From the NCBI RefSeq assembly GCF_011207455.1, contig NZ_CP048877.1, positions 116,576-180,575 on the forward strand: a stretch of DNA of 64,000 nt, written 5' to 3'. This document shows positions 1-64,000 of the stretch, one piece after another; positions within the stretch are counted from its first letter, which is position 1, and each line of letters opens with the position of its first letter. Both the position numbers and the translations under genes were made by a program. The notes below the pieces were generated by a model. That model had not been told where the DNA came from, ran no database searches, and saw only the letters and a program-made list of their open reading frames with translations. This stretch comes from Thermosulfuriphilus ammonigenes (GTDB lineage Bacteria > Desulfobacterota > Thermodesulfobacteria > Thermodesulfobacteriales > ST65).

Positions 1-1
1 C

Positions 2-2665
2 CTTTGTGCCGGTCTTTGTTACGCCATTGTCTATAACTACCTTACTAAGGTGGTGGAAAAGCGTCCCCTTGGTCGGAAGGTCTTTTATCAGGGGGCCACG
101 GCCCTTAATCCTGGTGTAGTGGCCGCCTTTGAGGCTGTGCTGGGGCAAGAAGTGATTGTTCCACCCCATAACGAGGTTACCGGGGCCATCGGGGTGGCCA
201 TATTGGCTATGCGAGAGCGAAACTGGGCGAAGAGTCGTTTTCGGGGGTTTGATCTCTCTAAGGTCTCTTATGAGATCTCCTCTTTTGAATGCCAGGCCTG
301 CCCCAATTGCTGTGAAATCAGGAAGGTCTCCATAGAGGGCCGGCCGCCACTCTTTTATGGAGGGCGGTGCGAAAAGTACGAAACCAAGCGGATCACCAAA
401 CAAGAAGCTATCCCTGATCTGGTAAGCGAGAGGGAGGCCCTCCTTCTCTCTTATCTTGACCAGGACACGGAAGGGAAAGTAATCGGGATTCCTAGGACTC
501 TTTTCTTTTTAGAGTGGCTACCCTTTTTTGCCACCTTGTTTCAGGAGCTGGGATACCGAGTAGTGGTCTCTGGGCCTACCAACAAGCGCCTGGTAGCTCG
601 AGGAATCGAATCCATGGTGAATGAAACCTGTTTCCCTATCAAGGTGGCCCATGGCCACGTGATTGATCTCATCGAACAGGGAATAAAGACCATCTTTTTA
701 CCCCAGATAAGTGATCTTCCTTCAGGTCATCCCCGGCTGCCTTCCGGACATGTCTGTCCCTATTGTCAGAGTCTGGCTTGGACTATCCATGCGGCGGTGG
801 ACTTCAACGCCCACGGAGTTAAGGTTATTCAGCCGGTGCTTCATTTTGGTGATAAAAAGACCCTGGCTGGTGATCTCCGGCAACTGGCCAAAATGCTCAA
901 ATTAAGGCCGGCCAGGGTGGAAAAGGCGGCTCGAAAGGCCTTTGAGGCTCAGAAAGATTTCTGGAACCGTCTGAAGAAAAGGGGCCAGGAGATTCTTAAC
1001 GGTCTTAAAGATGGAGAGAAGGCTATAGTGATTGTTGGGCGGCCTTATAATGCCCTTGACCCCGGATCAAATCTTTATATTCACAAGAAACTTCTTGATC
1101 TGGGAGTCAAAGCCATCCCGATCGACTTTTTGCCTCTTGATGAGATCAACCAAGATTTAGATGAAATTGCCCAGGTCTATTGGCGTTATGGGCAAAAGAT
1201 CCTCTCGGCGGCCGTTTTCTGCCGGGAGCATCCGGCCCTCTTCCCCATCTTCATTACCAACTTTGCCTGTGGTCCAGACTCCTTTATCCTTCATTTCTTC
1301 AAAGATCACCTAGGTGATAAGCCCTTTCTTGAACTGGAAATAGATGAACATTCAGCCGATGCTGGAGTCCTTACCCGCATCGAGGCCTTTTTGGACAGCC
1401 TGGGTGAGGCCCGGACAGGCAAGCGTCCTGAAAAAAGGCCCAGACGTCAGCCCCGACCCACCGATGGCCGGATCCTCTATGTTCCCTATATGTGTGATCA
1501 TTCTCACTCTTTGGCGGCGGCCTTTAGGGCCTGTGGCCTTGAGGCCCAGGTGCTCCCGGTATCCGATGAAGAGGCCCTGCGTCTGGGTCGGGAGTATACT
1601 TCAGGTAAGGAATGTTATCCGGCCGTTCTTACCACCGGTGACATGATAAAAATGACTCGTCAGAAGGAGTTTGATCCTGATCGGGCGGCCTTTTTTATGC
1701 CGTCAGGGACAGGTCCCTGCCGCTTTGGTCAGTATAATCGGCTTCATCGAGCCATCCTGGATGAGTTGGGCTACTCTTCTGTACCCATCTACTCTCCTAA
1801 TCAGAGCTACACCCTTTATGAAGAGATGGGTATGGTGGGTAAGGACTTTACCCGCTTAGCCTGGCAGGGTGTGGTAGCTGTGGATGTCCTGGACAAAATG
1901 CGGCGGGAGATCAGACCGTATGAGACCGCGGCCGGGATGACTGATCAATGCTACCAACATTATTTAGAGCGGATATGCCAGGCCATTGAGAAGCGAGAGG
2001 ATCTGGTGGCTGTACTTATGGAGGCCAGGGAGGCCTTTGAACATATTCCTGCCTCCGGTCGCGGCAAACGGCCCATTGTGGGGATCGTCGGAGAGATCTA
2101 CACCAGGGCCAATGACTTTGCCAATGAAAACATCATTCGGACTTTAGAGGCTTTGGGGGCCGAAGTCTGGACTCCAACCATCTCAGAGTGGATTCTTTAC
2201 GTAAACTTTACGGCCAAACGCCGGGCCAGGAGACATAATCAGTGGCGTCACTACGCCAAACTTCTTATCGAGCACAAGGTGCAGGTAAGTGATGAAAAAC
2301 GATTCGAGCAGGTGGTAGAAGGCCTGGTGCGTTCAGTGCCAGAGCCTGATGCCGCTGAGCTGGTGGAATGGGCCAGTGCCTACGTGAGCCCGGAGTTTGA
2401 GGGAGAGGCCATTTTGTCGGTAGGAAAATCCCTGGATTATATCCTCCGGGGAGTCCACGGTATTGTTAATGTCATTCCTTTTACCTGCATGCCCGGGGCC
2501 ATTGCCGCCGCCCTGCTTAAACGTCTTAAGGAGGAGCATCAAAACATTCCCTGCATTACTCTGGCCTACGATGGTCAGCGGGAGACAACTACTATCACTA
2601 GGTTGGAGGCCTTCATCTACCAGGTAAACCAGTTTCGCGAAAGGCGTCTGAGAGCGGCGGCGTAA
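2..2665 (+). CDS. Acyl-CoA dehydratase activase-type protein (BadF/HgdC ASKHA plus DUF2229), 5' end cut by window
   Basis: The frame is open to the first base of the window, so the N-terminus lies outside; 887 residues are visible. The first 60 or so residues are the end of a BadF/BadG/HgdC ATPase domain (YQGATALNPGVVAAFE). They are followed by a cysteine cluster (CQACPNCCEI) and a long DUF2229-type 2-hydroxyglutaryl-CoA dehydratase region with NETCFPIK and CPYCQSL motifs. Proteins of this build are annotated as CoA-substrate-specific enzyme activases: small relatives drive ATP-dependent electron transfer to 2-hydroxyacyl-CoA dehydratases. The substrate of the large multidomain form is not established. 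The next gene (RNase E/G) begins 2 bases after the stop, so the two are probably cotranscribed. Family assignment is confident, function is not. Confidence 0.85.
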   Translation, partial: LCAGLCYAIVYNYLTKVVEKRPLGRKVFYQGATALNPGVVAAFEAVLGQEVIVPPHNEVTGAIGVAILAMRERNWAKSRFRGFDLSKVSYEISSFECQACPNCCEIRKVSIEGRPPLFYGGRCEKYETKRITKQEAIPDLVSEREALLLSYLDQDTEGKVIGIPRTLFFLEWLPFFATLFQELGYRVVVSGPTNKRLVARGIESMVNETCFPIKVAHGHVIDLIEQGIKTIFLPQISDLPSGHPRLPSGHVCPYCQSLAWTIHAAVDFNAHGVKVIQPVLHFGDKKTLAGDLRQLAKMLKLRPARVEKAARKAFEAQKDFWNRLKKRGQEILNGLKDGEKAIVIVGRPYNALDPGSNLYIHKKLLDLGVKAIPIDFLPLDEINQDLDEIAQVYWRYGQKILSAAVFCREHPALFPIFITNFACGPDSFILHFFKDHLGDKPFLELEIDEHSADAGVLTRIEAFLDSLGEARTGKRPEKRPRRQPRPTDGRILYVPYMCDHSHSLAAAFRACGLEAQVLPVSDEEALRLGREYTSGKECYPAVLTTGDMIKMTRQKEFDPDRAAFFMPSGTGPCRFGQYNRLHRAILDELGYSSVPIYSPNQSYTLYEEMGMVGKDFTRLAWQGVVAVDVLDKMRREIRPYETAAGMTDQCYQHYLERICQAIEKREDLVAVLMEAREAFEHIPASGRGKRPIVGIVGEIYTRANDFANENIIRTLEALGAEVWTPTISEWILYVNFTAKRRARRHNQWRHYAKLLIEHKVQVSDEKRFEQVVEGLVRSVPEPDAAELVEWASAYVSPEFEGEAILSVGKSLDYILRGVHGIVNVIPFTCMPGAIAAALLKRLKEEHQNIPCITLAYDGQRETTTITRLEAFIYQVNQFRERRLRAAA

Positions 2666-2667
2666 TC

Positions 2668-4173
2668 ATGGCCAAGGAGGGCCGTCGAAGTAAGCCCAAG
2701 AAGGTTGTCCTCATTAATGCCGACCAACCGGAGGAGATCCGGGTGGCCCTGGTGGAGGACGGCCGTCTGGAGGCCTTTGATCTGGAAACAATAGTCCGGG
2801 AACATACCCGGGGCAACATCTACAAGGGCCGGATTGTTAATATCGAGCCCAGCCTTCAGGCCGTTTTTGTGGATATTGGTAGCCGACGAAATGCCTATCT
2901 GTCTTTTGATGAGATTCACCCTGAGTACTACGGTTATGCGGCGGTAAATAAGGGGGGACGCAGTCGCCTCTCAGAATTTCTGGAAGTAGGCCAGGAGATT
3001 CTGGTTCAGATAGTTAAGGAAGAGACACCTACCAAGGGGGCCAATGTAACCACTTATCTGGCCATACCCGGACGTTATACCGTACTTATGCCCGGAAATT
3101 CGGCCACCGGGGTCTCTCGTAAAATTGAAGACGAGGCTGAAAGGAAAAGACTAAAAGAGATTATTCTCTCCTTTGATCTTCCAGAGGGAGTAGGGGCAGT
3201 AGTCCGGACAGCCAGTGCCGGGGTGCCAAAGAGAGAGATACATAAAGATCTCCGTTATCTTCTACGGCTTTGGCGAGAGATTAAACGTCGGGCGGCCACC
3301 ATGGAGCCCCCGGCGCTTCTTTACAAGGATCAAGACGTTATCATTCGCTTTCTGCGAGATTATCTGACCGCTGATGTAAGCGAGATCCTGGTGGATAGCA
3401 AAGAGGCCTACAAAAAGGTCAAGGACTTTCTCAAAATAATCTCTCCTCGTCAGAGCAAGGTGGTGCGTCTCTTTCGCAAAAGGCAGCCCATTTTCAGCCT
3501 CTACGGACTTGAAGAGCAAATCGAAAGTATTTACCAGCCTAAAGTAGAGCTTCCCTCCGGAGGCACCCTAATCATTGAACCTACAGAGGCCCTGGTGGCC
3601 ATTGATGTCAATTCAGGCAAAAACATCCAGGGTGAAAATCTGGAGGAGGTATCCTTTAAGACCAATCTGGAAGCGGCCGGGGAGATTGCCCGCCAGTTAC
3701 GGCTTCGAGATCTGGGGGGGTTAATTGTCATTGATTTCATCGATATGAAGAACCCTCGCCATCGTCGAGAAGTGGAGAAACATCTGCGAGAGAGCCTCAA
3801 AAAAGATCGGGCCAAGGTGGATATGACCAGGATCTCCAAGTTTGGAGTCTTGGAACTGGCTCGACAAAAGCTTAAGGCCCCCATTGTCTGGGGAAGCCAC
3901 CGTCTGTGCCCATATTGTCGAGGTGAGGGAATGATTCGGACTGTGGAAACCCTGGCCCTTTCTCATCTACGGCGATTGCGGGCCAAAATGGCCAGCAGTG
4001 GTCCGGCCCTGTTCCGTCTGACCGTTCCTTCTGAGGTCGCCTTTTACCTTCTTAACCGCAAAAGGAAAGAACTTCTTGAGTTAGAAGAAGAATACCAGGG
4101 CCACATTGAGATAGAGGCCTCAAAGGAGATGTTCCCTGAAGATGGAAAAATAGATACCTTTCCCCTGACCTGA
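2668..4173 (+). CDS. rng: Ribonuclease E/G family endoribonuclease
   Basis: 501 residues, about the length of RNase G (489 in E. coli) rather than RNase E, with no long C-terminal scaffold. An S1-like RNA-binding region is seen at about residues 40-130 (GNIYKGRIVNIEPSLQAVFV). The catalytic DNase I-like part has the two metal-binding aspartates in AIDVNSGK and IVIDFIDM, and the zinc-link appears as CPYCRGEG. It cleaves single-stranded A/U-rich RNA in rRNA maturation and mRNA turnover in the cytoplasm. ATG lies 2 bases after the upstream stop with no clear ribosome-binding site, which suggests translational coupling. Its stop abuts, with no gap, the stop of the facing LOG-family gene. Confidence 0.92.
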   Translation: MAKEGRRSKPKKVVLINADQPEEIRVALVEDGRLEAFDLETIVREHTRGNIYKGRIVNIEPSLQAVFVDIGSRRNAYLSFDEIHPEYYGYAAVNKGGRSRLSEFLEVGQEILVQIVKEETPTKGANVTTYLAIPGRYTVLMPGNSATGVSRKIEDEAERKRLKEIILSFDLPEGVGAVVRTASAGVPKREIHKDLRYLLRLWREIKRRAATMEPPALLYKDQDVIIRFLRDYLTADVSEILVDSKEAYKKVKDFLKIISPRQSKVVRLFRKRQPIFSLYGLEEQIESIYQPKVELPSGGTLIIEPTEALVAIDVNSGKNIQGENLEEVSFKTNLEAAGEIARQLRLRDLGGLIVIDFIDMKNPRHRREVEKHLRESLKKDRAKVDMTRISKFGVLELARQKLKAPIVWGSHRLCPYCRGEGMIRTVETLALSHLRRLRAKMASSGPALFRLTVPSEVAFYLLNRKRKELLELEEEYQGHIEIEASKEMFPEDGKIDTFPLT

Positions 4174-4875
4174 TTATCCCCAGACCTTTTGTCGTAGATA
4201 GTGTTCTGTCTTAAGGATGGCCCGATCCTTTATGAAACGGACAATCTCCGTGGGGTCATCAAGGAGTTGGACGATGTCCATATCTTCTGGAGAAATCATT
4301 CCTTCCTCAAGCACCCTCTTTTTCAACCACTCAAAGAGACCAGCCCAATAGTCACTGCCAACGATGACTACTGGAACGGGTCTGATCTTATGGGTTTGAA
4401 CCAAAGTGACCGCCTCAAAGAGTTCGTCCATAGTACCAAAGCCACCAGGGAAACAGACAAAGGCCACGGCGTACTTGACCATCATCACCTTGCGGACAAA
4501 GAAATAGCGAAACTCCAGTTTGACGTTGGAGTAAGGATTGGGCTGTTGTTCCATGGGGAGCTTGATGTTAAGGCCTATACTATTGCCCCCAGCCTCAGCT
4601 GCGCCCTTGTTGGCGGCCTCCATGATTCCAGGGCCACCGCCGGTAAGGACAGAAAACCCCTCTTTTACCAGAAGGCGCGCTACTTCCTCGGCCTTTTGAT
4701 AATAAGGATGGTCGGGTTTTACCCTGGTAGATCCAAAAAGGGTTACGGCGGGATAGTAATGGGGCAGGACCTCAAAGCCATCTACAAACTCGGCAATAAT
4801 CCGAAAAAGACGCCAGCACTCCCGAGCGTGAAGTCCATTTAGGACATATTGATTGAGACGATCTTCTTCAGACAT
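4174..4875 (-). CDS. LOG-family (TIGR00730) nucleotide phosphoribohydrolase-like Rossmann protein
   Basis: 233 residues. The family signature PGGFGTMDELFEA (PGGxGTxxE) is present, with an upstream SVLTGGGPGIMEAANKGA loop that binds the nucleotide phosphate. Relatives (LOG, YgdH/PpnN-like) hydrolyse the N-glycosidic bond of nucleoside 5'-monophosphates, releasing ribose 5-phosphate; plant enzymes activate cytokinins, whereas the bacterial role is mostly purine monophosphate turnover. The ATG is preceded by a strong GAGGAGG site. It overlaps the end of recO by 8 bases and is the last gene of the mfd operon. The substrate is not deducible here. Confidence 0.88.
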   Translation of the reverse strand: MSEEDRLNQYVLNGLHARECWRLFRIIAEFVDGFEVLPHYYPAVTLFGSTRVKPDHPYYQKAEEVARLLVKEGFSVLTGGGPGIMEAANKGAAEAGGNSIGLNIKLPMEQQPNPYSNVKLEFRYFFVRKVMMVKYAVAFVCFPGGFGTMDELFEAVTLVQTHKIRPVPVVIVGSDYWAGLFEWLKKRVLEEGMISPEDMDIVQLLDDPTEIVRFIKDRAILKTEHYLRQKVWG

Positions 4876-5659
4876 TGTTCCTCCTCAATCCAGGTTCTCC
4901 ATCGGAGGTTATATATTCTTCTTCGCACAGATCCTTATAGACCTTAAAGGCCACCGGACGCTCTCCCAAGATCCTAAAAAGCATGGTCTCAAGCAGCCGC
5001 TCTCCGTGCCTGAGGAGGCGGAAATCTATATTTAATGCCTCAATAGGCCAGAGGGAAGCCCGGGCTAGATCCCGAAGATATTTGAGAAGGGGCCAGGGTA
5101 GGGAGTGGGCCCCTCCCTGATAACATCGAAGACAGATAAGGCCACCGTCTTCAGGGCTAAAGTAGGCCTGCTTACCCTCTACTCTTTTTTGGCAACGCCG
5201 GCAGCCCCAAAGCTCTGGTCCGAACCCGGCCACTATAAGCGTCCGGAGCAGAAAAAAAAGATGGAGTCTTTCCGGAGCAAGCCCCCGATTAAGACCAGAG
5301 AGAACCAGAGCCAGAAGATCAAATAGCTCCGGCTCCTTCAGGCCTGGTTTTAAAAGCCTTTCGGTGACTTCCAGCCACAAGGAGGCCAGAGCAAAGGACC
5401 GCCAACTCTGGCGGATACCGGGGAAGGGATCAAGAAGATCGGCGGCCTCAAGGAGAGGCAGGCTCCCTCGACCACGTCTGATAACGGCCCGAATTAACCC
5501 CGGGCTCTCTAGAGTATTGACAAAACGTTTTTGGCTCCTTTTGGCCCCTTTCGCTATAACGGTTACCTTGCCTAAACTGCGACTAAAGAGGGTGATTATT
5601 CGATCACTTTCTCCGAAATCACTACCACTTAAAACCAAAGATCTAGTTATTCGATGCAT
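4868..5659 (-). CDS. recO: DNA repair protein RecO
   Basis: 263 residues from the ATG at 5659. The N-terminal OB-fold begins with the typical HRITRSLVLSGSDFGESDRI and continues with LGKVTVIAKGAKR. A zinc motif (CRRCQ ... CLRC) sits in the C-terminal part. RecO loads RecA onto SSB-coated single strands with RecR in the RecF pathway. A longer frame starts with TTG at 5686, but the RecO alignment begins at the ATG, so I prefer 5659. That start lies 17 bases inside the end of the RodZ-like gene, indicating coupling in the mfd operon. Confidence 0.9.
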   Translation of the reverse strand: MHRITRSLVLSGSDFGESDRIITLFSRSLGKVTVIAKGAKRSQKRFVNTLESPGLIRAVIRRGRGSLPLLEAADLLDPFPGIRQSWRSFALASLWLEVTERLLKPGLKEPELFDLLALVLSGLNRGLAPERLHLFFLLRTLIVAGFGPELWGCRRCQKRVEGKQAYFSPEDGGLICLRCYQGGAHSLPWPLLKYLRDLARASLWPIEALNIDFRLLRHGERLLETMLFRILGERPVAFKVYKDLCEEEYITSDGEPGLRRNNV

Positions 5660-6275
5660 GAGGGATCTGACATCTAGGACCACCAAAGCCCTCGGGGGCG
5701 CAAATCTGATTGTGAGGCCCTAAATTCTGAATAAGAGGGAGAACAGTGGTGGGGAGTGTGAATTCCTCCTCCGGCGGAAGTTCAGGAGGTGAAGGAGATA
5801 TCAGAAGATCGGCTTTATCGTTTAACCTTTGAGGAATTTGAGAACTAGTGGCCTCAGGGACGATAGGAGACATCTTTTTGGTCTGCCAGAGCCGAAAACC
5901 AAGGACAAAGGCAACAACGATAACTACCAGGATGACTACAAGCCAGAGCCATTTTTTGGATCTGGACCCTAGGGAGACCTTTTCTTCATCTCCTGAGATT
6001 TGGACAACGTATTCGTCATCTTCCTCCTCTTTGGGAGGGTTGGCCAAGGTCTCATAACGAAGAATGACTTCGTTGGGATCAAGGCCAATTACCTGGGCAT
6101 AATTGCGGATAAAACCCCGGACAAAGACCTGAGCCGGTAGCTTACCCCAATCCTCAGCCTCAATTGCTGCCAGAATGGAGACCGAAATTTTGGTCTCTTC
6201 AGCAATGGTCTCAAGGCTTATGCCCCGCAGCTCCCTTTCTCGTTTTAGATATTCACCAAAAGTCTCTTTGGCCAT
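5643..6275 (-). CDS. RodZ-like helix-turn-helix membrane protein
   Basis: 210 residues. Residues 1-75 form the HTH_25/RodZ-type cytoplasmic helix-turn-helix (FGEYLKRERELRGISLETIA ... FVRGFIRNYAQVIGLDP). One membrane span lies at about residues 108-130 (WLWLVVILVVIVVAFVLGF), and the tail is short and proline-rich. In rod-shaped bacteria RodZ links MreB to the wall-synthesis complex. Here the periplasmic domain is much shorter than usual (about 80 residues, no clear DUF4115), so the role in shape is only inferred. Its start shares one base with the SurA-like stop (TGATG), and it overlaps recO. Confidence 0.8.
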   Translation of the reverse strand: MAKETFGEYLKRERELRGISLETIAEETKISVSILAAIEAEDWGKLPAQVFVRGFIRNYAQVIGLDPNEVILRYETLANPPKEEEDDEYVVQISGDEEKVSLGSRSKKWLWLVVILVVIVVAFVLGFRLWQTKKMSPIVPEATSSQIPQRLNDKADLLISPSPPELPPEEEFTLPTTVLPLIQNLGPHNQICAPEGFGGPRCQIPHASNN

Positions 6276-7255
6276 CAGAGGAGAACCTCGATATAAGATT
6301 GACTTCGTAGCTCTTTAAGCCATTGTTTGAAACGCTGGTCAACCTTTTCCTGATAAAGTTTTCGCCTGATTTCATCCTTGACGGCAGAAAGGGGCTTCTT
6401 GACCTCCTCATCTAAGGCCTTAAGCCGAATGATCTGGATAATTCCGGGGCCCTTTATAATTCCGGAGTATTCTCCCGGAGTGAGGGTTTTGACCACTTCT
6501 CGGACCTCAGGGGAGAGATCCTTGAGGTCAAAGTAACCCAGATCTCCTCCGTCTTTGGCCGTGGGGAGTTCAGAGTAGCGACGAGCCACCTCGGCGAAGG
6601 GAACCCCCTTTTCTAGTTCTTTCAAGGCTGCCTGGGCCTTGGCCATTTTTTTCTTTTCCTCCGAAGGATTCCGGACCAAAAAGCCTATTTGTTGAAGAAA
6701 AAAGCGTTTATGTCCGCTAACGTAATGTTTTTTCCAGTATTCTTTAATCTCTTCATCGGTGACTACAATTCGCCCCTTTACTTGAACATTAACCAACTTG
6801 AGACGGAGAAGCTGATCGGCCAAGCGTTGGCGATACTCCTGAGGATCAATTCCTTGGGCCTTAAGGCGTTCTTGAAATTCGGAAAGAGTTAAACCGTTTT
6901 CTCGGGCCATGTTCTCCATGGCTGATTCAATCTCGGCCGGGGTTACCTTAATCCCTAGACGTTTGGCCTCTTCTCGAGTCAGCTCCTCATCTATGAGTTG
7001 CTGGAGAACCTGATGGCGGATCCTTTCTAACAAAGCTTCCCTTTCAGTTGGGTCAATGCTCCGGGAGAGAAACTTTTGGTAGTAGGGTGCGGCAGCCTGG
7101 TCAAGCTCTGAGAGGGTGATAACCTGATCATTAACCACAGCCACCACCCGGTCCACCACTTTGGCCGAAGAAGGAAATGGCCACAGGAGAACGATCCACA
7201 GCCACCAAGTGCTAAATATGATCCTCTGATGCCACATTCTTTTAATGCCTAACAT
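6275..7255 (-). CDS. SurA-like periplasmic peptidyl-prolyl isomerase/chaperone
   Basis: 326 residues. A hydrophobic N-terminus (FSTWWLWIVLLWPFPSSA) is a likely signal peptide. A SurA N-terminal chaperone domain follows (VVDRVVAVVNDQVITLSELD), then a single parvulin-type rotamase domain at about residues 180-280 (FAEVARRYSELPTAKDGGDL, GIIQIIRL). It would assist outer-membrane protein folding in the periplasm. E. coli SurA has two rotamase domains; here there is one. The longest frame starts with GTG at 7261, but an ATG at 7255 has GAGG five bases upstream and is preferred. It follows mfd, whose stop is at 7258-7260. Confidence 0.85.
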   Translation of the reverse strand: MLGIKRMWHQRIIFSTWWLWIVLLWPFPSSAKVVDRVVAVVNDQVITLSELDQAAAPYYQKFLSRSIDPTEREALLERIRHQVLQQLIDEELTREEAKRLGIKVTPAEIESAMENMARENGLTLSEFQERLKAQGIDPQEYRQRLADQLLRLKLVNVQVKGRIVVTDEEIKEYWKKHYVSGHKRFFLQQIGFLVRNPSEEKKKMAKAQAALKELEKGVPFAEVARRYSELPTAKDGGDLGYFDLKDLSPEVREVVKTLTPGEYSGIIKGPGIIQIIRLKALDEEVKKPLSAVKDEIRRKLYQEKVDQRFKQWLKELRSQSYIEVLL

Positions 7256-7257
7256 TT

Positions 7258-10200
7258 TCACCTCTTTTGCTCAAGTTCTTGAAGAATAGAAAGTGTTTCT
7301 TCAAAGATTTTATCTCCTTTTAGACGGACAAAGAGCCGGCCTTCAGGGGTGAGTTTGACGCCCTTTCGCTTTTGACTAAGGGCCAAAATCCGATCCGGAT
7401 CAAGGCGGGTCTCTTCATCTACAGATAAGACCACCTGGTGATCGGCCCGGTCAAGCCTTTTGATCTTAAGGGCTTTGAGGAGAAGTTTTAGCCTCTGAAG
7501 TCGAAAAAGGTTTTCAACCTCCTGAGGCAGTGGTCCATAGCGATCTAGCAACTCTTCTTTCAGATGAGAGATCCCCTCCTCATCCCGACAAAGGGCCAGG
7601 CGGCGGTAGAGAAGAAGGCGTTGATCCACGTCCGGAACATAGCTCTGGGGAATGAAGGCCGGCAGTCGAAAGTTTACCTCTGGTTCAAAATCCTCTTCCG
7701 GGGCCTCTCCTTTGAGTTCCTCAATGGTTTTTTGAAGGATTTCCAGATAGAGATCGTAACCCACGGCAGCGATGTGGCCGGATTGAGAGGTGCCTAAAAG
7801 GTTCCCGCCTCCTCGGATTTGAAGGTCGGAGAGGGCCAGTTTAAAGCCTGCCCCCAACTGACTAAAATCCATAAGGGCTCGCAGTCTTTTCCGGGCATCT
7901 TCGGAAAGATCGCTAAGAGAGGGAACCAGGAGATAGCAGTAGGCCTGCTCCTCCGCCCGGCCTACCCGACCGCGAAGCTGATATATTTCAGCTAAACCTA
8001 AACGATCGGCCCGATTAATAATGATGGTATTGGCACTGGGAATATCTAGACCACTCTCAATAATGGTGGTGGAGACCAGAACATCTATTTCGTGCCGGAG
8101 GAAGCGGATCATGATCCGTTCAAGTTCCTCCGGTGGCATCTGACCGTGGGCAACCTCTATTCTGGCCTCCGGAACTAGACGTCGCAGATATTCAGCCAGG
8201 GAGTGAATTCCCTTTACTCGGTTGTGAACAAAAAAGACCTGCCCCCCTCGTCTCAACTCTCGCCTTATGGCCTCTCGAACTATGGCTTCCTCAAACTTGG
8301 CAATGTAGGTCTTGATGGGAAGCCTTCCCTCGGGAGGGGTGTTGATGACAGAAAGATCACGGACCCCCAGAAGAGAGAGCTGAAGGGTCCGGGGAATGGG
8401 AGTGGCCGTCAGGGTCAGGACATCCACGGTGCTCTTGAGTTTTTTGAGACGTTCTTTATGTCGGACACCAAAACGGTGTTCTTCGTCAATGATAAGCAGT
8501 CCCAAGTTCTTAAAGCCCACATCGGCTTGAAGCAATCTGTGGGTCCCGATGACTACATCTATTTGGCCACTTTTGAGCTCAGCGATGATCTTGCGCTGTT
8601 CTTTGGGACTTTTGAGGCGAGACAAGCCAGCCACCCGGACCCCAAAGGGAGAAAGTCTTGAGGAGAAAGTTCGCAGATGCTGTTCGGCCAAAAGGGTGGT
8701 GGGTACCAAGACCGCTACTTGGCGGCCGTCGGAGACGGCCAGCATGGTTGCCCTCAGGGCGACTTCGGTCTTGCCGTAGCCGACATCGCCACAGACGAGA
8801 CGATCCATGGGACGTTCGCTTTGCATATCTGCCAGCACTTCCTCGATGGCCGCTGCTTGGTCAGGTGTTTCTTCATAGGGGAAGGCTGCTTCAAACTCCT
8901 GGAAAAGGGCCGAGGGTGGCGCAAAGGCGTGTCCTCGTCGGACCTTCCGGGCGGCATATAGTTCCAAGAGTTCTTGAGCCACTTCGGCGATGGCCCGGGC
9001 CACCTTCTTTTTGGTTGTCTGCCAGCTTTTGCCCCCAAGCCGATCAACCCTGGGTTCATGTCCCTCGATTCCGATGTATTTTTGGACCAGAGAAAGACGA
9101 TCCACCGGAAGGTAGAGTTTGTCGCCGTCTTTATAAGAAAGCAGCAGAAACTCACCTGGAATTCCCTGAAGATCAAGCTGAACAAGCCCTTCATACCGGC
9201 CAATACCGTGATCGCGATGGACTATGTAATCCCCGGGACGGAGTTCTTCCAATTTGAGCTCTTCAAGGAGCCTCTCGCGCCCCCGGCCTCGAGGCTGGAG
9301 TCGATGTCTTGTCCCTAAAAGTTCCTCCTCGGAGATCACCCATAAGGCTAACTCTGGCCAGTAGAAACCACTTCCTAGGGAGCCAATGACTATCTCAACC
9401 CGGCTCTGGGCTTTAAGCTTTAAGGGGGCCGAGCAGATGGGTATGGAAACTCCCTCAAGGGGACCGGTTTCTAATAGATTTTTAAGCCTTTCGGCCGTCC
9501 GTTGGCTGGGTGAGGCCAGGATCACCGAGTCTCCCTCATCAAGGACACGGGCGACCTCCTCTCGTAAGATTTCAAGGGCCTGGTGGGGACGGGCCTTAAT
9601 TTTAAGGGCCAGATCAGAGCTGTCTTTTATGTCAAGTTCGAGATCTTCATTTCCTTCAGCTAATGAAGGAAGTTCAAGAAAGGCCCTGGCCTTGATCTCC
9701 CGCCAAAACTCTTCCGGGCTAAGAAAACTCTCGAAGGCCTCAACCAGAAGTCTCTCTTTAGCCCTTTCAAAAAAACCCCTTATCCTTTCAGCCTCGTCTT
9801 TTACCGCTCCCTCAATAGCCGCTGGCTCCACCAAGACAATGGCGGCTTCTTCTGGCAGATAGTCAAAAAGGCTCTGAGGATGCGGATAAAGCAAAGGAAG
9901 ATAGTGTTCTGGAGTCTCAAGGAGTCTTTGGGCGGAAAGGTTTTCAAGAAGGGTGTAGATCATCTGCCCAGGGGCAGAGAACTTCTCGGCCCGGGAAATT
10001 ATCCTTTTTTTGGCCCCTTCAATAACCTCAGAGGAGCAAAAAAGCTCTGAGGCCGGCAGAATAGTGGCCTCTTCAAGGTGTTCTAAGGATCTTTGGGAGA
10101 CCGGATCAAAAACTCTGATTGACTCCAGGGTGTCTCCCCAAAAGTCTAATCTCAATGGTTCTGTGTAGAGGGGAGGGAATAGATCTACCAAGGCCCCCCT

Positions 10201-10707
10201 GACACTCATTTCTCCCCGGCCTTGAACCAGCCCGACCTGTTGATAGCCCCCCTCTATCAACCGTCTAAGGAAGGCCTCCCGGGGAATTTCCTCTTCCGGG
10301 AGGAGATAATCGGCGGCTTCATCGAGTATCTTTTGGGGAATGGTGCGCCTGAGGAGGGCTGATACAGAGGCTACAATTAAAGGTGGCTCCGGCGATTTGG
10401 CAAGTTCGTAGAGGGTGGCCAGACGACCAGCTGCTGCCTCTGGCTCAGGAACAAGGCTGGCGAAAGGAGGCGCATCATAGGTAGGAAAGTGCCGAACCGG
10501 GGCCTCAAAAAAGAAAGAAAGGTCCCGGCTTACCTGTCGGGCTAAATCTTGATCGGGAACGATCAAAAGAATTGGCCGCTTTCTCTGTGCCCAAAGAAGA
10601 GCCAGGATGAGCCAGGGCGAACTTCCCCTGGCCCCCAAAAGACGAAATCTACCCTTTGGGCTCTGCCACCAAGATATTAGCGGGTTTAAGTGTTTGGGCT
10701 CCCACAT
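7258..10707 (-). CDS. mfd: Transcription-repair coupling factor Mfd
   Basis: SF2 translocase that removes stalled RNA polymerase from lesions and recruits UvrA. The UvrB-homology region is at about residues 20-350. The RNA-polymerase-interacting CarD-like domain contains PGDYIVHRDHGIGRYEG. The helicase has Walker A (VCGDVGYGKTEVALRA), DEEH (LIIDEEHRFGV), and TRG-type motifs further on. The frame is open to an ATG at 10851, but homology to the family starts about 20 residues after the Met at 10707. From 10707 the product has 1149 residues, nearly identical to the 1148 of E. coli Mfd. A GGAGGAG sequence lies about 12 bases before that ATG. The extra 48 codons coincide with two perfect hairpins, so I place the start at 10707. 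First gene of the operon down to the LOG gene. Confidence 0.9.
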   Translation of the reverse strand: MWEPKHLNPLISWWQSPKGRFRLLGARGSSPWLILALLWAQRKRPILLIVPDQDLARQVSRDLSFFFEAPVRHFPTYDAPPFASLVPEPEAAAGRLATLYELAKSPEPPLIVASVSALLRRTIPQKILDEAADYLLPEEEIPREAFLRRLIEGGYQQVGLVQGRGEMSVRGALVDLFPPLYTEPLRLDFWGDTLESIRVFDPVSQRSLEHLEEATILPASELFCSSEVIEGAKKRIISRAEKFSAPGQMIYTLLENLSAQRLLETPEHYLPLLYPHPQSLFDYLPEEAAIVLVEPAAIEGAVKDEAERIRGFFERAKERLLVEAFESFLSPEEFWREIKARAFLELPSLAEGNEDLELDIKDSSDLALKIKARPHQALEILREEVARVLDEGDSVILASPSQRTAERLKNLLETGPLEGVSIPICSAPLKLKAQSRVEIVIGSLGSGFYWPELALWVISEEELLGTRHRLQPRGRGRERLLEELKLEELRPGDYIVHRDHGIGRYEGLVQLDLQGIPGEFLLLSYKDGDKLYLPVDRLSLVQKYIGIEGHEPRVDRLGGKSWQTTKKKVARAIAEVAQELLELYAARKVRRGHAFAPPSALFQEFEAAFPYEETPDQAAAIEEVLADMQSERPMDRLVCGDVGYGKTEVALRATMLAVSDGRQVAVLVPTTLLAEQHLRTFSSRLSPFGVRVAGLSRLKSPKEQRKIIAELKSGQIDVVIGTHRLLQADVGFKNLGLLIIDEEHRFGVRHKERLKKLKSTVDVLTLTATPIPRTLQLSLLGVRDLSVINTPPEGRLPIKTYIAKFEEAIVREAIRRELRRGGQVFFVHNRVKGIHSLAEYLRRLVPEARIEVAHGQMPPEELERIMIRFLRHEIDVLVSTTIIESGLDIPSANTIIINRADRLGLAEIYQLRGRVGRAEEQAYCYLLVPSLSDLSEDARKRLRALMDFSQLGAGFKLALSDLQIRGGGNLLGTSQSGHIAAVGYDLYLEILQKTIEELKGEAPEEDFEPEVNFRLPAFIPQSYVPDVDQRLLLYRRLALCRDEEGISHLKEELLDRYGPLPQEVENLFRLQRLKLLLKALKIKRLDRADHQVVLSVDEETRLDPDRILALSQKRKGVKLTPEGRLFVRLKGDKIFEETLSILQELEQKR

Positions 10708-10777
10708 AAAAAGGACAAACTCCTCCCTTTCCAGGAGGCCTGGGTGGGGAGGGAATCTCAAGGATTTTTTTAAAAAT

Positions 10778-10820
10778 ACCCCTTTGAGGGGTTCTGACAA
10801 GGCCCCTAGAAAGGGGCCTT
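10778..10820 (-). terminator. Tandem hairpins in probable mfd leader, second one terminator-like
   Basis: Read on the minus strand, a perfect 9-bp stem with a 4-base loop occupies 10799-10820 (arms AAGGCCCCT and AGGGGCCTT). It is followed by a perfect 6-bp stem with a 3-base loop at 10778-10792 (ACCCCT/AGGGGT), then A and five T (10777-10772). The layout resembles an attenuator or factor-independent terminator ahead of the preferred mfd start at 10707. If the ATG at 10851 is used instead, the hairpins are inside codons. Structure is seen; regulation is inferred. Confidence 0.5.
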
Positions 10821-10870
10821 GTTCTAGGATATCTTTGGGAAAATTTGGCATTTGACACGGAGATAAATAA

Positions 10871-11674
10871 ATGGACAGGGTCAGATCTTCAGGAGAGGGC
10901 TTTGAACGTCTTGTAGAGATTGTCCGTCGGCTTCGAGCTCCAGATGGTTGTCCTTGGGACAGAAAGCAGACTCCTTTAAGCCTTAAAAAGTATCTCTTGG
11001 AGGAAGCCTATGAGGCTGTGGAGGCCATTGATGAGGGTGATGCCGCCCATATAGCTGAGGAGCTGGGGGATCTTCTTTTTCTGATTATTTTTGTGGCCTA
11101 TCTTTATGAAGAAAAGGGAGCCTTTGACCTCAGGGGGCTTCTTGAGCAAACAGCCGCCAAGATGATCCGCCGACATCCCCACGTATTTGGGGAAAAACAG
11201 GCTCAAAGCGCCGAGGAGGTTATCAACAACTGGCAAAAGATAAAAGAGGCAGAGGCCCGAAAGACCTCGGAGCCCCGATCTTCTGTTCTGGGAAATCTTC
11301 CTCGCACCCTTCCGGCTCTCCAACAGGCCTACCGAGTCGGGGAAAGGGCCAGTCGGGTGGGTTTTGACTGGTCTGGGCCTAAAGACTTATGGCCCAAAGT
11401 GGAGGAAGAACTTAACGAGCTGAAGGAGGCCATAGCCAGGGGAGAAAAAGAGGCCACTTTTGCCGAGCTAGGGGATTTACTTTTTACCCTGGTCAACCTA
11501 TCTCGCCATCTAGGGATAAATCCCGAGGAGGCTCTACGGCAGACCATAGAGCGTTTTATCCAGCGTTTTATCCTTATGGAAAGAAAGTTTGAGGCCCGGG
11601 GCCGAAGGCTGAGAGAGGCCTCTTTGGCTGAGATGGACGCTGTTTGGGAAGAAATTAAGTCCGAGGAGGTCTAG
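10871..11674 (+). CDS. mazG: Nucleoside triphosphate pyrophosphohydrolase MazG
   Basis: 267 residues with two MazG helical domains. The first has LRAPDGCPWDRKQTPLSLKK and EEAYEAVEAIDEGD ... EELGDLLF, holding the metal-binding EExxE/ExxD acidic residues; the second has VEEELNELKEA and FAELGDLLFTLVN. It hydrolyses NTPs and dNTPs to monophosphates plus pyrophosphate, a house-cleaning role. ATG has GGAG eight bases upstream. It is divergent from mfd, and its last 20 bases overlap the facing yggS gene. Confidence 0.93.
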   Translation: MDRVRSSGEGFERLVEIVRRLRAPDGCPWDRKQTPLSLKKYLLEEAYEAVEAIDEGDAAHIAEELGDLLFLIIFVAYLYEEKGAFDLRGLLEQTAAKMIRRHPHVFGEKQAQSAEEVINNWQKIKEAEARKTSEPRSSVLGNLPRTLPALQQAYRVGERASRVGFDWSGPKDLWPKVEEELNELKEAIARGEKEATFAELGDLLFTLVNLSRHLGINPEEALRQTIERFIQRFILMERKFEARGRRLREASLAEMDAVWEEIKSEEV

Positions 11675-12356
11675 GGCCAAAGATAGCCGTTCCTAGGCGG
11701 ACAATAGTTGCTCCCTCTTCAATGGCCACCTCAAAGTCATGACTCATGCCCATGGAAAGATCTTTTATCTCTACACCGGGTATGGCCGCTCTTTTGAGCT
11801 CTTCGGCTAGCTCCCGGAGCTGACGAAAATAGGGCCTTACCTCTTCTGGGTCTTCCCGAAAAGGGGGGATGGTCATTAAGTCGCAGACACGGAGGTTGGC
11901 AAGGGGGGCTATCTCTCCTATGAACTTTAAAAGATCTTGGGGGGCGACCCCGGCCTTACTTTTTTCACCTCCAATGTTCACCTCTACCAAAATGGGCATA
12001 ATTTTCCCTCGAGCCCTTGCTCTGCGGTTGAGTTCCTCTGCCAAGGAGAGGGAATCCACCGTTTCGATAAGATCAAAAAGTTCTACGGCCAGCTTGGCCT
12101 TATTTTTTTGAAGGTGGCCAATGAGGTGCCAGGTAAGCCCCAGGTCCTTAAGTTGTTTGATCTTTTCGCGGGCCTCTTGAACATAATTCTCACCAAAGAT
12201 TTGCACTCCCGCAGCGGCTGCCTGGCGTATTTTCTCTACGGAGACGGTTTTACTGGCGGCAAGGAGTTTTATCTCTTTCGGGCTTCTACCAGCTCGAAGG
12301 GCCGCTTGGGCTATTCTTTCCCGGATAGCCTTCAGACGTTCAGCAATATCTTTCAT
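11655..12356 (-). CDS. YggS/PROSC-family pyridoxal phosphate homeostasis protein
   Basis: 233 residues, single-domain TIM-barrel PLP-binding protein. The PLP lysine is in KLLAASKTVSVEKI (about residue 36). Other conserved parts are FGENYVQEA, WHLIGHLQKNK, LVEVNIGGEKSKAGV and LSMGMSHDFEVAIEEGAT. Members bind PLP and influence vitamin B6 and amino-acid balance without a proven enzymatic reaction. The start overlaps the end of the coiled-coil gene by 4 bases (ATGA); the 3' end overlaps the facing mazG by 20 bases. Confidence 0.93.
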   Translation of the reverse strand: MKDIAERLKAIRERIAQAALRAGRSPKEIKLLAASKTVSVEKIRQAAAAGVQIFGENYVQEAREKIKQLKDLGLTWHLIGHLQKNKAKLAVELFDLIETVDSLSLAEELNRRARARGKIMPILVEVNIGGEKSKAGVAPQDLLKFIGEIAPLANLRVCDLMTIPPFREDPEEVRPYFRQLRELAEELKRAAIPGVEIKDLSMGMSHDFEVAIEEGATIVRLGTAIFGPRPPRT

Positions 12357-12613
12357 TTTGGAGACTGTTCCTCTTTTTGCAAGGTCCGCCGAAGTTCTTC
12401 CAGTTCATCCGAAAGACAGAGGCATCGTTTAAGACGGGATTCGATCAGGTCAAGCTCTTGGCCAACCTCTCGAAAACGATATCTAGTTTGTTCTTTGAAC
12501 TCCCGAAGCTCCTTGTGGAGATTAGTGATTTCTTGACGGAGCTGGCGAACTTCATCCCGGATATTGACCAGGATTTCCAAGGTCATATTGTGGACTTTTT
12601 CCTCTCCCACCAA
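12353..12613 (-). CDS. Small coiled-coil protein, unknown function
   Basis: 86 residues from a TTG at 12613; an in-frame GTG follows immediately and an ATG lies at 12586, so the start is uncertain. The whole protein is charged and heptad-like (VRQLRQEITNLHKELREFKE ... ELEELRRTLQKEEQ), suggesting one long helix or coiled coil. A CLCLSDELEE stretch contains two cysteines. No family recognised. The 4-base overlap with yggS indicates cotranscription. It could act as a small scaffold or be a lineage-specific partner of YggS; nothing in the sequence decides. Confidence 0.6.
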   Translation of the reverse strand: MVGEEKVHNMTLEILVNIRDEVRQLRQEITNLHKELREFKEQTRYRFREVGQELDLIESRLKRCLCLSDELEELRRTLQKEEQSPK

Positions 12614-12735
12614 CCCGCCTTGTGATCAATTTGAGGTCTTATACCCATAGGTGTTGGGGTGGTCAAGGTTCCCATTTGATAAAAAACGTGTTATTATCTA
12701 GCCAATTTAGCGTTTTATTTGGGAGGAAGATGGTC

Positions 12736-13248
12736 ATGTTTAATGTCGGAGACTTAGCGGTTTATCCTGCGCACGGTGTAGGGGTAATTGAATCTATTGA
12801 ACAAAAAGTTGTCGGTGGTGTGGAACAGACCTTTTACATTATGCGCATTTTAAGCACTAACATGACCATAATGATTCCCAAAGCCAGTGCAGATAGGGTG
12901 GGGCTGAGAACAATTATCTCCGACGATGAAGTCTCCCGAGTCTACGATGTATTAAGGGAGCGTGAGGTGACCATAAACACCCAGACCTGGAACAGACGCT
13001 ACCGGGAATACATGGAAAAAATCAAAACGGGGAGCATTTTTGAGGTGGCCCAGGTCTTGAGGGATCTTTATATTCTAAAAGCAGATAAGCCTCTTTCCTT
13101 TGGTGAAAGGAAGATGCTCGATACCGCTAAGAGTCTCCTGGTAAAGGAGCTTTCTATCGCTAAAAACACCGATGAAGAGGAGGTCGAGAGGGAGATTGAG
13201 GCCATCTTTGCTGACACCTGCCCAGAGAACGCCTCTCAAGGAGGTTAA
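12736..13248 (+). CDS. CarD/CdnL-family RNA polymerase-binding transcription regulator
   Basis: 170 residues beginning MFNVGDLAVYPAHGVGVIES, the typical N-terminal RNA-polymerase-interaction (Tudor-like) domain, followed by a helical C-terminal DNA-contact domain (LRDLYILKADKPLSFGERKM). CarD proteins stabilise open complexes at many promoters. An earlier in-frame ATG exists at 12730, and the frame is open to 12622. GGGAGGA at 12721-12727 fits best with the ATG at 12736 (nine bases from GGAGG). The next gene starts 5 bases after the stop, so this is the first gene of a run ending with coaE. Confidence 0.92.
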   Translation: MFNVGDLAVYPAHGVGVIESIEQKVVGGVEQTFYIMRILSTNMTIMIPKASADRVGLRTIISDDEVSRVYDVLREREVTINTQTWNRRYREYMEKIKTGSIFEVAQVLRDLYILKADKPLSFGERKMLDTAKSLLVKELSIAKNTDEEEVEREIEAIFADTCPENASQGG

Positions 13249-13252
13249 ATAG

Positions 13253-14305
13253 TTGGCCAAAAATGTCCTCCGTTTCTTGCTCATCCTGATCTGTTCGGTA
13301 TCTGGTTTTTTTGTCTTCCAGCAAATGCCTCAGGCCGGAGAGCATCGGTGGCTCCCCTGGTTGGGATCTTTAGTCGGGGCCTCGGTGGCAGGATTGGCCA
13401 TCCTCATTGAGCGTTTGGTTCGTCGAGTTCCCCTAAAGCTCATCATTGGGGGCACCTTGGGGCTCTTTGTCGGTCTTGTCCTGGCCCGGCTTCTGAGCTT
13501 TGTCTTTGAGGGGCTCAACTCCGGCCTGGTAGGAACCCTGCTTTATGTAATGCTTAGCGTCTTCTTTGGTTATTTGGGGTTGGTTTTGGGGCAGAAAAAA
13601 ATTGAAGAGGTGGGCTGGGCCGCTCCTGGTTCTTCTACTGTGGCCAGCGCTCTCTCCTACCTTTCTCGCCATATTCCCAGACGGGAGTGCCCCAAGGTGG
13701 TGGACACCAGTGCCATTATTGATGGGCGTCTTTACGATATTTGTGCTACGGGTTTTGTTGATGGCCCTCTAATAATTCCCCGGTTTGTCCTTGAAGAGCT
13801 CCAGTATATTGCCGACTCGACGGATCCTATCAAACGAACCCGTGGCCGTCGAGGGCTTGAACTTCTTGAGCGGCTCCAGGAGGAGGATTTAATCGAGGTT
13901 CGTATTGTGGACCAAGATTACCCTCAGATCAAGGAAACCGACGCTAAACTAATTGCTTTGGCCAAAGATCTCCAGGCCAAGCTGATCACCACAGACTATA
14001 ATCTCAATAAAGTGGCCCGCCTTCAGGGCGTACCGGTAATGAACGTTAATGAGTTGGCCAATGCCCTTAAGCCGGTGCTTATTCCCGGTGAATCTCTCAA
14101 GGTAACGGTCCTCAAGGAGGGTAAGGAGCCCAATCAAGGGGTGGCCTACCTTGAAGATGGTACCATGGTAGTTATCGAAAATGGTCGCCGTTTAATTGGT
14201 CAGGAAATCGAAGCTGTTGTTACCAGTGTTCTTCAGACCCCGGCCGGCCGGATCATATTCGTTCAGCCCAAGTCGGAATCCCTAAAAGAGGTTGTCTCGG
14301 CTTAA
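13253..14305 (+). CDS. Membrane PIN-TRAM domain protein (YacL-like)
   Basis: 350 residues. Four hydrophobic segments in the first 120 residues (LRFLLILICSVSGFFVF, SLVGASVAGLAILI, IGGTLGLFVGLVLARLL, TLLYVMLSVFFGYLGLVLG) are followed by a PIN nuclease domain with acidic residues in VVDTSAIIDGRL and TDAKLIALA ... LITTDYNLNK. A C-terminal TRAM RNA-binding domain follows (VAYLEDGTMVVIENGRRLIG). The same order is found in B. subtilis YacL. It is expected to be a membrane-tethered RNA-binding or RNA-cleaving protein; its substrate is unknown. The start is TTG at 13253 with AAGGAGG eight bases upstream. Confidence 0.88.
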   Translation: MAKNVLRFLLILICSVSGFFVFQQMPQAGEHRWLPWLGSLVGASVAGLAILIERLVRRVPLKLIIGGTLGLFVGLVLARLLSFVFEGLNSGLVGTLLYVMLSVFFGYLGLVLGQKKIEEVGWAAPGSSTVASALSYLSRHIPRRECPKVVDTSAIIDGRLYDICATGFVDGPLIIPRFVLEELQYIADSTDPIKRTRGRRGLELLERLQEEDLIEVRIVDQDYPQIKETDAKLIALAKDLQAKLITTDYNLNKVARLQGVPVMNVNELANALKPVLIPGESLKVTVLKEGKEPNQGVAYLEDGTMVVIENGRRLIGQEIEAVVTSVLQTPAGRIIFVQPKSESLKEVVSA

Positions 14306-15230
14306 GAAGCTGCTCATCGTGGAAGATCCCGCCTCTGGCCAGCGTCTAGATGTATATCTAGCTGGCAGACTCTCCCTTTCTCGATCCCAGGTAAAAAAGG
14401 CCTTGGAGGCTGGTCATATTACCGTGGGCGGAAAGAGGGCCAAAGTCAGCCATAAGGTCCGTCCTGGAGAAGAGATCAGAGTTGATCTTCCTTCACCAGA
14501 ACCACTTCCAAAGATGGAGCCAGAAGATGTTCCTTTTGAAATTCTTTATGAGGATGAGGATCTAGCGGTAATAAATAAGCCTCCCGGGGTGGTAGTCCAT
14601 CCAGCAGCCGGCCATTGGCGAGGGACCTTGGTCCATGGTCTTCTAAAAAGATTAAAGGATCTTTCCGGAGTTTCCGGAAAGATCCGGCCGGGTATCGTTC
14701 ATCGACTAGATAAGGACACCTCCGGAATTATGGTGGTAGCTAAGAACGATTTTGCCCACTTAACCCTTGCTCATCAATTTAAGACTTCTCAGGTTACCAA
14801 GATCTATCTGGCCTTAGTCCATGGATGTCCTCGGGACCTTGAAGGGAAAATTGATCTTCCTATTGGAAGGCATCCCGTTCATCGTCAAAAGATGTCGGTA
14901 CACTGTCGGGTATGTCGGGAGGCTGTTACCTTTTGGCGGCTTCTCAAATCTTTTAAGGGGGCCACTTTGCTTGAGGTTCGGCCGCTTACCGGCAGAACCC
15001 ACCAGATAAGGGTCCATCTTTCGGCTATAGGGCATCCCATAGTGGGAGACCCCCTCTATGGGGGGCGCCGTCCCACCGGACCTAAGGCTTCTCGGCAGTT
15101 GCTCCACGCCTATCGGCTAACATTTGTTCATCCACGCACTAAGGCCGCCGTGTCGTTTGAGGCCCCTTTACCAGAAGATATGCTTGCAATTATTAATAAC
15201 CTAGAACAAAAACAACGGAGAAATGATTAA
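14292..15230 (+). CDS. RluA/RluD-family 23S rRNA pseudouridine synthase
   Basis: About 312 residues. An S4 RNA-binding domain (QRLDVYLAGRLSLSRSQVKK) is followed by the RluA catalytic domain with the active-site aspartate in HRLDKDTSGIMVVAKN and a later LTGRTHQIRVHLSAIGHPI motif. It converts specific uridines in rRNA to pseudouridine; domain order and size fit RluD. The frame begins at a TTG that overlaps the preceding gene by 14 bases. A good ribosome-binding site is not evident, so the exact start could be a little downstream (for example GTG near 14319). Confidence 0.9.
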   Translation: MSRLKKLLIVEDPASGQRLDVYLAGRLSLSRSQVKKALEAGHITVGGKRAKVSHKVRPGEEIRVDLPSPEPLPKMEPEDVPFEILYEDEDLAVINKPPGVVVHPAAGHWRGTLVHGLLKRLKDLSGVSGKIRPGIVHRLDKDTSGIMVVAKNDFAHLTLAHQFKTSQVTKIYLALVHGCPRDLEGKIDLPIGRHPVHRQKMSVHCRVCREAVTFWRLLKSFKGATLLEVRPLTGRTHQIRVHLSAIGHPIVGDPLYGGRRPTGPKASRQLLHAYRLTFVHPRTKAAVSFEAPLPEDMLAIINNLEQKQRRND

Positions 15231-15831
15231 AATAGGCCTTACTGGGGCGCAAGGGTCCGGTAAAACGACTGTTCTGGGCTTTTTTCGGGATCAGGGTTTT
15301 AAAACCCTCTGCTGTGATGAGCTGGCTCGAGAAATCACCGCCCCGGGACAAGAGGCCTTTTGGGAGATCGTATCCCTTTTTGGTCCAGAGATTCTCTCTG
15401 AAACTGGAGTTCTTAATCGGCGCCTCATTTGGGAAAAGATTATTGCTGATTCCAACTTGCGTAAGGCCCTTGAGGCTATCATTCATCCCCCTCTCAAGGT
15501 ATTAATTGAAAACTTTTTTCAGCAGGCCTCACCAGGAGAGATTATTGTCGTTGAGGTTCCCCTCCTTTTTGAGGCTTCTTGGAAGGATCTTTTTGACTAT
15601 ACGGTGGCCGTCTATACTCCAGTATCAATTATTGTTAAAAGAATTGCCAAACGGTATAACATCTCTGCGGATGAGGCCCGGAAGTGGCTGGAGATCCAGC
15701 TTCCTCCAGAAGAGAAGGCCCGTTTGGCTGATTTTGTCATTGATAACTCCGGTAGCCTTGAGGCCACAAAGGAACAAGTCAGGGAATTGAGCCTCTTTTT
15801 TAAAGAGCAGGCTAAAGTAGTTGATCCTTAG
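15223..15831 (+). CDS. coaE: Dephospho-CoA kinase
   Basis: 202 residues. The P-loop is GLTGAQGSGKTTV, followed by CCDELARE (catalytic Asp region), ETGVLNRRLIWEKI, HPPLKVLIE and VVEVPLLFEASW, the standard CoaE series. It phosphorylates the 3'-hydroxyl of dephospho-CoA, the last step of coenzyme A synthesis. ATG overlaps the end of the pseudouridine synthase gene by 8 bases (ATGATTAA), so translation is likely coupled. Confidence 0.95.
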   Translation: MIKIGLTGAQGSGKTTVLGFFRDQGFKTLCCDELAREITAPGQEAFWEIVSLFGPEILSETGVLNRRLIWEKIIADSNLRKALEAIIHPPLKVLIENFFQQASPGEIIVVEVPLLFEASWKDLFDYTVAVYTPVSIIVKRIAKRYNISADEARKWLEIQLPPEEKARLADFVIDNSGSLEATKEQVRELSLFFKEQAKVVDP

Positions 15832-15860
15832 TTGACTTTCTCCCGGATTCCTTTTATAGC
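15832..15860 (+). promoter_or_regulatory. Sigma70-type promoter for the small basic-protein gene
   Basis: TTGACT at 15832-15837, a 17-base spacer and TATAGC at 15855-15860. Transcription would begin near 15867, about 50 bases before the ATG at 15917, which has AGGAGGAG directly upstream. Confidence 0.55.
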
Positions 15861-15916
15861 TTGAAAGCCCTTAACCTGTAGAATCAATCGGAAAGACCTT
15901 TCTTGTAGGAGGAGAT

Positions 15917-16138
15917 ATGGCCAGACACAAGAAGATAGAACGCAAAAGGGAGATAGAGCGCCGACGTCGGCGGCGCGCCAAACTGGCCAAACTGCGAGCC
16001 AAAGGACTTTTCCCCCGGCCGGAGGGTTATGATCCTCGGGTCTATTCTTATGTTGCCTACGCAGTAGCTAAAGGGATTATGTCCCTTGATGAGGCCAATC
16101 GGCGCCTAGAGACCGCCAAGCTCAAGGAGGCCGTTTAG
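15917..16138 (+). CDS. Small basic protein, unknown
   Basis: 73 residues. The first 30 are extremely basic (RKREIERRRRRRAKLAKLRA), as in RNA- or ribosome-binding extensions. The rest is a compact helical part (YSYVAYAVAKGIMSLDEANR) resembling small helical proteins of Desulfobacterota, but I recognise no named family. It has its own promoter-like sequence and a strong ribosome-binding site, so it is very probably expressed. The stop overlaps that of larB by 4 bases in a tail-to-tail arrangement. An RNA-binding role is only suggested by composition. Confidence 0.75.
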   Translation: MARHKKIERKREIERRRRRRAKLAKLRAKGLFPRPEGYDPRVYSYVAYAVAKGIMSLDEANRRLETAKLKEAV

Positions 16139-16878
16139 GCCTGATTTATCAGGCTGGCGATACAAGCGGCCCCGAAGCCATTGTCAATGTTGACCACCGC
16201 CACCCCGGGGGCACAACAGTTGAGCATGGTCAGGAGGGCCGCCAGTCCTCCAAAGCTAGCCCCATAACCCACACTGGTAGGTACGGCAATCACCGGGGCC
16301 TTGACTAAACCGGCTACCACTGAGGCTAGGGCCCCTTCCATTCCGGCAACCACAATTACGACCCGGGCCTGAGAGATAGTGGGGAGCTCTCCCAAAAGGC
16401 GGTGGATTCCGGCCACACCGACGTCGTAGTGGCAGGTGGTCCGGTTCCCCATTGCTTGAGCGCAAACCCGGGCCTCTTCAGCCACAGGAATATCTGCCGT
16501 GCCAGCGCTGACAATGGCTATCTGGCCCTTGTTGGGATCTCGGGTACCGTAAGAAAGGACCTGGGCCAGCCGGTGATATCTCAGATGGGGCAACTCACTT
16601 AAGATTGTTTGGGCCTTTTCTTCGTTGACCCGGGTTATAAGAAGGGGCATTCTTCGGGAGATGACCTTTTTAGCAATAACTACAATTTGATCAGCTTCTT
16701 TGCCTTCACCGTAGATAACTTCAGGGAATCCCTTTCTTAGCTCTCGGTGATGATCGATTCGGGCAAAACCAAGGCTCTCGTAGGGCAGATCCCGTAGCCT
16801 CTTAAGAGCCTCTTCAGGTGAGATTCTTCCCTGAGCTATTTTCTCCAGGAGATCCCTTAAGGCCTCTTCGGAGAACAT
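16135..16878 (-). CDS. larB: Nickel pincer cofactor biosynthesis protein LarB
   Basis: 247 residues. The C-terminal two thirds are an AIR-carboxylase (PurE)-like domain with AIVSAGTADIPVAEEA, HYDVGVAGIHRL, VVAGMEGALASVVAGL and PTSVGYGASFGGLAAL, the arrangement typical of LarB. LarB carboxylates and hydrolyses nicotinic acid adenine dinucleotide in making the nickel-pincer cofactor of lactate racemase and related enzymes. LarC and LarE are not in the window. Its ATG directly abuts the stop of the upstream conserved helical gene, so they form a two-gene operon. Confidence 0.92.
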   Translation of the reverse strand: MFSEEALRDLLEKIAQGRISPEEALKRLRDLPYESLGFARIDHHRELRKGFPEVIYGEGKEADQIVVIAKKVISRRMPLLITRVNEEKAQTILSELPHLRYHRLAQVLSYGTRDPNKGQIAIVSAGTADIPVAEEARVCAQAMGNRTTCHYDVGVAGIHRLLGELPTISQARVVIVVAGMEGALASVVAGLVKAPVIAVPTSVGYGASFGGLAALLTMLNCCAPGVAVVNIDNGFGAACIASLINQA

Positions 16879-17457
16879 CTAAAGGGTTAGAAGGGCAGCC
16901 TTTAATTGGTTCAGCTGTTGTTGAAAGCGTTCCTTGAGATCGGCCTCCACCTTTTGCCACTCTTCTTGGAATTGTGGCAGAGCCTCAGGGTCTATGGGCC
17001 CAGAGAGACCATATTGCTGAGCTATAGCCTGTTCTAGACCGGCCATGTTGCTCTGAAACTGCTGGCGAAACCGCTGATAAAGGTCTGATTTCATCTGAAG
17101 ATAACCTAACAAAAGGCGCTCTATCTCTTGAAGAATTCGAGAGGCCTGGGGTCCCTTAATGAGCCTAAGGCCTTCTAGAGCCCGACTTATCGTGTGGGTT
17201 AAGGAGTCTTGGTCCCGAGGCAGAAAGATATTGCGCAGAAACACCTCTTCCAGGCCTTCAAGAAGAACATGGATTTCCTGAGGGGGAACTTTTTTAATCT
17301 CTTCCTCTAGGTTGAGTTCTTTTTCTTTCAGAAAGCGGGCCGCTAGTCGTCGTCCGCGATCCATGGCCTCCAGGCGGGACATTTCCTCTGTGGAGGCCTT
17401 GCCAATCTTCTCGGCCTTCTCCATAGCTATTTCCAGGGCACTTTTTATTTCGGCCAT
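16879..17457 (-). CDS. Conserved helical protein (DUF6657-like), unknown function
   Basis: 192 residues, highly helical and rich in Glu, Gln and Leu. The N-terminus MAEIKSALEIAMEKAEKIG is shared with conserved proteins of sulfate reducers that I associate with DUF6657; that name is from memory and moderately sure. No catalytic motif is visible. It is translated from an ATG with AAGGAGG seven bases upstream and a good promoter (see 17482-17511), and is followed with no gap by larB, suggesting a joint but unknown role. Confidence 0.75.
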   Translation of the reverse strand: MAEIKSALEIAMEKAEKIGKASTEEMSRLEAMDRGRRLAARFLKEKELNLEEEIKKVPPQEIHVLLEGLEEVFLRNIFLPRDQDSLTHTISRALEGLRLIKGPQASRILQEIERLLLGYLQMKSDLYQRFRQQFQSNMAGLEQAIAQQYGLSGPIDPEALPQFQEEWQKVEADLKERFQQQLNQLKAALLTL

Positions 17458-17481
17458 CTTTTACCTCCTTGGATCCGCAGA

Positions 17482-17511
17482 AAGATAGCCATTGTCTCTA
17501 GTTCCTGTCAA
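17482..17511 (-). promoter_or_regulatory. Promoter of the DUF6657-larB operon
   Basis: On the minus strand, TTGACA (17511-17506) is followed by an 18-base spacer and TATCTT (17487-17482). The start of transcription would be near 17475, with the AAGGAGG ribosome-binding site just downstream. Confidence 0.55.
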
Positions 17512-17523
17512 CGGGAGGAAATC

Positions 17524-17557
17524 TTGACAGGAGCCTTTAAGTTCACCATGCTATAGG
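17524..17557 (+). promoter_or_regulatory. Divergent promoter of the hybrid histidine kinase gene
   Basis: TTGACA at 17524-17529, and an extended -10-like TGCTATAGG at 17549-17557; the 22-base gap to TATAGG is long, while CATGCT at 17547 gives 17 bases. The two TTGACA boxes of the divergent promoters form an inverted pair 12 bases apart (17506-17529), so both promoters could share a regulator. Confidence 0.4.
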
Positions 17558-17569
17558 TTAAATCACTTC

Positions 17570-20341
17570 TTGGGTGGTCTGGTGTTTATCGAAAAACACA
17601 ATAGTTGCCTTAATACCCTGGCTATTATTGATTATATTCGCGAAGAACATCCTGACCGGGTGGAGGAACTTCTTGATGGCCTCGGCCCGGAGATCGAGGG
17701 TCTTGATGATCCCTTGGCCTTTCTCTCGGACCCAAACAATTGGGTTTCTTCCTCCCTCCTTATTAAAATGTATGAAAATGCCCGAAGAATTACCGGCGAT
17801 GATCTGGTAGCCTTTAAGATTGGCTTTGAATCTGTCCGCCGTCAGAAGCTGGGATATGTTCAAAAAATAGTCCTCTTTGCCCTCCGGGATCCTCGAATTG
17901 CCCTAAAGAGGGTTCAGGCCGTTAATGATCGCTTTAACCGTAACAAGGTCATCAAGCTCCTGGAAACCAAGCGGGACAGGGCCGTTATGCAACTTCATTG
18001 GGCCAAACACCTCCCCCTTTCGGTGGATTTTTGCCTGATGAATAAGGGGGTTTATAGCGCTATTCCTCTTATCTGGGGACTTCCGCCGGCCAATATCACC
18101 GAAACCAAATGTTTTTTTCGGGGAGACAACTATTGCGAATATCACTTGCGTTGGCAACGAAGGAGTCTCTTCAAGGACATTTTCAATCGTATTTTTGCCC
18201 CCTGGAAGGTAGTCGAGGAAAGTATTGCAGAACTTGAGCGAGATAAAGAAATCCTAAAAGAAAAATACGATGAGGTTCACCAGTTAAACTTAGCCCTTAA
18301 GGCCAAAATTGACCAGCTTCTTTCCCTTCAGAAGGCCGGAACAACTATTCTCTCTACTCTAGATTTGGAAAAACTCCTTGATCGTATTCTTACCGAACTG
18401 ACCAAGGTGGTGGGGCTTAAGCGAGCCGGAATCTTTATGCTTGATGAATCCCGCTCCTGGCTTCAATTGGTTCATGCTATTGGGGTAGAAAAGGAGGTCA
18501 TCCAGAGTTTTCGTTACTACCGCGTGCCCCTCAACAAAAAAGATAATATCATCGCTCGAGCGGCCCGGGAAAAACAACCCATTCTTATCGATGATCCAGA
18601 AAGGGAGTCTCTTAACCGAAGCAACCCTCTTCTTCGGCATTTTCGACCTCAGGCCTTTATTTTGGTGCCCCTGGCTGTAGAAGGAAAGACCTTAGCTGTG
18701 GTGGTAGGAGACAGAGAAAAATCGAGATCTCCACTGGCCAAAATCGACGCCGAATTTCTCAAGCTATTTGCTACTCAGACCGCGGTAGCCCTTCAAAACG
18801 CTTCCCTATATAACCGTCTGGAGAGCAGCGAACGGCGCTATCGTGAGCTGATAGAAAATGCCCAAGAGGGTTTTTGGGTTCTTGATTCCAGCGGTCATCT
18901 AGACTTTGCCAATCAGTATCTCCATCACCTTTTAGGTCGGGACAAGCTTCTGGGGCTTTCGGTTTATGATCTAGTAGATGACAAAGGTAAGAAGGCCGTT
19001 CTCAAGCTCTTCATGAGGAATATCCAGGGTTTGCCCGCTAAGGGTGAGGTAGCCTTTAAGCGTCCAGATGATACCTATGTCTATACCTTGGTCAGTAGTG
19101 TTCCCTTGTTTGAGGAGGGGGAGTTCAAGGGTAGTTTTGCCTTGGTGGCTGACATTACTGACAAGAAGAAGATGGAAGATCGACTCCTTCATACCCAGAA
19201 GCTTGAGGCCTTGGGGACACTTGCCGGAGGTATCGCCCATGATTTCAACAATATTCTTACGGGAATCATGGGATATTTGACCCTCCTTCGCCAGAAGATT
19301 ACCGACCCCGAACCACTCAAATTTATCGATGTAATTGAGCGTTCCAGTCTTCGGGCTGCCGACCTGGTGCGACAGATTTTGACTTTTAGTAGAGATCTCA
19401 AACCAGCAGGCGAAGAGAAGACCATAAATCTAAACGAGGTTGTTCGAGAGACAGAAGCCCTTCTCAAAGGCACTTTAGAAAAATCTATCATTTTAGAGCT
19501 CAATCTGGCCGAGTCTTTGCCAACTATAAAGGCCGATTCTACCCAGGTTCAACAGGCCCTGCTAAATCTTTGTGTCAACGCCAGAGATGCCATGGAGGGG
19601 CGGGGGCGGTTGGTGATTTCTACATCGACCATTACCCTGGGGGAGGAGGATGGTCCCTTTTCAGAACTCATGGCTGTCCCCGGCCTATACGTGATGCTTA
19701 GCGTCTCTGACTCGGGTTGTGGCATCCCTGAAGAGATTCTCCCCCGCATCTTTGATCCCTTCTTCACTACAAAGGGGATCGGTCAGGGAACAGGTCTGGG
19801 TTTGGCCATGGTTTACGGCATTGTACGAGGGGCCGGTGGCTATGTCCATGTAGAGTCTGTAGTAGGACAGGGGACAACATTTTATCTCTTCTTCCCGGCC
19901 TCAGAGGACCGGCCTACAGTCTCCGAGCCTTTGCCTACCCGGAGAGAGCTTACTGGACGCGAAGGGATCTTGGTGGTCGACGATGAAGAACTCATCAGGC
20001 ATCTGGCCCACGAAATACTTACTCGGTATGGCTACAAGGTCTTTTTGGCTAAAGATGGCTACGAGGCCCTGAATATTTACCAGGCCTTTCGCCAGGAGAT
20101 AGATCTGGTAGTCCTTGATCTTATCATGCCGGAGATGACAGGAGAGGAAACTTTGGAGCGGCTGCGGCAGCTTAATCAAAAAATAAGGGCTGTTTTTATT
20201 ACCGGATACAGTCGTAAAGAAGAATCTTCTCTCGGGGTTCCGGTGATCTACAAACCCTTTAATGTGGAAGAATTCCTCCAGGTAATTAGGAATCGCCTCG
20301 AGGAGCCATCCGGAGAACTTGTAGATAGCCTCTCAGCTTGA
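17570..20341 (+). CDS. Soluble hybrid sensor histidine kinase (V4R-like, GAF, PAS, HisKA, HATPase, REC)
   Basis: 923 residues, no membrane spans, so a cytoplasmic sensor. The N-terminal 200 residues resemble a 4-vinyl-reductase-type (V4R) small-molecule domain, ending TKCFFRGDNYCEYHLRW. A coiled coil (about 220-260), GAF (about 265-415) and PAS (about 425-545) follow. The H-box is TLAGGIAHDFNNILTGIMGY, the N-box NLCVNARDAMEG, and the G-boxes DSGCGIPEEI and GTGLGLAMVYG. A C-terminal receiver has VVDDEE, VVLDLIMPEMTG and IYKPFN, so the kinase can pass phosphate to itself or onward. It starts with TTG and lacks a clear ribosome-binding site; a GTG at 17582 is an alternative. It is transcribed alone; the output partner is unknown. 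Confidence 0.88.
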   Translation: MGGLVFIEKHNSCLNTLAIIDYIREEHPDRVEELLDGLGPEIEGLDDPLAFLSDPNNWVSSSLLIKMYENARRITGDDLVAFKIGFESVRRQKLGYVQKIVLFALRDPRIALKRVQAVNDRFNRNKVIKLLETKRDRAVMQLHWAKHLPLSVDFCLMNKGVYSAIPLIWGLPPANITETKCFFRGDNYCEYHLRWQRRSLFKDIFNRIFAPWKVVEESIAELERDKEILKEKYDEVHQLNLALKAKIDQLLSLQKAGTTILSTLDLEKLLDRILTELTKVVGLKRAGIFMLDESRSWLQLVHAIGVEKEVIQSFRYYRVPLNKKDNIIARAAREKQPILIDDPERESLNRSNPLLRHFRPQAFILVPLAVEGKTLAVVVGDREKSRSPLAKIDAEFLKLFATQTAVALQNASLYNRLESSERRYRELIENAQEGFWVLDSSGHLDFANQYLHHLLGRDKLLGLSVYDLVDDKGKKAVLKLFMRNIQGLPAKGEVAFKRPDDTYVYTLVSSVPLFEEGEFKGSFALVADITDKKKMEDRLLHTQKLEALGTLAGGIAHDFNNILTGIMGYLTLLRQKITDPEPLKFIDVIERSSLRAADLVRQILTFSRDLKPAGEEKTINLNEVVRETEALLKGTLEKSIILELNLAESLPTIKADSTQVQQALLNLCVNARDAMEGRGRLVISTSTITLGEEDGPFSELMAVPGLYVMLSVSDSGCGIPEEILPRIFDPFFTTKGIGQGTGLGLAMVYGIVRGAGGYVHVESVVGQGTTFYLFFPASEDRPTVSEPLPTRRELTGREGILVVDDEELIRHLAHEILTRYGYKVFLAKDGYEALNIYQAFRQEIDLVVLDLIMPEMTGEETLERLRQLNQKIRAVFITGYSRKEESSLGVPVIYKPFNVEEFLQVIRNRLEEPSGELVDSLSA

Positions 20342-20375
20342 AGCTCTCCTCCGGTCATATTATTTTTCAATCTAA

Positions 20376-20792
20376 ATGATTGTCTTTGATCTTTCCTGTG
20401 AAAACAATCATGTCTTTGAGGGCTGGTTTGCTGATCGGGCCTCCTATGAAGAACAAGTGGCCAAAGGGCTTATTAACTGTCCCTTCTGTGGAAGTCAAAA
20501 GATCCGCAAGATCCTTTCCCCGGTGGCCATAAAAAAATCCCGTGACAGTCAGCATCAGGCCTCTACACCAGAGGCCAAAATGCTAAACGTTCTCTATCAG
20601 ATATCCCGTTATGTAGAGAAAAACTTTGAAGATGTTGGAGCACGTTTTGCCGAAGAGGCCCTTAAAATACACTATGGTATCGAGGAGCCTCGAGCCATTC
20701 GAGGGGTGGCTACCGAAGAGGAAGAAAAGATTCTTAAAGAAGAAGGAGTTGAGTTTCTTAAGGTCCCTGTGATCCGAAAATCCGAACACTGA
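20376..20792 (+). CDS. DUF1178 family protein
   Basis: 138 residues. It starts MIVFDLSCENNHVFEGWF, and has a CPFCGS zinc-like pair that may bind metal with the earlier cysteine, matching the DUF1178 family. The tail (IRGVATEEEEKILKEEGVEF) is the conserved end of that family. No biochemical function is known. The stop shares one base with the next start (TGATG), so it is cotranslated with the FKBP-type isomerase gene. Confidence 0.88.
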   Translation: MIVFDLSCENNHVFEGWFADRASYEEQVAKGLINCPFCGSQKIRKILSPVAIKKSRDSQHQASTPEAKMLNVLYQISRYVEKNFEDVGARFAEEALKIHYGIEEPRAIRGVATEEEEKILKEEGVEFLKVPVIRKSEH

Positions 20793-21253
20793 TGGAGACA
20801 AAGATCATTGCCAAAGGGGCCAAGGTGACTATTTCCTACCGCGTTCTGGCCGCAGGTAAAGTAGTTGATGTCTCTAAGTCTCCAGTTTCTTTTATCTGCG
20901 GAGAAGGGCAGTTTATGCCTTACGTAGAAGAGGCCCTTATTGGAGCCAAAGTCGGGGAGACACGGCATATTGTTGTTCCCCCTCAGTATCACTACGGGCC
21001 TTATGATCCACTCAAATTGGTAGCTATTTCCCGGGAACGTCTCCCCCAGGGGGCCAACCCGGGAGAGGTGGTTCGGCTAGTAGATGAGTTTTGGGTCTTG
21101 AGGCCAGCGCTCATCCGGGAGATAAACGAAGGCTATGCCTTTGTGGACTTTAATCACCCCCTGGCCGGAAAGGAGCTCCAGTTTGAGGTAGAGATCTTGG
21201 GGATCTCTTACGATGAGGCTTCTGCTCCTTCGGATTCAGAATCGCCCTCGTAG
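20792..21253 (+). CDS. SlyD-like FKBP-type peptidyl-prolyl isomerase
   Basis: 153 residues. It has the FKBP core KVTISYRVLAAGKVVD and the insert-in-flap arrangement (EEALIGAKVGETRHIVVPPQYHYGPYD ... HPLAGKELQFEVEI, given here as separate blocks) characteristic of SlyD-type FKBPs. It lacks the long His-rich metal-binding tail of E. coli SlyD and ends in Ser/Glu residues. It should act as a cytoplasmic folding helper. The last 46 bases overlap the 3' end of topA on the other strand. Confidence 0.85.
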   Translation: METKIIAKGAKVTISYRVLAAGKVVDVSKSPVSFICGEGQFMPYVEEALIGAKVGETRHIVVPPQYHYGPYDPLKLVAISRERLPQGANPGEVVRLVDEFWVLRPALIREINEGYAFVDFNHPLAGKELQFEVEILGISYDEASAPSDSESPS

Positions 21254-23478
21254 GGCTCCCGATGGCCGCAGTCTTTGTTTAAACATTTAAGATAGACTCC
21301 ATCTCGCTTTGAACGCTTTATGACCATAAGGGGGGCTCCACAGGAAGGACAGCCCCGGGCCACTGGCTCATCCCAGATAGCGTAGCGGCACTGTGGATAT
21401 CGGCTACAAGAATAAAATACTTTCCCCTTTCTGGTTCGTCTTTTAACCAACTCACCATTACAACCCGCCTCAGGGCAGGGGACACCGGTAGAAAGAGGAC
21501 GGACATTTTTGCACGTCGGATAACCGGAGCAGGCTAAAAACTCCCCAAAGCGACTTCGCTTGACCACCATGGGACGACCACACTTTTCACAAACGCCGGC
21601 CTGTTTTTGTTCTGGCTCTATGATTTTGATATGACCGCGGTCATCTCGGGTGAAATCTCGGCTGGTTTTACATTCTGGGTACCGACTACAAACAAGAAAC
21701 TCTCCAGCCCGTCCCAGACGAATAACCATGGGAGAACCACAGGCTGGACACTTCACATCAGTGGCTACTCCCTCTTTTTTAATGGAGGTCATTTCTTTCT
21801 GGGCCACTTCAAGTTCTTTAGTAAAGGCCTCATGGAACTCCTTGAGCACCTCTACCCGAGTAATCTTTCCCTCTTCGATACGATCCAGGGCCTCCTCCAT
21901 CCGGGCAGTAAACTCTACGTCAATGATGTCCGGAAAATGGGAGGTGAGAAGCTCATTTACTAGAAGCCCTAACTCCGTAGGACGCAGTTGATTTTGCTCC
22001 TGACGCACATAGTCTCGTTCCTTAATTGTAGAGATTATAGTGGCATAGGTACTTGGTCGGCCGATACCTTTCTCCTCTAGGGCCTTGATGAGACTGGCTT
22101 CCGTATAGCGGGGAGGAGGCTGAGTGAAATGTTGTTTGGGAATAAGTTCCAGAAGGGACAATACCTCTTCCGGGCTCACTGGCGGCAATTTTTCCTCGTC
22201 TTCCCCTTCTTTATTTTCTACATAAAGGGTCATAAATCCCGGAAAGACGATCACGGTTCCGGTAGCCCTAAGGCCGTAGGGCCCGGCCTGGATTTCTATA
22301 GTAGTTTGTTCTAATTTGGCCTGAGCCATTTGAGAGGCCACAAATCGCTTCCAAATAAGGCTATAAAGGGCCAGTTCGTCCTTAGAAAGATAGGGAGCAA
22401 CCTGTTCTGGAGTGCGATAAACAGAGGTTGGCCTTATGGCTTCATGGGCCTCTTGGGCTCCGGAGCGGCTTTTATAGGTGTGGGCTCTGGAGGGAAGATA
22501 ATCTGGGCCAAAGGATTCCTTGATAAAATCTCTAACCTCACTTATCGCCTCCGGAGCGGTGCGGGTAGAATCCGTGCGCATATAAGTAATGAGTCCCACC
22601 GGTCCTTCGGGCCCCAGATCTATCCCTTCATAAAGACGTTGGGCTATAAGCATGGTCTTTCTGGCTGGAAAACGCAGCTTTCTGTAAGCCTCCTGTTGAA
22701 GGGTGCTGGTGATGAACGGGGGGGCCGGACGACGACGCCTCTCCTTGCGCTTGACCTCAGAGACAATGAAGGTAGCCTTTTCAAGATCATCTACTACAGT
22801 GCGAGCTTCCTTCTCTCTCTTAAGCTCTAGCTTTTTGCCGTTTCGTTGGATAACCTTGGCTAAAAACTCCTGCCCCTCGGCGCCCTGGAGCTTGGCCGTA
22901 ACTGTCCAATACTCCTCAGGGACGAAGGCCCGGATCTCTTTTTCGCGCTCACAGATAATCTTTAAGGCTACTGATTGAACTCGCCCGGCAGAAAGGCCTC
23001 GTTTGACCTTTTCCCAGAGAAGAGGGGAAATCTGATAACCAACCAGGCGATCCAGGATTCTCCGGGCTTGTTGTGATTCATAGCGATAGCGATTAAGATC
23101 GGTAGGGTTTTTAAAGGCCTCTTTTATCCCTCTTTCGGTGAGTTCATAAAGAAGAACCCGATGAAACCGGCGCTTTTTATTTCGGAGTTCTTCAGCAATA
23201 TGCCAAGCAATAGCCTCTCCCTCGCGATCTGGATCTGGGCCTAAATAAATGTCTTCGACTCCCCGGGCGGCCCGACGAAGTTCATCAATGATCTTTTTCT
23301 TACCGCGAATTATCTCGTACTGAGGGCTAAAACCATTGTCTATATCCACCCCCAGTTTACTTTTGGGCAGATCCTTAATGTGACCAACCGAGGCCCTGAC
23401 ATCATAATCTTTGCCAAGGATTTTTTTGAGAGTTTTAACCTTTGTGGGAGACTCAACAATGACCAGTCCCTTTTTCAT
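21208..23478 (-). CDS. topA: DNA topoisomerase I
   Basis: 756 residues. The Toprim domain begins GLVIVESPTKVKTLKKILG, with the acidic YLGPDPDREGEAIAWH motif. The catalytic tyrosine is in GLITYMRTDSTR. The C-terminus carries four Cys4 zinc-ribbon repeats (CPACGSPM, CEKCGRPM, CPEAGCNGEL, CPSCGAPL, each with a partner cysteine pair). It relaxes negative supercoils. It lies 29 bases after the stop of the frameshifted dprA gene and is the last gene of the minus-strand run that starts with the response regulator at 27505. Its end overlaps the facing FKBP gene by 46 bases. Confidence 0.96.
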   Translation of the reverse strand: MKKGLVIVESPTKVKTLKKILGKDYDVRASVGHIKDLPKSKLGVDIDNGFSPQYEIIRGKKKIIDELRRAARGVEDIYLGPDPDREGEAIAWHIAEELRNKKRRFHRVLLYELTERGIKEAFKNPTDLNRYRYESQQARRILDRLVGYQISPLLWEKVKRGLSAGRVQSVALKIICEREKEIRAFVPEEYWTVTAKLQGAEGQEFLAKVIQRNGKKLELKREKEARTVVDDLEKATFIVSEVKRKERRRRPAPPFITSTLQQEAYRKLRFPARKTMLIAQRLYEGIDLGPEGPVGLITYMRTDSTRTAPEAISEVRDFIKESFGPDYLPSRAHTYKSRSGAQEAHEAIRPTSVYRTPEQVAPYLSKDELALYSLIWKRFVASQMAQAKLEQTTIEIQAGPYGLRATGTVIVFPGFMTLYVENKEGEDEEKLPPVSPEEVLSLLELIPKQHFTQPPPRYTEASLIKALEEKGIGRPSTYATIISTIKERDYVRQEQNQLRPTELGLLVNELLTSHFPDIIDVEFTARMEEALDRIEEGKITRVEVLKEFHEAFTKELEVAQKEMTSIKKEGVATDVKCPACGSPMVIRLGRAGEFLVCSRYPECKTSRDFTRDDRGHIKIIEPEQKQAGVCEKCGRPMVVKRSRFGEFLACSGYPTCKNVRPLSTGVPCPEAGCNGELVKRRTRKGKVFYSCSRYPQCRYAIWDEPVARGCPSCGAPLMVIKRSKRDGVYLKCLNKDCGHREPYEGDSESEGAEASS

Positions 23479-23507
23479 AGCCTTTCCCGTCTCTCTTTCT
23501 ACTCGGG

Positions 23508-24588
23508 TCAGCGAGGCCTTCGCTGATAGTGTCCTCCCGGAAGGGCCTCTACTAAGCCCGCAAGCTCAAGTTCTAAGAGGATGCCAGCGATTCTAGAAAT
23601 ATCAAGTCCAATCTTTTGGGCAATTTCTTCTAGATGAAGGGGATAAAAATCCAGGACCTGCCATATTTGTTGGGCATCTGGAGGTAGATCTGGATCATCC
23701 AACAAGGGGGAGTCGTGCTCTTTATCTTCTCTGAGCCCCAAGGAAAGAAGAACATCTTCCGGAGATTCAACCAAGGCCGCCCCTTCTTTGATAAGTCGGT
23801 GGCACCCACGACTTTTATAGGAGTAGACACTTCCGGGAACAGCCATTACCTCCCGTCCCTGCTCACCAGCCAGCCGGGCTGTTATCAGGGAACCACTTTT
23901 GGGGCTGGCTTCAACCACTACCACCGCCTGACAGAGGCCGCTAATGATCCGATTGCGTATTGGAAAGTTTTCCCGACGAGGACCAGTGCCCAGCGGGAAT
24001 TCACTAATCAGGGCCCCAGTATGGGAAATCTCTTCCAGGAGACCTTGATTGCTCCGGGGATAGACCACATCCAGCCCCGTTCCCAGAACGGCCCAGGTGA
24101 CTCCTCCGGCCTCAAGGGCCCCTTGGTGAGCCGCCGTGTCTATCCCTTGGGCCGCCCCACTGACGATGATAGTGCCAGTCCGGGCCAAATCTCTGGCCAG
24201 CTCCCTAGCTAGCCGCAGACCGTAGTTGCTGGGATGCCGTGAGCCAACGATGGCTATAGCCTGCCCAGAAGGGACAAGATTTCCTTTAAGGTAAAGAATG
24301 GGCGGCATCAGGAATTTGGCGGAGAAGCTCGGGGTAATGGGGCTCCCCAAGATGGACGATCTTTAGCCCCATATCTTCAAGCCTCTTGAGTTCTTCTTCG
24401 GCCCGAGACCAGGTGATTTTTTGGCTAATGGCCTCAACCAACCTTTCTGGAAGTCCAGCGACCCGGAGCTCTTCCGAAGAGCTCTCCCAGATCTTTGCCG
24501 GAGGGCCTATTTTTTCTAAAAGTCGTTTAAAGCCTACAGGACCAAGGCCAGGTATCAACCAGAGGGCGAGCCAGAAGAAGAAATCCAT
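23508..24588 (-). pseudogene. dprA: DprA DNA-processing protein, split by a +1 frameshift
   Basis: Two frames together make one DprA. From the ATG at 24588 (MDFFFWLALWLIPGLG) the frame runs to LLRQIPDA and then leaves the family, stopping at 24286. The second frame enters at PPILYLKGN (from about 24305). It has the Rossmann core (AIVGSRHPSNYGLRLA, SGAAQGIDTAAH, RNRIISGL, GSLITARLA) and the C-terminal winged helix, stopping at 23508. The frames join if one base is skipped near 24300-24309. DprA loads RecA on incoming single-stranded DNA in transformation. The break could be a real mutation, programmed frameshifting, reinitiation at the ATG at 24308, or a sequencing error. ATG 24588 comes two bases after the upstream stop. 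Confidence 0.85.
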
Positions 24589-24589
24589 A

Positions 24590-25318
24590 TCAGTGGAAAC
24601 GGAAGATGGCTTCGTTTCCTTTAAACTCCAGATTCCCAATCTCTTGGAAGATTTCCCTGGCCAGGACCGGGTAAAGGGGCCAGGGATCACCCCTTCTAAC
24701 CACCTCTCTTACCGAGGTCTGCTGAGGTATGGGGGTGCCTTTATAGGCAATTACCAGGGAGGGATCGGGGCGAGTCTCAAAGGTGATCACTTTTTCCTCG
24801 TCGAATCCGTAGTCGATAATCCAACAAAGGACAAGATCTACAGCCCCCCTTAAAAGGGGGTAAATGGTCTTAACCGTTACCCCAGAGGGGAAAAGGCTTA
24901 GCTCTTTTTTTACCTCATGTTTGAAGAAGAGATTGGCCTCCCAGAAGATAATTTCCTCCCTAATAAAGTCGTTAAGTTCAATGAAAGTTCGATCTGGGTT
25001 GGTCTTTAAGGAGAAGGCCGAAAGGAGCTGGTTTATTCTCTCTACTTGTTCAACGACGTTCTGAAGCCTTTCATCTTCTCCCTCTAGCATCTGATAAAGT
25101 TTTTCCCGCGTGTCTGGATCCATCCCTTTAAGCAAGACTCCCTCAAGGAGTTTTTTCTTTTTCTGTCTTAAGAAACTTAAGAATTCTAGCTGCATGCTGA
25201 GGATCTGAAGGGGGCCGGAGAGATTGTGAATAAATCCTTGAACAAGACGTCCCATGAGGGCCGGTCGAATATGTTCTACCAAGAGTCCGCTCCAGACCTC
25301 CTCTGGCTCCTTAGCCAT
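24590..25318 (-). CDS. Degenerate histidine kinase-like protein
   Basis: 242 residues. The region LVQGFIHNLSGPLQILSMQL looks like a HisKA H-box (H at about residue 31, with the following N and P). The two predicted helices expected of a DHp domain follow. The C-terminal half (ITFETRPDPSLVIAYKGTP ... GNLEFKGNEAIFRF) sits where the ATPase domain should be but shows no N- or G-box, so phosphorylation activity is doubtful. It overlaps the HD-GYP gene by 8 bases. With two receiver proteins upstream it may be a phosphotransfer or docking partner; that is inference. Confidence 0.65.
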   Translation of the reverse strand: MAKEPEEVWSGLLVEHIRPALMGRLVQGFIHNLSGPLQILSMQLEFLSFLRQKKKKLLEGVLLKGMDPDTREKLYQMLEGEDERLQNVVEQVERINQLLSAFSLKTNPDRTFIELNDFIREEIIFWEANLFFKHEVKKELSLFPSGVTVKTIYPLLRGAVDLVLCWIIDYGFDEEKVITFETRPDPSLVIAYKGTPIPQQTSVREVVRRGDPWPLYPVLAREIFQEIGNLEFKGNEAIFRFH

Positions 25319-26852
25319 GGTCGCTCTCCTTAGAAATAATCTTCACCAAGGCCTCTACCGCCCGGCCATCAAACTGAGTCCATTTATTGCGTTCAAGCTC
25401 GGCCAAGGCCTCTTCATAGCTCATGGCCTTACGGTAGGGGCGGGTGGACGTTAGGGCGTCAAAGGCGTCAGCTACGGCCAAGATTCGGGAGAGAAGAGGG
25501 ATTTCTTCTCCTTGAAGACCATCAGGATATCCCTTACCATCCCAGCGTTCATGATGGTGCCGGATAATGGCCTTTTCCTGAGGCAGAAGGCCCAGATGGC
25601 TGACTATTTCCTCCCCAATGACGGGATGTTTTTTGATGATTTCATACTCTTCTGGAGTAAGACGTCCTGGTTTCATAAGAATGTGGTCTCTTATACCAAT
25701 TTTGCCTATATCGTGCAGCTGGGCAGCAAAGCGAAGAGAGTCGATTTCCTCTTCAGGAAGATTCATCTGCTTAGCAATTTTGACAGCCCATTCTGTAACC
25801 CGCTGGGAGTGCTCCTTTGTGTAAGGATCCTTGGCCTCAAGAGTGGTTACCAGAGCTCGAAGAGTAGAGTGAAGATTAAGGAGAATACTCTCATAAAGGA
25901 TTAAATTCTCTACGTTGAGAGAGGCTCGTTCCACCAGAAGATGAAGGGTAAATAGGTCCTCTTCACTAAAGCTAGGACGATCCGGCTTGCGAGCGGCGGC
26001 CAGAATTCCCAGTGTCTCTTCTCGAATGGCAAAAGGAACGGCAATCAGAGAACCGCTAAAGCCCTGAAGTTGTCTGCGTGAGTCCTGGACATACATGGCT
26101 GGAAGGCCCTCCTTGAAGACCTTCACCAGCCCAGAGTCGCTGGACAGAGAGAGACATCGGTAGGGAGAGAGGATTTTCCTCTCCCCCACTTCAGCCATCG
26201 TAATTAGTTTGGCTTCATCGGTATTGGCTATCCAAAAGAAAGCGGCGTCAGCCTCGGTTAGACGGTGGGCCAGATGGGTGACCTTTTGGTAGAGTTCGAG
26301 GGTGCTCTTAACCCGACTTAAGGCTTCACTAATAGAAAAAAGGATACTTTGTTCCCGGATTTTTTTCTTAAGACGATCATTGAGCTCTCTTAAGACTGCT
26401 TGCTCGGCGGTAAGATTAAGGTTTTCGACGATGAGCTTGCGTTCACGGGAAAGCCTTTCTACGGCCAGCTGAAGATCAGTTAATTTAAAAGGTTTGGGAA
26501 GAAAATCCGAAGCTCCAGAACGAATGGCCTCCACCAAACAATCAAAGGATGGATATCCTGTCATCAGGATAATTATCAGGTGGCGGTTTATCTTCTTTAG
26601 ACGTCGCAATAGCTCTAGGCCATCCATACCTGGCATGTAGATGTCCAGAATGACTCCGTCTATCTCTTGGGTCTGGACAATCTCTAAGGCCTTGAAAGCA
26701 TTGGCTGCCTCAAGGGTCTCGATGTTATCAAAACGAGAAAGGTATTCCCTGATAAGTTCCCTTATATGGGGCTCATCATCCACCACCAGGATACGCAGGT
26801 GCTCCTTTGGGGTTTCTTCGGCGCTTTTAGGGTAGGTGTCCGTAGCAATCAA
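25311..26852 (-). CDS. Response regulator with GAF and HD-GYP c-di-GMP phosphodiesterase domains
   Basis: 513 residues. The N-terminal receiver has LVVDDEP, the phosphorylated Asp in VILDIYMPGMDG, and FLPKPF. A short coiled coil and a GAF domain (about 190-330) follow. The HD-GYP domain has the metal motif QLHDIGKIG, HPVIGEEI, IIRHHHERWDGKGYPDGLQG and VADAFDALTSTRPYRKAMS, with all core residues intact, so it is expected to hydrolyse cyclic di-GMP. It overlaps the gene upstream by 4 bases and the one downstream by 8. Confidence 0.9.
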   Translation of the reverse strand: MIATDTYPKSAEETPKEHLRILVVDDEPHIRELIREYLSRFDNIETLEAANAFKALEIVQTQEIDGVILDIYMPGMDGLELLRRLKKINRHLIIILMTGYPSFDCLVEAIRSGASDFLPKPFKLTDLQLAVERLSRERKLIVENLNLTAEQAVLRELNDRLKKKIREQSILFSISEALSRVKSTLELYQKVTHLAHRLTEADAAFFWIANTDEAKLITMAEVGERKILSPYRCLSLSSDSGLVKVFKEGLPAMYVQDSRRQLQGFSGSLIAVPFAIREETLGILAAARKPDRPSFSEEDLFTLHLLVERASLNVENLILYESILLNLHSTLRALVTTLEAKDPYTKEHSQRVTEWAVKIAKQMNLPEEEIDSLRFAAQLHDIGKIGIRDHILMKPGRLTPEEYEIIKKHPVIGEEIVSHLGLLPQEKAIIRHHHERWDGKGYPDGLQGEEIPLLSRILAVADAFDALTSTRPYRKAMSYEEALAELERNKWTQFDGRAVEALVKIISKESDHG

Positions 26853-27505
26853 CTTAGTTGCTCCAAGAGGTGTTTTTTGAGGGTCTGGAATTCTATTTCG
26901 TCAAGAAAGCCTTCCTGCTTTAGTCTGATGAGACGTTCCAGCTCCTCAAGAAACTTGGACCTCTTGGCCTCAAAGACTTCAAGGGGGGGACTGCCATAAA
27001 CCATAGGATAAGATTCCGCCGGAGAGAGTTCCTCCTTGGAGGGCTCCTGAAGACACTCTTTAAGTTTTTGGAGTAAGAGGCGATTTTCTCGCTCCAAAGT
27101 AACCTTTTCACAAGCGTTTTTAACGCTTATCTTGATTTCGTCTAACCGGAAGGGCTTTTTAATATAGTCATATGCCCCTTGTTTAAGGGCCTCAATGGCT
27201 GTCTCCAGGGAGGCAAAGCCTGTGACTACAATAACCACTAAGTCGGGATATAACTTGCGCCCCTCCTTCATTACCGTTACCCCATCAGCTCCAGGCATCT
27301 TGAGATCGGTAATGAGGATGTCATAAGGACGCTGACGAAGGGTCTCTATAGCTTGGTCACCATCAGTAACCAGATCTATTTCTCGATCTTCTTCTTCGAG
27401 GACCTCCACCAACAGCTCCCCGATGGAACGTTCATCTTCAGCGATCAGAATACGAATTTTCTGGTCGGTGGTTTCTTTTTCCATGGAGTTTTCGTCTAGT
27501 GTCAA
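26849..27505 (-). CDS. Response regulator with C-terminal SHOCT-like tail
   Basis: 218 residues. Residues 15-135 form a receiver domain (LIAEDERS, phosphorylatable Asp in ILITDLKMPGADG, VVTGFAS and YIKKPF). A helical linker leads to a short end (FLEELERLIRLKQEGFLDEIEF) resembling the SHOCT oligomerisation motif. There is no DNA-binding domain. The frame starts with TTG at 27505; an ATG at 27484 is the alternative, and neither has a strong ribosome-binding site. First gene of the signalling-dprA-topA operon. It probably receives phosphate from a kinase elsewhere or from the degenerate kinase two genes on. Confidence 0.8.
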   Translation of the reverse strand: MTLDENSMEKETTDQKIRILIAEDERSIGELLVEVLEEEDREIDLVTDGDQAIETLRQRPYDILITDLKMPGADGVTVMKEGRKLYPDLVVIVVTGFASLETAIEALKQGAYDYIKKPFRLDEIKISVKNACEKVTLERENRLLLQKLKECLQEPSKEELSPAESYPMVYGSPPLEVFEAKRSKFLEELERLIRLKQEGFLDEIEFQTLKKHLLEQLS

Positions 27506-27664
27506 CTTTCTCTTTTAAAACACTCTTTTGGCCAGACCCTAATTAAGCAAACCACCAATAACACCAAACTCGAATTTCCACAAGATACCACCAAATACGA
27601 ACAAAAAGGATAAAAATGGAAGGAGGCTTAAAAAATGGTGGGTCCCTTTATATTTTTGGCCAAA

Positions 27665-28090
27665 TCAGGCCTTTTTTTCGAAGAGGAGGCCAGTTAACTC
27701 GTGCAACTTTTCCTGAATTTTTAGGAGCTCCTCTGGAGGGATTTGCCGTATAACCTTACCACTCTTGGGATCTACCACCTTGACAATAATCTGATCAGTA
27801 TCCTCATGAACGCTAAACTCTATTTTGAAATCCAGGTGCTGGAGATACTCCTCGATACTTTCGGCCAATTTTTCTAGCTGGTTTTTGTCTAACCCGGTAA
27901 GGGTAGGTTCTGTTTCCTGATTCCTTGCCCTCTCTTCTCCTTTAATGAGCGGCCCTGGTCCCCGTTTTTCTATCCGGTTGCCTTCGGTTTTAGGAACAGG
28001 ACGGACCGGTGGCTCCTTTACGGATATTTCCCGGACCTCTTGGACTTGAACAACGGGGACAATCTTGGCACCCACACTACTAATATCCAT
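27665..28090 (-). CDS. flaG: FlaG family flagellar protein
   Basis: 141 residues. The conserved FlaG part is the last 80 residues (LDFKIEFSVHEDTDQIIVKV, SGKVIRQIPPEELLKI). The N-terminal part is variable and proline- and charge-rich. FlaG affects filament length in other bacteria by an unknown mechanism. The frame is open to 28114, but ATG 28090 has AAGGAGG eight bases upstream and is preferred. No other flagellar gene is in the window; it sits alone at the end of an unrelated operon. Confidence 0.85.
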   Translation of the reverse strand: MDISSVGAKIVPVVQVQEVREISVKEPPVRPVPKTEGNRIEKRGPGPLIKGEERARNQETEPTLTGLDKNQLEKLAESIEEYLQHLDFKIEFSVHEDTDQIIVKVVDPKSGKVIRQIPPEELLKIQEKLHELTGLLFEKKA

Positions 28091-28126
28091 GGCCAGGCCT
28101 CCTTCCTTGGACAACCTCTAATCATT

Positions 28127-30772
28127 TTATCGGTTGGCCTTTTCCTTTTCCTTAAAAATTTTATGAACGAGCTGGAGTTCTTCTTCTTTATTTTGTACTA
28201 GACCATCAAGTCGAGCATCCCGGACGGTTTCCAAAATCTTTTTGTATATGGGGCCCTCTGGAATACCCAGTTTTTTGAGATCTTGACCGGTTATCGCCGG
28301 GCGCACCTTTCGGAGTTCTCGCAGAAAAAGGGTGATGGCCTGCTTGCTGGCCTGATCTCTGGCCTTAGCCAGACCGTAAAGGAGCATTTCGGAAGAAAGC
28401 CCCTCTAAAGACCGATAGATGGCACTCTTAGAGATAGAGTGAGTTTTTTTGAAGTGTTCCAAGGCTCTAAAAAGACGGCCTCTTTCTTCAAGCAGGGTTC
28501 TTATCTTCTTCTCCGGTATCTCTAGCCGGGCAAGGGCTGTTGCAAAACGTTTCTGATCAAGTCGGTCAAAGAGACTTAATAGATAAACCATCCAGATTTT
28601 TAGATTCTCCTCTCCAAACTGAAGACGGTACCAAGAAAGACTGGCCTCGGTTTCTTTGATCAGGCCTTCTCCTTCCTCCGTTAGCTTTAGGTCAGGATGA
28701 ATGAAACGTAGAAGATCAAGTTCGGCCATCTGCCTGATGGCAGGGAGGGGATCTCGCTCGCTGAGAATATGGCGCAGTTCATTGAGAAGACGGCGTCCCG
28801 AAAGGCGATCCACCAAATTGAGTTTTAGGGCCCCTTTGAGAAGATCCAGGGTATGGCGGCCAATGCGAAATCCATAGCGGGCGGAGAAACGAACAGCCCT
28901 AAAGATACGGGTTGGATCCTCTACAAAAGACAAACTGTGAAGGACACGAATGACTCCATCTTTTAGGTCTCTCAAACCGCCAAAGAAGTCCACCAGCTGG
29001 CCGAACTCTCCTGGATTGAGTTTGATGGCCAAGGTATTGATGGTAAAGTCACGCCGAAAAAGATCCAGCTTAAGAGAAGAGAGTTCTACCGTGGGCAGGG
29101 CCGCAGGATAGGCATAATATTCCCACCGGGCTGTGGCCACATCAATCTTAAAACCAGAGGGAAGAGTTATTACTGCCGTCTTGAACTTCTCGTGGACAGA
29201 GACTCGGCCAGAGAAGGTCTCCGCCAATCTTCGGGCAAAAATAGGGCCATCGCCTTCTATGACCAGATCAACGTCGAGATTTTTTTGGCCAAGGAGAAGA
29301 TCGCGAACAAAACCTCCGACCACATAAGCGCGGTATCCCAGGGAATCAGCTATTTTGCCAGCCTCGCGAAGAAACTCTACCAACCACTGGGGCAGAGACC
29401 TCTCTAAAGTCCGTGAGAGATCTCGCTCTCGGCTTCGCTGGGGAAGAAGTTTTTCGGGCCGTCTTTCCTTTTCCTGAGCCAGGTGATTAAGAAGATCCGT
29501 TCTGGTAACCACCCCCACAAGTCTTTCTTTCTCAAGCACAGGGACCAGCCTTTGCCTCTGACCAACAATGACCTCCATGATTCGGGAAAGGGGGGTCTCC
29601 GGAGAAAAAACTTCGAATTCAGTGGTCATGAAATCGGCCACCCGGCTCTCCCCCAGGTTATGGTAAAGGGCCTTTTCTACTACCTCCCGGTTGATGAGAC
29701 CTATGACCTTGCCCTTTTCGACAATGGGCAAAACGGCCACACCGGTTTCTGTAAAGCGGCGATGGGCCTCTTCTATGGTTCGCTCTTTTTCTATGGTGAT
29801 AGCCGGGTGACTGAGAAGGTCCTTGGCGGTCACCGGTGGCTTTATGGTTTCAGTAAGACGATTGACAATGGCCTCCTCGGCCTCCAGGATAGTCATCCCT
29901 TTGATACTGGCCGCTGCTGCTTGAGGATGACCACCGCCGCCAAGTGGTCTCAGAATCTCGGCCACGTTTACCTGTTCTAGCCGACTGCGACCAACCACGT
30001 AAATACGGCCATTCATCTGGGCAAGGGCAAAGACCACCGGAATATCCTCAATATCCATGAGTTTCTGGGCAACCACAGCGAACTCATCAATGTAGCGTGA
30101 ACTTTTGGCCCGAGCTATAACCACCTCTACCCCCTCAATATGAAAGCGAACGGCCGTTTCCAGAAGTTGGTTTAAGAGATCTACCTGTTCGGCGGAAAGA
30201 TCATGTCTGATTATCTGGCCCACGGTGTTAAGATCCGCCCCCAGTTCAACTAACCAGGCGGCAGCCTTAAGGTCTGCCGGGGTAGTAGAAGGGTAGGTAA
30301 AGGACCCCGTATCTTCATAGATGCCCAGAGCAATAATAGTGGCCTCGTCTGGATTGGGACGAATACCCCGCTCCTTCAGGAGCTCTACCAATACAGTGGT
30401 TGCCGAGCCATAGGGCCTAATGACTTGATAATCAGCCTTAATTCCCGACCCTTTATCCGGAAGGTGATGATCATAGAGATGAACCTCAACGTCGTCCCGG
30501 TTTAGGAGCCCTGTGAAAGGCCCCAGGCGCTCAGGATCACTCACATCCACGATAACCAATCGCCCCACGTGATCGATGTCTATTTCTCGGGCCGGCCTGA
30601 CCTCAGCCAAGTAGGAAGCCGCTTCAAGAACAAAGTGTCGGAGGCCCTTTTCAGTGGCCCCGGGAAAGGCCAGAATGGCCCCTGGATAGAGAAGCTTGGC
30701 AGCCACCATGGCCGAAAGGGCATCAAAGTCAGCATTGACGTGGCTGGTAATAAGGGTGATCTTCTTAACCAC
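28127..30772 (-). CDS. DHH-DHHA1/CBS-CBS/tRNA nucleotidyltransferase fusion protein
   Basis: 881 residues in three parts. Residues 1-300 are a DHH phosphoesterase (SHVNADFDALSAM, VDVSDPERLG, DHHLPDKGSG) with DHHA1 (RPLGGGGHPQAAAASIKG). Two CBS domains at about 310-440 may bind an adenine nucleotide. From about 460 comes a class II tRNA nucleotidyltransferase (AYVVGGFVRDLLLGQKNLDVD, RDFTINTLAI, FVEDPTRIFRAVRFSARYGF). It adds C or A to tRNA 3' ends. The same fusion is known in Desulfobacterota and related phyla, often as the A-adding enzyme of a split CC/A pair. The start is GTG, overlapping xerD by 8 bases. Confidence 0.9.
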   Translation of the reverse strand: MVKKITLITSHVNADFDALSAMVAAKLLYPGAILAFPGATEKGLRHFVLEAASYLAEVRPAREIDIDHVGRLVIVDVSDPERLGPFTGLLNRDDVEVHLYDHHLPDKGSGIKADYQVIRPYGSATTVLVELLKERGIRPNPDEATIIALGIYEDTGSFTYPSTTPADLKAAAWLVELGADLNTVGQIIRHDLSAEQVDLLNQLLETAVRFHIEGVEVVIARAKSSRYIDEFAVVAQKLMDIEDIPVVFALAQMNGRIYVVGRSRLEQVNVAEILRPLGGGGHPQAAAASIKGMTILEAEEAIVNRLTETIKPPVTAKDLLSHPAITIEKERTIEEAHRRFTETGVAVLPIVEKGKVIGLINREVVEKALYHNLGESRVADFMTTEFEVFSPETPLSRIMEVIVGQRQRLVPVLEKERLVGVVTRTDLLNHLAQEKERRPEKLLPQRSRERDLSRTLERSLPQWLVEFLREAGKIADSLGYRAYVVGGFVRDLLLGQKNLDVDLVIEGDGPIFARRLAETFSGRVSVHEKFKTAVITLPSGFKIDVATARWEYYAYPAALPTVELSSLKLDLFRRDFTINTLAIKLNPGEFGQLVDFFGGLRDLKDGVIRVLHSLSFVEDPTRIFRAVRFSARYGFRIGRHTLDLLKGALKLNLVDRLSGRRLLNELRHILSERDPLPAIRQMAELDLLRFIHPDLKLTEEGEGLIKETEASLSWYRLQFGEENLKIWMVYLLSLFDRLDQKRFATALARLEIPEKKIRTLLEERGRLFRALEHFKKTHSISKSAIYRSLEGLSSEMLLYGLAKARDQASKQAITLFLRELRKVRPAITGQDLKKLGIPEGPIYKKILETVRDARLDGLVQNKEEELQLVHKIFKEKEKANR

Positions 30773-31655
30773 GAGGATGCGTCCGTTTAAAAATCCGAAT
30801 CAGATGGGCCTTGTCCAGATGGGTATAAATCTGGGTGGTAGAAAGGCTGGCATGGCCGAGCATCATCTGCACGGCCCTAAGATCGGCCCCTCCGGCCAGG
30901 AGATGACTGGCAAAAGAATGACGCAGGACATGGGGAGTTAGTTTTTGGGCAATGCCCACTTTACGGGCATGGGCCTTGATTATCTGCCAGAGTCTCTGGC
31001 GGGTGAGAGGCTTTCCACCTTTGCCAAGAAAGATGTATTCAGATGATCGCCCCTTAAGGAAGTATCCCCTACCATCCCGGAGATAACGAAGAAGCCAGTT
31101 CCTGGCCACCTCTCCCAGGGGGACAACTCGTTCCCGCTCTCCTTTGCCAAATAGTCGAATATACCCCACCTCAAAGTTTACTGAGGCCAGCCTGAGACCG
31201 GCAGCCTCACTTATCCTAATACCGGTAGCATAAAGGAGCTCTAAGAGGGCTTTGTCTCGAAGACCAAAGGGATCCCTGGGATCAGGACTCTCCAGTAGAG
31301 ACCTGATCTCCTCATAAGAGAGAGTTTTAGGTAAACGGCGGGGCAGGCGAGGCCCCTCCAATAGTTCACTGGGATCTTGGGCAAGGATCCCTTCGCTATT
31401 AAGCCAACCAAAGAAGGTTCGAAGACTGGAGATTTTTCGGGCCAGAGTTCGCCCTGAGGCCCCGTTGCTCTTTAACCAGGCCAGAAAGGTCAGTAGGTCA
31501 GAGGTGGTGGTCTGCTCAAGATTCCGACCTCGGTCCTCTAAGAAACCCAGAAGCTGATTGATGTCTGAAAAATAGGCCTGAACGGAATTTTTTGAAAGGC
31601 CTTTTTCCAAGATCAGGTATTGGCGAAAGGCCTCCAGAGTCATCTCGTCCTTCAT
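30765..31655 (-). CDS. xerD: Tyrosine recombinase XerD-like
   Basis: 296 residues. An N-terminal SAM-like core-binding domain (FRQYLILEKGLSKNSVQAYF) is followed by the catalytic domain, with R in ATGIRISEAAGL, FGKGERERVVPLG, HVLRHSFASHLLAGG and the nucleophilic Tyr in TTQIYTH. All catalytic residues are intact. The GYIRLFGKG sequence fits XerD better than XerC. It resolves chromosome dimers at dif. It sits in a compact operon rather than next to an integrated element, so it is taken as the housekeeping enzyme. It overlaps both neighbours by a few bases. Confidence 0.88.
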   Translation of the reverse strand: MKDEMTLEAFRQYLILEKGLSKNSVQAYFSDINQLLGFLEDRGRNLEQTTTSDLLTFLAWLKSNGASGRTLARKISSLRTFFGWLNSEGILAQDPSELLEGPRLPRRLPKTLSYEEIRSLLESPDPRDPFGLRDKALLELLYATGIRISEAAGLRLASVNFEVGYIRLFGKGERERVVPLGEVARNWLLRYLRDGRGYFLKGRSSEYIFLGKGGKPLTRQRLWQIIKAHARKVGIAQKLTPHVLRHSFASHLLAGGADLRAVQMMLGHASLSTTQIYTHLDKAHLIRIFKRTHPRG

Positions 31656-32152
31656 AGGCTACGGACTTCCTCCAGTGTATTTTCGGCCTCGGCCCGGAGA
31701 AACTCATCTTTGGCTGTAAGGGCCAAAATCTTTACTTTACTCACAAATCCCTGCCTTTCTAGAAGACCTTTCTGGGGATAAAGGGCCTTTAAAGCCTCCA
31801 GGGCCTTTCTGACTATCTCGGGTTTTTTATGGTCTAGTAGGAGAATCAAGGTTCCCCAATCTTCAGGAAGCCCATATTCCTGGAGATACTTTTCTACCGT
31901 GCGATGGAACTTGTTGCTGCCGTAGGTTTTATGAATGGCCTGATAGAGCTTTTGATGTTCTGGACTGGCCTTTTTCCCCGAAAAGAGCTTTTCAAGTTCC
32001 TCCATGTACTTATGCTTTAGCCACGGAGACTTAAGGGCCCTTTCTACCTGGGAGAGGGGCTCCCGTTGACGAGAGGTGTGCCGGCTACGATCCCGCCGGC
32101 GATCTATTTCCCGCCAGGAAGGTCTTTCTCGATCGTCATCATAGGCTGCCAT
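31652..32152 (-). CDS. Conserved protein of unknown function, HEAT-like tail
   Basis: 166 residues from the ATG at 32152, which has GGGAGGTAGAT upstream; the frame is open further but then lies inside the phosphatase gene. The N-terminus is very charged (DDDRERPSWREIDRRRDRSR). The remainder is helical (WGTLILLLDHKKPEIVRKAL ... ILALTAKDEFLRAEAENTL), like two HEAT-type helical pairs. No enzyme motif. It overlaps the phosphatase gene start-side by 14 bases and xerD by 4 bases. Function is not deducible. Confidence 0.7.
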   Translation of the reverse strand: MAAYDDDRERPSWREIDRRRDRSRHTSRQREPLSQVERALKSPWLKHKYMEELEKLFSGKKASPEHQKLYQAIHKTYGSNKFHRTVEKYLQEYGLPEDWGTLILLLDHKKPEIVRKALEALKALYPQKGLLERQGFVSKVKILALTAKDEFLRAEAENTLEEVRSL

Positions 32153-32792
32153 ATCTACCTCCCTCCTTGGTACAAAAGCTATAGTAAAAATCCATCTCTG
32201 GGAGGACGACAGCGGTAAGACGCCCCCCATAGACGCACCCGGTATCCAGCCCCACTTTGTTGGCCATGATTAAAGGTTCGCTAAATGGAGTGTGACCAAA
32301 AATGATCCGTTTGCCAAAGTCAAAATCCGACCAAATAAATTCTCCTCTGATCCAGAGGAGATCTTCCAACTCCTGTTCCCAAAGGTCTTTTCCCGGGCGC
32401 AGACCAGCGTGGACAAATATATAATCTTCCGTTTCGTAAAAAGGCCTCAAGGTTTCAAAAAAATGAAGATGCTCTGGGGGCGGAGCTTGATCACCGTAAT
32501 CGGCAATGGTGGTTTGGCCTCCGTTAAAGAGATAGATTTCAATATCCTTTCCCCTTAAGTATCGCAGAAACATCCACTCATGATTGCCCATTAAGGTGAT
32601 TATTCTTTGAGGATTCTCTTCCCTTAGCCGAAGAATCTCCTCTACTACCGCCCGGGGGCGAGGACCTCGATCTATATAATCTCCTAAAAAGATGACCAGG
32701 TCTTCCTCCCAGTTTATAGGGAGCCTTTGCAGAAGATCTTTAAAGGGCTTTAGGCAGCCGTGGATATCACCTATCGCGAATATTCGTCCCAC
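32139..32792 (-). CDS. PPP-family serine/threonine phosphatase or dinucleotide tetraphosphatase-like
   Basis: 217 residues with the PPP signature in order: IFAIGDIHGC (GDxHG), VIFLGDYIDRGPRP (GDxxDRG) and LMGNHEWMF (GNHE). Histidine metal ligands occur later in FVHAGLRPGK and FGHTPFSEP. These coordinate two metal ions for phosphoester hydrolysis. Related bacterial proteins act on phosphoserine/threonine or on diadenosine tetraphosphate; the sequence alone does not separate these. It is followed by an unknown gene and xerD in the same operon. Confidence 0.88.
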   Translation of the reverse strand: MGRIFAIGDIHGCLKPFKDLLQRLPINWEEDLVIFLGDYIDRGPRPRAVVEEILRLREENPQRIITLMGNHEWMFLRYLRGKDIEIYLFNGGQTTIADYGDQAPPPEHLHFFETLRPFYETEDYIFVHAGLRPGKDLWEQELEDLLWIRGEFIWSDFDFGKRIIFGHTPFSEPLIMANKVGLDTGCVYGGRLTAVVLPEMDFYYSFCTKEGGRYGSL

Positions 32793-32800
32793 TTCTTCCT

Positions 32801-33730
32801 CTAAAGCCAGTAGGCCAATCTGGCCCTGACCCGACTGTCAAGACGCCGCAAGCCGGCCTCCTCTGCCGCCCGGATAGCTTCGAGATATTCTTGGCTGGTT
32901 ATCCGGCGGTCAAGAGGGGGGTAACGATAGGCCTCCCCACAAGGACGATACTGATCCATGATATTAACATAAGTATTCGGCGAAATTTCCTGGGCGATCC
33001 ACTGGAATATCTTTTTACTTCCGGCCAGGCCCCCAGGAAGAACAAGGTGTCGGATGATAAGTCCCTTTACAGCAATCCCCCGGTGGTCAAGAATTAAATC
33101 TCCTACCTGTCGATGCATTTCCTTGATGGCCTTCCGAGCTACCTGGGGATATCCGGGAGCCAAGGAATACTTAAGGGCTATTTTTTCATCCCAATATTTG
33201 AAATCCGGCATGTAGATGTCAAAGATTCCCTCAAGAAGCTTTAAGGTCTCTAAGGAATCATAGCCTCCGGTATTATAGACTAAAGGGACGGACAACCCCC
33301 TTTGAGCGGCTATAAGTAGGGCCTCAAGGATCATAGGCACTACATGGCTGGGGGTGACAAAATTTATATTGTGGCAACCGCGGGCCTCAAGGGTTAGCAT
33401 CATTTCAGCTAGCTCTTCGGCCTCTACCGGCTCTCCCTCTCCCAGGTGGCTTATCTCCCAGTTCTGGCAAAAGACACAGCCCAGATTACACCAAGAAAAA
33501 AAGATGGTCCCCGATCCTCCCTGACCCACTAAAGGCTCCTCCTCCCCAAAGTGGGGCCCAAATGAGGCCACTATGGCCCGATCAGCTGTGCGACAGAACC
33601 CCACCTCCCCCGAGAGACGATCTACCTCACAGGCCCGGGGGCAGAGCCTACAGGGAGAAAGGAGTCTCCTGGCCATCTCGGCTCGTTTTTTAAGCTCTCC
33701 AGATTCAATAAGTTGGCGGTATGCGGCCAT
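32801..33730 (-). CDS. COG1313 radical SAM protein (PflA-like)
   Basis: 309 residues from the ATG at 33730; the frame is open 25 codons further, but that region overlaps the upstream gene. An N-terminal cysteine pair region (CRLCPRACEVDRLSGEVGFC) is followed by FGEEEPLVGQGGSGTIFFSW and the radical-SAM CxxxCxxC motif in CNLGCVFCQNWEIS. The order is typical of COG1313 proteins (PflX type). It would cleave S-adenosylmethionine to make a radical, with an unknown target protein or metabolite. The start has GGAG 11-12 bases upstream. It follows the ARMT1-like gene by 5 bases. Confidence 0.88.
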   Translation of the reverse strand: MAAYRQLIESGELKKRAEMARRLLSPCRLCPRACEVDRLSGEVGFCRTADRAIVASFGPHFGEEEPLVGQGGSGTIFFSWCNLGCVFCQNWEISHLGEGEPVEAEELAEMMLTLEARGCHNINFVTPSHVVPMILEALLIAAQRGLSVPLVYNTGGYDSLETLKLLEGIFDIYMPDFKYWDEKIALKYSLAPGYPQVARKAIKEMHRQVGDLILDHRGIAVKGLIIRHLVLPGGLAGSKKIFQWIAQEISPNTYVNIMDQYRPCGEAYRYPPLDRRITSQEYLEAIRAAEEAGLRRLDSRVRARLAYWL

Positions 33731-33735
33731 TGGCT

Positions 33736-34575
33736 TTAAAACTCCCGGAGATAGCAGACGTGACTGGCCAGCGGCACACCTAAAGCCTTGGCCACTGGAT
33801 GACACTTGGCCTCCAGGATAAAAAGAATCGGTACGGCAAGAGAAAGGGTATCCATGGTTTCAAAATGTCCCATTCCTTTAGCAACGATAAAATCGACTTC
33901 TTTAAGAGTGTTTTTAAACTCTTGGGTGGCCCGATCAAGGTCAAGCCCAACAAAGGCCCCCGAGGGGATCACTTCTACAGGCAGAGGACCAATATCTCCG
34001 AGATCGGCCAGACAGAGATCATTCTGAACTGGTGCCGCCTTAACAGCCAGGATAACCCTTTTCCCTCCGGCCTGCAGGTGCTTCATAAGAGGTAAGTCGA
34101 AGAAGATCTCCCCGGCGTTATCGGCCAGGTAAAGGATTGAACCGGCCTTCTCCAGTACCCTTTCAGCCAGGTGGCGATCATCTAGAGCAAAGGAGAGGCC
34201 AGCCCTCAAACGCCTTTTCACTTCTCCAAGGTTTCGGAAAAAATCTATGGCATTTCCCAGGGCCGCCAGAGCCAGAAGGTCTGAAGTTCCTCCGCTATAT
34301 TGACCGGCCACTTCAAGGGCCAGCCTTTTCCCCCAGCGGATCTCTTCTCTTTTGACCTCCCGGAAAGGATCATGGTCTTTGGTGACCTCTTTGATAATCT
34401 CCAGGAGTTGTTCGGCCATCCGTGGAGGAGGATCTTCTAGGCGGAAGTGGGTTTCAAGGTAACTCAGGGCCCGCTTCTCAGCCTCCCTTTTTCTTTCCGC
34501 AGAAGTCCGGGCTACGGCTATAGCCTTTTTAATTAACCCAGCCAGACAGTCCCGACAGATGATCTGGGACCGCAC
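33736..34575 (-). CDS. DUF89/ARMT1-like damage-control phosphatase family protein
   Basis: 279 residues. N-terminal cysteines (IICRDCLAGLIKKA) are followed by the family core: YLADNAGEIFFDLPLMKHLQ, where the acidic and Asn residues bind the metal, and DFIVAKGMGHFETM. The stand-alone archaeal and bacterial members are DUF89/ARMT1-like metal-dependent phosphatases thought to remove damaged sugar-phosphate metabolites. First gene of the operon that runs down to flaG. The substrate is not known. Confidence 0.85.
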   Translation of the reverse strand: MRSQIICRDCLAGLIKKAIAVARTSAERKREAEKRALSYLETHFRLEDPPPRMAEQLLEIIKEVTKDHDPFREVKREEIRWGKRLALEVAGQYSGGTSDLLALAALGNAIDFFRNLGEVKRRLRAGLSFALDDRHLAERVLEKAGSILYLADNAGEIFFDLPLMKHLQAGGKRVILAVKAAPVQNDLCLADLGDIGPLPVEVIPSGAFVGLDLDRATQEFKNTLKEVDFIVAKGMGHFETMDTLSLAVPILFILEAKCHPVAKALGVPLASHVCYLREF

Positions 34576-34736
34576 CGTGTTATCCTTTTTCTCTTCTTGA
34601 CAAGAATGTCCCCAGGACCTAGTCTCGGCTAAAAATAATCTTGGGAAGAAGCAATCGCGGGTCCAGGAATCCTTAACTTAATTACTATTGATGCACAACT
34701 GGCCTCAAAGGTCAAGGAGGGTAAAGGGAGGGGGAG

Positions 34737-35573
34737 ATGATTGTTGCGGTGGCCAGCGGCAAGGGGGGAACGGGCAAGACCACTCTTTCTGTGGCCCTGG
34801 CCCAGGTCTGTTCGGAACCGGTAGTCTTCCTTGATGCCGATGTTGAAGAACCCAACGGACACCTTTTCCTCAAGCCGGAAATTAAAGCCGTCCAGAGGAT
34901 CTACCTCCCTATTCCCGAGGTTGACGAATCTCGTTGCAACTATTGTGGGGAGTGTCGAGAGATCTGCCGTTTTTCGGCTATTACTGTCATCGGCCGGACA
35001 ATTCTTTCCTTTCCTGAGATGTGTCATGGCTGTTTAGGTTGCATTCTGGTCTGTCCAGAGATGGCCATTAAAGAGGGGCAACGGGAGTTGGGGCTGGTAG
35101 AGAAAGGAAAGGCCGGAAGGATAGGCTTTGTCCAGGGGCGGTTGCGGGTTGGTGAGGCCATGGCCTCGCCTCTTATCCGGGCTGTAAAGACCGCCCTTGA
35201 ACCAGAAAGTTTTAACATTATTGATTGTCCTCCCGGGACAGCCTGTGCGGCCATTGCGGCCATAAGGGGCGCAGATTACTGCCTTTTGGTTACAGAAGAT
35301 ACTGTCTTTGGTCTTCATGATCTCCAGATAGCTCTAGAGATGGTAAAACTTATGGACATCCCGGCCGGGATAATCATTAATCGGTCTGGAATAGGAGAGG
35401 GGAGGGTAAAGGAGTTTGTTCTTAAACATCAACTACCTCTTCTCCTGGAGATCCCCCATGACCGCCGCATCGCCACAGCCTGCGCTCAAGGCGAGTCTTT
35501 AATCAGCATCAGACCTGATTTGGCTCCCGCCCTTAAAGAGGTCTTAAGAGTCATCCGGAGAGAAAAGAGATGA
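34737..35573 (+). CDS. MinD-like P-loop ATPase with inserted 4Fe-4S ferredoxin domain (first copy)
   Basis: 278 residues. The deviant Walker A is VASGKGGTGKTTLSV, with DADVEEPNGHLFL following. At about residues 63-110 an inserted two-cluster ferredoxin is present (CNYCGECREICRF and CHGCLGCILVCPE). The C-terminal half has DCPPGTACAA and a MinD-type core. Such proteins are common in anaerobes and are thought to help assemble or transfer Fe-S or metal clusters; no member's reaction is proven. It overlaps the second copy by 4 bases and is followed by the Mrp-type gene. A possible promoter TTGACA-N17-TAGTCT lies at 34597-34625, weak in the -10. Confidence 0.88.
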   Translation: MIVAVASGKGGTGKTTLSVALAQVCSEPVVFLDADVEEPNGHLFLKPEIKAVQRIYLPIPEVDESRCNYCGECREICRFSAITVIGRTILSFPEMCHGCLGCILVCPEMAIKEGQRELGLVEKGKAGRIGFVQGRLRVGEAMASPLIRAVKTALEPESFNIIDCPPGTACAAIAAIRGADYCLLVTEDTVFGLHDLQIALEMVKLMDIPAGIIINRSGIGEGRVKEFVLKHQLPLLLEIPHDRRIATACAQGESLISIRPDLAPALKEVLRVIRREKR

Positions 35574-36442
35574 AGGAGATTGTCGTTGTTAGTGGCAAAG
35601 GAGGGACGGGAAAGACCACTCTTGTGGCTTCTTTAGCGGCTTTGGTCAAAGAAAAAGTTCTGGCTGACTGTGATGTCGATGCCTCAAATCTCCCTCTTAT
35701 TCTGAGGGCCAAGATCCGCCACAGAGAGGGATTTATCTCCGGTGAGGAACCCTGCAAAGAAGAAGAACTCTGTACCGGTTGTGGCCGCTGCTTTGAACTA
35801 TGTCGTTTTGGAGCCATAGATCCTGAAGATTTTTCTATTGATTCTCTATTGTGTGAAGGATGTGGGGTCTGCGCCTGGTTCTGCCCGGAACAGGCTATCG
35901 AGATGATTCCCACCAAGGTTGGGGAGCTTTTTATTAGCGAAAGTCCCTATGGCCCCCTGGTTCATGCCCGACTTTTCCCGGGACGCGAAAACTCTGGCAA
36001 GCTGGTCGCTAGGGTCAAGAAGGAGGCTCGGCGCCTGGCAGAGGAGGCCGGCAGTGCCTTTGTCCTGGTTGATGGTTCTCCTGGTATAGGCTGTCCGGTA
36101 ATTGCTTCTGTCTCCGGAGCTTCGGCTCTTTTAGTGGTCACCGAACCGGGGGTTGCTGCCATCCACGATCTTGTTCGTCTCCTCCATCTGGCCAGACACT
36201 TTGATCTACCGGCCTGGGTAGTCATAAATAAATGTGATCTTTCCCCAGAAGGAACTGAGCATATCAGGGAGACTGTTTCCCTTCAGGAAGGAAGACTTTT
36301 GGGAGAAATTCCCTTTGATGAAGACGTCTTCCGGGCCATCGCCGCCGGTCGTCCCCTGATAGACTTCTCAAATGGAGCGGCCTCAAAGGCCGTAAGGGCC
36401 ATTTGGGAACGATTGATTGAAGCTATCGACCAGAGCTGGTAA
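35570..36442 (+). CDS. MinD-like P-loop ATPase with inserted 4Fe-4S ferredoxin domain (second copy)
   Basis: 290 residues, same build as its neighbour: VVSGKGGTGKTTLVASL, DCDVDASNLP, an inserted two-cluster ferredoxin (CTGCGRCFELCRF and CEGCGVCAWFCPE), then VDGSPGIGCPVIASVSGAS. The two proteins probably dimerise with each other, since MinD-type ATPases act as dimers and the pair is nearly always adjacent in sulfate reducers. Fe-S or metal cofactor handling is the family-level inference. ATG overlaps the previous stop by 4 bases. Confidence 0.88.
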   Translation: MKEIVVVSGKGGTGKTTLVASLAALVKEKVLADCDVDASNLPLILRAKIRHREGFISGEEPCKEEELCTGCGRCFELCRFGAIDPEDFSIDSLLCEGCGVCAWFCPEQAIEMIPTKVGELFISESPYGPLVHARLFPGRENSGKLVARVKKEARRLAEEAGSAFVLVDGSPGIGCPVIASVSGASALLVVTEPGVAAIHDLVRLLHLARHFDLPAWVVINKCDLSPEGTEHIRETVSLQEGRLLGEIPFDEDVFRAIAAGRPLIDFSNGAASKAVRAIWERLIEAIDQSW

Positions 36443-36492
36443 TTTCTTGGTCTGATATAAAGCTTTTATCAAAAATATTTAGGAGGATAACA

Positions 36493-37719
36493 ATGGCCGA
36501 AGAACCAAAGTCTGCCGCCGGCAGCCTCATTCTTGAACAGCAAGATAAAAAAATAAGGGAGCGTCTGGCCCGAATAGAGAACAAACTTCTGGTCCTCAGT
36601 GGAAAGGGTGGGGTAGGGAAAAGCACTGTAGCCATCAACCTAGCCATTGGTCTCTCTCTTCAGGATTTTCACGTAGGGCTTCTTGATGTCGATCTTCATG
36701 GTCCCAACGTGCCCAAAATGCTAGGTCTTCGAAAGGGTAAACTTCAGCGGCGTCCTGACGGCTCTCTGGGACCCATTGTTTATTCCCCCAATCTTAAGTT
36801 TATCTCCATTGAGCCCCTTCTTCCTCGAGAGGACGCCGCCGTTATCTGGCGCGGACCGATGAAAATTTCGGCCATCAGGCAGTTTATCTATGATATAGAC
36901 TGGGGTGATCTTGATTATTTGGTTATTGATGCCCCGCCTGGTACCGGTGACGAACCTATGACCGTAGCCAAGACCATTCCCGATGCCTACGCTGTTATTG
37001 TCACCACTCCTCAGGAGGTCTCTCTTATCGACGTTAAAAAGTCCATCAGCTTTTGCCGTCACGTAAACATGCAGATTCTGGGAGTGGTGGAGAATATGAG
37101 CGGCTTCATTTGCCCTCACTGCGGCAAAGATGTCGATCTCTTTAAGGTCGGCGGGGGGGAACGTCTGGCCAGAGAGCTAGGAATTCCCTTTTTGGGGCGT
37201 ATCCCTGTAGATCCTCGGGTGGTGGCCGCTGGAGATGCTGGAAAACCCATGATCGCTGCCTATCCCGAGTCAAAGACCGCCGAGGCCTTTGAAAACCTGG
37301 TGCGCAACGTGATTGCTGTCACGCAACAGATGAACAAAGATCGCCAAGAAGGCCGCATTATGCGGATTGCCATGCCTGTAGATGGCCCTCGGCTTTCGGA
37401 ACACTTTGGCCAAGCCCCTCTTTTTGCCTTCTACAATGTTGAGGGTGGCCGGGTGGTGGCCAAAGAGGTTCTTAAGCCCCCTCCACACGAGCCCGGGGCC
37501 ATTCCCCGCTGGCTTTCGGAACAAGGGGCCACTCATGTTATCGCCTCTCATATAGGAGCCCGGGCCGTTGAACTTCTTAAGGAGGCGGGGATTCAGGTCC
37601 TCCCCGGGGCCCCTAAAGAGAACGCCGATCAGGTGGTGGAGAGCTTCCTTAAAGGGGAATTCAAAGGAGATGAATCGGCCCTTTGCCAACACGAGGAGGG
37701 TCGGGCCTGTACCCATTAG
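36493..37719 (+). CDS. Mrp/NBP35 Fe-S carrier ATPase fused to a NifX/NifB-type cofactor-binding domain
   Basis: 408 residues. Residues 1-290 are an Mrp/ApbC Fe-S cluster carrier: LSGKGGVGKSTVAINLA, DVDLHGPNVPKML, DAPPGTGDEPM and the cluster-binding CPHC in GFICPHCGKD. From about residue 295 a dinitrogenase iron-molybdenum cofactor-type domain (MRIAMPVDGPRLSEHFG, GATHVIASHIGARAVELL) is fused. Stand-alone relatives carry metal clusters to nitrogenase, but here they are widespread in non-fixing anaerobes. The fusion suggests a chaperone that moves a cluster to a target. ATG has AGGAGG six bases upstream. It shares 4 bases with the facing AAA ATPase gene end. Confidence 0.9.
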   Translation: MAEEPKSAAGSLILEQQDKKIRERLARIENKLLVLSGKGGVGKSTVAINLAIGLSLQDFHVGLLDVDLHGPNVPKMLGLRKGKLQRRPDGSLGPIVYSPNLKFISIEPLLPREDAAVIWRGPMKISAIRQFIYDIDWGDLDYLVIDAPPGTGDEPMTVAKTIPDAYAVIVTTPQEVSLIDVKKSISFCRHVNMQILGVVENMSGFICPHCGKDVDLFKVGGGERLARELGIPFLGRIPVDPRVVAAGDAGKPMIAAYPESKTAEAFENLVRNVIAVTQQMNKDRQEGRIMRIAMPVDGPRLSEHFGQAPLFAFYNVEGGRVVAKEVLKPPPHEPGAIPRWLSEQGATHVIASHIGARAVELLKEAGIQVLPGAPKENADQVVESFLKGEFKGDESALCQHEEGRACTH

Positions 37720-38870
37720 TGGCTCCTTAGCCAGATAGCAAACATGGGGTCAACCAGGCACCACCCCCCCTTATCCGGTGGCCAAACAAGCCCCAGGTCC
37801 TCCAGATTTCTTAGGGCTACGCTTACCGTGGAAGGGGCCAGGTTGTAAGGATGAAGGAGGGCTCCAGAGAAGCGCTTCACTGGTCCTTTCTGGGCCAGAA
37901 GCTTCAAAATTTGACGAGCCCGGGGTTGCCGGGCCAGAGTATCCCAAACAAGTTCGTACTCTGGCGTGAGCTGAGTTACGGCCTCACTAAGGACTTCTCT
38001 AAAGAAGATCTCCTCATCTGTGGGGGGTCTTTCCTTCAGCAGACCGTAGGCCACTGAGCCAAGAAGCTGAAGTATATATGGGTGTCCTTTACTGGCCCGA
38101 GCAAGCTTCTCCAGTATGACCTGGGAGATAGGGGCCTTTGCGGCCCTGAATCGCTTCTCAAGAAAGTCTCGGCAATCTTTCTGGGGTAGGGGGCCTAGCT
38201 CGTAAAGTTTGGCCGCCCGGAAAAATGGTCTGCCAGATTCGGAAAACATCGCCCTCAGGAGCCGATGCTTGCTACCGGAGAAGATAAAGGCTGTCCGGGG
38301 AAGGGATTCAGCTATCCTCCGGAAGAGGGCCTCGGCCCGGCCCTCAAGACCGGGCAGAAAGAGGACTTCTTGAAATTCATCTAGAGCAACCACCGCCTGT
38401 TTTCTCCGGCGAGACACAAAGCTATTAAGGCCCGCCAGAATATCTTCAAGATCTCCTTCTGGCTCATCAGGACGGAGGGTAAAGCTATAAACTGGCGCCC
38501 CGGTGACCGGATCAAGGCCAAACTGAATCCCTACCCGCCGAAAAAGGCGAGTGGCCTGACGAAAGGCCCGGGACAGGCCTCCCAGGGATTCCACCATGGC
38601 CGACGTGGTCGCCCGGGCCAGAGAAGTGACAAGTTCTTCTAGAGAACTTATCCCCATAAGGTTGAGATAGACACAGATCACCTTCTGTTGGGCCAAACGA
38701 TCTAAAAGGACCTTGATGAGCGATGACTTACCCAGACGTCGGGGGCTATAAAGGGCCACACTCTGAGAGCCAAGCAGATCTGACTCTAACCGGGCCAGCT
38801 CCTCATAACGATTACAAAAGAGCTCATCAGAGACTATCTTCCCGACTACAAAAGGAGTTTTCAATATCAT
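37716..38870 (-). CDS. AAA-type ATPase (archaeal-type ATPase_2 family), unknown role
   Basis: 384 residues. Walker A is SPRRLGKSSLIKVLL and Walker B VVALDEFQEVLFL, with a sensor-like FIFSGSKHRLL. The winged-helix-like C-terminal part is PVKRFSGALLHPYNLAPSTV. This fits the large ATPase_2/AAA_14 group common in archaea and thermophilic bacteria, where single copies are often solitary. The role is not known. The ATG lies inside an inverted repeat and no ribosome-binding site is evident. It is transcribed away from the metallophosphoesterase gene and its 3' end overlaps the Mrp gene by 4 bases. Confidence 0.8.
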   Translation of the reverse strand: MILKTPFVVGKIVSDELFCNRYEELARLESDLLGSQSVALYSPRRLGKSSLIKVLLDRLAQQKVICVYLNLMGISSLEELVTSLARATTSAMVESLGGLSRAFRQATRLFRRVGIQFGLDPVTGAPVYSFTLRPDEPEGDLEDILAGLNSFVSRRRKQAVVALDEFQEVLFLPGLEGRAEALFRRIAESLPRTAFIFSGSKHRLLRAMFSESGRPFFRAAKLYELGPLPQKDCRDFLEKRFRAAKAPISQVILEKLARASKGHPYILQLLGSVAYGLLKERPPTDEEIFFREVLSEAVTQLTPEYELVWDTLARQPRARQILKLLAQKGPVKRFSGALLHPYNLAPSTVSVALRNLEDLGLVWPPDKGGWCLVDPMFAIWLRSH

Positions 38871-38911
38871 TGAATTTTTTAATACACCTATAACGTTTCA
38901 AAATCAATGAA
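38859..38911. repeat. Pair of near-identical 16-bp elements in a divergent promoter region
   Basis: TTTCAATATCATTGAA (38859-38874) and TTTCAAAATCAATGAA (38896-38911) match at 14 of 16 positions, 37 bp apart start to start. The first is an inverted repeat (TTCAAT/ATTGAA, 3-base gap) lying over the start of the AAA ATPase gene. They look like a double operator for that gene and possibly for the divergent phosphoesterase. Confidence 0.45.
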
Positions 38912-38935
38912 ATGCTTGTTTTCTGTATTTTCTGA

Positions 38936-38965
38936 TTGACTGGTTTCTTCTCTCCTGTCTATGCT
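38936..38965 (+). promoter_or_regulatory. Promoter of the metallophosphoesterase gene
   Basis: TTGACT (38936-38941), 18-base spacer, TATGCT (38960-38965). A start near 38972 would leave about 20 bases before the ATG at 38993, including the GAGG site at 38984. Confidence 0.55.
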
Positions 38966-38992
38966 TTTATTAACCCCCTAAAAGAGGTGGCC

Positions 38993-40462
38993 ATGGCTCG
39001 ATATCCGATCCGGTATCTTTGTCTTTCTGATATTCACCTGGGGGAAGAGGACGGACTTTTAACCAACCTTGTTCCCGGCCAGGATGAGGTTGATCCCCTG
39101 CGCCCAAGCCCTGTCCTTATGGCCCTCTCGGATGCTCTTTCCGAGCTGGTCAGGGCCGCAGATGAACTACCATCCCTTATCATTCTAGGAGACGGCCTAG
39201 AGCTGGCTCTCTCCGGTCTTAATCAGGCGGCTATGGTTTTTGAACGTCTCCTGGAGGTCTTCTTCTGTGGACCAGAGAGGCTTTTTAAAGAGATCATCTA
39301 TATTCCAGGAAACCATGATCATCACATCTGGGAGGTAGCCCGAGAGGTCCAATATGCCGGCTATATAGCCCGACAGCACCCTCAGGGCTCCCTTTTGCCC
39401 CCGGCCTGGCATCATTCACGGATGTTTATGGACAAACCCCATTACTGGGTAAAACCGCTCTTCCTTGAGGCCTTCGTTCACCGAATAAAAGGGCTTGAAG
39501 ACCTTTCGGTAAAAGTGGCCTATCCCAACTTTGGTCTATTAAATAAAGAGACTAAAAAGGCTGTTTGCTTCCATCATGGTCATCTCTTAGAGCCCATATA
39601 TCTCCTTATGAGTATTCTCAAAAATATCCTTTTTCCCCAGGGAGAAGCGCCGGAACAAATTGAACAGATAATCTCCCGGATATATGCCGAGATGGATATT
39701 GATCAGATAGAAGGGGAAAACTTTGCCTGGATAGACTTTTTCTGGTCCACCATGGGACGCTCTGGTGAAGCTGGCGAGAAAGTGGAGACTATCTACGAAA
39801 GGCTTCAGAGTCTGGAAAGTTTAAAGGAGATGATAGACCATCTGGCCCAGGCTATAGCCCAAAAACTCGATATCCCTTATATCCCCGGTGACTTTTTGGA
39901 GAAAAAGGCGGTAGAGGTTTTCCTTAAAACCTTGATAGAAAGAGGCCTGGCTCAAGAGCGTCACAGGCCAGAGATGGCTCTGGCCCCCGAACTTTCCTGG
40001 ACCATGTCTGCTTATCTATCTGGTCCTCTTAAACGACAGCTCACTGAAGAATCAGACGTTGATCCGGCCGACCTGGATCTTTGTTTTGTCTTTGGTCACA
40101 CCCATAAACCATTCTCTCGCCTCGAAAGGGTTCCTGCTTTCTCTGGTTGGACCAAGGTCTATAACACTGGAGGCTGGGTGGTAGATCGCTTGGAACCTCT
40201 TCCGGTCTATGGAGCTAGTCTTATTTTGGTAGATGAGGCCCTTAATGTAGCCGCCCTTAAACTTTTCACTCAGGGCCGCTGGGGGCCGCCTGAGCCCGTA
40301 GAGGTCCGATCTCCGGAGGCCAGAGAGAGCCCCCTTTTCCAGTGGCTAAAGGGCTTTGATTTCCAGAGCGACCCGTGGCTGCGTTTGGTCAGACTAGCCC
40401 AGGAGGCCGTTGAAGTCCGGGCAGCCCACCTGAGACGCCGGGCCCTACTAAAACGACCTTAA
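38993..40462 (+). CDS. Metallophosphoesterase family protein
   Basis: 489 residues from the ATG at 38993 (the frame is open from a TTG at 38936, but that covers the promoter). Calcineurin-like metal motifs appear in order: LCLSDIHLGEE, IILGDGLEL (Gly-Asp), YIPGNHDHHIW, and FGHTHKPFSR near residue 390. The long insert between these (over 200 residues) is unusual for the family. It probably hydrolyses a phosphoester; the substrate cannot be deduced. The last 4 bases overlap the facing FdhB-like gene. GAGG lies 5 bases before the ATG. Confidence 0.85.
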   Translation: MARYPIRYLCLSDIHLGEEDGLLTNLVPGQDEVDPLRPSPVLMALSDALSELVRAADELPSLIILGDGLELALSGLNQAAMVFERLLEVFFCGPERLFKEIIYIPGNHDHHIWEVAREVQYAGYIARQHPQGSLLPPAWHHSRMFMDKPHYWVKPLFLEAFVHRIKGLEDLSVKVAYPNFGLLNKETKKAVCFHHGHLLEPIYLLMSILKNILFPQGEAPEQIEQIISRIYAEMDIDQIEGENFAWIDFFWSTMGRSGEAGEKVETIYERLQSLESLKEMIDHLAQAIAQKLDIPYIPGDFLEKKAVEVFLKTLIERGLAQERHRPEMALAPELSWTMSAYLSGPLKRQLTEESDVDPADLDLCFVFGHTHKPFSRLERVPAFSGWTKVYNTGGWVVDRLEPLPVYGASLILVDEALNVAALKLFTQGRWGPPEPVEVRSPEARESPLFQWLKGFDFQSDPWLRLVRLAQEAVEVRAAHLRRRALLKRP

Positions 40463-41574
40463 GGGTGCCAGATATCCCGATAGGGGGCCTCAACTTCTTT
40501 AAGCTCCTCTTCCTGATAGACACTAAAGGGCAGAGGATCCGTAAGTGATCTTCCCGGTCGGTAATTAAACAATTCTTGGCTTTTTTGGGCCGCCAGAGAG
40601 AAGAGCTGGGCAATGGGCAGTCCTGCCGGACAGGCATCCTCGCACTGTCCACAGGAAACACAGGAGAGACTCATGTGATTCATTCGCCCCAGATGGAAAA
40701 GAAGCATATCCGAAGGTAGCCTCAAACCATTTTTACGCCTCGCCCGGCGGAGATAGTTGTCGGCAGAGCCTTCAAAGGCTGGAGAGTCAAAGAAACACTG
40801 CCGGCAATAACAGATAGGACAGACTCGCATACAGCTATGGCAATTAATGCAGGAGGAAAAAAAATCAAGGAGCCCGTCGGCTCCGGAAAATCTTTGATAA
40901 AGATCCCCTAGCTGTTTTTCTCTTTGAGCCTGGCGTTCAGCTCTGAGGCCATCAAGGGCTTCGGTCCGGGAAAGAAGGTCTCCAGCCTCTCCGGGAGACC
41001 GGGAGAGAATTTCCTCACCCCTTGGGCTGAATGCCAAAAGGGCGGTCTTTCCAGAGGGAAACCCCAGAGAACCGAGAACCAGGTCGAAGCCTTCTCCTGC
41101 CTGGTGAAGGCACATCTTACAGCTGGGGCGATATCCAATAAGCTCCTCCGGCCGCCGGAGAAAAGTCTCAAGAAGGGTCTTCCTATCTCCCTTTTGCCAG
41201 ACTTTAAGGCTGATGACGCCGGGACAATCCAATCCAATGGTTAGAAGACCATCTAGGTGGGCTTGGCGAAGTTTTACTAACTCCCTGAGAGCAGCCATTT
41301 CACAGGGACGAAGCACCACGGCTATAGACTGGCCGACAGGACCACGGATAGTCATGCGAGAGACAACCAGGGCCATTTGATGGGCCATGAGCGGCGGGGC
41401 AGGCCAACTTTGAGCGATAGCCTCCAGATCCCGGGTTAGGGCAGGGACAAAAGACCGATATCTAGGCAGGGCCATATGAACAAGGGCTCCTTTAATAAAT
41501 CCCTCCTTAAGAAGCCAGGAAAGGAGGTCTCGGGCAGCCTGGTTGAGGTCTCCGTTCCAGAGGAGAGTCTTCAT
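40459..41574 (-). CDS. FdhB/FrhB-like Fe-S subunit (copy 2 of the Hdr operon)
   Basis: 371 residues from the ATG at 41574, with GGGAGGAAATC upstream (the frame is open to 41601). Early part: VVLRPCEMAALRELVKLRQA. The C-terminal half has dense cysteine motifs CINCHSCMRVCPICYCRQC and CVSCGQCEDACPAGLP, which can hold several 4Fe-4S clusters. This resembles the beta subunit of F420/NAD-linked formate dehydrogenases and F420 hydrogenase, here adapted to an Hdr complex. It may bring electrons to or from a flavin or clusters of MvhD. Last gene of the operon. Confidence 0.8.
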   Translation of the reverse strand: MKTLLWNGDLNQAARDLLSWLLKEGFIKGALVHMALPRYRSFVPALTRDLEAIAQSWPAPPLMAHQMALVVSRMTIRGPVGQSIAVVLRPCEMAALRELVKLRQAHLDGLLTIGLDCPGVISLKVWQKGDRKTLLETFLRRPEELIGYRPSCKMCLHQAGEGFDLVLGSLGFPSGKTALLAFSPRGEEILSRSPGEAGDLLSRTEALDGLRAERQAQREKQLGDLYQRFSGADGLLDFFSSCINCHSCMRVCPICYCRQCFFDSPAFEGSADNYLRRARRKNGLRLPSDMLLFHLGRMNHMSLSCVSCGQCEDACPAGLPIAQLFSLAAQKSQELFNYRPGRSLTDPLPFSVYQEEELKEVEAPYRDIWHP

Positions 41575-41588
41575 GATTTCCTCCCTCA

Positions 41589-42017
41589 TCAGGTGTCCCA
41601 TCTCTGTTTCCAGGGATTAGGTCCTATTTTGGTGATATGATGATTGAATTCTTTGGCTGTATCGGCCAGTCGTTTTCCTTCACCGTGGGCTACCCACCGC
41701 AACCAAATCCGCTCTGCCTCCAGTCCCAGAGCGGCAAAAATGGTCTTTAAGACAGCAATCCGACGTCGGCCGCGGAAATTGCCTGTATTGTAATGACAAT
41801 CTCCCGGATGACAGCCGCTCATGACAAATCCGTCGGCTCCTTCAATGAGGGCTCGGAGAACATAGACCGGATCAAGGGCCCCGGTGCACATGACCCGAAA
41901 GGGACGGACATTTTCGGGATATTTGAGGCGAAAGGCCCCTGCGGTCTCCGAACCTCCAGAGCCACACCAGCTACACAGGCCATAGATAATTTGGGGGACA
42001 AATTTTTCTTTATTCAT
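41589..42017 (-). CDS. mvhD: MvhD-like hydrogenase/Hdr Fe-S subunit (copy 2)
   Basis: 142 residues. A CSWCGSGGSETAGAF cysteine pair and the conserved VMCTGALDPVYVLRALIEGADG ... GCHPGDCHYNTGNF region (shown as separate blocks) carry the 2Fe-2S ligands of MvhD. MvhD links an electron donor (hydrogenase or formate dehydrogenase) to HdrA. Eight bases separate it from the HdrA-type gene upstream. The first copy at 45399-45815 has the same motifs. Confidence 0.9.
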   Translation of the reverse strand: MNKEKFVPQIIYGLCSWCGSGGSETAGAFRLKYPENVRPFRVMCTGALDPVYVLRALIEGADGFVMSGCHPGDCHYNTGNFRGRRRIAVLKTIFAALGLEAERIWLRWVAHGEGKRLADTAKEFNHHITKIGPNPWKQRWDT

Positions 42018-42025
42018 GCTTCACC

Positions 42026-45016
42026 TCATTCAAGAAGGGCATCAATAGCCGGCATTATCTGCTCTCCCCGGGCATCCCGAAGGTAAGCGGCCTCCGAGGG
42101 ACAGGCCACCAGACAGGCCCCACAGGAGTCACAAAGAAATGGTCGTACCCGAACGACTCTCCTGTCGGGATCAAGTTCTCTGGCCCGGTAGGGACAGACC
42201 TCGACACATAGCCCGCATCCAACACACCTGCTCTGGTGAACTTCGGAGACAAACATGGCGTTGGGAGGAGGAAGCTGGCCCTTGGGCAACAACACCAGGG
42301 CCCGTCCGGCGGCATCTTTAGCCGTAAGCACAGCCTCAACTACCGAACGTGGCGAATGGGCCAGCCCCACAGGGAAGATCCCGTTTGAGGCCAACTCAAA
42401 GGGTTTCATTAGACGTTTGATAGCCTCCTCAAAAGGACAGGCGCTGGTCTCTGTCTCAAAGAAACCCTCAGGATCCAGGCGACATTCAAGGAGTTTGGCC
42501 AGACGACGGTTGGTTTCAAGATCAGGCTCAACTCCCACCGAGAGAACCAGGGCCTCGGTGCTCAAGGTAACTTCTTTTTCTTTTGAGAGATCAAAGACGG
42601 TGATCTTAAGGGCCTTGTCTTCGGCCTTAACCCGAGGATAGTTCCTTTCTGGGAAACGAATGAAGGCAATGTCTGCCTCCTGGGCCTGACGGAGATAGTC
42701 CGCTTTGAAACCATAAGTATTAAGGTCTCGATAAAGAATGGTGACCTTCTTTCCCTGCTGGCGAAGCTGGAGGGCGTTTTTAAGGGCCTGAGAGCAGCAG
42801 AAGCGAGAACAAAAGGGCCGGGCAGAATTTCTTGAGCCTACACATTGGATCATAACTACCGATTCGGCCGAAATTCTCTTATCAGCCAGGGCCTTTTCTA
42901 ATTCTCGCTGAGTCATTACCCGGGGGTCTTTGCCATGCAGGAAGGCCCCTCGAGGGTTAAAGGGCTTAGCGCCGGTGGCCACGACAACCACCCCGGCCGA
43001 GATCTGGCTCACCTTTTCTCCCTGGATTACTTCGGCCATAAAGTGACCAGCATATCCCCACAAATCTCTTATCTCTGCCCCCTTAAGGAGGGTTATTTGC
43101 GGGTGATTTTCTACCCGTTTGGCCAGGTTTTTAACGAAGGTGGCCAGATCATTTCCTTCAAGATCAACCGGGAGGTCCCGGGCCAAGCCACCAAGTTCTT
43201 CTTCCTTCTCCACCAGAGTTACCGGAAAGCCCCGTTCGGCAATGGTGATGGCCGCCGTCATTCCGGCCGCCCCACCACCAATAACCAGGGCCCGCCCTTC
43301 AAAGCTGTCGGTAGGAGGTGGGGCCGCCTGGGCCCGACGCACCTTTTCCACCCCCGCGGCCACCAGGGCCAGGGCCTTATCCAGCATCTTTTGGCCATCT
43401 TCATGGACCCAGATGACATCTTCCCTCAGACGCAAGATTTCAAGAAGCAGGGGAGAGAGGCCGGCCATCATCACTGTCCGGCGGAACCTAAGAAGCTTTT
43501 GGAGGGGAGTGCAGACCGCCAAAACCACCCGGTTGACCCCAGAGTCTTTAATTTTGCTGGCGGTCTCCTGCATGGTGGCTGGAGTGCAACAGGCTTTGAT
43601 GATTTCTACATGGGTAACCCCAGGAAGATTTTTGATTCGCTCAGCCAGGGTCTTGAGATCAAGACTTTTTTCAAACTCCCCAAAACAGGAACATAAAAAC
43701 ACCCCGGTCTTGGGTTCCTCCCCAGAGACAGGACGAAGTTTTGGGGGTGTCGGTGGAGTGACATTGGGGCTTCCCAGAAACTCAAGAACCTCACTGGCTA
43801 CTCCATAGGCCTCCCAGACTGTCTCCGGATTGCCTTTTGGGCCAGTAAACTCGCCCACGGCAAAGACTCCGGCTACATTGGTTCTTCCGGCAGAAAAGGG
43901 CTCCACCCAGCAGAAACCGTGTCCATCATCCCGAATTCCAAAAAGTTTGGAAAGATAATCCATCTGGCTGGGAGGGACCTGACCGGTAATCAGGATCACC
44001 AGATCAGCCTCAAACTTATCCCTTTGGCCTCCCAGCTGATAAGAAATGAGGAGTCCCTTATCGGGAGTTTCTTCCAGAGAAAGATAGTCGGCCCGAAGGA
44101 TCCGGGCCCCGGAATCAAGGGCCTTTTGGTACCAGAGATAATGTCCCTTGCCGAAGCCCCTGAACTCCCGAAGAAAGACGACCACCTCGGTCTCGGGCAG
44201 GAGATCCCGAATTTTCCAGGCCCGATAGACGGCAGAGACCGAACAGTTGTAATTTTCATACTCTATTCCGGTGCGGTTATACTGGGGAGTGACGATTATG
44301 GCTACTTTTTGGGGAATGGCTCCGTCTGAAGGCCGCTCTAAGGAACTTTTAACAAAATTGGTGAGTAGAGAGCGTCGGGCCAGATCACTGTTTTTAACTA
44401 CGTTGATATACCTTCCATAACCAAACAGAGAAAGGTCTTCTCTCCCCGGCTCATCGAACTCTGGAGCAAGGATGATGGCCCCGGCTTTGATCTCGATAAT
44501 CTCTTCCGGTCGATCTAGCTTAAGGGCCCCGGTAGGGCAGACCTTCTCACATTGTCCGCAACCGGTGCACAGATCCTTGTCAAGGAGGAAGATATTCTCC
44601 CAGCCCGGCTTGGGTAGACAGAATATGGCCCGCCGTTTTTCCCCGGCCACTTCAGTTTCTTCCGGGCAGGCCCGAATACAGGCCTCACATTCAGTACAGG
44701 CGAAGTTATTAACTACAGGATCACTTTTCTTAAACTTTACCCGGAAGGCCCCCGGTCGTCCGGTTACCTCCAGGATCTTAGCATTGTAGAAAACCTGAAG
44801 GGCCCCTAGGGCGATGAACATCCGCTGGGGCATGGCCCCACATACCCAGCAGAAATCAAGGGGGAGCTGGGAGAGAAGCTGGTTGCGATACTCGTCCACA
44901 TAGGTGCCCCGGTTGAGGAGGACACACTTGTAGCCCATCTTACCGAGGGCATAGGCGGTCCGATACCCAGAAAGACTGGTGCCGTAAATAAGAACCGTGC
45001 TTTCCTTCTTTGCCAT
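42026..45016 (-). CDS. Tandem HdrA-type flavoprotein with N-terminal degenerate oxidoreductase half
   Basis: 996 residues from ATG 45016 (frame open to 45058; GGGGGGAG lies 4 bases upstream). Residues 1-420 form an oxidoreductase-like half whose nucleotide loop is degenerate (LIYGTSLSGYRTAYALG), with two 4Fe-4S motifs (CTECEACIRACPE, CTGCGQCEKVCPT). An HdrA module follows: N-domain from about 437 (GVFLCSCFGEFEKS), FAD loop VIGGGAAGMTAAIT at about 578, the HdrA CVGSRNSARPFCSRFCCSQA cluster at about 725-744, and a C-terminal two-cluster ferredoxin (CVGCGLCVEVCPY, CDSCGACLVACPS). QmoB-like proteins have related parts but a different order. It would accept or pass electrons inside the complex. 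Confidence 0.85.
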   Translation of the reverse strand: MAKKESTVLIYGTSLSGYRTAYALGKMGYKCVLLNRGTYVDEYRNQLLSQLPLDFCWVCGAMPQRMFIALGALQVFYNAKILEVTGRPGAFRVKFKKSDPVVNNFACTECEACIRACPEETEVAGEKRRAIFCLPKPGWENIFLLDKDLCTGCGQCEKVCPTGALKLDRPEEIIEIKAGAIILAPEFDEPGREDLSLFGYGRYINVVKNSDLARRSLLTNFVKSSLERPSDGAIPQKVAIIVTPQYNRTGIEYENYNCSVSAVYRAWKIRDLLPETEVVVFLREFRGFGKGHYLWYQKALDSGARILRADYLSLEETPDKGLLISYQLGGQRDKFEADLVILITGQVPPSQMDYLSKLFGIRDDGHGFCWVEPFSAGRTNVAGVFAVGEFTGPKGNPETVWEAYGVASEVLEFLGSPNVTPPTPPKLRPVSGEEPKTGVFLCSCFGEFEKSLDLKTLAERIKNLPGVTHVEIIKACCTPATMQETASKIKDSGVNRVVLAVCTPLQKLLRFRRTVMMAGLSPLLLEILRLREDVIWVHEDGQKMLDKALALVAAGVEKVRRAQAAPPPTDSFEGRALVIGGGAAGMTAAITIAERGFPVTLVEKEEELGGLARDLPVDLEGNDLATFVKNLAKRVENHPQITLLKGAEIRDLWGYAGHFMAEVIQGEKVSQISAGVVVVATGAKPFNPRGAFLHGKDPRVMTQRELEKALADKRISAESVVMIQCVGSRNSARPFCSRFCCSQALKNALQLRQQGKKVTILYRDLNTYGFKADYLRQAQEADIAFIRFPERNYPRVKAEDKALKITVFDLSKEKEVTLSTEALVLSVGVEPDLETNRRLAKLLECRLDPEGFFETETSACPFEEAIKRLMKPFELASNGIFPVGLAHSPRSVVEAVLTAKDAAGRALVLLPKGQLPPPNAMFVSEVHQSRCVGCGLCVEVCPYRARELDPDRRVVRVRPFLCDSCGACLVACPSEAAYLRDARGEQIMPAIDALLE

Positions 45017-45029
45017 AGGGCTCCCCCCC

Positions 45030-45395
45030 TTAAGTTTTTTCTCCCACCCAATGGCCACTAGAAATTTTTATGGCTTCGGCCAGGGAACCAATGTAGACGT
45101 AAGTCCAGGCCTCTTGTCTCCCCCCAACCTCTCTTTCCACCCCAACCCTGACTCTCCTGTACTCCCGCCCCTCATCTTCGAGCTGATCAAGCACCTTAAG
45201 GGTGGTCTCATCAATTAAGTAAAGCTCTCCTTCCACCTTAGCCCCCTTCTCGGGGACAATGCCCGGATACCAGGAGACTTTATAGAGACCAAAGTTTCGA
45301 AGCTTGCCCCGCCCCAGATATTTAGCCCCCTTAAGGTGACCGTGAAGCCTTTCGCCTCGTTTCAGGGTGCCATAGACAAAGACCACCTCGCCCAT
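45030..45395 (-). CDS. Gamma-glutamylcyclotransferase-fold protein
   Basis: 121 residues. VVFVYGTLKRGERLHGHL is the signature of the GGCT/AIG2 fold. The catalytic glutamate would lie in VLDQLEDEGREYRRV. These enzymes release 5-oxoproline from gamma-glutamyl compounds such as glutathione fragments. Its position between two Hdr genes is odd, since no redox function is known for the family; it is separated from its neighbours by only a few bases, so it is surely cotranscribed. Confidence 0.85.
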   Translation of the reverse strand: MGEVVFVYGTLKRGERLHGHLKGAKYLGRGKLRNFGLYKVSWYPGIVPEKGAKVEGELYLIDETTLKVLDQLEDEGREYRRVRVGVEREVGGRQEAWTYVYIGSLAEAIKISSGHWVGEKT

Positions 45396-45398
45396 GGT

Positions 45399-45815
45399 TC
45401 AGAGGAGATATTCTTTGGCTCTGTTGGGCCCTATGGCTTTGAGCTCCCGCGTAAATTCCTTCACCACCTGGGCCAGTTTAGTTCCTTCGGAGGCCGAAAT
45501 CCAAGAAAGGCGCACCCTTTGGGCCTCAAGGCCTAGAGTCTCAAGAAGTCTGTGGATCATGGCCAGGCGACGTCGAGCGTGATAGTTTCCTTTTTGATAA
45601 TGACAATCTCCCGGGTGGCACCCAGCCACCAGAACGCCATCCGCCCCCTCAAGAAGGGCCTTGATAACAAAGACTGGATCCACCCGGCTGGAGCACATCA
45701 CCCGGATAATCCGGAGCCCTGCCGGATACTTTAGCCGGCTTACCCCGGCCAAATCGGCGGCCGTGTAAGAACACCAGTTGCAGAGAAAGCCGACTATCTT
45801 GGGTTCTTTCTCCAT
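45399..45815 (-). CDS. mvhD: MvhD-like hydrogenase/Hdr Fe-S subunit (copy 1)
   Basis: 138 residues. It has CNWCSYTAADLAGVSRL, VMCSSRVDPVFVIKAL and GCHPGDCHYQKGNY, the MvhD 2Fe-2S scaffold. It follows the HdrA-GltD gene by 8 bases, so it is the natural partner of that subunit. The alignable copy at 41589-42017 pairs with the second HdrA-type gene. Confidence 0.9.
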   Translation of the reverse strand: MEKEPKIVGFLCNWCSYTAADLAGVSRLKYPAGLRIIRVMCSSRVDPVFVIKALLEGADGVLVAGCHPGDCHYQKGNYHARRRLAMIHRLLETLGLEAQRVRLSWISASEGTKLAQVVKEFTRELKAIGPNRAKEYLL

Positions 45816-45823
45816 GATCCCTC

Positions 45824-48800
45824 CTAATAGAGGATCCCCTCAAGCTCGGAGATAATCTCGTTGTTTCCGAAGTGCCTGACTCCTATAGCCTTACTCGGAC
45901 AGGTGCTGGCACACAGACCGCAGCCCTTGCACAGAACCTCGTTTACCTGACAAATCCTATTAGCCGTGTCATAGGTGATCGCCCCAAAGGGACAGACAGA
46001 AAGACACTGCCGACAGCCCACGCAAAGGTCAGGGTCTACCACCGCTGAGGTAGGCTCTAGCTCCACCCGGCCCTTCATGATGAGGGAAAGCGCCTCACTG
46101 GCCGCAGCCGCCGCCTGGGCCACTGTATCAGGGATGTCTTTAGGCCCCTGGCAGCAACCGGCAATAAAGATACCATCAGCGGCCGTAGCCACAGGAGCCA
46201 GTTTGGGATGAAGTTCGCTAAACCAGCCATCAGCATCCTGGTTAATACCCATCAGGTGGGCAATCTTCTCAGCCCCAGAGGCTGGCTCTAAGGCTACTGA
46301 CAGGATAACCATGTCTGTAGGAATACGCCTTTGGACCCCGGCTAAGGTGTCTTCCACCACAACAATAAGTTTACCCTTTTCGTGTTTATAAAGAGCGGCA
46401 TCGGTCACCTCAGCCACCCGCCCCCTAATAAAATGAACTCCCTCCTCCTGGACCCGGTTATAGAATTCTTCATAGCCCTTTCCGGGCGCTCGAATGTCAA
46501 TATAGAATTCCCAGACCTCGGCTCCGGTCTTTTCCCGGACAAGGTGGGCGAACTTCATGGAGTACAGACAACATACCCGGGAGCAATACCGGTGGGTCTG
46601 CTCGTCTCGAGAACCAACACAGTGAATAATAGCTACGGATTCTGGACGACGGCCGTCTTTGAGTCTGATCTCCCCTCTGGTAGGTCCGGAGGCATTGTTG
46701 AGCCTTTCAAACTCCAGGCTGGTATATACCTCCGGGAGGCGGCCATAGCCATAGCGGCGAAGACCAGAGGGGTCAAAGGCCTTGAAGCCGGTGGCCACAA
46801 TAATGGAGCCCACCTCAAGTTCTAAATCCTGGCCCTGATCCTGATGGTCTATAGCCTGGGCTTCACAGACCTTAAGGCACTCCAGACATTCACAACAGCC
46901 GGCACAGTCCAAACACCGATTGGCCTCAGCTTGAGCTTCTTTTTCGCTTAAAGTCAGTTCCACCTCGGCAAAGCTGGTCAATCGCTCTTTCAGAGACCGC
47001 CGGGGCAGAGTGATAGGCTGACTCTTGCGCGGTGAACGTCTACTTAAGACCTCTTTGGTGGAGACGGGCCGCTGGCGAAGGTCAAACTCTAGCCCCTTTA
47101 GCGCCTGACCAGAAAGATAAGCGTCAATATAAAAGGCGGCCTTCCTCCCCTGAGCAATAGCCCGAACAACGCTTCCCGAACCGGTTACCAGATCGCCACC
47201 GGCAAAAACCCCGGGGACTGAAGTCATCAGGGTGGCCTTGTCCACCAGAATGCTGCCGTCGGTCTTGGTCTTCAGAGAAAGCCCCTGGATAAATTCTTCA
47301 TCTGGCGTCTGCCCTAGGGCCAAGATGGCGGTCTCGGCCGGAACAGTAAACTCTGAACCTGAAAGGGGGATGGGTTCCGGACGACCACTTCTGTCTGGCC
47401 GGCCAAGTCGCATTTTCTGACATCTCAGGCCCACAAGGCGACCATCACGACCTTCAAAGGCCAAAGGGGCAACCAGAAATTCAAACTCTATCCCCTCTTC
47501 TCTAGCCTCAGCTATCTCTTGGGGGAAGGCCGGCATCTCTTTTTCGGTGCGGCGATAGTAGATGGTTACCCGGCGGGCCCCAAGCCTTAGAGCGCAGCGG
47601 GCGGCATCTATAGCTGTATTCCCTCCACCAATCACAGCCACCGTCTCCCCCACCTTATTTATCTGACCGGTATTGACCCTCCTGAGAAACTCAAGGGCGT
47701 AATAGACTCCGGCTAAATCCCCTCCCGGAATCTCAAGACGGTGCTCTTTATTCAGACCGGTGGCTAGAAAAAGGGCGGCAAAATCTTCTCTGAGCTCTTG
47801 GATTCTGTCTGGATCTATCCTCTGGCCGCAGCGAATCTCTACCCCCGCTTGCCGAATAAGTTCAATCTCCTGATCAAGAAGGCTGTTAGGTAAACGATAC
47901 TCAGGGATGCCGTAACGGAGCATGCCTCCAGGTTGTTTCTCGGCCTCGAAGACCACCACCGGGTGGCCAGCAAGGGCCAGATAAAAGGCGCAGGCAAGCC
48001 CTGCCGGCCCGGATCCCACTATGGCCACCGGACGGTCTTTTTTCTTCTTGGGGACCGGAAAGGGAGGAATTGGGCCTACATTTTGATAATACCAGTCAGC
48101 AATGAAACGCTTCAGGGCCCGGATCTGAACAGCCCCTCCGGCCTTCTCCCGACTACAACGTCGCTGACAATAGGCCGGACAGACACGGCCCAGGGCTCCG
48201 GGGAATACGACCTTTTCCATGATCTTGGCAAAGGCCTCTTTATATTTGCCTCGACTGGCCAACCTGACGTAAGCATGGACATTGATTCCCGCCGGACAGG
48301 TTACCCGACAGGGGCTTAGGCCCTGTTTGTCTATTATCGCCACATTGGGCACAGCCTGGGGGAAAGGTTTATAGATAGCAGGTCGATTCTGAAGCCGGCA
48401 ATCGAACTCGCTGGGAAGGGACACGGGGCAGACTTCAAAACAGGCTCCACAGCCGGTACACCGCTCTTCGGAGACATATCGGGGACGACGGCGAACCTTT
48501 ACCTTGAAGTGGCCCACATAACCGGAGAGGTCGGTAATTTCACTCCAGGTAAGAAGGCGAATTTTTTCATGTTGCCCTACAGAGACCATCTTTGGGGTGA
48601 GAATACAGGCTGCACAGTCCAGGGTGGGAAAGGTCTTATCAAAGCGAGCCAAGTGCCCCCCGATGGAGGGCTCTCTTTCCAGGAGATAGACGGTCTTTCC
48701 AGCCTCGGCAATCTTTAGGGCCGCTTCGATTCCAGCAATACCCGCCCCAACTACTAGGACTTGATCCTTAATCTCTACTATTTGAGGGCTTAACGGCTTA

Positions 48801-49204
48801 TGCTGCACAACCCTATAGACGGCAGCCTTGAGAAGATCTTTGGCCTTTTCTGTGGCCAGATCCAGATCTTCCGTCACCCAGGAGACCTGCTCCCTGATGG
48901 AGGCCATCTGGAAGAGATATGGGTTAAGGCCAGCCCGCTGGCAGGCCTCTCGGAAGGTCTTTTCGTGCATCCGCGGTGAACAGGAGGCCACCACGACTCG
49001 ATTAAGTCCTTGACTTTTGATGTCCCGGATAATTAGTTCCTGACCAACGTTAGAGCACATGAACTTGTAGTCCCGGGCCACGGTTACGTGTTCCAGGCGT
49101 GAGGCAAACTCCCGAACCTCATCCACCCGGACAACACTTGCAATGTTAACCCCACAATGGCAGATATAGACGCCTACCCGCGGCCCTGTCCTTCTTCTGT
49201 CCAT
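45824..49204 (-). CDS. hdrA: HdrA with inserted GltD/NfnB-type NAD(P)H oxidoreductase domain
   Basis: 1126 residues. Residues 1-145 are the HdrA N-domain (GVYICHCGVNI). An FAD site (LVVGAGIAGIEAALKI) is at about 150, and a 4Fe-4S motif CTGCGACFEVCPV at about 249. Residues about 285-785 are an insert like glutamate synthase small subunit/NfnB: a cysteine pair region (CRVTCPAGINVH, RVCPAYCQRRC), an FAD site (IVGSGPAGLACAFYLAL) and a second dinucleotide site (VIGGGNTAIDAARCAL, IYYRRTEKEMPAF). The HdrA part resumes at about 800 (IIVATGFKAFDP, HCVGSRDEQTHRYCSRVCC) and ends with a two-cluster ferredoxin. The build suggests an NAD(P)H-linked, FAD-bifurcating Hdr. The fusion is the central oddity of the operon. 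Confidence 0.88.
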   Translation of the reverse strand: MDRRRTGPRVGVYICHCGVNIASVVRVDEVREFASRLEHVTVARDYKFMCSNVGQELIIRDIKSQGLNRVVVASCSPRMHEKTFREACQRAGLNPYLFQMASIREQVSWVTEDLDLATEKAKDLLKAAVYRVVQHKPLSPQIVEIKDQVLVVGAGIAGIEAALKIAEAGKTVYLLEREPSIGGHLARFDKTFPTLDCAACILTPKMVSVGQHEKIRLLTWSEITDLSGYVGHFKVKVRRRPRYVSEERCTGCGACFEVCPVSLPSEFDCRLQNRPAIYKPFPQAVPNVAIIDKQGLSPCRVTCPAGINVHAYVRLASRGKYKEAFAKIMEKVVFPGALGRVCPAYCQRRCSREKAGGAVQIRALKRFIADWYYQNVGPIPPFPVPKKKKDRPVAIVGSGPAGLACAFYLALAGHPVVVFEAEKQPGGMLRYGIPEYRLPNSLLDQEIELIRQAGVEIRCGQRIDPDRIQELREDFAALFLATGLNKEHRLEIPGGDLAGVYYALEFLRRVNTGQINKVGETVAVIGGGNTAIDAARCALRLGARRVTIYYRRTEKEMPAFPQEIAEAREEGIEFEFLVAPLAFEGRDGRLVGLRCQKMRLGRPDRSGRPEPIPLSGSEFTVPAETAILALGQTPDEEFIQGLSLKTKTDGSILVDKATLMTSVPGVFAGGDLVTGSGSVVRAIAQGRKAAFYIDAYLSGQALKGLEFDLRQRPVSTKEVLSRRSPRKSQPITLPRRSLKERLTSFAEVELTLSEKEAQAEANRCLDCAGCCECLECLKVCEAQAIDHQDQGQDLELEVGSIIVATGFKAFDPSGLRRYGYGRLPEVYTSLEFERLNNASGPTRGEIRLKDGRRPESVAIIHCVGSRDEQTHRYCSRVCCLYSMKFAHLVREKTGAEVWEFYIDIRAPGKGYEEFYNRVQEEGVHFIRGRVAEVTDAALYKHEKGKLIVVVEDTLAGVQRRIPTDMVILSVALEPASGAEKIAHLMGINQDADGWFSELHPKLAPVATAADGIFIAGCCQGPKDIPDTVAQAAAAASEALSLIMKGRVELEPTSAVVDPDLCVGCRQCLSVCPFGAITYDTANRICQVNEVLCKGCGLCASTCPSKAIGVRHFGNNEIISELEGILY

Positions 49205-49212
49205 GATCCCTC

Positions 49213-50064
49213 CTAAAACCCCACAGCCGGTTCAAAGGGGATCAAAAGTCTCTTCAGGCCCAGGGCCTCAAACTCCAGGCCCAGGGCCAGACCTATCAAT
49301 TGGCTAAAGAAGATGACCGGCAGCTGACGACGTAATTGCCCCTGGAGCTGGAGGGTCTCCAGGTTGAACTGACAGAGGGGGCAAAGAGTGACAATAAGAT
49401 CCGCCCCTTTGTAGCGAGCCTCCAGGACTATCTTTTTGACCATCCGACGGGCGACTTCGCTGTGGATAACCGCCTGGGCTGCCCCACAGCAGGCCGTTTT
49501 ACTGGAAAGATCTATGACCTTGGCCCCGGTGAGGGCAGCGAACCTTTCAAGACCGTTGGGGTTCTCTGGATCCCTTCCAGCCCAGAAGGGCGGACGGCTG
49601 TACTGACAACCGTAGTAGGCGGCTACCGTGATATCTTTAAGTGGTCTCTTCAGGGCTACCTTAATAAGAAGACGGGTCTTTTCCTCCAAAAAAAGATCCA
49701 GGAGATGTATCAGCCTTGGAGGATTAAATAGTTGAAGTCGGTCTTCAGCCAGGGCCCAGTTAACCTTCTCAAACAGGCTCTGGTGCTTAAGGAGTTTCTG
49801 CCTGGCCTTGGCGCTGGTAGCCAGGCAGGCGTTGCAAGGGGTAATTAGCTCCTCGGCCCCCAGGTTCTCGGCTAAGGCCAAATTACGAGCGGGAAGCATT
49901 AAGGCCGGAAGCTCATTAAGACTAAAATAGGCCGTGGCTCCACAACAATTCCAGTCGGGGAGTTCAATAAGGGGGAGTTCTAAGACCTCAGCCACCGCAG
50001 CTACCGAGGTATCATAACCGGCAGCGGTGGCAAAGGTGCACCCCGGGAAAAAGAGTCTCTTCAT
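49213..50064 (-). CDS. hdrB: Heterodisulfide reductase subunit HdrB
   Basis: 283 residues with two CCG domains: FFPGCTFATAAGYD, DWNCCGATAYF and PCNACLAT in the first; YYGCQYSRP, TACCGAAQAVI and CPLCQFNLE in the second. The two cysteine-rich motifs bind the non-cubane 4Fe-4S clusters that cleave disulfides such as CoM-S-S-CoB in methanogens. Here the physiological disulfide is unknown (DsrC-type or low-molecular thiols are candidates). ATG overlaps the end of hdrC by 4 bases. Confidence 0.92.
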   Translation of the reverse strand: MKRLFFPGCTFATAAGYDTSVAAVAEVLELPLIELPDWNCCGATAYFSLNELPALMLPARNLALAENLGAEELITPCNACLATSAKARQKLLKHQSLFEKVNWALAEDRLQLFNPPRLIHLLDLFLEEKTRLLIKVALKRPLKDITVAAYYGCQYSRPPFWAGRDPENPNGLERFAALTGAKVIDLSSKTACCGAAQAVIHSEVARRMVKKIVLEARYKGADLIVTLCPLCQFNLETLQLQGQLRRQLPVIFFSQLIGLALGLEFEALGLKRLLIPFEPAVGF

Positions 50065-50606
50065 GGATTCTCCTCCAGTTGCCAGGCTCGGGAAAGGGCT
50101 TTTTTAAATCCCTCAAGGTCCACCAATCTGCGAGCCTGAAACTCAAGACGCCCCTTTTCTTTAAGTTTGAGGGCTAGGGGGATCCGGCTTAAGGCCTCTG
50201 CAGGATGCCCCAGCAGAAAGCGACGCATGAGTTGTCCTTCTGATAGACGGCCATCCTCCGCTACCACGGCGGCAAAAATTTGGTAGAGCCGATAGACCTT
50301 ATTTGGTGGCCTTATTCCGACCTTAATGGCCAGACGCTTGAGGGCATACATGATTTCCGTAATCTCTATCCCCCGGGGGCAACGGACACTACAGAGATAA
50401 CAGGAGGAGCAAACCCAGCAGGTATTACTTCTAAGGGCTAAAGTAATATCGCCTCCTTTGAGAAGGGCAAAAAGACGTCGGGGTCCATAATCCATAACCT
50501 CAATCATGGAGCAGGATCCCGAACATGTCCCGCACTGGATACACTTGAGGATCTGATCCCCACCTGGCAGGGCCAAAAGATCTCGAAGATGGCCGTGGCT
50601 ATGCAT
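50061..50606 (-). CDS. hdrC: Heterodisulfide reductase subunit HdrC
   Basis: 181 residues. Two ferredoxin-type 4Fe-4S motifs, CIQCGTCSGSCSM and CWVCSSCYLCSVRCPRG, are followed by a helical tail. HdrC carries electrons between HdrA and HdrB. It starts 11 bases after the FdhB-like gene and is followed by hdrB with a 4-base overlap. Confidence 0.92.
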   Translation of the reverse strand: MHSHGHLRDLLALPGGDQILKCIQCGTCSGSCSMIEVMDYGPRRLFALLKGGDITLALRSNTCWVCSSCYLCSVRCPRGIEITEIMYALKRLAIKVGIRPPNKVYRLYQIFAAVVAEDGRLSEGQLMRRFLLGHPAEALSRIPLALKLKEKGRLEFQARRLVDLEGFKKALSRAWQLEENP

Positions 50607-50617
50607 ATTTAACTCCT

Positions 50618-51706
50618 TCAGCCTCCGATATCCTGAAACTCATCGGTCCGGAAGGTCACTAGTGGCATGGGCTCATCGAGCCTTTTGCCCGGTTCATATC
50701 CAAAGAGCTGTTGGATTTCGGCCCCTATGGTTTTAAAGATCTGGGCTATGGGGATAGCTGCCGGGCAGACATCCTCGCACATGCCACAGGCCACACAGGA
50801 TCCAGCCATGTGGGTCATTCGACCCAGGTGAAAGAGTAAGCTGTCCAGAGGCAGGCGGGTGGTTCGACGGTGCTGAAGTCGATGGAGATAGACCTCCGGT
50901 GGATAATCAAAACAGGCCGAGGTAAAAAAGCAATCCCGACAGTAACAAAGAGGGCAGACAGATCGACAATTGTGACATCCAATACAGGGGCCAAAGATCT
51001 CTGTGAGGCCTTCAAAACCCCTTATGGTCTCTTTAATCCTTTGGCGCATTCGCTGGGCCTCTTCACCACGTCGGGAAAGAATCTCGTAAGAGGCGGCCGG
51101 AATTTCGACCTCTTCTAGGGGCGAAAACATGGTTTCAAGGGCCCGGGCCCCTTTGGGACTGTGGGCCAGTAGCAGGGGAGAGGCCTGTCCCCGAGCCCAA
51201 ACTCCGAGGTCAGCCAGATCAGGCAAAGGGTTTTCACAGGCCCGACAAATGGCCCGAATACCGGGGATATCTTCACCGGCCCGAAGATGTTCAAGGTAGT
51301 CTCTTTCTACCTGGAAGATCTCTGTCTCTTCGGAAAAAATCCTTTCCAGGGGAAAGACTCCTAGACACTCCAGGCCTATGATAAAGAGACAATCCAGATT
51401 GGTCTGACCCAGCTTGGCCAGCTCCCTGAGAGCCCGGATTTCACAGGGTCTTAAAACCACACCCAGGCGGGAAGAATTATCCATCTGCTTGCTAAGCCGC
51501 GAAACTACCTTCGCCCCATTTTGAGGCATGGAAGGGAACCAGGGATGCACCGAGGAGAGGGCTTCAGGGAGGGGTACTAGGGACCAAACTACGGATCTCT
51601 CTTGAGGCACAGATCTCAGAGTCACCACGGCCTCTATTATCCCTGCCTCCATAAGATCTCGAAGGAGACTGACTACTCCTTCCTCTAACCTAACGGCTTT
51701 GGCCAT
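50618..51706 (-). CDS. FdhB/FrhB-like Fe-S subunit (copy 1, first gene of the Hdr operon)
   Basis: 362 residues, same layout as the copy at 40459-41574: VVLRPCEIRALRELAKLGQ, then CIGCHNCRSVCPLCYCRDC and CVACGMCEDVCPAAIPIAQIF. It lies just ahead of hdrC. The two copies bracket the operon, as if the complex carries two such electron-entry modules or uses them alternatively. Homology to F420-reducing or formate-dehydrogenase beta subunits is at family level; no F420 or formate chemistry is shown. Confidence 0.8.
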   Translation of the reverse strand: MAKAVRLEEGVVSLLRDLMEAGIIEAVVTLRSVPQERSVVWSLVPLPEALSSVHPWFPSMPQNGAKVVSRLSKQMDNSSRLGVVLRPCEIRALRELAKLGQTNLDCLFIIGLECLGVFPLERIFSEETEIFQVERDYLEHLRAGEDIPGIRAICRACENPLPDLADLGVWARGQASPLLLAHSPKGARALETMFSPLEEVEIPAASYEILSRRGEEAQRMRQRIKETIRGFEGLTEIFGPCIGCHNCRSVCPLCYCRDCFFTSACFDYPPEVYLHRLQHRRTTRLPLDSLLFHLGRMTHMAGSCVACGMCEDVCPAAIPIAQIFKTIGAEIQQLFGYEPGKRLDEPMPLVTFRTDEFQDIGG

Positions 51707-52189
51707 AAGTTCTCCCTATATTGTGTAACAACTTTGATAGCTTTACTAACTAAGTAATTAGTTTGTATCTAAATAAATATTCGACTCTTGTTATTTATAT
51801 GATCTTTTTTGTTATAAATAGCAATGTTGTCTTTCGGATATTCTTAAAGCTTTTTAAGATTATTTGTTTTTTTATGTTTCCGTTCTTTTTATTTCTCACC
51901 TGATCTTATATATCTTAAGAACCAAATAGATTAGTTCTAAACAAAAAAGAAGGGCTATTATTATAAGTTTATAAGCTTAGATTTCCCGAGAGGATAGATA
52001 CGCAAGAGAAGTTTTGAGACAAACAGAATTAAGTATCCATTAAAGTTGCTAACTGTCCTGGTGGTTCTAATTAACTACTTAAGATAATCTACAAAGCTGA
52101 CAGGGAGCTCAGGAGAGACTTAAAAGCTATAAATGTCGGCAAGTTTTTTAAGATTATAGAGAATCTGATGAAAACTTACAGGTATCAGA
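51707..52189. other. 483-bp AT-rich intergenic region upstream of the Hdr operon
   Basis: No gene of useful length is seen. The stretch is far richer in A and T than its neighbours. It holds a short palindrome AACTAA-GTAA-TTAGTT (51748-51763) and TTGT-GTA-ACAA (51721-51731), 15-55 bp upstream of the first Hdr gene. It also has tandem TTATAAG-like pieces near 51962 and an AGAAC/GTTCT pair near 51920-51940. It presumably holds the promoters of the Hdr operon (minus) and the end of the GGDEF-EAL gene. The promoter itself is not clear. Confidence 0.5.
51748..51763. promoter_or_regulatory. Palindrome in Hdr operon control region
   Basis: Perfect 6-bp inverted repeat AACTAA, 4-base spacer, TTAGTT, about 42 bp upstream of the first codon of the operon. 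It is of a size bound by a dimeric regulator. No known consensus is matched. Confidence 0.35.
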
Positions 52190-54481
52190 TTACCAGAAAA
52201 AGTTTTCTGAACGATAGGCCTTAAGAAAATCTTTGACCTCAGCCTCAGGCATGGGTTTGGCAAAATAAAACCCCTGAACCTCGTCCACCCCCAGACCAGC
52301 GAGGAAGATGAGCTGTTCTTTCCTTTCCACCCCTTCGGCCACCGTCTTCTTACCGAAATTTCTGGCTAGATCCATAATGGCCCTGATGATGTCCACATCC
52401 TCACGGTTATCTGGTACTCCGAAGACAAAGGTGTAGTCTATTTTGAGATAGGAAAAAGGCAATCTTTTAAGATAGGCCAGGGAAGAAAATCCCGTGCCGA
52501 AGTCGTCGATAGAAAGACTGAGCCCCAGGTCTGCCAAGGCCATAAGCTTCTTGATCATCTGTTCTGTTCCGTCTATTAGGGCATTTTCGGTGATCTCAAG
52601 GCGAAGTCTCCGGGGATCCACCTGGAAAAGTTCTATTATTTCTTGAAAGCGCTCAACAAAGCCCTCTTCCCGCAGTTGGGTAGGGGAGACGTTGATGGAA
52701 AAGACCAAAGGATCACTCAGATCAAGGCGGTTGTCTCGAATTAACTTACAAGTCTCGGCCAGGACCCACTCCCCAACTGGCACAATCAAACCACTTTCCT
52801 CTAGCAAGGGGATAAACTTCGCCGGAGGATAAATCCCTCGTCGAGGGATATTTAGCCGCAGAAGGCTTTCGAATCCTACTACCTTGCGATCTTTTACCCG
52901 AATTTTGGGCTGATAGTAGAGGGTGTACCAGCCCTCTTTCAGCCCCTCCTTTAAAATGCTCAGCATCTCCCAACGGGTCTCAAAAAGCTCTTCCTGATGG
53001 GCAGAGTAAGCCGAAAAGCCGGAGGCCCCTTTCTTACGAGCTGCTCTAAGGGCAGTTTCGGAAGCTACAAAGAGCTCCTCAGCGCTGCGGCCATCCTGAG
53101 GAAATATGGCTAGCCCCAGGGAGGCGGTTAACATGAACCTTTCGCCCCCTTCTTCAAAAGGTTTTTCCAAGCATTCTCTTATCTGCTCCAGGTACCACTC
53201 AAGTGGGGGACCGTTGGTCTCCAGCGGAAGAAGAAGGGCGAACTCATCGGCTCCGATGCGGAAGGCCTCTATCCGCATTCGTCGTAGATTGGCCAGCCTT
53301 TTGGCCACTTCCCGCAAGATATGATCTCCTTTCCGACGACCGAAACTCCGGTTAAAGAAAGAAAACTGGTCTATATCTAAACAAACCAGGGCCAGGCTCT
53401 GTCCTCTGGTTTCCGCCTCCCAGACTTCGTGCTCCAGGGTTCTCATTAGGGATCTCTGGTTGGGCAGGCCGGTTAGTTGATCACGATAAAGGCTCTCCTC
53501 CAGACTTTCTCCCCGAGCAATGTAACTGAGCCCTAGAGAGAGATCCCTGGCGATCTCCTCAAGAAGCTCCCTTTCTCGAGACGAGAAAAAACCGGAGCGA
53601 TGATGATATAAAAGAAGGACCCCCCAGACATTGTCCTCTATCCACAAGGGTAGGCCTATAACCGAACCGAAACCGTGCTTCCGGGCTCGAAGGGCCCAAG
53701 GTCTAAAGAGGGGATCAGCCGCAATGTCGGTAACTATAATGCTCCTTTTCTCCCTCAAAGAGCGAGCTGCCGGTCCTAGACCCTCTGGAGCCTCAGGAGA
53801 AACTTTGAGAACTATTCCTTCAAGATAAGAAGTTTTGCCAGCCGCGGCCAAAGGCCTGATTTTCTCGCCCTCGGCAACACCTATCCAGACAAGATCAAAC
53901 CCTCCTTTTTGATAAAGAACTTCACAGGCCCTTTTACAGAGTCGCTGACGATCCTTTTCCTCAAAGATGAGAAGGTTGATTTCCCTTAGGATTTCATAAA
54001 TCCGGTTAAGTTTTTTAAGGTCTTTCTGGGTCTTCCGAAGCTCCTCCTCTTTGCTTCTAAAATAGGCCGAAAGGCTGAGCTCCAGGTGCCAGAGGAAAAC
54101 TTTATTGAGGGCCAGGATAATCTCTTCCCCCACTACATGAGAAAGACCAAGGAGCTCTTTCATCAGAAGCTCAACGTAGACAATAAAACCCTTTAAAAAA
54201 ACCTCTGGAGGCACTCCCACACGGGCGTGAACTTCTCCTATCCGGAGGCACCCTTGACGGAAGTCATCATTGTAAGGTCCAAGGAGTCGCTGGAAATGGA
54301 TCCTCTGGTGTCTTTTAAGGGCCTCAAGATCCCGACCTTGAAGAATCTTCCGGGCCTCGGGAATCTTCTCTAACTCTTTGTAAAAATTTTCCCAGAGCCG
54401 TAAGAGTCTTTCCTCTCCTAATTGGTGCTTCAGGCCCTCCAAAAGGGATCTTTCTGCTTGGGTAAGAGGGTTTTTTCCCAT
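52190..54481 (-). CDS. Protoglobin-sensor GAF-GGDEF-EAL cyclic di-GMP phosphodiesterase
   Basis: 763 residues from ATG 54481 (frame open to TTG 54505). The N-terminal 150 residues resemble a heme-binding protoglobin/globin-coupled sensor, with the probable proximal His in IGEVHARVGVPPEVFLKG. A GAF domain follows (about 185-330), then GGDEF, whose signature is altered to RIGADEF, so cyclase activity is doubtful. The EAL domain is intact: FESLLR in place of EALLR, INVSPTQL, LEITENAL, IDDFGTGFSSL, LKIDYTFV, VAEGVE and VQGFYFAKPM. The likely function is oxygen- or gas-regulated cyclic di-GMP hydrolysis. It is transcribed alone. Confidence 0.82.
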   Translation of the reverse strand: MGKNPLTQAERSLLEGLKHQLGEERLLRLWENFYKELEKIPEARKILQGRDLEALKRHQRIHFQRLLGPYNDDFRQGCLRIGEVHARVGVPPEVFLKGFIVYVELLMKELLGLSHVVGEEIILALNKVFLWHLELSLSAYFRSKEEELRKTQKDLKKLNRIYEILREINLLIFEEKDRQRLCKRACEVLYQKGGFDLVWIGVAEGEKIRPLAAAGKTSYLEGIVLKVSPEAPEGLGPAARSLREKRSIIVTDIAADPLFRPWALRARKHGFGSVIGLPLWIEDNVWGVLLLYHHRSGFFSSRERELLEEIARDLSLGLSYIARGESLEESLYRDQLTGLPNQRSLMRTLEHEVWEAETRGQSLALVCLDIDQFSFFNRSFGRRKGDHILREVAKRLANLRRMRIEAFRIGADEFALLLPLETNGPPLEWYLEQIRECLEKPFEEGGERFMLTASLGLAIFPQDGRSAEELFVASETALRAARKKGASGFSAYSAHQEELFETRWEMLSILKEGLKEGWYTLYYQPKIRVKDRKVVGFESLLRLNIPRRGIYPPAKFIPLLEESGLIVPVGEWVLAETCKLIRDNRLDLSDPLVFSINVSPTQLREEGFVERFQEIIELFQVDPRRLRLEITENALIDGTEQMIKKLMALADLGLSLSIDDFGTGFSSLAYLKRLPFSYLKIDYTFVFGVPDNREDVDIIRAIMDLARNFGKKTVAEGVERKEQLIFLAGLGVDEVQGFYFAKPMPEAEVKDFLKAYRSENFFW

Positions 54482-54566
54482 TGGGGCTCTCTGGTCTTTT
54501 GTCAATTCTTGAATCGACCACTTTGATGAGCCCCCTTAAAAAGAAAGCCTAAAATGTTCTTTTTAA

Positions 54567-55757
54567 TTAAATTTTACTAAACGAAAGTTTAGAGGGTTTT
54601 GCGTATTTAAGGATCAGGAATCCCATCATTCCCGAAAGAAAAGAGCCAATTAGGATGGCCGCTTTATCTAAATATTGAAAGGTCTTTGGGTCAGGAAAGG
54701 CCAAGGAGCTGATAAAGAGGCTCATCGTAAAGCCTATACCTGTTAAAACAGAAACACCATAGAACTGAAGCCAGCTTGCATCTCGTGGAAGCCTGGCTAT
54801 ACCCAATTTGATAGCCAGCCAACTGAAGGCAAAGACCCCTATTTGTTTTCCCAAAAAGAGACCCAAAATAATCCCAAGGGAAAGCGGTTCAAGTAAGCTA
54901 GCTGGGTCAATCTTTTCTAGGTTTACGCCGGCGTTGACAAAGGCAAAAAGAGGCAGAATGAAAAAGGCTACCCAGAAATGAAGGTCATGTTCTATTTCCT
55001 TGGCCAGAGATCTGTTGTCTTTACTTTTGAGCGGAATGGTAAAGGCCAAGGCCACTCCGGCCAAAGTGGCATGAACCCCAGACTTAAGCACCGAGACCCA
55101 GAGGATGGTTCCCAGGACAAAATAAGCGGCCTTTTTCGTTATCCCCAAACGGTTGACCACGATAAGCGCTACCAAGGAAATGCTGGCAATAATAATGGAG
55201 AGCATGGAGAGCTCGCTGGTATAAAAAAGGGCGATGATAATAATGGCCCCCAGGTCATCAATGATAGCCAAAGACATCAAAAAGGTCTTCAGCGAAAGGG
55301 GAATTTTGTCGTTAACCAGGGAGAGAATACCCAGGGCAAAGGCGATGTCTGTGGCCGCAGGGATGGCCCATCCATCAAGGGCCGCGGGGTTGTTGTAGTT
55401 AAAAGCCACATAAACTAAGGCCGGAATGGCCATCCCTCCGAGGGCGGCGATTCCAGGAAGAGCCAGCTGGGCCGGTGAAGATAGATGCCCCTCCAGGATT
55501 TCCCTTTTTACTTCTAGGCCAATTAACAAGAAAAAGATGGCCATAAGGCCGTCATTTACCCAGTGAAAAAGGGGCTTAGCCAGATATAGATCCCCCAGAC
55601 GAATCTCTACCGGCACATATCGAAAACCATTATATAAGGATACTAACTGGGTATTACTAAAGAGAAGGGCCACAATGGTACTAAAGATCAGCAGAATTCC
55701 ACTGGTTGATTCCTTCTTAATAAAGTCTTCCAGAATCTTAAAAGAGAACTCTCTCAT
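54567..55757 (-). CDS. nhaA: Na+/H+ antiporter NhaA
   Basis: 396 residues from ATG 55757 with GGAG five bases upstream (the frame extends to 55862 without homology). About eleven membrane helices. The ion-binding pair is in LAIIDDLGAIIIIALFY (Asp-Asp). Other family features are GLMAIFFLLIGLEVKREI, PAATDIAFALGIL and TGIGFTMSLFISSLAF. It expels sodium in exchange for protons across the inner membrane. It is divergent from a short plus-strand frame and from cooS. Confidence 0.95.
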   Translation of the reverse strand: MREFSFKILEDFIKKESTSGILLIFSTIVALLFSNTQLVSLYNGFRYVPVEIRLGDLYLAKPLFHWVNDGLMAIFFLLIGLEVKREILEGHLSSPAQLALPGIAALGGMAIPALVYVAFNYNNPAALDGWAIPAATDIAFALGILSLVNDKIPLSLKTFLMSLAIIDDLGAIIIIALFYTSELSMLSIIIASISLVALIVVNRLGITKKAAYFVLGTILWVSVLKSGVHATLAGVALAFTIPLKSKDNRSLAKEIEHDLHFWVAFFILPLFAFVNAGVNLEKIDPASLLEPLSLGIILGLFLGKQIGVFAFSWLAIKLGIARLPRDASWLQFYGVSVLTGIGFTMSLFISSLAFPDPKTFQYLDKAAILIGSFLSGMMGFLILKYAKPSKLSFSKI

Positions 55758-55929
55758 GAAGGCTCCGTCTTTTTGTGTTTTAGCTATTATCTTTATCTCG
55801 GCTATACTGGTAGGGTCTTTAAGAGGCTTAAGAGGCGTTTCTCGCCGAGAAAGTCCGGCCAACCCTCTAAATCCCTTGGGGGCAAAAGTCTATCAGAGAC
55901 AAGGCCGGCCCGCTAGTAGCCCCCCTTAA
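55756..55929 (+). CDS. Possible small secreted or membrane peptide, or remnant of a c-type cytochrome
   Basis: 57 codons, ATG overlapping that of nhaA on the other strand. Residues 1-25 are a plausible signal/membrane segment (FCVLAIIFISAILVGS). The end reads NPLGAKVYQRQGRPASSPP. This is reminiscent of the GAxVYQxxGCxxCH start of c-type cytochromes, with the heme cysteines and histidine lost. The coding claim is weak: the same bases form inverted repeats (55838-55852 and others) and may be a structured leader. Recorded for completeness. Confidence 0.25.
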   Translation: MKAPSFCVLAIIFISAILVGSLRGLRGVSRRESPANPLNPLGAKVYQRQGRPASSPP

Positions 55930-56212
55930 CAACGAAGGGGCCTGCTGATGCCCTTAAGCACTTCCCGAACGGGTTTCTTATCAACTTATGAGCCACTTCA
56001 TAAAGACATAAAACCATTAATCAATTAATATGTAGGATTGTCTTTAAAAAAAACGTAGAATCTTATCAGCCTTATTTTTAAGGTCTCTTCAAAGTTTCCA
56101 TAATTGTAAAATCAGGCCGGCTAAAACCCTTCTAAAATCCTTAAACTTACTATTTAAGTTTAGGCACTAATCGAAGATCTTTTCGTTAAATTTTATAAAT
56201 TTGGAGGCAGCA
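55930..56212. other. AT-rich control region of cooS
   Basis: No gene seen. It contains a small hairpin with CCCG/CGGG followed by TTTCTT (55964-55979), CCTTA-TTTT-TAAGG (about 56076-56090), and the long palindrome described at 56142-56162. A GGAGG site (56203-56207) sits five bases before the cooS ATG. A clear -35/-10 pair is not recognised. Confidence 0.5.
56142..56162. promoter_or_regulatory. Palindromic operator-like site upstream of cooS
   Basis: Perfect 8-bp arms TAAACTTA and TAAGTTTA around a 5-base centre; flanking CC and GG also face each other with a one-base bulge. It ends 50 bp before the cooS start. It does not match the CooA, FNR or HcpR consensus. It could be the binding site of the adjacent PAS-LytTR regulator. 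Confidence 0.4.
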
Positions 56213-58015
56213 ATGGGAGCAGAAGAAAGAAGTGTTGACCCCGCAATTAAAGGGTTGCTTAAAGTTTCCCAGAGCTATGAGACTGTTTGGGATAGGCTGG
56301 ATTCTCAAACTCCCCATTGTAAGTTTGGCCTTCAGGGCGTTTGTTGTCGCAATTGCATCATGGGGCCCTGTCGGATTAGCCAAAAGACCAAATTTGGTGT
56401 CTGCGGTGCCAATGAGGACACTATAGTAGCCCGCAATGTGGTGCGAGCCATCGCGGCCGGGGTGGCGGCTCACTCTGATCATGCCCGGGCAGTAGCCATT
56501 TTATTGGCTGAGATAGCCAGCGGCGAAAATCAAGATTATCGAATAGCAGATCCCGAGAAACTCAAGGCTGTAGCTGGGCGCCTGGGCCTTGAGACCCAAA
56601 AGGAGCTTCTTGTCCTGGCCAAAGAAGTAGCCGGGGTGGCCATGGAGGATTTTGGAAGACAGGCCGAGGAGGCTTTAAAATTCCTTAAGTCGTATGTCCC
56701 CCCTCAAAGACTGAAGCGTTGGCAGGAGTTAGAGAAAAATCTCTATAAGCAGACTGCCAAGAAAATGGGAATTCTCCCCCGCAATATAGATCGAGAAATC
56801 GCTGAGTCTCTTCACCGAACTACCATGGGGGTGGATCATGACCCTCTTTCTCTTTTGCTTCAGGGGGTAAGGACCTCTCTGGCGGATGGGTGGGGAGGCT
56901 CTCTGATGGCCACGGAACTCCAGGACATCATCTTCGGGACTCCCAGGGTAAGAGCCATTTCGACTAATTTAGGGGTACTCTCCGCGGATAAGGTCAATAT
57001 TGTTATTCACGGACACGAACCCATACTTTCTGAAAAGATTGTAGAAATGGCCAGCCACCCCGAGATGGAGCGGTTGGCCCACGAAGTGGGGGCCGAGGGG
57101 ATAAATGTAGTTGGAATTTGTTGTACCGGAAACGAAATCCTTATGCGTCAAGGGGTACCGGTAGCCGGAAATGAACTCCACCAGGAGATGGCTATTCTTA
57201 CCGGGGCAGTAGAGGCCATGGTGGTGGATGTACAATGTATTTATCCGGCCTTAGGTAAATTGGCCAAGTGTTTTCATACAAAGTTTATTTCCACCAGCGA
57301 TCGGGCTAAGTTTCCAGAATCATTACATATCCAGTTTGAAGAAAAGAATGCTGACGAGGTGGCCCGAAAGATCATAGAGACTGCTATTAAGGCCTTTCCC
57401 CTGCGGAATAAAAACCAGGTAAATATACCTAACCATACGTCAGAGGCCATAGTAGGGTTTAGCAACGAAGCCCTTATTGATCTTCTCGGGGGAAGCCTTA
57501 CGCCCCTGATAGAAGCTATGATCAGTGGTGATATTAAAGGGGTTGTAGGTATCGTTGGTTGTAACAACCCCAAAGTGAAACACGATTATCACCATACCAC
57601 CCTTACTCAAGAACTGATCAAAAGAGACATTCTGGTCATCGGAACAGGTTGTTGGGCTATTGCTGCCGCCAAGGCTGGTTTAATGCGGCTTCAAACCCAG
57701 GAGATATCCGGTCCAGGGCTAAAAAAGGTATGCAAGGCCCTTAAAATCCCCCCGGTTATACACATGGGTTCCTGTGTGGATTGTTCTCGAATGCTTAATT
57801 TGGCCGGGGCCCTGGCCGGCTATCTGAAGTCCGATATCTCTGATCTTCCTTTGGTCGGATCAGCTCCGGAATGGACTACCGAAAAAGCTATGGCCATAGG
57901 GACATATTTTATAGCCTCCGGGATTCCGGTACATCTCTGGCCTATACCGCCCGTCACCGGGAGCCAGACGGTGGTAAAGATGTTAACGGAAGATATTAAT
58001 CAGAGCACAAAATAG
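56213..58015 (+). CDS. cooS: Anaerobic CO dehydrogenase catalytic subunit CooS, C-terminus truncated by IS630
   Basis: 600 residues from ATG 56213 (TTG 56201 in frame; GGAGG at 56203 fits the ATG). The D/B-cluster cysteines are in HCKFGLQGVCCRNCIMGPC. C-cluster residues occur in GICCTGNEILMRQG, VVDVQCIYPAL, VGCNN and GTGCWAIAAAKAG. It oxidises CO to CO2 with a Ni-Fe-S cluster and passes electrons to ferredoxin. The family is about 636 residues, whereas here the last four (QSTK) and the stop come from the inserted IS. Native residues end at LTEDIN; the remaining 38 lie at 59137-59255. The truncation removes no metal ligand but may destabilise the dimer. No CooF, CooC or acetyl-CoA synthase gene is adjacent. 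Confidence 0.92.
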   Translation: MGAEERSVDPAIKGLLKVSQSYETVWDRLDSQTPHCKFGLQGVCCRNCIMGPCRISQKTKFGVCGANEDTIVARNVVRAIAAGVAAHSDHARAVAILLAEIASGENQDYRIADPEKLKAVAGRLGLETQKELLVLAKEVAGVAMEDFGRQAEEALKFLKSYVPPQRLKRWQELEKNLYKQTAKKMGILPRNIDREIAESLHRTTMGVDHDPLSLLLQGVRTSLADGWGGSLMATELQDIIFGTPRVRAISTNLGVLSADKVNIVIHGHEPILSEKIVEMASHPEMERLAHEVGAEGINVVGICCTGNEILMRQGVPVAGNELHQEMAILTGAVEAMVVDVQCIYPALGKLAKCFHTKFISTSDRAKFPESLHIQFEEKNADEVARKIIETAIKAFPLRNKNQVNIPNHTSEAIVGFSNEALIDLLGGSLTPLIEAMISGDIKGVVGIVGCNNPKVKHDYHHTTLTQELIKRDILVIGTGCWAIAAAKAGLMRLQTQEISGPGLKKVCKALKIPPVIHMGSCVDCSRMLNLAGALAGYLKSDISDLPLVGSAPEWTTEKAMAIGTYFIASGIPVHLWPIPPVTGSQTVVKMLTEDINQSTK

Positions 58016-59134
58016 TCGACATCAATCTAAGGCATACCTTACCATCGGAGCACGAAAGTAACTCCTTACTATCTCCGGCTGCCTCTGCGTGCTCATAAGA
58101 TAGCTGCGTACATTACCCTCCATCTCCTCCATGCTCCGCTTCCGGCGCCTCCCCCCCGCATTCGTCTTCACATCCTGGTTCAAATACTCATCCGGATTAA
58201 GCTCCGGACTGTATCTCGGCAAATAATGCAGTTCCAACTCGTCCTCTTTGCCCTTCAACCACTCCTTAATCCTCTTTGCCCGATGCACACGGTGATTATC
58301 CACTATAAGATAAATCTTCCGCCCCTTTTCTCGTGATCTTATCAGCCTTCTTAAAAATTCAAGAAAAACTTCTGTCGTAAATCTCTCCCTAAAAATCATA
58401 AACTTAAGCTTCCCCCGGTTGTTGATGGCAGAAATCATATTGAATCGAAATCTCTTGCCGCTCACCTCCACCACCGGTGTCTCTCCCCTCGGCGCCCAAC
58501 TCCTCCCCGCTTGATGATCTGACCTGATCCCTGTCTCATCTCCCCACCAAATCTCTGCCCCTTCCTCCTTGGCCCTCTTCCTTATCCGGGGATACTCCTT
58601 CTCAAGCCAGGCCTTTACTTCCTTCGGATTTCTTTCATAGGCCCGTTTCAAAGGCTTCTGCGGCGTGAAATTCCATCGCCTCAAATACCGGCCCACCGTC
58701 CATATCGAAAGCCTTATCCCAAACTTCCTCTCTATCAGTTGCCCCACCGCCTCCCTGGTCCAAAGGGAAAAGGGAAGCTTCAACTGATCAGGACAACGGT
58801 CCCGGATGATGCTACAAATGGTAGCTGCTTGCCAGCCCAAAAGTTTTCCTCCCTTAGGACGTCCGCGAGGCTTGATTTTAAGGGCTTCCTCCCCACCTTG
58901 GCGATAAAGTTTTAGCCAGTAAGTCACAGTGGTTCTGGCTATTCCCAACATTTGGGCCACTTCTTCCTGGGTTTTTCCTTGTTCCAACACGGCGTGGACG
59001 GCTCTAAAACGCAAAGCTTCTTGAGCTTTGGGAGGAAGTTTACGTGCGTCTATTTTGGGAACTTTTGGAGGGCTAGAGTCCATATCCTTGTATACCAGAG
59101 ATTGGCCCTATTGTCGAGTGTTTTCTGCTCGAAT
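57999..59134. mobile_element. Intact IS630-family insertion sequence in cooS
   Basis: The element is 1136 bp. Its ends (57999-58021 and 59112-59134) are imperfect 23-bp inverted repeats matching at 18 positions. It is flanked by TA on both sides (57997-57998 and 59135-59136), the target duplication of IS630. Removing it together with one TA restores GATATTAATATTAAG, in frame within cooS. It carries one transposase gene on the minus strand, oriented opposite to cooS. Confidence 0.93.
58022..59083 (-). CDS. IS630-family transposase
   Basis: 353 residues, uninterrupted. An N-terminal helix-turn-helix (TQEEVAQMLGIARTTVTYWL) is followed by a second DNA-binding part with winged helix (LSIWTVGRYLRRWNFTPQKP). 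The DDE domain has the first Asp in IWWGDETGIRSD, the second in YLIVDNHRVHRAK and the Glu in SPELNPDEYLNQD. All catalytic residues are present, so it may be active. It occupies almost the whole element. The ATG is at 59083, with only a weak AAGG before it. Confidence 0.95.
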   Translation of the reverse strand: MDSSPPKVPKIDARKLPPKAQEALRFRAVHAVLEQGKTQEEVAQMLGIARTTVTYWLKLYRQGGEEALKIKPRGRPKGGKLLGWQAATICSIIRDRCPDQLKLPFSLWTREAVGQLIERKFGIRLSIWTVGRYLRRWNFTPQKPLKRAYERNPKEVKAWLEKEYPRIRKRAKEEGAEIWWGDETGIRSDHQAGRSWAPRGETPVVEVSGKRFRFNMISAINNRGKLKFMIFRERFTTEVFLEFLRRLIRSREKGRKIYLIVDNHRVHRAKRIKEWLKGKEDELELHYLPRYSPELNPDEYLNQDVKTNAGGRRRKRSMEEMEGNVRSYLMSTQRQPEIVRSYFRAPMVRYALD

Positions 59135-59136
59135 TA

Positions 59137-59255
59137 ATATTAAGGACCTTCTGGGTGGGTACTTCTTTCTGGAAGAAGATCCACTGAAAACTGTGGATCT
59201 TATGGAAGAAATTATTTTGCAAAAAAGGAAGGCCTTGGGCTGGAAAACTGACTAG
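59137..59255 (+). pseudogene. cooS: Severed C-terminal coding end of cooS
   Basis: After the right TA of the IS, the cooS frame continues: IKDLLGGYFFLEEDPLKTVD, then LMEEIILQKRKALGWKTD, stop TAG at 59253-59255. This is the conserved last part of CODH (LTGGYFxVExDPxKAA-type). 38 residues plus stop. It has no start of its own and cannot be made from the cooS message past the IS stop. Confidence 0.92.
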
Positions 59256-59259
59256 AAAA

Positions 59260-59305
59260 CAGCGGAAGCAGAGGTTATAGTTGTTATAAAACTCTGCTTC
59301 CGCTG
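59260..59305. repeat. 14-bp perfect inverted repeat before the PAS-LytTR gene
   Basis: Arms CAGCGGAAGCAGAG (59260-59273) and CTCTGCTTCCGCTG (59292-59305) with an 18-base centre that has its own TTATA/TATAA pairing. It starts 5 bases after the native cooS stop and ends 3 bases before the ATG of the regulator. It could be an RNA hairpin hiding the ribosome-binding site, a cooS terminator without a T-run, or an operator. Confidence 0.6.
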
Positions 59306-59308
59306 GAA

Positions 59309-60001
59309 ATGTTATCTCTTGATTATTTAAGACAAAGTTTCAGTATAGGCATAGTTATCTTTGATAAAGAGTTTAATATTTTATGTGTTAATGAAACCAT
59401 AGAAAGAATTTTAGGATTCCGCTTAACTGAAGGGGTTTCTTCCTCCCTCCCCGAGCTCCACTCAAAAGAGGCCTTCTATAAAATTACCCAAATGATAAAA
59501 GAAGCCCAATTTGCAGGAAAAAGTGATAATTATATCCTGAAAATTCTCTCTCAGAAAGAGAAAAAGGATATAATCCTTTTGGGAAAGGTATTCACATTAA
59601 ATGGTAAATATAAAGAAAACTTCATAGCTTTACTCTATGACCTTACCGATATCCTGATTGGAGAAAATAAAACAATTATCAAATTGCCGGCTTATGAAGG
59701 TAAAGATTTGCTATTATTAGATATAGAAGAAATTGATTATCTAAAGGCAGCAGGAAATTATACGGATATTTATGTTTGCAATGAAAAGTACTTAAGTCCT
59801 TTACCTATGGGAAAATTTGAGAAAAAATTAGATACTTCTAACTTTATGCGAATACATAGAAGCTTTATTGTAAACCTCAAGAAGATAAAAAAGCTCTCAA
59901 GAGAAAGAGGTAAATATTTCGTCTTACTCCAAAACGGACATAAATTACCTATAAGTAGGAATAGGCTAAAAATATCTTTAGAGAAGTTTGGCCTTAAATA
60001 A
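59309..60001 (+). CDS. PAS-LytTR regulator, RcoM-like candidate CO sensor
   Basis: 230 residues. Residues 1-115 are a PAS domain (SIGIVIFDKEFNILCVNETI, LPELHSKEAFYKITQMI, NFIALLYDLTDI). Residues 130-230 are a LytTR DNA-binding domain (LLLLDIEEIDYLKAAGNYTD, FMRIHRSFIVNLKKIKKL, LPISRNRLK). The same two-domain layout defines RcoM, the heme-PAS CO-responsive activator of CO dehydrogenase genes. His51 in LPELHSKEA is in the position where the RcoM heme His would be expected, but I cannot identify the distal ligand. The gene is AT-rich and unlike most neighbours in codon use, suggesting acquisition together with cooS. Confidence 0.75.
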   Translation: MLSLDYLRQSFSIGIVIFDKEFNILCVNETIERILGFRLTEGVSSSLPELHSKEAFYKITQMIKEAQFAGKSDNYILKILSQKEKKDIILLGKVFTLNGKYKENFIALLYDLTDILIGENKTIIKLPAYEGKDLLLLDIEEIDYLKAAGNYTDIYVCNEKYLSPLPMGKFEKKLDTSNFMRIHRSFIVNLKKIKKLSRERGKYFVLLQNGHKLPISRNRLKISLEKFGLK

Positions 60002-60026
60002 AATGGCCTTGCAAGAAAACCAATCT

Positions 60027-60103
60027 TGGCGCGCCGGGGAGGACTCGAACCCCCAACCTGCGGATTAGAAGTCCGCTGCTCTGTCCTGTTGAGCTACCGG
60101 CGC
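60027..60103 (-). tRNA. tRNA-Arg (anticodon TCT)
   Basis: Read on the minus strand: 7-bp acceptor stem GCGCCGG/CCGGCGC, D-stem region TAGCTC, anticodon stem GCGGA/TCCGC around loop CTTCTAA (anticodon TCT), T-arm GGGGGTTCGAGTCC, discriminator G and encoded CCA (60029-60027). It reads AGA/AGG. Confidence 0.96.
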
Positions 60104-60148
60104 TCTGGATGCAAATTCTAATGGCTATCTTGGTCTTGTAAAGAGAGG

Positions 60149-60364
60149 TCAGGCAAGCTTTTCCTCTTCATCTGTTGGGGCAGGAGCTCGGACCAACTCA
60201 CGGATTTTTTCGATCTCGTTGGGAAGGGCTTGGTCTGTCTGGCAGACAGGACAGCGCTCTATATGTCTCTTAATAAATTCCATCATTCTCGCCGGGGCCA
60301 AGGCATCCTCCATTACCTGATGATACCAGTCACGAACTAATTGTTTTAAACGGCGGCATTCCAT
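60149..60364 (-). CDS. Small conserved protein with CxxC motif
   Basis: 71 residues from ATG 60364 (the frame is open to 60469 but without support). It starts MECRRLKQLVRDWYHQVMED, with an APARMMEFIKRH helix and an IERCPVCQTD pair that could bind zinc. I recall similar short proteins in sulfate reducers, but they have no known function. AAGGAG lies 13 bases upstream of the ATG, a long gap. Divergent from the gene at 60462. Confidence 0.65.
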   Translation of the reverse strand: MECRRLKQLVRDWYHQVMEDALAPARMMEFIKRHIERCPVCQTDQALPNEIEKIRELVRAPAPTDEEEKLA

Positions 60365-60461
60365 AAACTCACAATGACTCCTTGTAGCATGTGCTTGGCA
60401 CCTGTTACCTAAAATCGGCCCTTGAGGCAAGGGCAAAAAGCGATTATTTGTGTCCTCCGGT

Positions 60462-61232
60462 ATGGGCAACCCTTGGTTTGAAGAGCGCCGCGACCTTTTC
60501 GAACGTCAGGCCCTGGCCGGGTTTATCGAGGCGGCCCTTTATTTTCACGAGATTAAAGAAAAACCCTCCATTTTTGAGGATCTTAAGGGCTGGCTGGGTT
60601 CAGAAAAAAACAAAGGTCCCTTATGGCTTCTTAAGGATATCTGCCATGCCCTCTGGCGCGACGACCTCGAAAGAACTCCTCGAGGGGTCTTCTTTGACTG
60701 GTTGATAGGTTCCATCTTTCATGAGGCCATGAAACTTAAAGAAGCCGCCTATCTTCTGGAAAGATACCGGCCTCTTTATGAGGCCTTAGAAAGAAACTAC
60801 GACTATCTTCCAGAAGACTTTAGCTACTCGGAGTTCTTTGAAGATATAATCGAAGATAGAGGTCGGCACCTTCGGCGGCTACAGAGGCTTTTTCAACGGG
60901 CCAAAAGGGCCCTCTTTGATCTTCTCCCTCAAATGAAGGACAATCCGCTGGTTTTACGATTTCTACTAGAGGCTCAAAAAAATCTGGAAAAGCTCTGGGG
61001 GCCAGATAGTTTACTTGAAATCTTCGATCTTATGTTTCCCGGCCAACCAGAGATGGGTTTTATCTTAGCCGGAGAAAGCTATCTCGAGGGTCACTGGTTT
61101 GATCGGGCCCGGGGGGCCTTTCTTTCCGCCTTGAACCTCAACCCCCAGGCTCGGGAGGCCCAAAGCGGTCTTTCTCTTCTGGAACGTCGTCTGCACGAAG
61201 TTAGATCTAACCTTCGCTACGTCTCTTTATAG
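60462..61232 (+). CDS. Conserved hypothetical helical protein with TPR-like end
   Basis: 256 residues from ATG 60462 (a GTG at 60450 is in frame). Strongly helical and charged throughout ([20 protein letters not shown]). The last 60 residues ([34 protein letters not shown]) resemble one or two TPR repeats. No catalytic motif. It faces rarA, with 26 overlapping bases at the 3' ends. The function is not known; a scaffold role is a guess from the TPR-like end. Confidence 0.7.
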
Positions 61233-62550
61233 ATTCCTCTTTGAGACGACGCCAGCGCCAGAGCCTGCGCTTAATTTCGGCCTCTTGGCCCCGGTCTGTG
61301 GGCTCATAGTAGCGACGCCCTTTGAGTTTGTCTGGAAAATATTCCTGGGGGACATAGGCTCCAGGCCAATCATGAGCATAGCGATAACCCCGTCCATAGC
61401 CCAACTCTCGCATTAATTCCGTGGGAGCATTTCGGATGTGAAGAGGCACAGGAAGGGAGCCGTGCCGCTTTACGTCGGACCGGGCCTTTTTCAAAGCCAG
61501 ATAGACGGCATTGCTCTTGGGAGCACAGGCCAGATAAACGGCCGCCTGGGCCAGGGCCAGCTCTCCCTCGGGTTGGCCAAGGGCCTCGTAGGCCTCTTTA
61601 GCCGCCACGGCTATCAGAAGGGCCTGAGGATCGGCATTGCCAATATCTTCAGAGGCGCAGACAATCATCCTCCGGGCAATATAAAGAGGGTCCTCCCCGG
61701 CAGCCAGCATTCGGGCCATCCAGTAAAGGGCCGCATCTGGATCACTACCCCTCAGGCTTTTATGAAAGGCCGAGATGAGATTGTAATGTTCTTCGCCCTG
61801 ACGATCATAAAGGAGGGCTTTCCTTTGGACGGCCTCCTCAACTAGCTCAAGATCGATAGTCTTCTTGCCTTCTCTGAAGGCCAGCTCGGCCGCCAGCTCC
61901 AGGCTGTTAAGAGCTACTCTGGCATCTCCCGAGGCCTGAAGGATGATGTGTTCTAGGGCCTGTCGTTCTATCTCCAGCCCCAGACTGCCCAGACCCCGCC
62001 GGCTGTCTTTTAAAGCTCGAAAGAGAAGAACTTCTATTTCTTCTGGCTCAAGGGCCTTAAGGACCAAGGTTTTGGCTCGGGACAAAAGAGGAGCAATGAC
62101 CTGGAAGGAGGGATTTTCTGTAGTTGCCCCAATAAGGGTGAGAAGACCTGTTTCCACGTGAGGAAGAAGAAAATCCTGTTGGGCTCTGTTAAAGCGATGT
62201 ATTTCATCAATGAAAAGCACCGTTCGTTGGCCCCTTAAAGCCTGCCGTTTGGCCTCCTCAACAATCTCCTTGAGTTCTTTGACTCCAGAGGTTACCGCCG
62301 AAATGGAGACAAAGTGGGCCCCGGCGGCCTGAGCGATAAGGCGGGCCAGGGTAGTCTTACCACAACCTGGGGGCCCCCAGAGAATAAGGGAGGGAACCGT
62401 TTTTCCCTCAAGAAGGCGGGAGAGAATCCGGCCTGGGGCCAGGAGGTGTCTTTGGCCCACGAACTCTTCCAGGCTGGCCGGACGCATCCGCTCGGCCAAA
62501 GGGGCCTTAGGGGAGAAGAGACTGACTTCTAGCGATCTTCCTTTAGACAC
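61207..62550 (-). CDS. rarA: Replication-associated recombination protein RarA (MgsA)
   Basis: 447 residues. It starts with GTG at 62550. It has [17 protein letters not shown], Walker [16 protein letters not shown], Walker [21 protein letters not shown], sensor [12 protein letters not shown] and the C-terminal tetramerisation domain ([20 protein letters not shown]). RarA is a clamp-loader-like ATPase acting at stalled forks and single-strand/double-strand junctions. The end of the MetS-like micro-ORF overlaps its start by 22 bases, so both are read in one message downstream of the transporter. Confidence 0.95.
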
Positions 62551-62666
62551 CGATCGCTCTTTGAGCCTTTTTTCTTACCCATAAAAAGACGGGTGAAGCA
62601 AAAGGTGGTCAGGCTGGCCACAAAGCACCAAGAAAAGAGCATAAACAAAAGGGCCTGCCCGCTCAT
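62529..62666 (-). CDS. MetS-like small subunit of NSS transporter
   Basis: 45 residues, ATG overlapping the transporter stop (ATGA) with AGGAGG eight bases upstream. One hydrophobic helix ([20 protein letters not shown]) is followed by a basic tail ([12 protein letters not shown]). Short one-helix proteins of this type (MetS) are encoded right after bacterial NSS transporters such as MetP and are needed for activity. The 3' end runs 22 bases into rarA. Size, position and topology support the call; sequence similarity is low, as usual for so short a protein. Confidence 0.7.
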
Positions 62667-64000
62667 CGATGGTTCCTCCTCTGAGAAAGATAAACCAAAA
62701 GGCCCAGGAGGAAAAGGATTCCCACCATGATCTCTCGGGCCACCCAGGCCGTCCAGTGGCTTTGAAGAAGATAGTCAGGAAGAACCTTAAAGAACCACCA
62801 AATAAGGATGGCCAAGAGAAAGGTCGGGGTTACGTAGCGCATGATATAGAAAAACAGGCGAGGAAGCTTGATTATCCCCCCCCGGTTAATCTCTCGCCAG
62901 GCCTTGTCCGCTGGAAAGAGCCAGAAGAAAACGATGACCTCAATGAGGGCGAAAAGAACTACAAAAAAAGTCCCGGCCCAGAAATCCATTTCATCCAGGG
63001 CCCCGGCCAGAAAGATGGGCACATGGGCAATACCAAACAGAAGCCCCATACTGGCAAAGACAGCAATTTTGCGAGAAAGTTTAAATTCGTCTTCTAGGAA
63101 GGCCACTACCGGCTGAATAATGGCCACCGAGGAGGTTAGACCGGCAAAGAAGAGCAGGAAGAACCAGAGGAAACCAAAGATCTGTCCCAAGGGAATGTTG
63201 GCAAAGATGGCCGGGAGACTGACAAAGGCCAGGTTAAAGGCCCCGGAGCTGGCGATAGTCTGGGCAGCAGCCGCTCCAAAGAAGGCTGCGGCAGCAGGAA
63301 TGGCTATGGACCCTCCTAAGACCACCTCGGCCAACTCATTGAGAGAAGAGGCCGTGAGGGCCGAAAGGGTAATGTCGTCGTTTCTTTTAAGGTAGGAGGC
63401 ATAGGTAATAATGGCCCCGAATCCTAGACTCAGAGTGAAAAAGACCTGTCCTGCCGCCGCCAACCAGACCTTGGGATTAGTCAGCTGGGACCAGTCCGGC
63501 TTCCAGAGAAAATTTAATCCCTCCACCGCCGTGCCATTGGGGGTCTCCAGGGTAAACACCCGGATCATCAACACCACAGCCAGAATGAAGAGCAGGGGCA
63601 TGGCCACCTTGGCCAGTCGCTCTATTCCTCCGGAGATGCCTCGCACCAAAATAAAGACGTTAAGGGCCATGGTAACAAGAAAAAAAATGTAGGCCATCAG
63701 AGAGGGCTTGAAGATCTCGGTCCCCCGCATACCGGTATAGTCGGCCAAAAAGTCATTAAAAGGTTTAAGGTATTCCTGGGCATTTACCCCGGAGGCCATC
63801 ATGCTGTTTGGGAGTTTACCAAGGGCAGCCATAATAGCGTAACCCAAGGTCCATGATTCGATATAAACGTAGTAGCAGGAAACCACAAAGGGAACAAAGA
63901 GCCCCAAGACCCCCAGATATTTGGCCAAAGGATGGGGCCAAAGAAGTTTAAAAATGGCCGGGGTGGTCCCATGGCCTCTTATGCCACCATAGCGGCCGAT
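62663..64000 (-). CDS. NSS-family sodium-dependent transporter, N-terminus outside window
   Basis: The frame is open to the last base of the window; 445 residues are visible. Hydrophobic helices of the LeuT fold: [20 protein letters not shown] (TM3), [20 protein letters not shown] (TM6 region), [20 protein letters not shown] (TM8). Glycine- and serine-rich ion-site residues are present. NSS carriers import amino acids or similar solutes with sodium. The first helices lie beyond 64000. Substrate is unknown, though the MetS-like gene after it suggests an amino-acid carrier. Sodium coupling would fit the nearby nhaA. Confidence 0.9.

Follow-up and report, generated by a model that had tools for sequence, protein, structure and literature searches.

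An IS630-family insertion sequence splits the carbon monoxide dehydrogenase gene cooS of Thermosulfuriphilus ammonigenes

The window analyzed here, the whole stretch of 64,000 nucleotides from T. ammonigenes, contains a cooS gene in two parts with an insertion sequence (IS) between them. Gene and element together span 56213-59255, and a gene for a PAS-LytTR regulator follows (Table 1). A preliminary description of this DNA had proposed that an IS630 element splits cooS and supplies the stop codon of its left half. Both points were borne out by the analysis: the left-hand reading frame ends at a TAG codon inside a 1142-bp element, and the C-terminal codons resume in frame after the second TA. 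A literature search found no paper on this cooS. Elsewhere in the window, a large Hdr-type gene cluster (40459-51706) includes a 1126-aa HdrA-like protein (45824-49204) in which, on reading, a GltD/NfnB-like NAD(P)H oxidoreductase module is seemingly embedded between the HdrA halves.

Table 1. Features of the interrupted cooS locus (positions in the window)
Feature	Position	Strand	Basis or content
5′ part of cooS (monofunctional Ni-CODH)	56213..57995	+	native residues 1-594 and first base of codon 595
Truncated cooS ORF, present state	56213..58015	+	595 native residues and IS-encoded NQSTK, TAG stop in IS
TA target duplication, left copy	57994..57995	.	flanks of five IS copies compared
IS630-family insertion sequence, 1142 bp	57996..59137	- (transposase strand)	copy comparison and related element in two other genomes
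Left terminal inverted repeat	57996..58021	+	21/26 positions match right repeat
Transposase, 353 aa, DDE, convergent to cooS	58022..59083	-	NF033545, PF13358 DDE_3
Right terminal inverted repeat	59112..59137	-	21/26 positions match left repeat
TA target duplication, right copy	59138..59139	.	flanks of five IS copies compared
Orphaned 3′ part of cooS	59140..59255	+	rest of codon 595, residues 596-632 (KDLLGGYFFLEEDPLKTVDLMEEIILQKRKALGWKTD), stop
Strong hairpin between cooS and regulator gene	59260..59305	+	-29.9 kcal/mol as RNA
PAS-LytTR (RcoM-like) regulator gene, conserved cooS neighbour	59309..60001	+	PF04397, sensory_box

The cooS gene starts at 56213, and in a profile search its product matched TIGR01702, the profile of the anaerobic CO dehydrogenase catalytic subunit, with 676 bits against a cut-off of 478. 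Its 5′ part shares 61-74% identity with same-clade homologues; these are uninterrupted, and such intact genes in related genomes were what the preliminary description had suggested looking for. A close-relative scan of genome contigs returned only Thermodesulfatator autotrophicus S606, the window's own record being perhaps excluded there. The Cys motifs C36/44/45/48/53/64, C304, C342, C450, C480 and C521 are invariant in the homologue alignment (A2). The present ORF has 600 codons, 595 of which run without a frameshift or stop. The TIGR01702 match and the conserved Cys motifs of a Ni,Fe-CODH are thus present, and the complete C-terminus is absent from the present ORF; the interrupted gene is a disrupted member of the Ni,Fe-CODH (CooS) family and no separate family. 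The best solved match to this monofunctional CooS, by sequence and fold, is the CODH of Thermococcus sp. AM4 (6t7j), which belongs to the same family, has the Cys motifs and is 57% identical over the whole length to an intact homologue (P0004). Unlike it, the CooS described here is interrupted by the IS after residue 595.

The transposase had been described as intact, and profile matches confirmed this: it scored 258 bits against NF033545 (cut-off 100), covered positions 2-145 of the 146 in PF13358 (DDE_3) and contains the DDE residues D182, D262 and E299, with a spacing of 36 residues between the last two. The element is full-length. A DDE transposase, terminal inverted repeats and a TA duplication, on which membership of the IS630 family is based, were all found. 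The element resembles ISY100 (IS630 family, Tc1/mariner superfamily) in having one DDE transposase that carries HTH domains at its N terminus, in its imperfect terminal repeats about 25 bp long and in inserting at TA with TA duplication (PMC2170065), but it is another element.

The ends of the element were located by comparison of its copies, five of which are present in the genome (a single contig of 2,287,345 bp). They have a common left end, TATTAATCAGAG (start TATTAATCAGAGCACAAAA), while the right end is CTCGAATTAATA in four of them and CTCCCATTAATA in the fifth. Outside TATTAAT and ATTAATA their flanks diverge, and TA is found on both sides of every copy. A related element with 77-79% amino acid identity to the IS transposase is present in two other genomes, where its right end reads ATTGCTCGGATTAA/TA, i.e. 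ATTAA/TA, and one left end reads TA/TTAATGGGAGCGG, i.e. TA/TTAAT. Since the five genomic copies and the copies of the related element in two genomes agree, we placed the ends at 57996 and 59137. By this comparison of sequences the element is TTAATC...GAATTAA between duplicated TAs, and the limits proposed earlier, 57999-59134, miss 3 bp at each end. A 6-bp ATTAAT duplication, which leads to the same join as in the preliminary description, was rejected because all five copies share the flanking T on the left and A on the right; the identical ends of the related element and the lack of two extra codons in homologues also rule it out.

Removal of the element and one TA gives the empty site GATATTAAG and a native CooS of 632 residues. 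This protein aligns without gaps at the junction with seven homologues; uninterrupted sequences there read LTQEIKNLLGG, LTETIKDLLGG, LTEGVKDLLGG and LTQDLKDLLGG, among others. The alignment settles the length of 632 residues independently of the comparison of IS copies. An empty site GATATTAATATTAAG, which would give the 634 residues originally suggested, was rejected on both the IS copy comparison and the homologues. The earlier join reads EDINIKDLLGG, and the two residues that it adds are found in no homologue. With the corrected ends, the number of C-terminal residues lost is 37 and not 38, and five residues (NQSTK) are encoded by the IS. Similarity of the right-hand part to CODH C-termini, on which the idea of a split gene depended, was found: 59140-59255 is a CODH C-terminus, which aligns gap-free with homologues and remains in frame through 59255.

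The IS copy in cooS (L001) is identical to one other copy (L002) over 1142 bp; relative to it, a third copy has 2 differing positions and a fourth has 13. The orphaned tail is still in frame and retains its conserved residues. Because of the identical second copy and the undecayed tail we read the insertion into cooS as recent, as had been proposed. The identity of IS copies in itself implies recent movement and nothing more. According to ORF calling, the copy in cooS is the only one of the five seen breaking a gene. The other four (L034-L037, at G000:C1:493456, 1811159, 2061249 and 2155541) are intergenic, and one of these is located just upstream of a gene reading as the glycyl-tRNA synthetase alpha subunit. 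Near-identical repeats such as these five 1.1-kb copies are known to endanger assembly, and the arrangement could in principle be explained by an IS copy misplaced by the assembler. The unique flanks and flanking TAs at each copy, as well as the gap-free family member obtained by joining the cooS flanks, make such an artefact extremely unlikely.

The effect of the insertion on the protein depends on the role of the lost tail. This contains no Cys or His, and every Cys of CooS is at or before residue 524, in line with the earlier statement that no metal ligand is removed. The tail is kept in all 24 homologues examined and in the aligned solved CODHs. Homologues ending naturally near residue 600, which would have spoken against the preliminary description, were absent among these 24. 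Mean column conservation in the same set is 0.54 for the tail, below the 0.65 for the rest of the protein. In the AF2 model of P0004, which is 74% identical to CooS, residues 593-607 form a helix, 611-613 a strand and 617-634 a second helix; the region matching the tail comprises the end of the first helix, the strand and the terminal helix, with the cut inside a helix. The AF2 models were made with 7 input sequences and are moderate (mean pLDDT 68-73); for P0004 the mean pLDDT in the last two blocks, the strand and the 18-residue terminal helix, is 94 and 87. The model of the truncate was of low confidence and was not taken as proof. Val610 of CODH-II is reported to be the bottleneck of tunnel 2, a gas tunnel to the C-cluster (PMC12338426), and by residue numbering it corresponds to L605 of CooS, inside the lost tail.

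On these grounds, loss of the tail is likely to result in loss of stability or activity. Partial activity of the truncate is possible, since no ligand is located in the tail and conservation there is below that of the rest. The preliminary description had allowed that the truncated enzyme may be retained. A stable 600-residue CODH that is kept because it is active or has altered properties, such as an opened gas tunnel, is compatible with the location of all potential cluster-binding Cys upstream of the cut and with an ORF that is otherwise intact over 595 codons. We consider it unlikely, as no homologue examined lacks the tail, the cut would fall inside a helix and remove the strand and last helix together with the gas-tunnel position, and the insertion is so recent that an intact ORF carries no information.

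The intact transposase, the two TA copies and the undecayed tail could also suggest a reversible switch, in which part of the population has an empty cooS and excision of the IS restores CO oxidation. In vitro, the cuts made by the ISY100 transposase coincide exactly with the 3′ ends of its element but lie 2 nt inside at the 5′ ends (PMC2170065). Simple rejoining after such cleavage would leave two element bases and an extra TA, a frameshifting scar of about +4 bp. Besides, the assembly contains no empty cooS copy, and the only other CODH in it is a 49% identical paralogue. No evidence was found to support the suggested reversibility, and we regard the switch as very unlikely.

The second CODH is located at G000:C1:352114-353787. 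Its predicted neighbours, named from their sequences, are folD, fhs (formate-tetrahydrofolate ligase), metF and hdrA, and an acetyl-CoA synthase (PF03598) is found nearby at 342124-342588. In Clostridium autoethanogenum acsA is essential for autotrophy and the monofunctional cooS genes are dispensable (PMC4895105), whereas growth of T. kivui on CO requires cooS (PMC8683389); dispensability therefore depends on lifestyle. From these comparisons, the likely phenotype of the insertion would be the loss of CO-driven metabolism alone. The split acsA of C. autoethanogenum is also an interrupted CODH gene with a truncate as the main product, but in that gene the interruption is one TGA codon with low-frequency readthrough (PMC4895105). 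Here 1142 bp separate the halves of cooS, so readthrough cannot restore the protein.

The PAS-LytTR gene is found downstream of cooS in the same order in five other genomes (G021, G029, G005, G003 and G007); G052 has a more distant regulator, on the opposite side of cooS. PAS and LytTR domains next to a CO-oxidation gene, the features expected of RcoM, were found. The heme ligands of RcoM are a His and a Met (Met104); a His of the PAS region here (H51) is invariant in 6 sequences, in an alignment that contained no RcoM, and would be at most a putative ligand. In the rcoM-cooS locus of Geobacter sulfurreducens (GSU2099-2095, PMC4703632) a PAS-LytTR regulator likewise adjoins a monofunctional cooS. 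In contrast to that locus, the regulator here is downstream, no cooC, cooF or FNOR genes adjoin, and heme binding is putative. PF01656 was tried as a proxy for cooC and dropped as too broad (19 matches). Between cooS and the regulator gene (59256-59308 in the window, and the corresponding gap in L038, L039, L040, L042 and L044) a strong hairpin is predicted in all six genomes compared, with energies of -20 to -56 kcal/mol and differing sequences; a U-run at the hairpin end was seen in G021 and G029. The hairpin may limit expression of the regulator, as a terminator or an attenuator.

Overall, we consider it very probable that a recent IS630 disruption has produced a null or near-null cooS, which is tolerated owing to the other CODH/ACS. 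A cut-and-paste element of the IS630/Tc1-mariner type, one of five near-identical copies in the genome, entered the gene at the TA shared by codons 594 and 595 (GA TA TTAAG) and duplicated it, and the reading frame now ends after 595 native and 5 IS-encoded residues. Without its strand, terminal helix and gas-tunnel residue, the enzyme would be unstable or inactive. The cell would tolerate this, with CODH/ACS function encoded elsewhere; the broken cooS would be one serving CO oxidation under an RcoM-like regulator. A stable truncate whose gas tunnel has been opened, or an IS that toggles CO oxidation on and off in the population, seems to us highly improbable. The mutation is an ordinary, routine disruption by an IS630 element, the CODH gene that it hits is probably dispensable, and CooS has probably lost its function in this strain. 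The presence of the gene is in itself no ground for predicting CO oxidation by CooS in the strain, the ORF being that of a 600-residue truncate. The insertion also offers a natural test of whether CODH needs its C-terminal strand and helix.
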